The translations under genes were made by a program, and so were the position numbers. From NCBI GenBank assembly GCA_030830685.1, contig JAURMM010000172.1, positions 1 to 35,653 of the forward strand: a stretch of DNA of 35,653 bases. The letters run 5' to 3'. This DNA is from Gammaproteobacteria bacterium (GTDB taxonomy: Bacteria; Pseudomonadota; Gammaproteobacteria; Ga0077536). How positions within the stretch are numbered: position 1 is the first letter of the stretch; each line of letters starts with the position of its first letter. Below are positions 1 through 35,653 of this stretch, piece by piece. The notes beneath the pieces were generated by a model. That model saw only the letters and a program-made list of their open reading frames with translations, ran no database searches and had not been told where the DNA came from.

Positions 1-68
1 CGGCCGGCGCACGCTTCAAGCAGTACATCGCCCTTACCCGCCAGCTGGGTGGGAACCAGACCAACTGA
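1..68 (+). CDS. trpD: C-terminus of probable anthranilate phosphoribosyltransferase (partial)
   Basis: Only the last 21 or so codons are inside the window. The open frame runs from base 3 to a TGA at 66-68 and ends with a helical stretch containing YIALTRQLG. Its identity is inferred mainly from position: it is co-directional with trpC, ends 9 bp before the trpC ATG, and in gammaproteobacteria trpD normally precedes trpC. TrpD would transfer phosphoribose to anthranilate in tryptophan synthesis. The tail is too short for a motif-based call, so another gene cannot be ruled out. Confidence 0.5.
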   Translation, partial: AGARFKQYIALTRQLGGNQTN

Positions 69-77
69 GATTCTGCC

Positions 78-899
78 ATGTCCACTGAAACCGCTCCACT
101 GGCTCCCGGCCGCGACATCCTCGCCGAGATATTCGCGCACAAGCGCAGCGAAGTGTCCGCGCGCAGCGCTGCCCGCCCGCTTGCTGAAGTACAAGCCGCC
201 GCGCGCGCCGCCCCGCCCGCACGAGACTTCGCGGGCGCGCTCCAGCGCAAGATCGCGCATGGACTGCCGGGGGTCATTGCGGAGTGCAAGAAAGCTTCGC
301 CGAGCAAGGGCGTGATGCGCGAGCCCTATGACGCGACGGAGATCGCCGCGTCGTATGCACGAGGCGGCGCGGCTTGCCTGTCCGTGCTCACGGACGAGAA
401 GTACTTCCAGGGGCGTGACGCCGATCTCGTTGCCGCACGTGCGGCCTGCCAGCTGCCCGTGTTACGCAAAGATTTCATGTGCGACGAATACCAGATCCAT
501 GAGTCCCGCGCATTGGGCGCGGACTGCATACTGCTCATCGTCGCGGGCCTTGATGACGCCACGCTTCAAGGTTTAGCTGATTGCGCCCAGGCACTCGGAA
601 TGGACGTGCTGCCGGAGGTTCACGATCGCGAGGAGCTGGAACGCGCACTCCGTCTGCGCCTGCCCCTGATCGGCATCAACAACCGCGATCTCAAGCGCTT
701 CGTCACCAACATCGACACCACGCTCGGCATGCTGAACGATGTGCCCTCCGATCGGACAGTCGTCACCGAATCCGGAATCGCCACACGGGATGAGGTGGCG
801 ATTCTGCGCGGCCGTGATGTGAACTGCTTCCTGATAGGCGAGACTTTCATGCGCAGCCCGGACCCGGGCGCAAAGCTCGCAGAGCTCTTCAGCCTCTGA
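78..899 (+). CDS. trpC: Indole-3-glycerol phosphate synthase
   Basis: This cytoplasmic TIM-barrel enzyme closes the indole ring of carboxyphenylaminodeoxyribulose phosphate in tryptophan synthesis. The 273-residue length is normal for the monofunctional enzyme. Visible motifs are [10 protein letters not shown] (69-78, phosphate and catalytic lysine loop), LRKDF (129-133, second catalytic lysine), NNRDL (201-205) and TESGI (230-234). There is no fused TrpF domain, unlike E. coli. It starts 9 bp after the probable trpD stop, so the two are probably one operon. The Shine-Dalgarno match is weak (a GAGA about 10 nt upstream). The gene ends facing a leftward gene, with only 15 bp between them and no visible terminator. 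Confidence 0.97.
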
Positions 900-914
900 A
901 CGGGTTTAGGGTGC

Positions 915-1364
915 TCATGCTTCTGGCTTGGTAGTGCCAAAAGCGAGACAGTTACCGCTGGGGTCGGTGATCGCGAACCACATTTCACTACCTCCCTCCC
1001 CGGCTTGTATTCGGGTAGGTGGCATACGGTAGCTGATGCCGACGTAGTTAAGATGATCTACCGCGCGGTGCCAATCCTCCCAACCCATCTGCAGGCCGAA
1101 GTTCGGCACCGGGATCTCCTTGCCATTGCGCCGACTCGTCACCGTGGTGGGCATCGCTTGCACGTGATAGACACACAGCGTACCGCCAAAAAAAGACAGC
1201 TCGAGGAAGTCATTTTCGTCGCGCGTCACCCGCGAGCCGAGCACGTCGCAATAGAAAACGCGCTGAGCCGCAAGGTCCGTTGCAGGGATCGCCAGCTGGA
1301 AAACCGGTCTGCTGGTGAATTCCGCCAGCGGACCTTGCGGCTTATTTGACGACTTGTTGTCCAT
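915..1364 (-). CDS. VOC (glyoxalase/dioxygenase-like) family protein
   Basis: A 149-residue protein of the vicinal oxygen chelate superfamily. The N-terminal half has the typical first strand and helix (FQLAIPATDLAAQRVFY), followed by the LELSFFGG strand. The C-terminal half ends in the family signature DPSGNCLAF. The usual first metal-binding histidine appears replaced by Gln in FQLAIP, so metal use is uncertain. The ATG at 1364 was chosen because it lies 23 bp inside the end of the upstream aldolase gene and has a GGAG about 13 nt upstream; longer starts would run deep into that gene. It is the last gene of ilvA-aldolase-VOC. The substrate cannot be read from the sequence. Confidence 0.85.
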   Translation of the reverse strand: MDNKSSNKPQGPLAEFTSRPVFQLAIPATDLAAQRVFYCDVLGSRVTRDENDFLELSFFGGTLCVYHVQAMPTTVTSRRNGKEIPVPNFGLQMGWEDWHRAVDHLNYVGISYRMPPTRIQAGEGGSEMWFAITDPSGNCLAFGTTKPEA

Positions 1365-1989
1365 AGGTCTTGAAGCGCTCCAGAACGTCCTGCATCTGCG
1401 CCTCCGACAGCAGCACGGGGCCGCCGCACTGAAGCGCCACACAATACTGATGGGCCAGATCCTCCACGGCAAGCGCGAGGTCGTGCGCAGCGGAAAGCGT
1501 CTCGCCAGTCGCAACCAGACCATGGTTGGCGAGTAGACAGGCGCGCCGTCCGTCGAGCGCGGCAAGCACTACGCCAGACAGTTCCGCGGTGCCAAACAAG
1601 GCGTAATCCCCGCAGCGTATCGAATCCCCGCCCGCCACCGAGATCATGTAGTGGAAGGCCGGGATGTCATGCCGCATGCATGCCACCGCCGTCGCATAAG
1701 GGGAATGCACATGAACCACCGCGCCGATGTCAGGGCGGTGGCCATAGATGGCGGCATGAAAGTGCCACTCGCTGGACGGTGACAACTGCCCGGGCGCGGG
1801 CGCGCCATCCAGGTTCATCAGCACATGGCTGTCATCCTGAAGGAGCGCAGGTTTCATGCCGGTGGGTGTAATCAACATACCTTCGGACACTCGCACACTG
1901 GCATTGCCTGCAGCACCCTGATTGAGGCCGGCCGCGGCAAGTGCGCGCATCACGGTACCCAGTGCGCGGCGATGTTCCGCGTGAGACAT
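1342..1989 (-). CDS. fucA: Class II aldolase, L-fuculose-1-phosphate aldolase (FucA) type
   Basis: A 215-residue zinc aldolase, exactly the length of E. coli FucA. The catalytic residues match with an offset of one: Glu74 (in PSSEW), His93 and His95 (in VVHVHSPY), Tyr114 (in HYMI) and His156 (in ANHGL). The AGGDSI and ERFKTYG segments also resemble FucA closely. FucA splits fuculose-1-phosphate into DHAP and lactaldehyde. No fucose genes are nearby, so the real substrate may differ; related enzymes cleave 5-deoxyribulose-1-phosphate in salvage of radical-SAM by-products. The ATG at 1989 follows the ilvA stop by 2 bp, which implies coupling. A longer in-frame extension upstream is ilvA in another frame. 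Confidence 0.88.
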   Translation of the reverse strand: MSHAEHRRALGTVMRALAAAGLNQGAAGNASVRVSEGMLITPTGMKPALLQDDSHVLMNLDGAPAPGQLSPSSEWHFHAAIYGHRPDIGAVVHVHSPYATAVACMRHDIPAFHYMISVAGGDSIRCGDYALFGTAELSGVVLAALDGRRACLLANHGLVATGETLSAAHDLALAVEDLAHQYCVALQCGGPVLLSEAQMQDVLERFKTYGQQVVK

Positions 1990-1991
1990 GA

Positions 1992-3512
1992 TCAGCGCAG
2001 GAAGAGCTCGTAGGCCATGTTGTTCCGCTCCTCCACCCAGTCCATCTGTAGCCCGGAGAGGAAACGGTCGAATTCGTCTGAGAGCGCCTCGGGCACCTGG
2101 ATTCCGACGAGCACACGGCCGTAAGCCGCCCCATGATTGCGGTAATGGAACAGACTGATGTTCCAACGATCTCCCACCTGGTTCAGGAAATGCAGAAGCG
2201 CACCCGGGCGCTCGGGAAACTCCACCCGCAGCAGGCGCTCTCCGGCGAGCGCACCGGCGTGCCCCCCCACCATGTATCGCACGTGCATCTTGGCCAGCTC
2301 ATCGTCCGAGATATCACGCGCCTCGAAGCCCTTTGCATGCAGGCTCTCCAGCAGGTCCTGCTTGTCGGACTCCCCTGCCCGCAGTTGGACGCCCGCAAAA
2401 ACCGTCGCCCGTTCCTGGTCCGCATAGCGATAATTGAATTCTGTAATTGCGCGCGTGCCGAGCGCATGACAGAACTGTCGGAAGCTCCCGGGCCGCTCGG
2501 GGATCACTGCGCCGAGCAGGACTTCCCGTCGTTCGCCAAGCTCTGCCAGTTCCGCGATATGTCGCAGCCTGTCGAAGTTCACATTGGCGCCACTCAGGAT
2601 GGCGATGAGTTCTTCATCCCTGATTCCCTTACGAGCGACGTACTGCTTGAGTCCTGCGAGGGCCAGGGCGCCCGCAGGCTCGGCGATGGAGCGGGTGTCT
2701 TCGAAGATGTCCTTCACGGCGGCACAGATTTCATCGATGGAGACGGTGATCATGGAGTCCACATGCTCCCGGGCAATGCGGAAGTTCTCCGCGCCCGCCT
2801 GCTTTACCGCGGCACCATCCGCAAAGATGCCGATCTTGTCGAGGATGACCCGTTCATTAGCTTCCAGCGCGCGCGTCATGCAGGCAGCTTCGTCAGCCTC
2901 CACTCCGATGACGCGAACGCCCGGGTCCAGTGCCTTTACATAGGCTGCGATGCCGGCAATCAGACCTCCACCACCGACGGGAACAAAGATCGCATGCGGG
3001 CGCGAAGGGTGCTGGCGCAGGATCTCCATGCCAACGGTGCCCTGGCCCGCAATGATCAGAGGATGATCGTAAGGCGGAACGTAGGTCATGCCGTTCGCGG
3101 CCACCTGCTCATGCGCGTACGCACTGGCCTCATCGTAGGTGTTGCCGTGGAGGATGATCTCGGCGCCCAGGCGGCGCACAGCGTTGTCCTTGATCTCGGG
3201 CGTGGTCTTGGGCATCACGATCACAGCCCGGATGCCAAGTCTGGAGGCCGCCAGCGCCACCCCTTGGGCATGGTTACCGGCAGACGCCGTGCACACGCCC
3301 TTGGCACGCTCTTCCTGATTGAGGCTCGCCATCATGGTGTAGGCCCCGCGTAACTTGTAGGAGAAGACCGGTTGCAGGTCTTCGCGTTTCAACCACACGG
3401 AATTGCCGGTGCGACGGGACATCAGCGGCAGGGCATCCAGCGGCGTTTCCCGTGCTACTTCGTAGACGGGGGCCTTCAGGATCATCTTCAGGTACATGTC
3501 GAGCATGGGCAT
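1992..3512 (-). CDS. ilvA: Threonine ammonia-lyase, biosynthetic
   Basis: This PLP enzyme deaminates threonine to 2-oxobutanoate, the first step of isoleucine synthesis. From the ATG at 3512 it has 506 residues, the long biosynthetic form. SYKLRGAY carries the PLP lysine (Lys53), followed by SAGNHAQG (77-84) and the PLP phosphate loop VGGGGL (179-184). Residues from about 330 to the end form the tandem ACT-like regulatory domain, so isoleucine feedback is expected. The start is ambiguous: ATGs lie at 3512 and 3506, and a TTG at 3533 has a GAGG at good spacing. Family alignment by eye favours the region MPMLDMYLK. It is divergent from rpiA and heads a leftward trio with the FucA-like and VOC genes. 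Confidence 0.96.
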   Translation of the reverse strand: MPMLDMYLKMILKAPVYEVARETPLDALPLMSRRTGNSVWLKREDLQPVFSYKLRGAYTMMASLNQEERAKGVCTASAGNHAQGVALAASRLGIRAVIVMPKTTPEIKDNAVRRLGAEIILHGNTYDEASAYAHEQVAANGMTYVPPYDHPLIIAGQGTVGMEILRQHPSRPHAIFVPVGGGGLIAGIAAYVKALDPGVRVIGVEADEAACMTRALEANERVILDKIGIFADGAAVKQAGAENFRIAREHVDSMITVSIDEICAAVKDIFEDTRSIAEPAGALALAGLKQYVARKGIRDEELIAILSGANVNFDRLRHIAELAELGERREVLLGAVIPERPGSFRQFCHALGTRAITEFNYRYADQERATVFAGVQLRAGESDKQDLLESLHAKGFEARDISDDELAKMHVRYMVGGHAGALAGERLLRVEFPERPGALLHFLNQVGDRWNISLFHYRNHGAAYGRVLVGIQVPEALSDEFDRFLSGLQMDWVEERNNMAYELFLR

Positions 3513-3565
3513 AAGATACCATTCGGGCCGCAAGCCCGCCTCGCGGGCGAAGAGCGGGAGAGCAC

Positions 3566-4222
3566 ATGAGCCAGGACGATCAGAAAAAAGCAGCGGCGCT
3601 GGCCGCCGCCAAGCTGGTCCGGGATGAAACCATCATCGGCGTCGGGACCGGCAGCACGGCGAATTTCTTCATCGATGCGCTGGCCGGCATGCAAGACAGG
3701 CTTGAAGGCGCGGTGGCAAGTTCAGAGGCCTCTGCGCAGCGCTTGAAAGCCCATGGCATCCGGGTGATGGAGCTCAATGAAGCAGGTCCCATCGAGGTCT
3801 ACGTGGATGGCGCGGATGAGGCCAATGCCCACCGCCAGCTCATCAAGGGCGGTGGTGGAGCCCTGACCCGCGAGAAAATAGTGGCTGCGGCGGCACGACG
3901 CTTCCTGTGCATCATGGATGAATCCAAGCTGGTCACGCGTCTCGGCAAGTTTCCGCTGCCGATCGAAGTCATCCCCATGGCCCGCAGTTTCGTAGGCCGC
4001 GAACTGGTCAAGCTCGGCGGGCACCCCGAATATCGCAAAGGCTTCATCACCGATAACGGCAATCTGATCCTGGACGTTTACCACTTCGACATGACCGACC
4101 CGGTAAAACTGGAGCAGACCCTGAACCAGATCCCGGGCGTGGTCACGAATGGCCTGTTTGCCCAGCGCCCGGCCGATGTGCTGCTGATCGGCAGCCCGGC
4201 CGGCGTGCGCCAAATCCCCTGA
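3566..4222 (+). CDS. rpiA: Ribose-5-phosphate isomerase A
   Basis: Interconverts ribose-5-phosphate and ribulose-5-phosphate in the non-oxidative pentose phosphate pathway. The 218-residue length is standard. The substrate loop GVGTGSTA is at 25-32, DGADEAN at 81-87 (Asp81 and Asp84) and [11 protein letters not shown] at 94-104 (Lys94 and Glu103). These positions equal the catalytic numbering of E. coli RpiA. A good ribosome site, GGGAGAG, precedes the ATG. The gene is divergent from ilvA across a 53 bp gap that must hold both promoters, and a small membrane protein gene follows almost immediately. Confidence 0.98.
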
Positions 4223-4233
4223 CGGTGCGGGAT

Positions 4234-4434
4234 ATGTCCCGGATGCTCTTGTGGATTGGGGCAACCCTGATTTTGGCTGGCCTGCTCTGGCCCTGGCTCG
4301 CCAAACTAGGCCTCGGCCGACTGCCCGGCGACATCGTCATCGGGCGTGGGAATACCCGCTTCTATTTTCCGCTCACCACCTGCGTGCTGGTGAGTTTCGT
4401 GCTTTCCGTGCTGTGGTGGCTGTGGCGACGCTGA
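4234..4434 (+). CDS. DUF2905 family small membrane protein
   Basis: A 66-residue protein with two hydrophobic segments (roughly residues 4-20 and 42-62). They are separated by the conserved polar loop GRLPGDIVIGRGN, followed by FYFPLTT, which identifies the DUF2905 family. No function is established for it. The ATG at 4234 is preferred because family members begin right before the first membrane segment. A GTG at 4225, 2 bp after the rpiA stop, is the alternative. It is probably co-transcribed with rpiA. Its TGA directly abuts the tatC stop codon on the other strand, with no base between. Confidence 0.88.
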   Translation: MSRMLLWIGATLILAGLLWPWLAKLGLGRLPGDIVIGRGNTRFYFPLTTCVLVSFVLSVLWWLWRR

Positions 4435-5229
4435 TCAGGGCGTGAGGGCCTTGTTGTCTTCAGACGCGCCCTCGCCGACCGCTTCTTCCTGAATGAATAT
4501 GCGGCAGAACAGCATCCCGAGTTCATACAACATCCACATCGGCACGGCCATCATCGTCTGGGAGATGGGATCAGGCGGTGTGAGCACTGCGGCCACCACG
4601 AAGGCCCCCACTACAATGTAGGGCCGTTTCTCGGCCAGCGACTGGCGGGTGGCAATTCCGGTTTTGACCACCAGAAAGGTCGCGACCGGCACCTCGAAGG
4701 CCATGCCAAAGGCGAAGAACATCAACAGGGCGAAATCCAGGAATTCGTTGATGTCTGGCGCATAAGACACACCATCGAGCTGGATGGCGGCAAGAAAGCC
4801 GAAAACCAGGGGAAACAGCACGAAACGCGCGAAGGCAATCCCGCAGTAGAAGAGCACGGTGCTTGAGACCAGCAAGGGCAGTGCAAGCCGCTTCTCATGC
4901 CGGTACAGGCCTGGGGCCACGAACGCCCAGATTTGATAGAAGAGATAGGGTGCGCTGAGCATCACTGCCACAAAGACGGTCAGCTTGAAGGGCGCCATGA
5001 ATGGCGAAACCACGCTGGTGGCGAGCATCTGTCCACCGGTGGCCGAGATCTGGGCAAGTAGCGGGCTGGATAGCCACTCGTAAATCTGATTGGCAAAGGG
5101 CATCAGGGCCAGGAGCACGAGGACTACGCACAGCACGGCGCGAAGCAGTCGGTCGCGCAGCTCCAGCAGGTGAGAAAGGAAAGTGTGCTCGCCGGTGTCG
5201 GCGCCCTGGGGATGTTCCGGCGTGGCCAT
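4435..5229 (-). CDS. tatC: Sec-independent protein translocase TatC
   Basis: TatC is the multi-span inner-membrane core of twin-arginine translocation; with TatB it binds the RR signal peptide. The 264-residue length is normal. An N-terminal cytoplasmic segment HLLELRDRLLR (the conserved HL.ELR.R motif) precedes six hydrophobic spans, with the conserved periplasmic FVAPGLYRHEKR and AFGMAFEVPV segments. The C-terminal tail is acidic. It follows tatB by 7 bp and is the last gene of hisAFIE-tatABC. It converges with the DUF2905 gene with zero intergenic bases. Confidence 0.98.
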   Translation of the reverse strand: MATPEHPQGADTGEHTFLSHLLELRDRLLRAVLCVVLVLLALMPFANQIYEWLSSPLLAQISATGGQMLATSVVSPFMAPFKLTVFVAVMLSAPYLFYQIWAFVAPGLYRHEKRLALPLLVSSTVLFYCGIAFARFVLFPLVFGFLAAIQLDGVSYAPDINEFLDFALLMFFAFGMAFEVPVATFLVVKTGIATRQSLAEKRPYIVVGAFVVAAVLTPPDPISQTMMAVPMWMLYELGMLFCRIFIQEEAVGEGASEDNKALTP

Positions 5230-5236
5230 TTCTGTT

Positions 5237-5512
5237 TCAGCGCTCGTCGGAGCTGCTGTCGCTCAGGCTTTTCACGGGAGTCACTGGCTCCACGGGGGCA
5301 TTGAGTTCGCTTTTCAGGGCCTGCTTGACTTCGTTCAGCTCACGCAGGCTGGTGTCGCTCTCCAGCTGGGTCTTCAGCTCCCGAACCGTGCGCTGAGCGC
5401 GACCCACCCACCGGCCCAGTCCGCGAATCAGCGGCGGAAGACGCTCAGGGCCAAGCACAAGCAGTGCAATCAGCCCAATCAGCATCATCTCCGAGAAGCC
5501 GACGTCGAACAT
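5237..5512 (-). CDS. tatB: Sec-independent protein translocase TatB
   Basis: A 91-residue single-span Tat component that forms the signal-peptide receptor with TatC. It starts MFDVGFSEM, typical of TatB, has one transmembrane helix (about 6-20) ending in LGPERLP, then an amphipathic helix (GLGRWVGRAQRTVRELK) and a charged tail. The LGPERLP hinge separates TatB from TatA, which has FGTKK here. The protein is short for TatB because the C-terminal tail is reduced. It sits between tatA (7 bp gap) and tatC (7 bp gap). Confidence 0.97.
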   Translation of the reverse strand: MFDVGFSEMMLIGLIALLVLGPERLPPLIRGLGRWVGRAQRTVRELKTQLESDTSLRELNEVKQALKSELNAPVEPVTPVKSLSDSSSDER

Positions 5513-5519
5513 GTCGGGC

Positions 5520-5747
5520 TCAGGAGTTCTTCTGGTCCGCGCCCTGGGTCACGGCCTCGCCGTCGATGACCCGCTTGCCGGCATTCGCGTCCACCATGGG
5601 CGGCTCGTCATTGCCATCCTTGACGGACTTGCGGAAGTCGCGGATCCAGCCGCCCACGTCCCCGCCAATGCCTTTGATCTTCTTGGTGCCGAACACGAGC
5701 ATCACGATCACGAGGATGATGATGAGTTCCTTGATACCAATTCCCAT
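5520..5747 (-). CDS. tatA: Sec-independent protein translocase TatA
   Basis: The 75-residue pore-forming Tat subunit. It has a short N-terminal membrane helix (IKELIIILVIVMLVFG), then the FGTKKIKGIGGDVGGWIRDFRKSVKDG hinge and amphipathic helix, here quoted only as landmarks FGTKK and GGWIRDFRK, and an acidic unstructured tail. It is the first tat gene, 48 bp downstream of hisE. That gap may hold its own promoter, though I see no clear one. A his-tat junction of this kind is common in beta- and gammaproteobacteria. Confidence 0.97.
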   Translation of the reverse strand: MGIGIKELIIILVIVMLVFGTKKIKGIGGDVGGWIRDFRKSVKDGNDEPPMVDANAGKRVIDGEAVTQGADQKNS

Positions 5748-5795
5748 GTTTGCTCTCCGGCAGGCGCCTCCGGGGCGCTTGCGTGTGATGACTGA

Positions 5796-6119
5796 CTACT
5801 GCCCCTTGCGGGACGCTTTTTCCTCAAGGCCCGACCGACCCAGCCGTCGCGAGAGTTCCTCCAGCACGCGGTCGGGCGAGATGCCCTCGTGGACCAGCGC
5901 GACGAGGCAGTGGAACCACAGATCTGCCATCTCGCGCACCAAGGCCTCTGCATCCGTCTGCCCCGCCGCGATGACGACCTCAGTCGCCTCCTCGCCTATT
6001 TTCTTGCGAATCCTGTCCATGCCGGAGGCATAAAGGCTCGCGACGTAGGACGTCCCGGGGTCCGCCCCTTTCCTTTGTTCCAGTAGAAGGGTGAGCTGGT
6101 TCAGGATATCGGCGGTCAT
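5796..6119 (-). CDS. hisE: Phosphoribosyl-ATP diphosphatase
   Basis: Hydrolyses PR-ATP to PR-AMP, the second step of histidine synthesis. At 107 residues it is a free-standing HisE, not fused to HisI as in enteric bacteria. The all-alpha MazG-like fold is visible as [29 protein letters not shown], with the metal-binding EE..E pattern (IGEEATEV), and [11 protein letters not shown] with a conserved Asp further on. It begins 3 bp after the hisI stop, so it is tightly coupled to it, and it is followed by tatA. Confidence 0.97.
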
Positions 6120-6122
6120 TTG

Positions 6123-6527
6123 CTAGTCCCCGGACTCGGGCGGAGTGTCTTGGTAGATGTCGCGCGGATCCCGCACAACGGACTCCACCTCCTGCCACTG
6201 GCCTGCTTCGAGTCTGCGGTAGAAGCAGGATACCCGTCCAGTATGACAGGCGATCCCACCCTCCTGCTCCACCAGCAGCAACAGTGTGTCGCCATCGCAA
6301 TCGAGCCGCATCTCGCGCAGGTGCTGCACGTGCCCGGATTCCTCGCCTTTGCGCCACAGCCGTCGCCGGGACCTCGACCAGTAAATGGCGCGTCCCTCGC
6401 GCAGCGTGGCCTCCAAGGATTCCCGGTTCATCCAGGCCATCATCAGGTTCTGGCCCGTACGCGCATCCTGGGCGATGGCAGGGACCAGGCCCTCGGCATT
6501 CCAAGCGATTTCATCCAGCCAGCTCAC
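6123..6527 (-). CDS. hisI: Phosphoribosyl-AMP cyclohydrolase
   Basis: Opens the purine ring of PR-AMP in the third step of histidine synthesis. The 134-residue protein carries the metal-binding core [13 protein letters not shown] and the zinc cysteine motif [10 protein letters not shown]. The start is a GTG at 6527 that overlaps the hisF TGA as GTGA, giving [10 protein letters not shown] at the N-terminus. Longer open sequence upstream is hisF in another frame. HisI and HisE are separate proteins here, the ancestral arrangement outside enterics. Confidence 0.97.
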
Positions 6528-7288
6528 AGGCGAACCTCGATGCCGGCCGCCGCCATGTGACGCTTGGCCTGCGTCACTGAATATTCCCCGAAGTGGAAGA
6601 TGCTGGCGGCAAGCACGGCATCCGCATGGCCCTCCAGTACGCCCGCCACCAGGTGGTCCAGGTTCCCCACCCCTCCGGAGGCGATGACCGGGATGGGGAC
6701 TGCATCTGCCACTGCGCGGGTGAGCGCAAGGTCGAAACCATCCCGCGTTCCATCGCGGTCCATGCTGGTGAGCAGAATCTCGCCCGCACCGTAGTCGGCC
6801 ATTCGAACCGCCCAAGCCACTGCGTCGAGGCCGGTGCCGCGCCGTCCGCCATGCGTGAAGACCTCCCAGCCGACGCCGTCGCTGCGTGCGCGCGCATCGA
6901 TGGCCACCACGATGCACTGAGAACCATATTTATCGGCCGCCGCTCGCACGAACTCGGGCGTGTGCACGGCCGCGGTATTGATGCCCACCTTGTCCGCGCC
7001 GGCCACCAGCATGCGGCGCACGTCCGCGAGTTCCCGGATACCGCCTCCGACAGTGAGCGGAATGAAGACCTCGGAGGCAACCTGGCTGACCACTTCGACC
7101 AGCGTTTCGCGCCCGTCGCTGCTCGCGGTGATGTCGAGGAACGTAATCTCGTCTGCACCCTGAGCATCGTAGCGACGCGCGATCTCCACCGGATCACCGG
7201 CGTCACGGATATCCACGAAGCGCACGCCCTTGACTACGCGTCCGGCGTCAACATCGAGGCAGGGAATGATTCTTTTGGCGAGGCCCAT
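6524..7288 (-). CDS. hisF: Imidazole glycerol phosphate synthase, cyclase subunit
   Basis: A 254-residue (beta/alpha)8 barrel that uses ammonia from HisH to form imidazole glycerol phosphate and AICAR. It begins [14 protein letters not shown] with catalytic Asp in CLDVD. TVGGGIR and ASGGVGN are the two phosphate-binding loops, and LTSMDRDGT holds the second catalytic Asp. The ATG at 7288 was chosen by family start; the open frame upstream has no coding signal. The partner gene hisH is not in the window. It lies 58 bp downstream of hisA and overlaps hisI by 4 bp. Confidence 0.98.
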
Positions 7289-7346
7289 GGTGGCGAGGCG
7301 CTTGGGTGGCTTAGGGTGGGGGCCGCAGTATCTGCAGCCCGGCGGC

Positions 7347-8090
7347 TCAGGAGGCTTTGGAAAGATCGTCGGCGAGGGCTTGGGCGGCCTTGAAGTCCAG
7401 CGAGCCTTCGTAGATGGCGCGACCGGTGATCGCACCTGCAATGCCCTCCGGCTCGGCGGCGACCAGGGCACGGATATCATCAAGGTTGGTCACCCCGCCC
7501 GACGCGAAGACCGGAATGCGCAGATTGCGCGCGAAGTCGATGGTGGCGTCCAGATTGAGCCCATTCATCATGCCGTCGCGGCGGATGTCGGTGAAGATGA
7601 AGGCTTCGACTCCGTCCTCCTCGAACTTCACTGCGATGTCGGCAGCATCATGGCGGGAGAGCTTGGACCAGCCCTCGATGGCCACCTTGCCGTCGCGCAC
7701 ATCGAGTCCAACCATGATGTGGCCCGGGAATTCCAGACAGATATCGGAGATGAAGTGCGGCGCAGTCACGGCCTTGGTGCCGATGATCACGTAGCGGACA
7801 CCGGCGTTGAGGTAGGTCTGGATGGTGTCCTCGTCGCGGATCCCGCCACCCACCTGGATGGGCACGTGGGGAAAGGCGCTCGCGATTTCGCGAACCACCG
7901 CAGAGTTCACTGGCTTGCCCTCGATGGCACCGTTCAAATCCACCACGTGCAAGCGTCGTGCGCCGGCCTCGACCCAACGTGCCGCAGTGGCAACCGGGTC
8001 ATCGGAGTAGATGGTGTCGTCATCCATCCGCCCCTGGCGCAGGCGGACACACTTTCCGTCCTTGATGTCGATGGCGGGTATGAGCAGCAT
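7347..8090 (-). CDS. hisA: Phosphoribosylformimino-AICAR phosphate isomerase (HisA)
   Basis: Isomerises ProFAR to PRFAR, the substrate of HisF. It is a 247-residue barrel starting [17 protein letters not shown] with the catalytic Asp in AIDIKDG. The QVGGGIRD and ASGGVTN phosphate loops and the FTDIRRDGM segment with the second catalytic Asp are present. The ATG at 8090 fits the family start. It is the first his gene here: upstream lies polA on the same strand, 134 bp away. The usual hisG-D-C-B-H genes are therefore elsewhere. Confidence 0.98.
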
Positions 8091-8194
8091 GGGGATGAAA
8101 CCGGAACGTTGACTGTCTTGCGGCTGGTCTGGATGGGCGTCGCCCGAGTGTTGACAGGCACGGGCCTGCACGGTCGCGATGGTAGCACAAGGGT

Positions 8195-8211
8195 CTGTCG
8201 AGATCCGACAG
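8195..8211. other. Small hairpin between polA and hisA
   Basis: A 6 bp perfect stem (CTGTCG/CGACAG) with a 5-base loop lies 14 bp past the polA stop. No T-run follows on the minus strand, so it is at best a weak terminator or an RNA end-protecting structure. It sits in the only gap (134 bp) between polA and hisA. Confidence 0.3.
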
Positions 8212-8224
8212 CCCCACCCGTCCC

Positions 8225-10984
8225 TCAGTGTGCTTCGTCCCAGTTCAGTCCGAGTCCCACGTCCACCTCCAGCGGAACGGATAATGCGCCCTCACCCGCC
8301 CCCACCATGAGCTCGCGGACCCGGGCAGAAACCGTCTCCACGGCGTGCTCTTTCACCTCGAGCACCAGTTCATCATGCACCTGCATGGTGAGCACGGCCG
8401 GGGGATGTTCACGGTCGATCCATGCAGCCACAGCGATCATGGCCCGCTTGATGATGTCCGCCGCGGTGCCCTGCATGGGGGCGTTGATGGCCGTGCGCTC
8501 CGCGTATTGGCGGCGTTGGGCGTTGCGGGAGCCGATGTCCGGCAGATAGAGCCGTCGCCCGAAGACGGTCTCGACGAAGCCCTGTTCGCGGGCTTGCTGG
8601 CGGGTGTCCTCCATGTATTGCCGCACGCCCGGATAGCGGGCGAAATACAGATCGATATAGGCCTGAGCCTGGGGTCGTTCGGTACCGAGCTGGCGCGCCA
8701 GGCCGTAGGCCGACATGCCGTAGATGAGCCCGAAATTGATGGCCTTGGCCGCCCTGCGCTGCTCATCGCTGACGGCGGCGGGTGTGGTCCCGAAGACTTC
8801 CGCCGCTGTGGCGCGGTGGATGTCCAGACCCTCGGCGAATGCCGCTCGGAGCCGCTCATCCCCCGAGAGGTGGGCCATGATGCGCAACTCGATCTGCGAA
8901 TAGTCCGCGGCGAGGAGACGTGAACCGGGGGACGCAATGAAAGCCTGACGGATTCTCCGCCCTTCATGCGTTCGGACCGGGATGTTCTGCAGGTTGGGGT
9001 CGGAAGAAGAAAGTCGGCCGGTCGCCGCCACGGCCTGGTGATAGCTCGTATGGATGCGCCCGGTGGCTGGGTTTACTTCCTGAGGCAGCTTGTCCGTGTA
9101 GGTGGATTTCAGCTTGGTCAGCGCGCGGTGTTCGAGAATGAGGCGCGGCAGGGCGTAGATCTCCGCCAGTTCCTGCAATGCGGATTCCGCGGTGGAGGGC
9201 TGACCCGTCGGCGTCTTGGCTGTGACTGGCAGGCCCTGCCGGTCAAAGAGAATTTCCTGGATCTGTTTCGGCGAGCCCAGATTGAATTCTGTTCCGGCCT
9301 CGGCAAACGCCTCCCGTTCCGTGGCCTCGATCTTTGCCGCAAGCTCTGCACTCTGCCCGGCCAGCATCGCGGCGTTGATCAACACACCCTGGCGCTCCAT
9401 GTCGGAGAGCACGGGCACCAGCGGAATTTCCATCTCATCGAACAGCGCACGCAGCGCCGGAACCGCTTCTATCCGTGGCCACAGCAGCGCATGCAGGCGC
9501 AGGCAAACTTCAGCATCCTCCCCCGCATACGGGGCAGCCTGTTCTATCGGGACCTGGTTGAAGGTGATCTGGTGGGCCCCTTTGCCGGCCACATCCTCGA
9601 AGCTGATGTTCTGGTGACCCAGATGCTTCAGGGCCAGCGTATCCAGATCATGCCGGGAGGCCGTGCTGTTGAGCACGTAGGATTCCAGCATGGTGTCGTA
9701 ACGAATCCCCCGCAGCGTGATGCCATGGTTCAGCAACACACTGCGATCATATTTGAGGTTGTGTCCCAGCTTCGCGACTGTTTCGTTCTCAAGCAAAGGC
9801 TTGAGTCGGGCCAGTACCGCGTCGCGGTCGAGCTGCTCAGGGGCGCCCAGGTAGTCGTGGGCGAGTGGTAGATAGGCCGCGTGCCCGGCCTCGCAGGCGA
9901 ATGACAAGCCGACGATGCGGGCATCGATATAGTCGAGACTGGTGGTCTCCGTATCGAAGGCGAAAAACGGCGCCGCCTGCAGCTTTTCCAGCCAAACATC
10001 GAGTGCCGCCTGAGTGGTGATCGTGTCCACCGTGAGGGGCACCGCGCCTGCTGCCGGGGCTGCGGCATTTTCGCCAGTTGCCGACTCGCGGTCGGGGTTT
10101 GACTGCCCCAATTGCTTCAACCAGGCCTTGAACTCGAGTTGCTGGAACAGGGCGCGCAAGGCCTCGTGCTCTGGCATGCGTGGTACGAGGCTCGTCAGCG
10201 GAATCCCGAGGTCGAGATCATCCATGATCGTGACCAGCCTCCGGGACAGCGGGATCTGATCCAGGTGCTTGCGCAGGTTCTCACCCACCGCACCCGGCAC
10301 GCTGTCGGCCTGCGCCACCAGATTGTCGAGGCTGCCATAGGCCTGCAGCCACTTGACCGCCGTCTTTGGTCCCACCTTGGGGATCCCCGGCACGTTGTCC
10401 ACGGTGTCCCCCACCAGCGTCAGGTAATCGATGATGCGTGCGGGCGGCACCCCGAAGCGGGCCTCCACGCCGGCTTCATCCAGCCGGATGTTGTCCATGG
10501 TGTTCACAAGCGTGATTGCCGGGCAGACCAGCTGGGCAAAGTCCTTGTCCCCAGTCGAGATGACCACCTCGTGGCCCGCAGCAGCACCCCGCCGCGCGAG
10601 CGTGCCGATGACGTCATCGGCTTCCACACCATCGATGACAAAGCTTGGAATGCCCAATGCCGCGATGACTTCGAACAGCAGAGGAACCTGGGAGGAAAGC
10701 TCACCCGGCATGGGCGGGCGCTGGGCCTTGTACTGGGGGAACCAGGCATCGCGGGTGGTCGGGCCACGCGGGTCGAAGATGACCGCGAAGTAATCCGGCT
10801 GCATCTCCGTCTGCAGCTTCTTCAACATGGCGATCACGCCATGGATCGCGCCCGTGTGCTGGCCGCCGCTGGTAGTCAGGCCGGGCAGTGCATGAAAGGC
10901 GCGATAGAGGTAGGAAGAGCCGTCCACGAGGACCAGCTTTCCGGGGCTTTTGGCTTCACTCAAAGGGGTAATTCCGGCACTCAC
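8225..10984 (-). CDS. polA: DNA polymerase I
   Basis: A full-length 919-residue polymerase for Okazaki fragment processing and repair. The N-terminal 5' nuclease (about 15-300) has [12 protein letters not shown], the EADDVIG acidic cluster, STGDKDF and GDTVDNVPG. The 3'-5' exonuclease is intact, with DTE at 344-346 and YAGEDAEV later, so this is a proofreading enzyme. The polymerase domain has motif [10 protein letters not shown], motif [15 protein letters not shown] and motif C VHDE (869-872). The start is a GTG at 10984 with no clear Shine-Dalgarno; a TTG slightly downstream is possible. It is divergent from the DUF2782 gene across 66 bp. Confidence 0.98.
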
Positions 10985-11050
10985 GGACGTGCGAGTCGTG
11001 GTGCTATGCTATGCGCAAATAACAGCCCCTTGGAATAGAGGTAGTCGCCA

Positions 11051-11410
11051 GTGCCCACGCATCATTTCTCCCGCTCGCTCGCGCCGATGCTCCTGTTGGC
11101 CACGGCACTGTCTTCCGGCGCGCAAGCGCAACAGGATTTGCAGGAGATTCCTGAGGCCGCGCCGCCCCCGCCGCCACGCATCGAGGATGGCCAGGAGATG
11201 GAGCCGGACGTCACCATCGTCCAGCGCAAGGACGCCAAGGTGGAGGAATACCGCATGAACGGTCGCCTCTACATGGTGAAAATCATCCCCATCGTCGGGC
11301 CCGCCTACTACCTCAAGGACACTGATGGCGACGGCAAGCTGGAAACCCGCTTCAACGACGGTCGCAACAGCGCGCTCGACGTGCCGCAGTGGGTAATCTT
11401 CAGCTGGTAG
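11051..11410 (+). CDS. DUF2782 family secreted protein
   Basis: A 119-residue protein with a signal peptide (hydrophobic core APMLLLATAL, probable cleavage after AQA near residue 26), then a Pro-rich linker (EAAPPPPPR). The conserved domain has VTIVQRKDAKVEEYRMNG and YYLKDTDGDG and ends VPQWVIFSW. This fits DUF2782, a family often encoded next to polA in gammaproteobacteria. No function is known. It is probably periplasmic. The start is a GTG, and the gene ends 24 bp before a strong terminator. Confidence 0.85.
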   Translation: MPTHHFSRSLAPMLLLATALSSGAQAQQDLQEIPEAAPPPPPRIEDGQEMEPDVTIVQRKDAKVEEYRMNGRLYMVKIIPIVGPAYYLKDTDGDGKLETRFNDGRNSALDVPQWVIFSW

Positions 11411-11434
11411 GCACCGACGCCACCGCCACACACA

Positions 11435-11461
11435 AAAAAGCCCTCGCGATGAGGGCTTTTT
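11435..11461. terminator. Bidirectional rho-independent terminator
   Basis: A perfect 11 bp stem, AAAAAGCCCTC pairing with GAGGGCTTTTT around a 5-base GCGAT loop. It reads as hairpin plus T-run on both strands. It lies between the convergent DUF2782 gene (ends 11410) and the OmpA-type lipoprotein gene (ends 11511), so it can stop both transcripts, including the long block from kdsD through ptsI. Confidence 0.93.
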
Positions 11462-11510
11462 CATGAGGGCCTCCCGTACGCCTCAGCATCCGGGAGGTTC
11501 AGCGCGCCGA

Positions 11511-12161
11511 CTACTCGGCGACGATGAGATCCACGCGTCGGTTCTTCGCCCGACCCTCTGCGGTCTCGTTGCTCGCGACGGGCCGGCTTTCACCAAACCC
11601 GGTCGCTGACATGCGATCCGCAGCAATGCCCTTGCTCAAAAGGTAGGTCACAACCGCAGCAGAGCGCTGGTCGGAGAGCTTCTGGTTGTAGGCATCGGAC
11701 CCCATGCTGTCAGTGTGGCCTTCCACATTGATCCGGAGCGCCGGATGTTCATTCATGATGCTGACCGCTTCGTCGAGCTTGGTCATCGCCTCAGGCCGCA
11801 GGGTAGCCTTGTCGAAGTCGAAGTGGGTGCCTTCAAGGCTGATGATCTTGGTGCCTTCTTCAGGTGCCGGAGGGGGCGGCGGCGGAGCAGGCTTGGGCGC
11901 CGGTGCCGGGGCAGGAGCAGGTGCCGGCGGCGGGGTTTCCTTTTCACGGCAGAAGAAATACCCGAGCGCGCCGCCAATGGCAGCCCCGGCCACATACGCG
12001 CCAGCGTCATCTGAATCTGCCGCTGCGGCGGCGACACCCGCGCCGGTCGTGGCACCCACGAGCGGACATAGGATTTGCGGCGCTTTGATGTTCTGGTTCG
12101 CGCAACCGGCGAGCACACTGCTCAGAGTCAAGGCGATACCGATTCGGGTTGGTGTGTTCAT
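11511..12161 (-). CDS. OmpA-family lipoprotein with glycine-zipper segment
   Basis: A 216-residue outer-membrane lipoprotein. The signal peptide ends in the lipobox LAGC near residue 20. Residues of about 30-70 (GATTGAGVAAAAA and GAYVAGAAIGGALGYFF) form a Gly/Ala zipper pair, followed by a Pro-Ala linker. The C-terminal OmpA/MotB domain has THFDFDKATL, the peptidoglycan-binding NVEGHTDSMGSDAYNQKLS and the terminal GRAKNRRVDL. It probably anchors outer membrane to peptidoglycan. The ATG at 12161 gives the lipoprotein signal directly; an ATG at 12179 adds six residues. It is distinct from pal at 23265-23804. It follows ptsI by 167 bp, with its own candidate promoter. Confidence 0.9.
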   Translation of the reverse strand: MNTPTRIGIALTLSSVLAGCANQNIKAPQILCPLVGATTGAGVAAAAADSDDAGAYVAGAAIGGALGYFFCREKETPPPAPAPAPAPAPKPAPPPPPPAPEEGTKIISLEGTHFDFDKATLRPEAMTKLDEAVSIMNEHPALRINVEGHTDSMGSDAYNQKLSDQRSAAVVTYLLSKGIAADRMSATGFGESRPVASNETAEGRAKNRRVDLIVAE

Positions 12162-12268
12162 TGGTCGAGACGTCCCCATTGTTGTGGTGGCCTCGGTGTA
12201 CGGCGGGTCAGCGCCGGGCTGCACCCTGCAAGGCGCACATCGAGAGATGGCAGTCAGGATAACACAGC

Positions 12269-12297
12269 GTTTTAGAAGATGCCCATAAGCCATTCAA
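12269..12297 (-). promoter_or_regulatory. Candidate sigma70 promoter for the OmpA-type lipoprotein gene
   Basis: Read on the minus strand: -35 TTGAAT (4 of 6), a 17 bp spacer, then -10 TAAAAC (4 of 6). It lies about 108 bp before the chosen ATG and downstream of the ptsI stop. The match is modest; a TTATCC a little further down could serve as an alternative -10. Confidence 0.3.
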
Positions 12298-12328
12298 TTC
12301 CCGAGCGAATCTCGGCACGGGGAAACGC

Positions 12329-14062
12329 TCATCCCATTTCCTCCAGATAGCGCCGCAGCTTGCCGGGATCCGCGGTCTTCAGGGCCTTGTCGGCGAGGAC
12401 ACGCATGGCCGAGGCATCAGTTCCGGCGATCAGGCCCTTTACCTCCAGCAGTACCGCCGGATTCACGCTGAAGGATTCGAGCCCCAGCCCCAGCAGCAGG
12501 CGGGTATAACGCACATCGCCCGCCATTTCCCCGCACATGCTGACCGGGACGCGGGCACGCTGGCCGGCTCGAATCGTCATCGCGATGAGCCGCAGGACGC
12601 CCGGGTTGATGGGGTCGTAAAGATAATTGACCTCGTCATTCACCCGATCGATGGCAATCGCATATTGGATGAGGTCATTGGTGCCGACGGATAGAAAATC
12701 CAGCACCTGTGCAAAGCCGTCTGCAAAGACCGCTGCTGCTGGCACTTCGATCATGCCACCGATCGGCATCTCCGGTGCGAAGGGAATCCCCTTGCTCGCA
12801 AACTCGGCCTGGGTCGCACGCACCAGCTCGATCACCTGATGCGCTTCCTCCAGATTGGACAGCATGGGAATCATCATGCGTACCGGTCCCAGCGCCGAGA
12901 CGCGCACGATGGCCCGGATCTGGGGCATGAACAGAGCGGGCTCTTTCAATCCCAGACGAACCGCGCGCAAGCCCAGCGCGGGGTTCGCGCCCTTGCCACG
13001 GGACGTCAGGGCCGAATCGACCTGTTTATCCCCGCCGATATCCAGCGTGCGGATGGTGACAGGCAGGCCGCTCACGGTCTTCACCAGTTGCTGATACGCC
13101 TCGAAGTGCTCTTCCTCCGAGGGCGGATCCGCCCGGTTCATGTAGAGGAATTCGGTGCGATAGAGCCCCACTCCACGCGCACCCACATCACGCGCCGCGG
13201 CAAAATCGCTGGCCAGCTCCACATTGGCCTGCAACTCGACGGCCACGCCATCCCGCGTGATGCACGGCGCGCGCTTGAGCTTGTTCAGACCGACCGAATA
13301 CTTCGCGCGCTCGCTCTGCCTTTTGCGGTAATGGGCAAGCGTGCGGGTATCCGGCTCGCCCACCACCACGCCTTCATTACCGTCAATGATCAGCAGTTCG
13401 CCCTCGCGAACGAAGCGCCGGGCGTGGTGCACGCCCACGATGCCAGGAATGCCAAGGCTGCGCGCGAGAATGGAGGTGTGAGAGGTGGGCCCACCAAACT
13501 CCGTCACGAAGCCAACCACGCCGTGGTGCTGCATCAGCAGCGCATCGGCAGGTGCGAGGTCATCGGCAAGAAGGACTGCCCCCACCAGATCAGGATCCTC
13601 ACCTGCGGCAGGCACAAGACCGCTGCCCTGGAGACTGCGCAGGATCCCGTTCATCACGTGTTCCACGTCGTCCCGCCTCGTGCGCAGGTAAGGATCGGCC
13701 ATCTGATCAAACACCTGGACGATGGCATCCCGCTGCTGACGTACCGCCCAGGCCGCGTTGTAACGGCGCTCCCGGATGAGTCTGATGGGCTCTTCGGCTA
13801 GCATGGCATCACCCAGCATCAGCAGGTGTGTGTCTATGAAGGCCACCACGTCATGGGGTGCGTCAGCAGGAATTCGGTTACGCATCTCGCGAAGGTGCCC
13901 GGCCGCATCCTCGATCGCCGCCCGCAGGCGGTGCACCTCGGCGTCCACCTGGCCAGGCTCGATCAGGACCTCTCGGGCGTCGTGCTCGGCATGGATGATG
14001 ATGTGGGCCTTGCCAATGGCGATTCCGCGGGAAACCGCTACGCCATGCAGGGAGAAGGTCAC
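12329..14062 (-). CDS. ptsI: PTS enzyme I (phosphoenolpyruvate-protein phosphotransferase)
   Basis: A 577-residue enzyme I that passes phosphate from PEP to HPr. The phosphohistidine is His195 in GGPTSHTSILARS. The PEP-binding barrel has RTEFLYMNR, the TIRTLDIGGDK segment and the catalytic Cys in VPVSMCGEMAGD. There is no N-terminal GAF domain, so it is of PtsI rather than PtsP type, despite its place beside rpoN. It overlaps the HPr gene by 4 bp (ATGA). No sugar-specific EIIB/C genes or EIIA occur in the window, which suggests a regulatory phosphorelay rather than sugar uptake. Confidence 0.97.
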   Translation of the reverse strand: MTFSLHGVAVSRGIAIGKAHIIIHAEHDAREVLIEPGQVDAEVHRLRAAIEDAAGHLREMRNRIPADAPHDVVAFIDTHLLMLGDAMLAEEPIRLIRERRYNAAWAVRQQRDAIVQVFDQMADPYLRTRRDDVEHVMNGILRSLQGSGLVPAAGEDPDLVGAVLLADDLAPADALLMQHHGVVGFVTEFGGPTSHTSILARSLGIPGIVGVHHARRFVREGELLIIDGNEGVVVGEPDTRTLAHYRKRQSERAKYSVGLNKLKRAPCITRDGVAVELQANVELASDFAAARDVGARGVGLYRTEFLYMNRADPPSEEEHFEAYQQLVKTVSGLPVTIRTLDIGGDKQVDSALTSRGKGANPALGLRAVRLGLKEPALFMPQIRAIVRVSALGPVRMMIPMLSNLEEAHQVIELVRATQAEFASKGIPFAPEMPIGGMIEVPAAAVFADGFAQVLDFLSVGTNDLIQYAIAIDRVNDEVNYLYDPINPGVLRLIAMTIRAGQRARVPVSMCGEMAGDVRYTRLLLGLGLESFSVNPAVLLEVKGLIAGTDASAMRVLADKALKTADPGKLRRYLEEMG

Positions 14063-14328
14063 TCCGGTTCACCAAACCGGTTGTTCACGAGTTCGGTCAG
14101 CGCTGCGAGCGCAGCCTCTTCATCCTCACCCTTGGTGGTCACGGTCAGCTCCGAGCCCTGTGACGCAGCGAGCATCATGAGTCCCATGATGCTCTTGCCG
14201 TTGACCGATTTGGCCTGCTTTTCCACGTTGATTTCGCAGGTATAGGCGGCCGCCGTCTGCATGAACTTGGCGGCCGCACGGGCATGCAGGCCGAGGCGAT
14301 TGATGATGGGCAGCTTGGCGCTGGGCAT
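14059..14328 (-). CDS. ptsH: HPr-family phosphocarrier
   Basis: An 89-residue HPr/NPr. The phospho-accepting His15 lies in NRLGLHARAA, and the Ser46 site region is VNGKSIMGL. A serine is present where HPr kinase would act, but no hprK is nearby. It begins 7 bp after the rapZ stop and overlaps ptsI by 4 bp. In the E. coli rpoN locus the equivalent is npr, so npr is an alternative symbol. Confidence 0.96.
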   Translation of the reverse strand: MPSAKLPIINRLGLHARAAAKFMQTAAAYTCEINVEKQAKSVNGKSIMGLMMLAASQGSELTVTTKGEDEEAALAALTELVNNRFGEPE

Positions 14329-14335
14329 GGTGGCG

Positions 14336-15196
14336 TCAGAGATCCCGGTGAGTCAGAACGATATGCCAGTGCTCGCGGAAATGCGAGGCGATGCGCTCGG
14401 CGACATACACTGAGCGATGCCGACCGCCGGTGCAGCCGAGGGCGATCGTGAGGTAGCTGCGATCCTCCTGCTGGAAGCGCGGCAGCCAGCGCTCAAGGAA
14501 GCTCGTGATGTCATCCGTCAGTTCCTGCGCCAGCGCATTGCCATCCAGAAACTCCCGCACTGGAGCATCGCGCCCGGACATCTCCCGCAAACCCGGATCC
14601 CAGTGTGGATTGGGCAGGCAGCGCACATCAAAGATGAAATCAACATCCGGAGGCACGCCCTTCTTGTAGCCGAAGGAACTGATCTGCACCGCCAACGCAC
14701 CCGGCGAGCGCCGAGTCACCCGCTCGTTGAGCAACGCGCGAAACTCGTGGATGTGGGTATGGGTGGTATCGATGCGCAATTCGGCCCGTGCGATCAGAGG
14801 CTCGAGCAGGGCACGCTCGCGCGCAATGGCCTGGCGCAGCGGCAGGCTGGATGTCGACAGCGGATGCCGTCGGCGGGTGAGGTTGAAACGGTTGATCAGT
14901 GCCTGTTCACTCGCCTCGATGAAGAGCACCTCCACGGCGAATCCGCTCGCCCGCAGCAATTCCAGAATCTGCGGAAGCTGCTGCAGGTCGGTATCCGGGT
15001 TGCGGGCATCGATCCCGACTGCCACCTTGCTGTAGAGGGGCAGGGAGCTGCGACTCACGAACTGGGCGAACTCTGCCAGAAAACTCGTGGGCAGATTGTC
15101 CACGCAGTAGAAACCTGCATCCTCCAGGGCGTGGAGTGCCACGGTCTTGCCGGCGCCAGAAAGCCCCGACACCACGATGAAGCGTTGCAGGTTCAT
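14336..15196 (-). CDS. rapZ: RNase adapter protein RapZ
   Basis: A 286-residue P-loop protein; in E. coli it binds the GlmZ small RNA and directs its cleavage by RNase E, controlling glucosamine-6-phosphate supply. Walker A is GLSGAGKT (11-18), followed by FYCVDNLP. The C-terminal RNA and metabolite-sensing domain has the conserved SFGYKKGVP and GCTGGRHRSVYVAE. It stands in the rpoN cluster, 10 bp after hpf and just before HPr. Whether this organism has a GlmY/GlmZ system cannot be seen here. Confidence 0.97.
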   Translation of the reverse strand: MNLQRFIVVSGLSGAGKTVALHALEDAGFYCVDNLPTSFLAEFAQFVSRSSLPLYSKVAVGIDARNPDTDLQQLPQILELLRASGFAVEVLFIEASEQALINRFNLTRRRHPLSTSSLPLRQAIARERALLEPLIARAELRIDTTHTHIHEFRALLNERVTRRSPGALAVQISSFGYKKGVPPDVDFIFDVRCLPNPHWDPGLREMSGRDAPVREFLDGNALAQELTDDITSFLERWLPRFQQEDRSYLTIALGCTGGRHRSVYVAERIASHFREHWHIVLTHRDL

Positions 15197-15206
15197 CCAG
15201 GCTTAC

Positions 15207-15521
15207 TCAGACCCGATGTCCGCCTTCACGTGCATGATGATCGGTCATCTTCTCCTTGTGCTTGGTGACCTGACGGTCAAGCTTGTCCAGCATCAGATCG
15301 ATGGCAGCGTACATGTCTTCATGCTCGCTCGTGGCATGCAGGGTGGCGCCGGTGACATGCACCGTGGCTTCTGCCTTGTAGAGCTGGCGCTCCTGTCCCA
15401 GCACGAAATGTGCATCGACCATGTGGTCGAAATGGCGCTGTACGCGCTGCATCTTGGTCTTTATGTAGTCATTGAGGGCTGGTGAAAGCTCAATGTGGTG
15501 GCCGGTGATATTAATCTGCAT
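15207..15521 (-). CDS. hpf: Ribosome hibernation promoting factor (short HPF/YfiA family)
   Basis: A 104-residue protein that binds the 30S decoding region in stationary phase. It starts MQINITGHHIELSPAL, with the typical DYIKTKMQRVQRHFDH helix and VTGATLHATSEHEDMYAAIDLMLDKLDRQ (landmarks HATSEHEDMYAAID and LDKLDRQ). The length marks it as the short form, which acts alongside RMF where present. It lies 68 bp downstream of rpoN, the usual order in this cluster. Confidence 0.97.
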   Translation of the reverse strand: MQINITGHHIELSPALNDYIKTKMQRVQRHFDHMVDAHFVLGQERQLYKAEATVHVTGATLHATSEHEDMYAAIDLMLDKLDRQVTKHKEKMTDHHAREGGHRV

Positions 15522-15589
15522 GATGGGACTCTCCTGTCGAACTGTCCTGTTTTGACCGCGCCCGTAATACGCCCGTTCCGCGGCGCCGC

Positions 15590-17101
15590 TCAGGCAAACT
15601 TCTTGCGTTCATTGGAGGGAGGAATCTGCATACCCTCCCGGTATTTGGCGACCGTGCGACGAGCGACATTGATCCCCTCCTTGGTCAATATCGCCGCGAT
15701 CTTGCTGTCGCTCAAGGGTTTCACCGCATTCTCCGCTGCAATGAGGCGCTTGATCACTGCGCGGATTGCAGTTGAAGACGCCTCTCCGCCAAGCGCCGTG
15801 CTGACATGGCTGGAAAAGAAGTACTTGAGCTCGAAAGTACCACGTGGGGTGTGCAGGTACTTGCGCGTAGTCACGCGAGAGATAGTTGATTCGTGCAAGC
15901 CCAAGGCCTCGGCGATGTCGTGCAGGACCATCGGCCGCATGGCTTCCTCGCCATACTCGAGAAAGGCCCGCTGGCGCTCCACGATTTCCTTGGCCACGCG
16001 CAGCAGGGTTTCGCTCCGACTCTGCAGGCTCTTGATGAACCAGCGCGCCTCCTGCAGATGGGTGCGCAACGAGTTGTTGTCCGGGGTGTTCTCGGCCCGC
16101 CGGATCATGTTCATGTAGTAGGGATTGATGCGCAGTTGCGGCACGGCCTCGGCGTTGAGTTCGACTTTCCAGCGCCCATTCACCTTGCGCACATAGACAT
16201 CGGGCACCAGGTACTCGGTAGTCGAGGACGCATAAGCCGCTCCGGGTCGCGGAGAGAGTGATCGCACCAGCGCCACCACTTCTGCCACTTCGGCCTGATC
16301 CAGTTTGAATCTGCGGCCGAGCTGCACGAAATCGCGGCTGGCGAGTGCCTCCAGCGCCTGTTCGCACACTGCGAGCGCCTCTTCCCGCCAAGGAGTGTCC
16401 GGGGGCAATTGCCGCAACTGCAGGATCAGGCATTCCTGCACATCGCGCGCGCCCACTCCAGCCGGTTCCATCATCTGGATCTGCTTCAGCACGGTCGCGA
16501 TCTCATCGAGACCGGGCGCGTCCTTGCCCAACATGGTGACCAAGGTCTCTCGCAAATCTTCCAAGGTCACCCGCAGGAATCCGTCCTCATCGATTCCATC
16601 GATGAGCGCTATGCCGATTTCCCGATCCAGCGGTGTCAGCGGGATCAGATTGAGCTGCCAGAGCAGGTGCTCGCGCAGGCTTTCGGCGGGCCCGGACTGG
16701 TTTTCGCGCCCCTCGTCGTCACCGCTTCCGGCCGGCGCCCCCTGTGGCAGCGTGCTGTCAAAGACCTCTTCCCAGTCCGCATCCACCGGCAGGTCCTCGG
16801 GGATGTCGTCGGTAGTCGAGGCGCGGCTGTCGTCCCAGTCCTCGGTCTCGCCTCCAAGCTCTCCGTCCGCCCCCTCCCGTTCGCCGTCATTGTCAGCCGC
16901 CGGGGTCGCGGGTCCGAGATCAAGGCCCAGATCCGGCAGCTCACGCTCGTCTTCGAGCTCCAGCATGATGTTGGAGTCCAGAGCCTGCTGGACTTCCAGG
17001 GTCAGTTCCATCGAAGAGAGCTGCAGCAGCCGTATGGCCTGCTGCAGCTGAGGCGTCATGGTGAGCGTCTGCCCGAGCTTGAGCTGAAGGGCCTGTTTCA
17101 T
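15590..17101 (-). CDS. rpoN: RNA polymerase sigma-54 factor
   Basis: A 503-residue sigma-54, requiring enhancer-binding ATPases. Region I (about 1-50) is Gln-rich with LGQTLTMTPQLQQAIRLLQ. It is followed by an acidic region II (about 50-140). Then come the core-binding domain, the helix-turn-helix (GLHESTISRVTTRKYLHTPRG) and the RpoN box ARRTVAKYRE (480-489) that reads the -24 element. It lies between lptB and hpf, as in most gammaproteobacteria, with a 120 bp gap to lptB. Confidence 0.98.
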   Translation of the reverse strand: MKQALQLKLGQTLTMTPQLQQAIRLLQLSSMELTLEVQQALDSNIMLELEDERELPDLGLDLGPATPAADNDGEREGADGELGGETEDWDDSRASTTDDIPEDLPVDADWEEVFDSTLPQGAPAGSGDDEGRENQSGPAESLREHLLWQLNLIPLTPLDREIGIALIDGIDEDGFLRVTLEDLRETLVTMLGKDAPGLDEIATVLKQIQMMEPAGVGARDVQECLILQLRQLPPDTPWREEALAVCEQALEALASRDFVQLGRRFKLDQAEVAEVVALVRSLSPRPGAAYASSTTEYLVPDVYVRKVNGRWKVELNAEAVPQLRINPYYMNMIRRAENTPDNNSLRTHLQEARWFIKSLQSRSETLLRVAKEIVERQRAFLEYGEEAMRPMVLHDIAEALGLHESTISRVTTRKYLHTPRGTFELKYFFSSHVSTALGGEASSTAIRAVIKRLIAAENAVKPLSDSKIAAILTKEGINVARRTVAKYREGMQIPPSNERKKFA

Positions 17102-17192
17102 GCGTCAGCGGAGTAACGGAACACATCTTGCATGAAGTGAGTGTAGCGCAAACGGGCCGCGGTCGAACTCCGACATTGCAAACAAGGCTGGC

Positions 17193-17212
17193 GGGCGCCC
17201 CACAGGGCGCCC
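17193..17212. other. GC hairpin between lptB and rpoN
   Basis: Two copies of the self-complementary octamer GGGCGCCC, separated by CACA, form an 8 bp stem just after the lptB stop on the minus strand. There is no U-tract, so it is probably a pause or mRNA-stabilising structure, or a weak terminator that separates lpt from rpoN transcription. Confidence 0.45.
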
Positions 17213-17221
17213 AGTGCAGAA

Positions 17222-17947
17222 TCAGAGCGAGAATTCTTCGCCCAGATAGACTTCGCGGACGTGCGGGTCTTCGAGGATGTTGGCGGGCGTGCCTTCCGAG
17301 ATGATGCGTCCGTCGTTGACGATATAGGCCCGATCACAGATGCCCAGAGTCTCGCGCACGTTGTGATCGGTGATCAGTACCCCGATGCCCAGTTTGCTGA
17401 GGTGCTGGATCAGGCGCCGGATGTCGCCGACGGAGATGGGATCGACGCCCGCGAAAGGCTCATCGAGCAGCATGAAGCGGGGCTGGTTGGCCACCGCCCG
17501 GGCTATTTCCACGCGCCGCCGCTCGCCCCCCGACAGGGACATGCCGAGATTCTTTTTCAGGTGTTCGATATGGAAGGCTCGCAACAGGGCTTCCAGGCGC
17601 AGACTGCGCTGTGCGGGAGTCATGCTGCCGTCGATCTCGAGTACGGCGGCAATGTTTTCCTCCACCGTCAGCTTGCGAAAGACCGAGGCTTCCTGGGGTA
17701 GATATCCGAGCCCCTTGCGCGCCCGCTGATCCATGGGCAGCCCCGAGAGATCCTCGTCATCCAGATGGATGGTGCCACCCTCCCCCATCACCAGGCCCAC
17801 GATCATGTAGAAACTGGTGGTCTTGCCCGCGCCATTGGGGCCGAGCAGGCCGACCACCTCTCCACTCTGGACAGTGAGGCTCACGTCGCGCACGACCTGG
17901 CGGGATTTATAGCTCTTGGAGAGCTGACGAACCTTGAGAGTGGTCAC
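17222..17947 (-). CDS. lptB: LPS export ABC transporter ATPase LptB
   Basis: A 241-residue ATPase that powers LptFG to extract LPS from the inner membrane. Walker A is GPNGAGKT (36-43), the signature is [14 protein letters not shown], Walker B is [13 protein letters not shown] and the switch His follows in [11 protein letters not shown]. The Lpt-specific pattern [12 protein letters not shown] is present. It follows lptA by 31 bp. The lptF and lptG genes are not in the window. Confidence 0.98.
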
Positions 17948-17978
17948 TGCCGCGGGACTCCGGCAACACGCAGCCCCC

Positions 17979-18527
17979 TCATCGGGGGGTGGTCTTCTTG
18001 GGCGGGATGATCACTTTCACGCGCCCCGGCTTGGCAGCCGGCGTGGTTGCCGTGCTGCCCGTGGCCGCTCCCCTGCCCGTGATGATGCTGCGTTCGGTGT
18101 CGTAATTGATGCGATATCCCTCGAAGAGGCGGTCGCCCTGTGTGAGGCGGGCCTTGTCGATGAGATAGAGCAGATGCTTTTTCTGATGGTATTCAATCTG
18201 CAGTCCTTCGCCTTCAATGTCCTGCTTGCCACCATCCGGGGTCTGTTTGAAATACGCCGGCTTGCCCTCGAGGTATACGTCGACCAGCGTGCGGTTCTCA
18301 TCGAAGTTGGCGATGAGCTTGTCGCCGGTCATGCGCATGGTGCCCTGGACCACCACCACGTTACCCGAATAGATGGTACGGCCCGCCGCATCATCGAGCT
18401 CGGCAAAGTCGGCCTCGATTTCGATGGGCTGTTCGACATCAGTGGCCAAGGCCAGCACCTCTGCCACCGGCAGGCACGACCACAGCGTGAGCAGGCTAAG
18501 CAGGCGGAGACTTTTCTTGGCTGTCAT
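17979..18527 (-). CDS. lptA: LPS transport periplasmic protein LptA
   Basis: A 182-residue periplasmic bridge protein with an OstA-like beta-jellyroll. It has a signal peptide (hydrophobic [15 protein letters not shown], cleavage near ALA) and the family core [35 protein letters not shown] and ITGRGAATG. The C-terminus is basic. The ATG lies inside lptC, a 32 bp overlap, which indicates coupled translation. Confidence 0.95.
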
Positions 18528-19074
18528 AGCGGGTTCTCACCCTCTCCAGAAGTTCCAGACGGTTGTGTTCGAAGTTCGCACGGAAACCGCGCGTGCGCGT
18601 GATCGTGGCCGGCCCCTTGATCGTCGCCAACCGGTCGGTCTCGGCGTACTGAACCTTCGGGAACACTCGCAGTTCTGAGGTCAGGATTTCATATTCACGC
18701 ACGCCGCGCGCGTTGACGCGCCAGATCTCCACACGCCCCTGCAGCAGGATGACTTCGTTGTCAGCCTTGACCAGGCCTCGTTCCGCCACGACTTGCCAAG
18801 GGGACTCGCCCCCATTGTAAATCTCCATATGGGGGTGGGCCAGTTCGGTGGTGTCATCGAGTGGGAAATGCGTGACAGCCTCGGCGGTCAAAACGCTCTG
18901 CAGGCCACCTTCGCGATTCATCGTGCGGCGGGTCATCTCCTCGAGGTAATAGTCGGGCTGATCGGCAGCCGCGCGCTGGCGAGCCTCATCATCGTCATCC
19001 AGTCGTTCGAGCAGCCAGAAAGTCAGCACCCCCAGGAGCACGCTTCCAATGGCAGCAGCAATGGTCCGTGTCAT
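18496..19074 (-). CDS. lptC: LPS export protein LptC
   Basis: A 192-residue bitopic inner-membrane protein that passes LPS from LptBFG to LptA. One N-terminal membrane helix (about residues 5-23) is followed by the periplasmic jellyroll with YYLEEMTRRTMNREG, WQVVAERGLVKADNEVILLQG and a late TSELRVFP segment. It overlaps kdsC by 4 bp and lptA by 32 bp, so Kdo synthesis and LPS export are read as one unit. Confidence 0.95.
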   Translation of the reverse strand: MTRTIAAAIGSVLLGVLTFWLLERLDDDDEARQRAAADQPDYYLEEMTRRTMNREGGLQSVLTAEAVTHFPLDDTTELAHPHMEIYNGGESPWQVVAERGLVKADNEVILLQGRVEIWRVNARGVREYEILTSELRVFPKVQYAETDRLATIKGPATITRTRGFRANFEHNRLELLERVRTRYDSQEKSPPA

Positions 19075-19622
19075 GGCCCCATCCAGGGGGGAATTTCGTA
19101 ACCGGCAAAGTGACGGGTGAGCGTGCCCTGGGCATGCATGATGAGCTCGGCGACTTCGCGCGCCGCGCCAAGACCTCCCGGTGCTGCAGTCCGCCAGCGA
19201 CTGACAGCGATCACCGCAGGGTGCGCATCCGCCACGGCCACCGGAAATCCAACAGCTTTCATGATGGGGATATCCGGAAGATCGTCACCCATAAAGCAGA
19301 TCTGGGCCGGGCTCAGGCCGCTCTCGCTGCACAGCTCATCGAGTGCCGCGCGCTTGTTGCCGCGCCCCTGATAGAGGTAGCGCACACCGAGCTCACGCAT
19401 CCTGTGCGCCACCACCGGAGAATCGCGGCCGGTGATCACGGCGAGTTGCACGCCCGAATCACGCAGCATCACCAGACCCTGACCATCGCGGACATGGAAC
19501 TGCTTGTATTCCTCGCCATTCGGCCCGAGCACGATGCGTCCATCGGTCAGCGTGCCATCGACGTCGAACACTGCCAGCCGAACGGCACCCGCGAGCGGCT
19601 TCAGGCTTTCGAGGAGACTCAT
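19071..19622 (-). CDS. kdsC: 3-deoxy-D-manno-octulosonate 8-phosphate phosphatase
   Basis: Removes phosphate from Kdo-8-phosphate, an essential lipid A core step. The 183-residue HAD protein has the nucleophile motif FDVDGTLTDG (Asp20, Asp22), the second motif VITGRDS and the third motif CFMGDDLPDIPIM. It lacks a large cap domain and so should be a tetramer. It overlaps kdsD and lptC by 4 bp each. Confidence 0.97.
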   Translation of the reverse strand: MSLLESLKPLAGAVRLAVFDVDGTLTDGRIVLGPNGEEYKQFHVRDGQGLVMLRDSGVQLAVITGRDSPVVAHRMRELGVRYLYQGRGNKRAALDELCSESGLSPAQICFMGDDLPDIPIMKAVGFPVAVADAHPAVIAVSRWRTAAPGGLGAAREVAELIMHAQGTLTRHFAGYEIPPWMGP

Positions 19623-20626
19623 ACCACCCGAGCCTTCAGCAGATCATGCATGTTGATCGCGCCTTCGAGCCGGCGCGCGGCATCGACAACCAGCAAGGCG
19701 TTGATCTTGGTGTCCTGCATCACGGCCAAGGCCTCCGCCGCCAGCAGCTCCGGGGTGACGGTCTTGCACTCGGGCGTCATCACCTCGCTGATGCGGGTGG
19801 CGCGTACATCGCCTCCGCGGTCGATCACCCGTCGCAGATCTCCATCGGTGAAAATGCCGAGGACGCGCCCATCCGGATCTACTACCGCGGTGATGCCCAA
19901 GCCCTTGCGGGTCATTTCGAGCAGGGCATCTGCCAGCGGAGTGTCCGGACCCACAGCCGGAATATCCGTGCCTGTGTGCATGAGATCCCGCACTTTCAGC
20001 AGCAGGCGCCGTCCCAGCGCACCACCGGGATGGGAGAGGGCAAAGTCCTCCTGCGTGAACCCCCGTGCCTGCAGCAGGGCAATCGCGAGTGCATCGCCCA
20101 TGGCGAGCGCGGCCGTAGTGCTGGAAGTCGGCGCAAGCCCGAGCGGACAGGCTTCCTGCGCGACGCCGACGAAGAGGTGGACGGTAGAGGATTCGGCGAG
20201 CAACGAACGGGGATTGCCGGTCATGGAGATGAGCGGCACGCCGAGGCGTTTCAGCAGGGGAATCAAGACCACCAGTTCGTCGGTCTCGCCGGAGTTGGAC
20301 AGCGCGAGCACCACATCCGTGGGCGTGATCATGCCCATGTCACCGTGGCTCGCCTCCCCGGGGTGGACGAAGAACGCCGGTGTGCCGGTACTGGCAAGGG
20401 TGGCCGCAATCTTGTTCGCAATGTGTCCGGATTTGCCCATGCCAAGCACGACGATACGTCCGCGGCAGGCCAGGATGGTGCGCGCCGCCGCGGCAAAGGT
20501 TTCGTCGACACGCGCGATCAGGTCATGCACGGCGGTGGCTTCGATCTCGAGCACGGCCCGGGCCATTTTGAGCAGGCGTTGGGGATCGATCTGGGAGGCT
20601 TGCGGTGGCATGGGGATTCTGGACAA
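19619..20626 (-). CDS. kdsD: D-arabinose-5-phosphate isomerase
   Basis: Converts ribulose-5-phosphate to arabinose-5-phosphate, the first committed step of Kdo synthesis. It is a 335-residue protein. An N-terminal SIS domain (about 40-180) has GMGKSGHIANKIAATLASTGTPAFFVHPGEASHGD as core, here marked by GMGKSGH and HPGEASHGD, and is followed by two CBS domains (about 210-335). It is the first gene of the long leftward block and is divergent from murU over 89 bp. Confidence 0.97.
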   Translation of the reverse strand: MSRIPMPPQASQIDPQRLLKMARAVLEIEATAVHDLIARVDETFAAAARTILACRGRIVVLGMGKSGHIANKIAATLASTGTPAFFVHPGEASHGDMGMITPTDVVLALSNSGETDELVVLIPLLKRLGVPLISMTGNPRSLLAESSTVHLFVGVAQEACPLGLAPTSSTTAALAMGDALAIALLQARGFTQEDFALSHPGGALGRRLLLKVRDLMHTGTDIPAVGPDTPLADALLEMTRKGLGITAVVDPDGRVLGIFTDGDLRRVIDRGGDVRATRISEVMTPECKTVTPELLAAEALAVMQDTKINALLVVDAARRLEGAINMHDLLKARVV

Positions 20627-20715
20627 TTCCGGGCTCGCAAGTGTGCCATGAGCGCCTGCGCAACGCCCCCATTTTCAGCCCGCTCCCGTGGCAGCAGCCT
20701 GCCCGAGGAATACCG

Positions 20716-21459
20716 ATGTCCCAGCGCCCTGTCGTTCGTCCCGGCCTTCCTTCCCAGGCCATTCTGCTGGCGGCCGGGCGGGGCGAACGCCTGCGCCCGA
20801 TTACCGACACTCTCCCGAAGCCACTGGTGGAGGTCACAGGTCGACCCCTCATCGACTATCACCTGTACCGGCTTGCGCACGCAGGGGTCACGCGTTGCGT
20901 GGTCAATGTGGCGCACCTGGGCGCGCAGATCGAGGCCCATGTGGGTGATGGACATCGCTTTGGACTGGAGGTGCTTTACTCCCGGGAGCCTGGGGGCGCA
21001 CTCGAAACAGGCGGTGGCATTCGACAGGCCATGGGCTTGCTGCAGCCCGGCGCGTTTCTCGCCGTGAACGCGGATGTGCTCACCGATTTTGACTTCACCA
21101 CCCTTCAGGATGCGCCGGATTGCCTCGCGCATCTGGTGCTGGTCCCCAATCCACCCGCCAATCCGGGTGGTGATTTCTGCCTGGGAGCACAAGGGCGCGT
21201 GAGCAATGCACCCACCCCACGCCTGACCTTCAGCGGCATCGCTCGCTATCGGGCCGGATTGCTCGCGGCAGCGCCGGCCGCCGGCCGCTTCCCGCTCACG
21301 CCTTGGCTGCGTGTCGCAGCTGAGGAGGGCCGCGTGTCGGGTCAGCTGTTTGAGGGCGCTTGGTTCGACATCGGCACGCCGGAGCGGCTGGAAGTCGCGC
21401 GCCAGTGGGCGCAGAGCGCAGGGCTTCAGGCCAGCCCGGAAGTCCCGGGGGTCGCTTGA
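20716..21459 (+). CDS. murU: N-acetylmuramate alpha-1-phosphate uridylyltransferase (MurU type)
   Basis: A 247-residue nucleotidyltransferase. The activation loop [11 protein letters not shown] (18-28) is followed by a conserved Lys (PKPLVEV), [11 protein letters not shown], the metal-binding VNADV and FDIGTPERL. The pattern fits MurU, which makes UDP-MurNAc from MurNAc-1-phosphate in peptidoglycan recycling; general sugar-1-phosphate uridylyl- or guanylyltransferases of the same fold are alternatives. The ATG at 20716 has GAGGAA at good spacing. Its usual partner, the kinase AmgK, is not adjacent. The 3' end overlaps queC by 34 bp tail-to-tail. Confidence 0.85.
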
Positions 21460-22118
21460 TAGCGGGTGGGATCCGGCACCCCTGCCGCGCGAAACCCTTC
21501 GCGGCGGAAATGGCAGGCATCACAACGGCCGCAGGCCCTGCCCGAATCGTCTGCCTGATAGCAAGACACGGTCTGCGCGAAGTCCACCCCGTGACGAAGG
21601 CCCTCGAGAATGATCTCGCCCTTGGACCAGGCAATCAGCGGCGCCTGAATGGCAAGTGTCCCGCCCTCGACCGCAGCCTTGGTCGCGAGATTGGCGAGAT
21701 TCTGGAAAGCCGCGATGAATGCGGGTCTGCAATCCGGATAGCCGGAGTAGTCCACCGCATTCACCCCGATGTGAATTTCCCGGGCCTCGAGCACTTCGGC
21801 CCAACCCAGCGCGATGGCCAGCATCACCGTGTTGCGGGCGGGCACATAAGTGACCGGAATCCCGGCGGCGCGGGTTTCAGGAACAGCCGTGGCAATGTCG
21901 GTGAGGGCGGAGCCGCCGAACTGTCCGTAATCCAGGGTCACCACCCGGTGGGCTACCGCCCCCAGGGCCGAGGACACGTGCGCGGCGGCAGCGAGCTCAG
22001 CCCGATGGCGCTGGCCGTAATCAAGGCTCAGCGTATGGCATTCCAGCCCGCGGCTGCGCGCCAAGGCAAGGACGGTGGCTGAATCGAGGCCGCCGGAGAC
22101 CAGAATCACCGCGCGCAT
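21426..22118 (-). CDS. queC: 7-cyano-7-deazaguanine synthase
   Basis: An ATP-dependent ligase that forms preQ0, the precursor of queuosine. It is 230 residues long. The PP-loop is [13 protein letters not shown] near the N-terminus, followed by LDYGQRH. The zinc site comprises Cys186, Cys196, Cys199 and Cys202 (in CGRCDAC). It is the last gene of the tol-pal block, 35 bp after cpoB. queE, often between cpoB and queC, is absent here. Confidence 0.97.
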
Positions 22119-22153
22119 GGCTGCCGATCTTGAAGGTGCGTTGCCGTGCGGGA

Positions 22154-23227
22154 TCAGGACCTTGGAAGCTGGGCCAGGCGCTGTGTCGCGAGTTGCGCGG
22201 CCGCGGTGCCCGGGAAACGCTGCTGGAGGTCGGTGAGAACGGTGCGCGCTTCAGCAGCCTGCCCCAGTTCCGCGTAGCTGTAGCCGATTTTCAGCATGGC
22301 ATGTGAGAGCTTCTTGCTCGCAGGGTAGTTGACCAACATGGCCTGATAGGCGGGCAGCGCCTTGGTGAAATCACGCTTCACGTAATGCGCCTCTGCTAGC
22401 CAGAACTGCGCGTTGTCGCCCAATTGGCTGGCCGGATATTGCTGCTGGAAGGCTTCGAACGCGGCAATGGCCTGGTCGTATTCGCCTGACTTCAGCAATG
22501 TGAAGGCGTTCTGGTAGGCGGCCTCGGAGGCCGGGTCCTCTACCCCCGGTGGCGCAGGCGCTGGCATTGCTGGGGCGGGCGACGAGACCACGGGGGGTGT
22601 CACGCCTCCCACAGGCGTGGGCGCCTGCAAGGGCGCGGCAGGCATCTGCTGCGGCACGGATCCCACGGCGGCAGGCACCATGGGCAACCCGGTTGCGGGG
22701 TCTACCGCCGCAGCGGTCTGGGGCATGGGCGGGATCGGTTGGCCGGAAGCGTCAATCGCCCCGGTCGCGGGTGCAAGCGCGGCAGTTTCGGTCTGCACCA
22801 GCAGATCGCCCTGGGCGGCCGGGGTACCCGCCACGGCATCCGCCGGGCCCGCCGGCAGAACAGCCAATGGGGGGGCGGCGACCGCGCCCGCTGCCGGAAC
22901 GGCACCACCGGGCTGGGCACGCAGCCGGGCATCGAGGTCAGCATATCCGGCCGTCTGCGCGTGCCGTTGCTGTTCCAGCAGGTACGACTGATTCTCGAGC
23001 TCCCCCTTGAGGGCAGACATTTCGCGCTTCAGTGCCTCTATTTCAGAGAGCATTTCGAGCAGGCCGCGATTGTTGAGATTCTGCTCCAGACGGGACACCC
23101 GAGCCGCAAGATCAGGGGAGGGCGGCGCCTGTTGGGCAAACGCGACGCCAGGGAGCGCGGCCAGGGTGGCGATGAACGCGAGCGACAGGCCACTCCGGGT
23201 CCCGGTTCGGGTACTACGCTGCTGCAT
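22154..23227 (-). CDS. cpoB: Cell division coordinator CpoB (YbgF)
   Basis: A 357-residue periplasmic protein that links Tol-Pal constriction to PBP1B. It has a signal peptide (cleavage near AFA), then a coiled coil (about 35-80; [17 protein letters not shown] and [11 protein letters not shown]). An unusually long Pro/Ala/Val-rich linker of about 120 residues follows, then tetratricopeptide repeats ([20 protein letters not shown] onward, with FWLAEAHY and [13 protein letters not shown]). The ATG at 23227 has a strong GAGGAG site; an upstream ATG at 23263 lacks one. It lies 37 bp after pal. Confidence 0.95.
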
Positions 23228-23264
23228 GGTGCGCTCCTCTTGGCCGCTCAGGGCGGGATTCAAC

Positions 23265-23804
23265 TCAGGGGTAGACGATCTCGACGCGACGGTTCATCGC
23301 GTAGGCAGACTCGTCGGAGCCCATCACTGCCGGGCGCTCCTCGCCATAGCTCACGGTGCGGATCTGGCCGGCACTCGCGCCGAGCAGCACCAGCTGCTTG
23401 CGCAGGGCCAGCGCACGTCGCTCGCCGAGCGCGAGGTTGTATTCCGGCGTGCCTTGCTCGTCCGCATGGCCTTCGAGCGTGATCTCGGTGGAGGGATTGG
23501 AGGCGAGGTAGGTGGCGTGGGCCTGCACCACGTTCTCGAAATCGCTGCGGACATTGGTACTGTCGTAGTCGAAATAGATGACTCGGGTGGAGAGTGGGCT
23601 GCTCGGATCGTTCAGGGCAGCAGCGCCGGCGCCAAATCCATCGGACACGCCAGCACTGCGCGCGGCATCGATATCACTCATTTCCCCGCTGGAAATTCCA
23701 CTCTGCACGCTGGCGGAAGCCGGCTGCTTCTTGTCGAGGCTGCTGCAGCCGGTGAGCGCCAGGGCGAACGCGGCGGCCAGCAGGAATTTGGACGAAATAC
23801 TCAT
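23265..23804 (-). CDS. pal: Peptidoglycan-associated lipoprotein Pal
   Basis: A 179-residue outer-membrane lipoprotein. The lipobox LTGC places the lipidated Cys at residue 20. A short linker is followed by an OmpA-like domain: VIYFDYDSTNV, the peptidoglycan-binding LEGHADEQGTPEYNLALGERRA and the terminal YAMNRRVEIVY. Together with TolB and TolQRA it tethers the outer membrane to peptidoglycan during division. It lies 63 bp downstream of tolB. Confidence 0.98.
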   Translation of the reverse strand: MSISSKFLLAAAFALALTGCSSLDKKQPASASVQSGISSGEMSDIDAARSAGVSDGFGAGAAALNDPSSPLSTRVIYFDYDSTNVRSDFENVVQAHATYLASNPSTEITLEGHADEQGTPEYNLALGERRALALRKQLVLLGASAGQIRTVSYGEERPAVMGSDESAYAMNRRVEIVYP

Positions 23805-23867
23805 GGTTCAAGGTCTCCTTCGCAGTGGTTAGGTAGGCGGTGACGCCAGCTCGCGGCGCCCCCCGGG

Positions 23868-25169
23868 TTATTCGCGGAACGGCCCCCAGGCCGGTTCTCT
23901 CACCTGCCCTCGCTGCAGGGCAAGGCGTTGCTTCACGGTGCCGTCGACGGAGGTCGCAGCCAGCTCCATGCCTCCACCGATCGTGGTGGTGTAGATGATC
24001 ATACTGCCATTCGGCGCAAAGCTCGGGGATTCATCAAGGCCAGAACGGGTCACATGGCGCAAGGTGCCGGTGGCGAGCTCGTAGACGGCAATGCGGAAGC
24101 CGCCGCCACCGTTGACCAGTAACAACGATTTGCCGTCGGGAGCATAGCTGGCGCGCGCATTGTAATTGCCCGCATTGAAAGTGACACGCTGCTGCGGCCC
24201 GCCACCCGGAGAAACACGGTAAATCTGCGGACTGCCGCCCCGGTCGGAAGTGAAGATGATGGTTTGTCCATCCGGCGACCAGGACGGTTCTGTGTCGATT
24301 CCGGCGTCCGAGGTCAGACGATGCTGCTGACCGTTGCCGAGGTCCACGACATAGATATCCGGATTGCCCTCCATCGAGCGGGTGACAGCGAGGCGGTGCC
24401 CGTCGGGAGAAAAGGCCGGCGAGCTGTTGATACCGGCGCCGGAGACCACCTTGCGCCGTTCTCCCGTGCGCACGTCCTGGATGTAGATCGCTGAATTCTT
24501 TTCCTCGAAGGAGACGTAGGCCAGACGATTGCCGTCCCGGGACCAGGCCGGAGACAGCACCGGCTGGCGCGACTCGAGGATGGTGCGGGCGTTGTAGCCG
24601 TCTGCATCCGCAATCTGCAGACGGTAGGTTCCGTCCTTCTCGCTGCGGCGCTCCACCGTGACATAGGCGATGCGGGTGGCGAAGGCGCCCTTCATCTTGA
24701 GCAGCGCCTCATAGATCAGGTCTGCGATGTGATGCGCGGTGAACCGGAGATTGGCCGCGTGGGAAGGAATCTGATACCCCGCAATCTGCTTGCCCGTGAA
24801 CACATCGAGTAGCCGGAACTCGACTGTGAAGCCGCCATCCCCCTTGGCCGTGATGCGTCCGATGACGAGATTGTCCATGCCGAGCACGCGCCAGTCCTTG
24901 AAGTTGACCTGGCCGATATCCGTGGGCCTCGACGGGAGATCCTCGCGCGGCATGGGATCGAAGCTGCCACTGCGGGTCAGGTCATTGGAGATGACCTGCG
25001 CCACGTCTTCGGGCAAGGGCGCACCTGCCCATTCAAACGGCACGATGGCGATCGGCAAGGCCCCCTGCGCGCCCTGCGTGATGCGGATTTCGAGTGGTCC
25101 CTTGCTGGCGGTCTGCGCATTGGCACCAAGCATCATGACCATCAGCAGCAACAGAAGGATTCGTGTCAC
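23868..25169 (-). CDS. tolB: Tol-Pal system periplasmic protein TolB
   Basis: A 433-residue periplasmic protein with a signal peptide (MTRILLLLLMVMML, cleavage near ANA). The N-terminal domain (about 20-165) has IAIVPFEW and LTRSGSFDPM. A six-bladed beta-propeller follows, with repeated blades such as SPAWSRDGNRLAYVS, SPAFSPDGHRLAVT and EPSWSPDGQTIIFTSDRGG. The N-terminus contacts TolA and the propeller binds Pal. It begins 4 bp after the tolA stop. Confidence 0.98.
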   Translation of the reverse strand: MTRILLLLLMVMMLGANAQTASKGPLEIRITQGAQGALPIAIVPFEWAGAPLPEDVAQVISNDLTRSGSFDPMPREDLPSRPTDIGQVNFKDWRVLGMDNLVIGRITAKGDGGFTVEFRLLDVFTGKQIAGYQIPSHAANLRFTAHHIADLIYEALLKMKGAFATRIAYVTVERRSEKDGTYRLQIADADGYNARTILESRQPVLSPAWSRDGNRLAYVSFEEKNSAIYIQDVRTGERRKVVSGAGINSSPAFSPDGHRLAVTRSMEGNPDIYVVDLGNGQQHRLTSDAGIDTEPSWSPDGQTIIFTSDRGGSPQIYRVSPGGGPQQRVTFNAGNYNARASYAPDGKSLLLVNGGGGFRIAVYELATGTLRHVTRSGLDESPSFAPNGSMIIYTTTIGGGMELAATSVDGTVKQRLALQRGQVREPAWGPFRE

Positions 25170-25173
25170 AGGC

Positions 25174-26103
25174 TCACCAGTTGGGGTCGAACAAGAGTTT
25201 CAATTCACGCATCTCGTTGAACAGACGCGCCTCGGCCGGTACCGGCAAGGGGGCGGCCTTGCGCACCGCCGTCTCGGCCTGACGGTCGAAGACCGCGTTG
25301 CCGCTGGACTCGATCACGCTGGCGGCGACCACATCACCGCCCGGCACGATCCGGACCAGAAGCGTGCATTTTAGCCCGGGCGGCAGGCCCGGTGGGTAGA
25401 CAAAACCGCCTTGGATCGCAGCGGTTATACGCCCAACCCAACGCTGAAGTTCCGTCGCATCGGCCAAGGCCTGGCCCTCGGCTTCTTCCGCCGCCAGCGC
25501 TTCGGCTAACGCCTTCTCCGCAGCTGCCTTGCGCGCGGCTTCTGCCTTGGCCTTCTTCTCGGCCTCTGCCTTGGCCTTCTTCTCGGCCTCTGCCTTGGCC
25601 TTCTTCTCGGCTTCTGCCTTGGCCTTCTTCTCGGCCTCTGCCTTGGCCTTCTTCTCGGCCTCTGCCTTGGTTTTCTTCTCGGCCTCTGCCTTGGTTTTCT
25701 TCTCGGCCTCTGCCTTGGCCTTCTTCTCGGTTTCTGCGCGCTTCTGCTCCTCGGCAACCTTGCGCTTCTCCTGCTCCTGCTGCTCGCGCAGATTCTTGAG
25801 CTTCTGCTCTTCTTCGCGCACCTTGCGCTTCGCCTCTTCCTCCTTGCGCTTGGCGTCGTCTGGCTTCTGTTTTTCAGGCTGCTGCGGTTGGCGGGCTTGT
25901 GCCAGCACTTTGTCGGCATCGATGGCCTTGGCAGTCATCACCTGGGGCGCACCGGCCGGTATCACCGGTGTGCTGCTACGCCAGTCTATGCCCACCACGA
26001 ACACGACGATGATGATCGCGTGCGCGAGCAACGAGTAATAGAGTGCCTTGTTGCTGCTGAAGCTTGGCAGCTTGGGCAGGCGGACGAGAGGTTTTTCCTT
26101 CAC
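25174..26103 (-). CDS. tolA: Tol-Pal system protein TolA
   Basis: A 309-residue inner-membrane protein spanning the periplasm. Domain I has one membrane helix (about 21-42) with the SxxxH motif in YSLLAHAI that couples it to TolQR. Domain II is a long Lys/Glu/Ala helix (about 75-215) containing eight exact 8-residue repeats of the KAEAEKKA type. Domain III (about 225-309) has WVGRITAAIQGGFVYP, CTLLVRIVPGGDV and the conserved SSGNAVFDRQAETAVRKA. It starts 24 bp after tolR. Confidence 0.96.
   Translation of the reverse strand: MKEKPLVRLPKLPSFSSNKALYYSLLAHAIIIVVFVVGIDWRSSTPVIPAGAPQVMTAKAIDADKVLAQARQPQQPEKQKPDDAKRKEEEAKRKVREEEQKLKNLREQQEQEKRKVAEEQKRAETEKKAKAEAEKKTKAEAEKKTKAEAEKKAKAEAEKKAKAEAEKKAKAEAEKKAKAEAEKKAKAEAARKAAAEKALAEALAAEEAEGQALADATELQRWVGRITAAIQGGFVYPPGLPPGLKCTLLVRIVPGGDVVAASVIESSGNAVFDRQAETAVRKAAPLPVPAEARLFNEMRELKLLFDPNW
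25541..25732 (-). repeat. Tandem 24 bp coding repeat in tolA (8 units)
   Basis: Eight head-to-tail 24 bp units, read on the plus strand as TCTGCCTTGGCCTTCTTC plus TCGGCC. Two adjacent units (starting 25661 and 25685) carry TTGGTTTTC in place of TTGGCCTTC, changing Ala to Thr. Near-identity at third codon positions shows recent unit duplication, so copy number probably varies between strains and alters the length of the TolA helix by 8 residues per unit. Confidence 0.95.
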
Positions 26104-26127
26104 GGATGACTCAATGCCTGGATCAAC

Positions 26128-26568
26128 TCATTTTTTGCCGGGGGGATCAGTCAGCAGGCCGACATCCTCAATGCCTGCGTTCTGCATCAAGGCCATCACT
26201 TCCACCACGCGGCCGTAAGGCACACCCTGATCGCCCTTGACCAGAAAAGTGGTTTTCGGTTTGTACTTCTTCACGCCGGCCAGGCGATGGACCAGCGTTT
26301 CAGCATCCACCGGTGAGTCCGGATCTTCGCCAAGGTCGATATACATCTCACCAGCTGCGTCTATGGTAACGATGACGGGTTCGTTATCCGAAGGCGGCAC
26401 GGGTTCGGATTCGGCCTGGGGCAGCTCGACTTTCACCCCTTGCGTCACCAGCGGTGCTGTCACCATGAAGATGATGAGCAATACCAGGGTCACGTCGATA
26501 TAAGGCACCACGTTCATTTCGGCGACCAGCCGCTTGCCGCGTTTGCCGCGGGACATCACACCTGCCAT
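26128..26568 (-). CDS. tolR: Tol-Pal system protein TolR (ExbD family)
   Basis: A 146-residue bitopic protein of the proton-driven TolQR motor. The N-terminal membrane helix has the proton-carrying Asp25 in PYIDVTLVLLIIFMV. The periplasmic domain contains VTIDAAGEMYIDLGE and VKGDQGVPYGRVVEVMALM. A Gly/Lys/Arg-rich N-terminus (SRGKRGKR) precedes the helix. It follows tolQ by 10 bp. Confidence 0.98.
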   Translation of the reverse strand: MAGVMSRGKRGKRLVAEMNVVPYIDVTLVLLIIFMVTAPLVTQGVKVELPQAESEPVPPSDNEPVIVTIDAAGEMYIDLGEDPDSPVDAETLVHRLAGVKKYKPKTTFLVKGDQGVPYGRVVEVMALMQNAGIEDVGLLTDPPGKK

Positions 26569-26578
26569 GTCATGTGCC

Positions 26579-27242
<664 letters not shown>

Positions 27243-27253
<11 letters not shown>

Positions 27254-27653
27254 TGCTGATCCTTTCGAAAATGTCATCCGGAATCCGCAGGGGCACCATG
27301 CGCCGGAAGTCCACGCTGCCTACGCGAATATTGCCTTGGCAGATGAGCTGGCCTTGCGCATCAAACACCTTCTGGAGGAACTCCACGCTGGCACGCCCAC
27401 AGCGCGTGGGGGCACAGGTGGCTGTCAAGGCATCGTTGAAATGCGCTGCGCGTATGTAATCCAGTTCGGCATTGCGCACCACGAAGGCAATGCCATAGCG
27501 CCGCGCCAGGTCATCCTGCTCAAAACCGAGCGCCCGCAGCCACTCGGTGCGGGCACGCTCCATGAACTTGAGGTAGTTGGCATGGTAGACGATGCCGGCC
27601 GCATCGGTGTCCTCGTAATACACCCGCAGAGGCAGGCGGAACTCCCCGCTCAT
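27243..27653 (-). CDS. ybgC: Acyl-CoA thioesterase YbgC
   Basis: A 136-residue hot-dog thioesterase, the usual first gene of the tol-pal operon. It may act in phospholipid or acyl-carrier metabolism. The active-site segment is [24 protein letters not shown], with catalytic Asp17 and His24 (landmarks EDTDAAG and YHANY). It overlaps ruvB by 4 bp and tolQ by 11 bp, so ruvB-ybgC-tolQ are translationally linked. Confidence 0.97.
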
Positions 27654-28693
27654 CCACCCACCCCGTCAAAGAGGTCGGGGGCCACGGCAGCTGCGTTCAC
27701 GGGAGGTGTGAGCCCGAAATGCTCCCAGGCAAGCCGGGTGGCCATGCGTCCACGCGCAGTGCGCACCAGATACCCCTGCTGGATGAGAAACGGCTCAAGA
27801 ACATCTTCAATCGTGCCCCGCTCCTCACTGAGCGCGGCAGACAGACTGTCGATGCCCACGGGACCGCCATCGAATTTCTGCATGATGGTGAGCAGGAGCT
27901 TGCGATCCATGAGATCAAATCCGCGCATGTCCACGTTCAGCAGATCGAGTGCGCGCGCCGAGACATCGGCGGTCAGGCGGCCGTCGGCCTTGACCTGGGC
28001 ATAGTCCCGGGCTCGCCGCAGGAGGCGATTGGCAATGCGCGGCGTGCCACGCGAGCGGGCGGCAATTTCCTCGGCACCCTCGTGTTCGATGGGAACTTGG
28101 AGGATGCCGGCTGCGCGCGACACGATGCGCGCCAGGTCCGCGTTGGCGTAAAACTCCAGGCGCTGCACGATACCGAAGCGATCGCGCAGCGGAGAGGTCA
28201 GGAGGCCCGCCCGGGTGGTGGCGCCAACCAGCGTGAACGGCGGTAGATCCAGTTTGAGCGCCCTTGCTGCGGGGCCCTCGCCGATCATGATGTCGAGCTG
28301 GAAATCCTCCATCGCGGGATACAGGATTTCCTCCACCACCGGGCTCAGACGGTGAATTTCGTCAATGAACAGCACGTCGCGCGGTTCGAGATTGGTCAGA
28401 AGCGCCGCCAGATCGCCGGGCCTCTCCAGCACCGGACCAGAAGTCTGGCGCAGATTCACCCCTAGCTCATTGGCGATGATGTTGGCCAGGGTGGTCTTGC
28501 CGAGTCCCGGGGGTCCGAAGATGAGCACATGGTCGAGAGCCTCGCCGCGCAGGCGAGCGGCCTGCACGAAAATCTCCATCTGCTCGTGAACGGCAGGCTG
28601 CCCGATGTAGTCGGCAAGCAGGCGGGGACGGATCGCGAGATCCAGTGCGGAATCATCCGCGCTTGCCGCAGGAGAAGTGAGAGGAGACGACAT
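27650..28693 (-). CDS. ruvB: Holliday junction branch migration ATPase RuvB
   Basis: A 347-residue AAA+ motor. It contains the RuvB N-terminal [11 protein letters not shown], Walker [14 protein letters not shown], Walker [10 protein letters not shown], sensor 1 VGATTRAG and the arginine finger region [10 protein letters not shown] winged-helix domain with RTARGRMAT closes it. With RuvA it drives branch migration; RuvC then cuts. It lies 104 bp after ruvA and overlaps ybgC by 4 bp. Confidence 0.98.
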
Positions 28694-28797
28694 CGGTGTC
28701 CGTTACACGGAGGCTCGCGGCAGTTTACCGCAGCTCCCTGAATCTGGCGTTAATACCGACCCGCTCCGATGGGTTGCCAGGAGAGTGAGGGACGCTG

Positions 28798-29397
28798 TCA
28801 TCGGGCGAGGCTGCGCAGCACTTCCCGGATCAGGGCTTCGCTGGTCTTGCCCGCAGCGTCCACGCCATGCACCAGACGGCTCGCTTCCTGCGGTTTGTAA
28901 CCAAGCGCAATGAGCCCGCTCACCGCATCAGCCACGGCATCTGGCAGTGGCGTCTCGGCCGGCAGGCTGATGCTGACCCCTTCGACCGAGGCCCAGTCCG
29001 CCACACGATCACGCATCTCTATCAGCAGGCGCTCGGCGGTCTTCTTGCCTATGCCAGGGAGGGATGTGAGGCGCGCCGTGTCGCTGCGCTGGATGCAGAC
29101 CACGAATTCCTCGGGCTGGATTCCCGAAAGGATGGTCAGCGCCATGCGGGCACCCACGCCATTGACCTTGAGCAGGCTCTGGAACAGGCGGCGCTCGGCG
29201 AGGGTGGCGAAGCCGAAAAGCAGGTGCGCATCCTCGCGCACGATGAGCGTGGTGTGCAGTGTCACCTCCTGGCCGGGTTCCGGCAGGGCCCAGAAGGTCG
29301 TCATCGACGCTTCCACCTCGTAGCCCACACCGTGGCAATCCACCAGCAAGCGCGGGGGATGCTTTTCCAGGAGCATTCCGCGCAGACGCCCGATCAC
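28798..29397 (-). CDS. ruvA: Holliday junction DNA helicase subunit RuvA
   Basis: A 199-residue junction-binding protein. It begins VIGRLRGMLLEK from a GTG that overlaps the ruvC stop as GTGA. The OB-fold (1-65) is followed by helix-hairpin-helix motifs (VNGVGARMALTIL and LPGIGKKTAERLLIE). Domain III (ALIALGYKPQEASRLV, about 150-199), which contacts RuvB, is present. The GTG replaces the longer open frame, whose upstream part is ruvC out of frame. Confidence 0.97.
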   Translation of the reverse strand: MIGRLRGMLLEKHPPRLLVDCHGVGYEVEASMTTFWALPEPGQEVTLHTTLIVREDAHLLFGFATLAERRLFQSLLKVNGVGARMALTILSGIQPEEFVVCIQRSDTARLTSLPGIGKKTAERLLIEMRDRVADWASVEGVSISLPAETPLPDAVADAVSGLIALGYKPQEASRLVHGVDAAGKTSEALIREVLRSLAR

Positions 29398-29912
29398 AGG
29401 TAACGTCCTGCACGGGCGCGACGCGCACCTTTGATAGCCTGCAAACCTTGGCGGGTCTGGCCATGGCACAGGGCAATGCCGAGTGCATCGGCGGCATCCG
29501 CACGTGGGTTTGTTTCCAGCGCGAGCAGTGTCTTCACCATATGCTGGATCTGTCCTTTCTCGGCATGACCCCGGCCCACCACTGCGAGCTTGATTTCGTT
29601 CGGTGAATACTCGTGGACCTCGAGCCCGCTCTTGGCGAGCGCCACCAGCGCCGCCCCTCGAGCCTGCCCGAGCTTCAGTGCGGAATCCACATTGCGATTC
29701 ATGAAGACCTTTTCGATGGCCGCCTCATCAGGGTGCCACTCAGCGATGATCGTGGTGAGGGCATCGAAGATGCTGCACAACCGCTGCGCGAAGGGTAGCT
29801 CTCCGACCTCGATGCAACCATGGGCCAGATGCACGGGCTGGTGGCGCTGCATCCTGACCACGCCGTAACCGGTGATCCTGGAGCCGGGGTCGATACCCAG
29901 AATGATGCTCAT
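29394..29912 (-). CDS. ruvC: Holliday junction resolvase RuvC
   Basis: A 172-residue endonuclease. The four catalytic acidic residues are visible: Asp in ILGIDPGSRITGYG, Glu in AAIEKVFMNRN, and two Asp in ADAADALGIALCH. The start is uncertain. The ATG at 29912 has CCGGAG immediately against it, too close for a normal ribosome site, while a TTG at 29927 adds five residues. A seven-codon open frame (29909-29932) ends in TGA overlapping this ATG as ATGA and could couple translation. It lies 40 bp after nadA. Confidence 0.97.
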   Translation of the reverse strand: MSIILGIDPGSRITGYGVVRMQRHQPVHLAHGCIEVGELPFAQRLCSIFDALTTIIAEWHPDEAAIEKVFMNRNVDSALKLGQARGAALVALAKSGLEVHEYSPNEIKLAVVGRGHAEKGQIQHMVKTLLALETNPRADAADALGIALCHGQTRQGLQAIKGARRARAGRYL

Positions 29913-29952
29913 CTCCGGAGCAGACAATCCATGCGCCTGTGAGTCGCGCGCA

Positions 29953-31035
29953 TCAGGCGTCGTTGTTGCCGTAGATCACTGTGTGCTGGTCAGCCGAGAA
30001 ATCAAGCAGGCGCTTGATCGGCACCGCAGCCCGCTGCGCGATTTTCGCATCCACCAGAATTTCATTGCTGCCATCGCGCAGCGCCGCCGCCAGCTTGCGC
30101 AATCCGTTCATGGCCATCCAGGGACAGTGCGCGCAGCTGCGGCAAGTAGCCGAGTGGCCGGCGGTGGGTGCTTCAATCAGCACTTTGTCCGGAGCCGCCT
30201 GACGAATCTTGTAGAAGATCCCCTTGTCGGTTGCGATGATGAACTGGCGAGCCGGCAGGGTTTCCACCGCCTTGATGATGCCGCTGGTTGAGCCGACGAA
30301 ATCGGCTTGACTGATCACGGAGGGAGGCGACTCGGGATGCACCAGCACTTTGGCGTCAGGGTGCTGCGCCCGCAATTCGGCGAGCTCCTGACCCTTGAAC
30401 TCCTCGTGCACGATGCAGGCGGCATTCCACAACAACATATCTGCCCCGGTCTGCTCCTGGATGTAGTGACCGAGGTACTTGTCCGGAGCCCAGAGAATCT
30501 TGCGGCCCTCGGCCTTGAGGTGACGTACCACCTCCAGCGCACTGCCAGAGGTCACCATCCAGTCGGCACGGGCTTTCACCGCGGCGCTCGTGTTGGCATA
30601 GACCACCACGGTGCGGTCAGGATGCTGGTCACAGAACGCAGCGAAGGCATCAGCGGGACACCCGAGATCGAGTGAACATTCTGCCTTCAGATCAGGCATC
30701 AGGACGCGTTTCTCGGGATTCAGAATCTTGGCGGTCTCCCCCATGAAGCGCACGCCCGCCACGACCAGCGTGCGGGCCGGGTGCTCATGGCCAAAACGCG
30801 CCATGTCCAGGGAATCCGAGACGTGACCGCCGGTTTCATCGGCCAGCGCCTGCAGTTCAGGATCGGTGTAGTAGTGGGCGACGAGCACCGCGTTCTCGCG
30901 CACCAGCAGGGCCTTGATCTCCTCACGCAGCGCATGGCGCTCTTCTTCGCCGAGCACCTCCACCACCGTGGGCGGCACATGGAAGGTCTGCGGGGGCAGG
31001 ACCGCTGTGACTGTTCCGTGTGGCTCGGCTGGCAT
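29953..31035 (-). CDS. nadA: Quinolinate synthase A
   Basis: Condenses iminoaspartate (from NadB) with DHAP to make quinolinate for NAD synthesis. The 360-residue protein has a [4Fe-4S] cluster; likely ligands are Cys120 ([10 protein letters not shown]), Cys207 (NAACIVHEE) and Cys304, the last in CRSCAHC. These match E. coli Cys113, Cys200 and Cys297 with a constant offset of seven. It starts 18 bp after aspS. It sits where yebC is often found in this neighbourhood. Confidence 0.98.
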
Positions 31036-31053
31036 GGTTGGCCGCGTGCGGGC

Positions 31054-32835
31054 TCAGGTGCCCGTGGCGCCTTCCAGCTTGCGCGGCCGGATGCCAAGCT
31101 CGCGCAACTGGAGCTCGCTCACTGAGGAAGGTGCCGAGGTCAGGGGGCAGGATGCCGTCTGGGTCTTCGGGAAGGCGATGACGTCGCGGATGGACTTCTC
31201 CCCCGACATCAGCATCACCAGACGGTCGAGACCAAAGGCGATACCACCGTGCGGCGGACAGCCGTAATTGAGTGCGTCGAGCAGAAAGCCGAATTTTTCG
31301 CGAGCTTCCTCCTGGCCGATGCCCAGCAGCGTGAACACCGACTGCTGCATCTCGGGGCGATGGATGCGGATCGACCCCCCGCCAATCTCGGAGCCGTTCA
31401 TGACCATGTCATAGGCACGGGAGAGCGCGGCGCCAGGTGCGCGGGCCACGCTTTCAGCATTTTCATGCGGCGCGGTGAAGGGATGGTGCAGGGCGGCCCA
31501 GCGCTTGCCGTCTTCGTCCCATTCGAACATCGGAAAATCGACCACCCACAGAGGCTTCCACGCATCGGCCACCAGACCGAGATCGGCAGCAACCTTGTCC
31601 CGCAGCGCGCCGAGCGCTGCGTTCACCACCTTGGCGTCGTCTGCGCCGAAGAACACCACATCACCCGTGACGGCACCGGTACGCTGCATGATCGCCGTGA
31701 TGACATCATCCGGCAGGAACTTGAGGATGGGTGACTGCAGGCCCTCCCGCCCGGCATCGAGATCATTGACCTTGATGTAGGCCAGACCCTTGGCGCCGTA
31801 GATGGCAACAAAGTCCGTGTAGTCGTCGATCTGCTTGCGGGACAGAGCACCACCGCCCGGTGCGCGCAGGGCCGCGATGCGCTTGCCCGGATCGTTGGCC
31901 GCGGCCGCGAATACCTTGAAGTCCACCGCTTTCATGAGATCGGCAAGCTCGACCAGTTCCAGCGGATTGCGCAGATCCGGCCGGTCACTGCCGAAGCGGT
32001 GCATGGCCTCCTGATACGTGAGGCGCGGGAAGGGATTGGGGAGTTCTACTTCCATGACCTCGCGGTAAAGGTCGCGGATCATCGACTCCATGAGCTGAGT
32101 CACGGCCTGCTCGTCCACGAAAGACATCTCGATGTCGAGCTGCGTGAATTCCGGCTGACGATCGGCGCGCAGATCTTCGTCACGGAAACAGCGCACGATC
32201 TGATAGTACCGGTCGAAGCCGGACATCATGAGCAACTGCTTGAACAGCTGCGGCGACTGCGGCAGGGCAAAGAACCGCCCCTGGTGCGTGCGGCTGGGTA
32301 CGAGGTAGTCGCGTGCACCTTCGGGTGTTGCCTTGGTCAGCATAGGGGTTTCGATGTCGAGGAAGCCCGCTCCATCGAGGAACCGGCGGAAGAACCGCGC
32401 CACTCGCGCACGGAGCAGAAGATTGTTGCGCATGCGCTCGGTGCGCAGATCCATGTAACGGAAACGCAGCCGCGTCTCTTCCTGCACATTCGGATCGTCG
32501 AGCTGGAAGGGCGGGGTTTGTGCGGTGTTCAGGATCTCCAGTGCGTGCACCAGCAACTCGACCTTGCCGGTGGGGAGATTCAGATTGATGGTTCCTTCGG
32601 GCCTGGGTCGGACCCTGCCGACTGCGCGCAACACGAATTCACTGCGCGCGCGCTCGGCGAGCAGGAAGGCCTCGGGAGTGTCGGGATCCACCACTACCTG
32701 CAAAACGCCCTCCCGGTCCCGCAAGTCGATGAAGATCACGCCCCCATGATCGCGCCGATGGTGGACCCATCCGCAAACAGTGATCTCCTGGCCGTTGAGC
32801 TGCTCGTCAACTTGGCCGCAATAGTGGCTACGCAT
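31054..32835 (-). CDS. aspS: Aspartate--tRNA ligase, likely non-discriminating (Asp/Asn)
   Basis: A 593-residue bacterial-type AspRS. The anticodon-binding domain (about 1-100) has [13 protein letters not shown]. Motif 2 appears as [18 protein letters not shown], the GAD insertion domain lies at about 290-420, and motif 3 is [12 protein letters not shown]. His30 (in RRDHGG) and Gly81 (in RPEGTIN) match the residues tied to relaxed anticodon recognition in Pseudomonas AspRS. It may therefore also make Asp-tRNA(Asn) for GatCAB amidation. It heads the leftward block with nadA and ruv. Confidence 0.98.
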
Positions 32836-32892
32836 GGACTGGAACTCTTGAATATGATTAGTCGGATCAGTTGCTTACCGACAGGCGCTGGC

Positions 32893-32921
32893 ATGATACG
32901 GATTGCGCTTGCATGCCGCAA
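32893..32921 (-). promoter_or_regulatory. Candidate sigma70 promoter upstream of aspS
   Basis: Minus strand: -35 TTGCGG (4 of 6), a 17 bp spacer, -10 TATCAT (5 of 6), ending 57 bp before the aspS ATG. It lies in the 166 bp gap after the fmdB-like gene and could drive aspS-nadA-ruv-ybgC-tol. Confidence 0.45.
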
Positions 32922-33001
32922 CGCCGCAAGATCACGCAGCCAGCGCAGGTTCCTCACCCGGTCCGAGCGAGGCCCGAAGATGCGCAGTGCGCGGACTGTT
33001 C

Positions 33002-33307
33002 TCAGTCTGTGGCAGCGGCAGCCGCTGGCTTGGCAGGCTCGCTCTTGGTTTCGGCGGCCGCGGCCGGCGCGGCAGCCTCGGTGCTCGGGGTACTCTCCGT
33101 TGCACTGCTGGCTGGCTTCTTGCCCTTGTCCCGGAAGTCAGTCACGTACCAGCCAGTCCCCTTGAGCGCAAACCCCACTGGCTGGATCTGTTTGACCAGA
33201 CGTGGGGCTTTGCAAGCCGGGCAGTCCGTCAGTGCGTCCTCGGTCATCCGCTGCACCACCTCCAGCGCGTGGCCGCAGCCTTCACAACGATAGGAATAGG
33301 TCGGCAT
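33002..33307 (-). CDS. FmdB-family zinc ribbon protein
   Basis: A 101-residue protein. The first 45 residues form the FmdB zinc ribbon: MPTYSYRCEGCGH with CxxC and CPACKA with the second CxxC. The middle KGTGWYVTDFRDK matches the family. The last 40 residues are a low-complexity Ala/Pro/Ser/Glu tail. The family is usually described as a putative regulatory protein without a proven role, and it is commonly encoded near aspS in proteobacteria. A separate promoter may drive aspS after a 166 bp gap. Confidence 0.9.
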   Translation of the reverse strand: MPTYSYRCEGCGHALEVVQRMTEDALTDCPACKAPRLVKQIQPVGFALKGTGWYVTDFRDKGKKPASSATESTPSTEAAAPAAAAETKSEPAKPAAAAATD

Positions 33308-33375
33308 AACATCCGTCTCCGCAGAAGGTGCGGGGGGAAGATAGGGATTCGCGCGATTTTTTCAAGGGCTGTTGC

Positions 33376-33404
33376 TTGTCCCGGCATGCCTCGGTGGCTA
33401 TCAT
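33376..33404 (+). promoter_or_regulatory. Candidate sigma70 promoter of tRNA-Lys
   Basis: -35 TTGTCC (4 of 6), a 17 bp spacer, -10 TATCAT (5 of 6), 24 bp before the tRNA 5' end. The GC-rich stretch directly after the -10 (CCGCCGC) resembles the discriminators of growth-rate controlled stable RNA promoters. Confidence 0.5.
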
Positions 33405-33428
33405 CCGCCGCTCTCCGCCAGATGCCTC

Positions 33429-33504
33429 GCGCCGTTAGCTCAGCTGGTAGAGCAGTGGACTTTTAATCCATTGGTCGTAGGTTCGAATCCTACACGGCGC
33501 ACCA
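33429..33504 (+). tRNA. tRNA-Lys (anticodon UUU)
   Basis: A 76-nt cloverleaf with the CCA end encoded. The acceptor arms GCGCCGT and ACGGCGC pair fully. The D arm is GCTCAGCTGGTAGAGC. The anticodon loop CTTTTAA (33460-33466) gives anticodon TTT at 33462-33464. The T arm is GTAGG TTCGAAT CCTAC. It lies at the edge between the conserved block and the accessory-looking tail. No copy of its 3' end is seen further right, so there is no evidence in the window of integration at this tRNA. Confidence 0.97.
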
Positions 33505-33631
33505 CTGACCTCTCCCTTCCCGCGATGCACACCCACACTGCCGGCCCGGCTATGTCTACCGCACCGCCGGCAACTGACATGGCAGAGGTCGTCCTTGCCC
33601 CGCCATGTCAGGTATTTCATGTGCCCTGACT

Positions 33632-33880
33632 TTACTGCGCGAGATACCAGGGACCGACCTTCACCGCGGCAGAGGTGGGATCCGCGGACTCGGTGGTCGG
33701 GGCTTCAGGCCGATAGAACGGACCGGCTGCATTACTGCCCGAGGGAGCTGCGGCTGCGGAGTTGCCCACGACACCGGCCACGGCTCCGGTAGCGACAGCA
33801 TTAGCCCAGGGCGCGAATCCCTGAGCCTGCGCACCCATGCTGGCTGCGCCGATGATCATTGCAATGATGGACTTCTTCAT
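33632..33880 (-). CDS. Small secreted Gly/Ala-rich protein, unknown function
   Basis: An 82-residue protein I do not recognise. A signal peptide is clear (MKKSIIAMIIGAASM, cleavage near AQA, residue 19). The mature part has a small-residue segment (NAVATGAVAGVVGNSAAAA) like a glycine zipper, then an acidic, Pro-rich tail ending VGPWYLAQ. A strong AAAGGAG ribosome site precedes the ATG with normal spacing, which supports real translation. There is no cysteine and no lipobox. It stands alone between the tRNA and a REP-like repeat. Confidence 0.72.
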   Translation of the reverse strand: MKKSIIAMIIGAASMGAQAQGFAPWANAVATGAVAGVVGNSAAAAPSGSNAAGPFYRPEAPTTESADPTSAAVKVGPWYLAQ

Positions 33881-34253
33881 GACTGGCTCCTTTCAGTATG
33901 TTTGCCTGTCGGTCTGTGACCGTGGCGTGCATTCTGGGATTCATTTTTCCAGCCGTGAAATTGGAAGTTTTTATGCTCTCCATCGTCAGAGGCTATCAAG
34001 CTCGCACTCCCGTTGCGCATCCTGAAATTGGTGACAGTTACCCTATTTCTACTTCTCCTGCTCGGGTGACTACCGCCAAGAGAGAAGCACATCGGGACGG
34101 AAATGAGGTAACTGTCACCAATTTCCGTGTCACCAATTTCCGTCGCCCCCTCCACTTCGTGACAGAGGGGAACAACTCTCGCTTGTCGGGAAGAAAGTGA
34201 AGCCGACTTGGATCAAACAGCCCAGTGCCGCCGGTGAACGACACCGCGCCCGC
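33881..34253. other. 373 bp gap holding a REP-like repeat
   Basis: No credible gene: the open frames here are short and lack ribosome sites. The right half holds the inverted and tandem repeat listed separately. The left part is more AT-rich than the rest of the window and should contain the promoter of the small secreted protein at 33632-33880, but no clear -10/-35 pair stands out. Confidence 0.7.
34024..34143. repeat. REP-like inverted repeat with a tandem half-copy
   Basis: A perfect 19 bp inverted repeat: GAAATTGGTGACAGTTACC at 34024-34042 and its complement at 34107-34125, around a 64 bp spacer. The right arm runs into a 15 bp direct duplication of GTCACCAATTTCCGT (34114-34128 and 34129-34143). 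From memory, repeats with the GAAATTGGTGACAG core are dispersed intergenic elements near REP-associated (Y1) transposases in various proteobacteria. No transposase is present here, so this would be a non-autonomous or remnant copy. Confidence 0.75.
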
Positions 34254-34730
34254 TCAGAATTTGCCCTGTACGCGCCGGAGCTCGAACTTGCCGGGATAGC
34301 CGTTTGAAAGTGCCACCCCGTAGCCGCCATAGGCGAGGTTGCTGACATGGGCCATGTTCAACTGGTGCAGATAGATGGTACCTGTCATGGTCTCGGTGAT
34401 ACCCAGATTCACGTAGCCGTAGGTGAAGGTGAACGTTGCGCGGCAGGCGGAATCCACAGTGTACGTGCCTGTGCCCGGGACGGTAGCCAGAACCGCCGGA
34501 CCGAAACGGTCCTCGACGCCGGTTGCCTCTACTGTAATCGCACCGGACCCGTTGAACCTCAGCCGGGCAATTGCCCCGTCGGCATCCGTGCTGTCGGTTT
34601 CCATGATGTCAGCGGTGTACCAGCCTCGGAGAGTTCCTTTGTTGCAGACGCCGGCCTGGGCTACAGCGGCTGTCAGCATGAAAATCATGAGCAGGCTGAA
34701 GCGCCCTGCTGGAGAAGAAATCGGGTTCAT
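34254..34730 (-). CDS. Secreted protein of unknown function
   Basis: A 158-residue exported protein. The signal peptide has the core FSLLMIFMLTAAV, with cleavage near AQA (about residue 25). The mature domain is Gly/Thr-rich with alternating strands and two cysteines: one in GVCNKGTLRGWY at the start and one in SACRATFTF in the middle, perhaps a disulfide. It looks like a small beta-barrel or sandwich. The ATG at 34730 has AAGGAG 9 nt upstream; an earlier TTG lacks one. No family is assigned with confidence. It resembles poorly characterised small secreted proteins with a GTGTYTV...C pattern. Confidence 0.75.
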   Translation of the reverse strand: MNPISSPAGRFSLLMIFMLTAAVAQAGVCNKGTLRGWYTADIMETDSTDADGAIARLRFNGSGAITVEATGVEDRFGPAVLATVPGTGTYTVDSACRATFTFTYGYVNLGITETMTGTIYLHQLNMAHVSNLAYGGYGVALSNGYPGKFELRRVQGKF

Positions 34731-35031
34731 GAGCAAACTCTCCTTGTTGAGTCTTTACTCGGGATCCTGACGTGGATTGGCGGACGAGGCGAGTGCCGGA
34801 TGGAGCCCGCAGAGGTGCTATCTGCCGGAATTGCGCGTTTCATCACAAAAACTCCGGCTATAGCCAGCGCCTGATACGCGGAGAATTCTCCACGCGCTTC
34901 GGAACATGGCCCCCTCGGGTTTACCCCTGAACCGGCAGACATGTGAATTCTCGATACCGACAGCCCACTAAAGCCCGGAAAGTAGACTGTCGTGTTGCGT
35001 GCGGATTCACCCGGAAGCCACGCGTAGAAAG
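34731..35031. other. 301 bp gap without a convincing gene
   Basis: Reading both strands I find no supported gene. A 12 bp perfect palindrome, GGAGAATTCTCC, occurs at 34880-34891, flanked on both sides by ACGC. GAATTCTC recurs near 34946. These could be operator half-sites for the leftward secreted-protein gene, but this is speculative. Confidence 0.5.
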
Positions 35032-35653
35032 TCAGAAGTCTGCTCCAGAACTCTGCGTCAGACCCTCTCGATTGACCGCCAGCAAGGGAATCTGGTCGGA
35101 ACGGCCTGCCGCCAGCGCTTCATCAAGACGCATGAGCACGACGTCACTGGTGCCGTAGTTGGTGACCGCCAGAAGATTGGCCTGTGGTAGCACATCAATC
35201 CCATGCGGGAAGCTGTAGCCACCTATCGCCTTTTCGAATGAGAGGTTGGTTCCGTCGGTGATCAGCACCCGCAGGCAGTCGTCCATCTGATCGGTAACGA
35301 AGATGCGGCCATCATGGTATATGCAGCTGTCCGCCTGACAGACCGACATTACCACCTCGCAAATGAGCTGGTGACTGGAACACTCCAAATCCAAGGCAAT
35401 CAAGCTCGCCTTGGAAGCATATGGCGCCTTCGATTTTGCGCTCGGATTTTTTTGAGTCCAGATGACAACCATCTTCGTATCATCGATGAAACAGACATCT
35501 TTCGGGTTCCAGCCTTCCATCCGGAATTGATAAAGCAGGGCTCCGGTCTCAAGTTGGATGAAGAATATCCACGGACGGTTGGCCAGACACAAAACGCGCC
35601 CGCCAGGCACGAACTTGACGCCATGACACTGGCCGGGGTCTTCGAAAGGAACA
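35032..35653 (-). CDS. Beta-propeller-like protein, C-terminal part (5' end outside window)
   Basis: An open frame of about 207 codons continues to the right edge, so the start is missing. Strand-turn repeats of propeller type are visible: LCLANRPWIFFIQLETGALLYQF, CFIDDTKMVVIW, RIFVTDQMDDCLRVL and FPHGIDVLPQANLLAVTNYGTSDVVLMRL (only landmarks such as FPHGIDVLP are diagnostic). The last resembles NHL or YncE-like blades. No catalytic motif is visible. Neighbouring genes suggest an accessory region. A specific function cannot be given. Confidence 0.7.
   Translation of the reverse strand, partial: VPFEDPGQCHGVKFVPGGRVLCLANRPWIFFIQLETGALLYQFRMEGWNPKDVCFIDDTKMVVIWTQKNPSAKSKAPYASKASLIALDLECSSHQLICEVVMSVCQADSCIYHDGRIFVTDQMDDCLRVLITDGTNLSFEKAIGGYSFPHGIDVLPQANLLAVTNYGTSDVVLMRLDEALAAGRSDQIPLLAVNREGLTQSSGADF

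Follow-up and report, generated by a model that had tools for sequence, protein, structure and literature searches.

A member of a dispersed hairpin-doublet repeat family in a probably inherited, lineage-specific stretch behind a gammaproteobacterial tRNA-Lys gene

Does the DNA behind a tRNA-Lys gene at a contig end belong to a genomic island or to the inherited chromosome? The question is raised by the last part of the window (the whole analysed stretch of 35,653 nucleotides, which stops where contig C122 of the genome under study, G000, stops). The tRNA-Lys gene (anticodon TTT) was located with ARAGORN at 33429-33504 on the plus strand, and aspS is found together with tRNA-Lys at 18 of the 19 loci fetched from relatives. 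The ends of tRNA genes are common insertion points. A sequence-only reading had described the tail at 33505-35653 as accessory-looking and poor in genes, and had offered an island as a hypothesis. The lower gene density is real: three minus-strand ORFs cover 0.627 of the tail (about 63%), against 0.949 of positions 1-33428 (about 95%) by a rough ORF picker that itself missed the first of the three. The tail's intergenic gaps are 127, 373 and 301 bp long (the third is 295 bp with an alternative TTG start), so that the claim of gaps exceeding 300 bp holds for two of them, for the last barely, and fails for the first. The core part also has a wide gap, 426 bp at 1566-1991 by the same rough picker. 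The lowest G+C content among 35 sub-windows is 0.578, at 34001-35000; that of 15001-16000 is close, at 0.582.

Gene 1 (33632-33880, minus strand) encodes a small protein of 82 aa with an apparent signal peptide, judged by eye, and the motifs FAPW, PFYR and VKVGPWY; it is 83% identical to its counterpart at the matching site of G002, the closest relative fetched. Alignment of upstream DNA revealed a putatively functional box, ATAAAAACTTCCAATTTCAC, at 33955-33974 on the minus strand, about 75-94 bp before the ATG. Gene 2 (34254-34730, minus strand) is an orphan of 158 aa, again with an apparent signal peptide by eye, and is 74% identical to its G002 counterpart at the matching site; its preferred start is the ATG at 34730, preceded by AAGGAGAG, over the TTG at 34736. 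Of gene 3 (35032-35652, minus strand), which codes for a beta-propeller-like (NHL-like) protein, only the C-terminal 206 aa are present: the ORF runs into the edge of the window and of the contig, and the true start is lost. The first and third ORFs thus stand as the earlier reading had drawn them. An inverted repeat at 34024-34125, within the 373-bp gap, had been overlooked there.

Compared with G002, dN/dS is 0.13 for gene 1 and 0.11 for gene 2, which indicates purifying selection; because of these ratios both genes are taken to be more than chance ORFs. They would encode small exported proteins. The dS of gene 1 is 0.90, close to the 0.93 of aspS. For gene 2 it is 1.59, above that core gene, an observation that sits less easily with plain inheritance of the stretch.

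G002 has genes 1 and 2 and the inverted repeat behind this tRNA as well, arranged alike. Because the order is common to both genomes, the three were most likely already in place in the ancestor that they share. Among the five other genomes of the genus, genes 1 and 2 were matched only in G002 and had no match in the other four, and gene 3 was matched in none of the five, G002 included. The tail is therefore accessory at the scale of the genus, as had been claimed, and the same three genes do not recur next to tRNA-Lys in most relatives. A 7.2-kb piece of G002 DNA that begins 1.9 kb past gene 2 recurs in G000, where contig C186 ends; the sequence that would link C122 with C186 is missing from the assembly. 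Taken together, the stretch behind tRNA-Lys is very probably lineage-specific, inherited chromosome, with a member of a transposase-type doublet family in one of its gaps.

The absence of genes 1 and 2 from four of five congeners also fits an insertion before G000 and G002 split. An old insertion at tRNA-Lys in their ancestor, which brought genes 1 and 2 and has since lost its mobility genes, would account for the confinement of both genes to this pair within the genus, and the tRNA-Lys site has been used in the congener G004. We regard it as improbable: contig C37 of G002 has no PF00589 match, the G002 locus L064, which reaches the contig end, has no second copy of the tRNA end, and relatives of gene 1 (39-40% identity) lie at other places in G012 and G019, two genomes of one other genus, with the upstream box partly kept in both and in G002, which an old family gene would explain equally well.

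A genomic island integrated at tRNA-Lys, starting at 33505 and extending past the contig end, is highly improbable, even though four of five congeners lack genes 1 and 2 and the DNA behind tRNA-Lys differs among most relatives read. That tRNA ends serve as insertion points is true of this very site in G004, where a 48-bp duplicate of the tRNA 3' half, with one mismatch, lies 3.26 kb downstream; G030 has a worn duplicate of the tRNA end at +249. At the locus itself, the synteny of genes 1 and 2 in G002, with the core-like dS of gene 1, and the continuation on C186 speak against a recent island. No copy of the tRNA end (up to three mismatches) was found in the tail or in 8 kb of C186 (11000-19000), nor a second one in the G002 locus; C122 ends 2.1 kb behind the tRNA, so that the far side of an island may lie outside these data. 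No PF00589 integrase was detected on the tRNA-Lys contig in any of 10 genomes, a scan that covers sequenced contigs only, some of which stop soon after the tRNA, within 1 kb in G001 and G033.

The left arm of the inverted repeat, GAAATTGGTGACAGTTACCCTATTTC, lies at 34024-34049 on the plus strand, and the right, inverted arm at 34100-34125 on the minus strand. A partial extra arm, TGTCACCAATTTCCG, at 34128-34142 (minus strand) is a direct copy of 34113-34127 and was not seen in G002. Such arms of 25-28 bp (AAATTGGTGACAGTTACCCTATTTCC) form a family that occurs mostly as inverted doublets in intergenic DNA. At one mismatch or less, 30 arms were counted in G000, 74 in G002 and three in total in the other 56 genomes; four of 58 genomes bear them. 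The reversed pattern, used as a control, occurred once across all 58. Plus-minus doublets number 14 in G000 and 25 in G002. Across the 69 steps between adjacent copies in 41 multi-copy clusters the order '-+' never occurs (shuffled mean 24, minimum 12, in 10,000 shuffles), and multi-copy clusters always read '+..+-..-'. Three doublets fold as hairpins, with z-scores of -5.95 (34022-34144, folded as single-strand DNA), -9.98 and -9.71, and a lone arm folds weakly (z -1.85; 9 of 200 shuffles were equally good).

The family is extragenic, with one of 49 clusters inside an ORF. Clusters lie between convergent ORFs in 20 of 44 typed cases, against 14 of 93 control gaps (p 2.4e-4), a count made with a rough ORF picker in which sites common to G000 and G002 are counted twice; a deficit between divergent genes was not significant (p 0.12). 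At least seven of the 18 G000 clusters are found at the same place in G002. At the G000 repeat site L083:2405, both flanks lie side by side in G002 and the repeat is absent. That the doublet has nothing to do with a transposase and merely serves gene 2 as a terminator or regulatory RNA hairpin is barely credible: its hairpin is strong and in G002 it lies 9 bp behind the gene 2 stop codon, but in G000 that distance is about 128 bp, and the arms recur 30 and 74 times in the two genomes, adjoin unrelated genes and flank a transposase gene. Termination may be a side role.

This transposase gene, of the Y1 type (RAYT-like), lies elsewhere in G002 and on a different contig in G000, and is flanked by the family's repeats in both. 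In G002, plus copies start 153 and 86 bp before the gene, and plus and minus copies follow behind it; in G000 a plus copy precedes the gene and the contig ends behind it. On contig C189 of G000, a plus-minus pair lies beside a repeated stretch of the last 43 codons of the gene. The product of 221 aa matches PF01797 (E 9.8e-11, 42.3 bits, cut-off 23) and NF047646 (E 2.4e-19, but 69.7 bits, below the curated cut-off of 80). Its translation contains the HuH and Y---NP motifs as MPNHVHFV and RYVECNP. The G000 and G002 proteins are 89-90% identical, with a dN/dS of 0.12. Relatives of the transposase occur in 29 of 58 genomes, against four of 58 for the repeat. Arm-like GG[GT]GACA sites were found at eight of 10 other transposase loci read; G020 has one stray site and G050 none. 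Among these 10, only G019, G013, G036, G014 and G056 have a plus arm directly before and a minus arm directly behind the gene.

Repeat and transposase resemble the TIR-associated tyrosine transposases (TIRYT, or TIRtron; Di Nocera et al. 2013, PMC3733652; Quentin et al. 2018, PMC6006769). As in the parts of those reports considered here, the inverted repeats that flank the Y1/HuH transposase gene have no GTAG foot, and they also occur across the genome, as dimers or clusters. No conserved GTAG or GTGG was present at the foot of the hairpin in a consensus of 35 G000 and 83 G002 units. A GGGGWSAS consensus is reported in these portions for some TIRs only and is not strictly defining (PMC3733652; PMC6006769). 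Eight related or similar repeats in other genomes (G011, G013, G014, G036, G056, G030, G054 and G040) carry GGGGACA[CG], which fits it. The repeats of G000, G002 and G019, unlike these TIRs, carry GGTGACAG, which agrees in seven of eight letters and does not fit strictly. The transposase may differ further from what is described there, where TnpA_Y1 subclass 2.1 has a C-terminal HTH-like domain (PMC6006769): no such HTH or DnaA-like domain (Bac_DnaA_C, HTH_23, HTH_28) was detected with Pfam in either of the two proteins at E up to 5, a search in which the HMMER filters drop most weak matches. A preference for one dimer orientation has already been published for GTAG and CGTC repeats, according to the portions considered; the strict order '+..+-..-' was not met in those of the TIRYT/TIRtron literature. 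The literature searched holds no instance of the core string GGTGACAGTTACC, the one variant of the repeat that the search covered. In the 2018 survey, as far as considered, no REP-like repeats were reported near TnpA_Y1 genes of subclass 2.1, which were held to be probably TIRYTs, and further analysis was called for (PMC6006769).

Likeness to the REPIN/RAYT systems (Bertels and Rainey 2011, PMC3116915; Nunvar et al. 2010, PMC2817692), as described in the parts considered, lies in intergenic inverted doublets that fold into hairpins and in a transposase gene that these repeats flank. The present family differs in lacking a GT(A/G)G head, in not being a GC-rich palindrome, and in its '+..+-..-' clusters in place of tandem or alternating units. 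Clustering of repeats near the rayt gene is described in the same portions for three marine gammaproteobacteria (PMC2817692); the listed G002 copies lie on about a dozen unordered contigs. E. coli TnpA_REP (PDB 4er8; organism as given in the part of PMC6006769 considered) matches residues 50-141 of the transposase by sequence at E 7e-4; the transposase is distant from it and, with its 221 aa, has a longer C-terminal part.

The repeat in the gap is of a kind presumed to be spread by a tamed transposase. The enzyme would cut and rejoin single-stranded hairpins and might thereby have copied doublets into intergenic sites, in excess between convergent genes. Of the 373 bp of the gap discussed here, the doublet would make up about 100 to 120. 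Its arms agree with G002 in 52 of 54 bases (28 of 28 at 34022-34049 and 24 of 26 at 34098-34123), while the spacer between them has for the most part diverged and the genes around differ at about half of their synonymous sites. Near-identical arms beside a diverged spacer and diverged synonymous sites would imply renewal or selection of the arms, beyond mere inheritance. Tentatively, at slightly less than an even chance, a TIRYT-type transposase in this gammaproteobacterial lineage, represented here by a metagenome-assembled genome, may have built and may still maintain these dispersed hairpin doublets, while the core of the repeat shifted from GGGG to GGTG along with the enzyme. A false lead, the island behind tRNA-Lys, is weakened, and a concrete, countable element takes its place. 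TIR-type elements are only briefly described in the parts of the literature considered; the G000/G002 pair with its common repeat sites, together with relatives of the transposase whose identity ranges from about 90% to 34% and whose repeats differ, makes a natural data set in which joint change of enzyme and hairpins can be tested.

Gene 3 is probably a beta-propeller protein, at the position of an ankyrin/PhyH gene in G002. Its family matches are weak (PF01436, E 0.0088, under the profile cut-off), a relative in G174 shows 33% identity over query residues 117-180 (E 8.6e-6), sequence matches in the PDB were at chance level, and the predicted structure is a poor model (mean pLDDT 44.7). A phage or plasmid origin of gene 3 was considered and set aside, with no match among phage or plasmid records and no relative on viral contigs in a short-pattern search. 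Gene 2 has matches in two of 58 genomes, G000 itself included, none beyond its own genome in a class sample of 369 genomes, and the G002 record only in genome_contigs. It gave a single weak PHROG match (E 0.032), one short match in the PDB by sequence (21nr_A, E 8.3e-4 over 26 residues) and a poor predicted structure (mean pLDDT 48.3). Plasmid or viral origin was likewise rejected for gene 2, which had no match among plasmid records and no viral-contig relative in a short-pattern search. Pfam and NCBIfam profiles gave no match for genes 1 and 2. In G012 and G019, the relatives of gene 1 directly precede a gene for an MBL-fold protein with resemblance both to Blh sulfur dioxygenase and to glyoxalase II; this neighbour, the sole clue from context, hints at sulfur or thiol handling.

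The source genome (G000) comprises 3.09 Mb in 264 contigs; the window takes up all of contig C122, which ends at 35653. Behind tRNA-Lys(TTT) (33429-33504) lie three minus-strand ORFs: gene 1 (33632-33880), gene 2 (34254-34730, start taken as ATG) and gene 3 (35032-35652), which lacks a start at the contig end. With a rough ORF picker, these ORFs cover 0.627 of the tail (33505-35653) vs 0.949 ahead of the tRNA. The gaps in the tail measure 127, 373 and 301 bp. The sequence-only reading was right for the most part about this tail: the fall in gene density is borne out, and gaps above 300 bp were found in two cases, the 127 bp gap being shorter.

The DNA search covered 58 genomes including G000, with matches in all 58. 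Nineteen loci were fetched, one per genome, from 19 of the 57 others. On 18 of these 19 stretches aspS and tRNA-Lys stand together, the exception being G006, whose tRNA-Lys stretch is without aspS. Among the fetched loci aspS identity is highest (96%) for G002, the closest of these relatives. The DNA behind the tRNA is unlike between most of the 19 loci, and some blocks are shared within groups, e.g., G012/G019/G020/G011 or G016/G022/G034. In G033 the contig (C220, L076) stops at 14728, exactly on the final base of tRNA-Lys, which may point to variation between strains at this very junction.

Across the 58 genomes gene 2 matched two, G000 itself and G002, and gene 1 had strong matches in the same two, with weak ones (E 0.001-0.009) in seven further genomes, three of them with internal stop codons; for gene 3 the self-match was joined by weak hits in G012 and G019 (E 0.001). 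Against 369 genomes sampled from the class, gene 2 hit its own genome only, so that G002 is evidently absent from that sample; gene 3 had an additional match in G174 (E 8.6e-6, one internal stop). Alignment of gene 2 against the genome_contigs database returned a single relative, VGUA01000037.1, a MAG (G002).

Alignment of 33400-34780 with G002 showed an identical order of tRNA, gene 1, repeat and gene 2. Nei-Gojobori estimates (own script, G000 vs G002) gave dN/dS values of 0.13 (gene 1), 0.11 (gene 2) and 0.023 (aspS core gene), with dS at 0.90, 1.59 and 0.93, respectively; gene 2 is therefore faster-changing than the core gene. Further on, a G002 stretch that begins 1.9 kb and ends 9.1 kb beyond the start of gene 2 (L064:6005-13179) aligns at 80% with C186:11838-18992 in G000. 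Since this match runs nearly to the end of C186 (19000), C186 is likely the next contig after C122. Between gene 2 and the matching block G002 carries a 504-aa ankyrin/PhyH gene, and C122 has gene 3 there.

An island behind tRNA-Lys was hypothesized from the sequence alone; a recent one is not supported: genes 1 and 2 stand in the same order in G002, no copy of the tRNA end was found in the tail or in the 8 kb of C186 read, and no PF00589 match lies on the tRNA-Lys contig in the 10 genomes searched. The last 20 tRNA bases were searched on both strands, with up to three mismatches, behind the tRNA in the window as well as at 18 loci of relatives; G033, where the contig stops at the tRNA, was left out. 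As the earlier reading had it, no repeated tRNA end was found behind the tRNA in the window, whose contig ends 2.1 kb on, and none was found in C186:11000-19000. PF00589 matches were present in 10 of 10 genomes and on the tRNA-Lys contig in 0 of 10, a result that is weaker in some genomes because their contigs end soon after the tRNA. In the congener G004 (C17, L067) the tRNA end probably served as an insertion site, because 48 bp (the tRNA 3' half plus the next base, one mismatch) are duplicated 3.26 kb behind the tRNA; the 20-base end is exact there, at +3260 after turning the locus. The DNA between tRNA and duplicate contains an AAA_14/DUF4143 gene as well as an ORF with no Pfam assignment; C17 as a whole has no match to the PF00589 integrase family. 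A worn, two-mismatch end (18/20 bases) occurs in G030 (C36, L075) at +249, just behind the tRNA gene.

What is new is a hairpin doublet of TIR type at this locus, together with its presumed transposase, which is encoded on another contig. The 373-bp gap holds two inverted arms (34024-34049 and 34100-34125) and a partial third. With up to one mismatch, AATTGGTGACAGTTACC occurs 30 times in G000, 74 times in G002, once in G005 and twice in G040, with zero occurrences in the remaining 54 of 58 genomes; a reversed control pattern occurred once over all 58. The arm consensus is AAATTGGTGACAGTTACCCTATTTCC (35 units from G000, 83 from G002). Folded as single-strand DNA, three doublets gave z-scores of -5.95 to -9.98 and a single arm only -1.85.

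Clusters of arms were counted in fetched stretches around listed copies (up to two mismatches; some listed copies, e.g., G002:C35, left out), which yielded 18 clusters for G000 and 31 for G002, 49 altogether. Their 69 neighbouring arm pairs are '+-' in 39 cases, '++' in 16, '--' in 14 and '-+' in none. One of the 49 clusters lies inside an ORF and four were untypable; 20 of 44 typed clusters lie between convergent ORFs vs 14 of 93 control gaps. Judged by both flanks, at least seven of the 18 G000 clusters coincide in position with a G002 cluster, among them (by alignment) the 34024-34125 doublet; seven is a lower limit because the comparison took in repeat-bearing G002 loci only. Two further clusters agree with a G002 cluster at one flank, at another (L083:2405) both flanks are joined in G002 with the repeat absent, and the remainder had no clear counterpart among those loci. 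The arms of the 34024-34125 doublet agree with those of G002 in 28/28 and 24/26 bases, while the spacer aligns poorly. Among the copies listed, those of G002 lie on at least 12 of roughly 190 contigs, many at C1:84-126 kb. Many doublets stand between ordinary genes at C1:83940-125771 (L088-L090), with no copy of the repeat found from about 104.3 to 120.9 kb.

The single PF01797 match in G000 is a protein of 221 aa that carries the motifs HVH and Y---NP. It scored 69.7 bits against NCBIfam REP_Tyr_transpos (cut-off 80) and matched PDB 4er8 at E 7e-4. Its last 43 codons are identical on the ends of contigs C222 and C189, which therefore probably overlap and are neighbours. An arm at L083:3098-3117 overlaps the 3' end of a GST-like gene ahead of the transposase, so that the GST-like protein ends in VVTVT. 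Relatives of the transposase (E 1e-10 or better) occur in 29 of 58 genomes, which makes the enzyme family much more widespread than the AATTGGTGACAGTTACC repeat. Among the best 12 transposase loci (L106-L117, including G000 and G002), that of G019 has the motif GGTGACAG, as in G000 and G002; G011, G013, G014, G036, G056, G030 and G054 have GGGGACA[CG], G020 has one stray arm-like site and G050 none. In G019, G013, G036, G014 and G056 the gene is immediately preceded by a + arm and immediately followed by a - arm. The copies are doublets ahead of the gene in G011, those near the gene in G030 are equally oriented, and the - copies of G054 lie at a distance from it.

Di Nocera et al. 2013 (PMC3733652) describe repeats of this kind as the TIRs that belong to TIRYT genes and report GGGGWSAS for some of them. 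Quentin et al. 2018 (PMC6006769) place 20 of 26 TIRYTs in their subclass 2.1 and report, for that subclass, that REP-like repeats were not found near the genes. The transposase genes of G000 and G002 resemble TIRYTs in their inverted flanking repeats; the GGGGACA[CG] of seven relatives fits GGGGWSAS, and the motif of G000, G002 and G019 agrees with it in 7 of 8 letters. On these published descriptions the repeat is filed with TIRtron-like elements; it would work like a REPIN but is not itself a canonical REP.

As for the proteins, gene 1 relatives in G012 and G019 are 39-40% identical and have FAPW, YR and PWY in common. About 80 bp upstream of gene 1 lies a box, ATAAAAAC-T--AATTTC, partly common to these relatives (L054, L055). 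Directly downstream of both relatives lies a gene for an MBL-fold protein, putatively ETHE1-like. Its best score was to the sulfur transferase/dioxygenase Blh, at E 6.1e-30 in one genome and 2.5e-28 in the other; hydroxyacylglutathione hydrolase came a close second, and all of these scores were far under the curated cut-offs. Gene 2 is an orphan, and its predicted structure is of low confidence with strand predominant. Gene 3 resembles beta-propeller proteins, with an NHL profile match under cut-off (E 0.0088); the two proteins that match it weakly, from G012 and G019, are, judged by eye, presumably propellers of SMP-30/gluconolactonase type. A 16-base direct repeat, AGGCTATCAAGCTCGC (15/16 alike), at 33990-34005 ahead of the left arm and at 35394-35409 within gene 3, may be due to chance.
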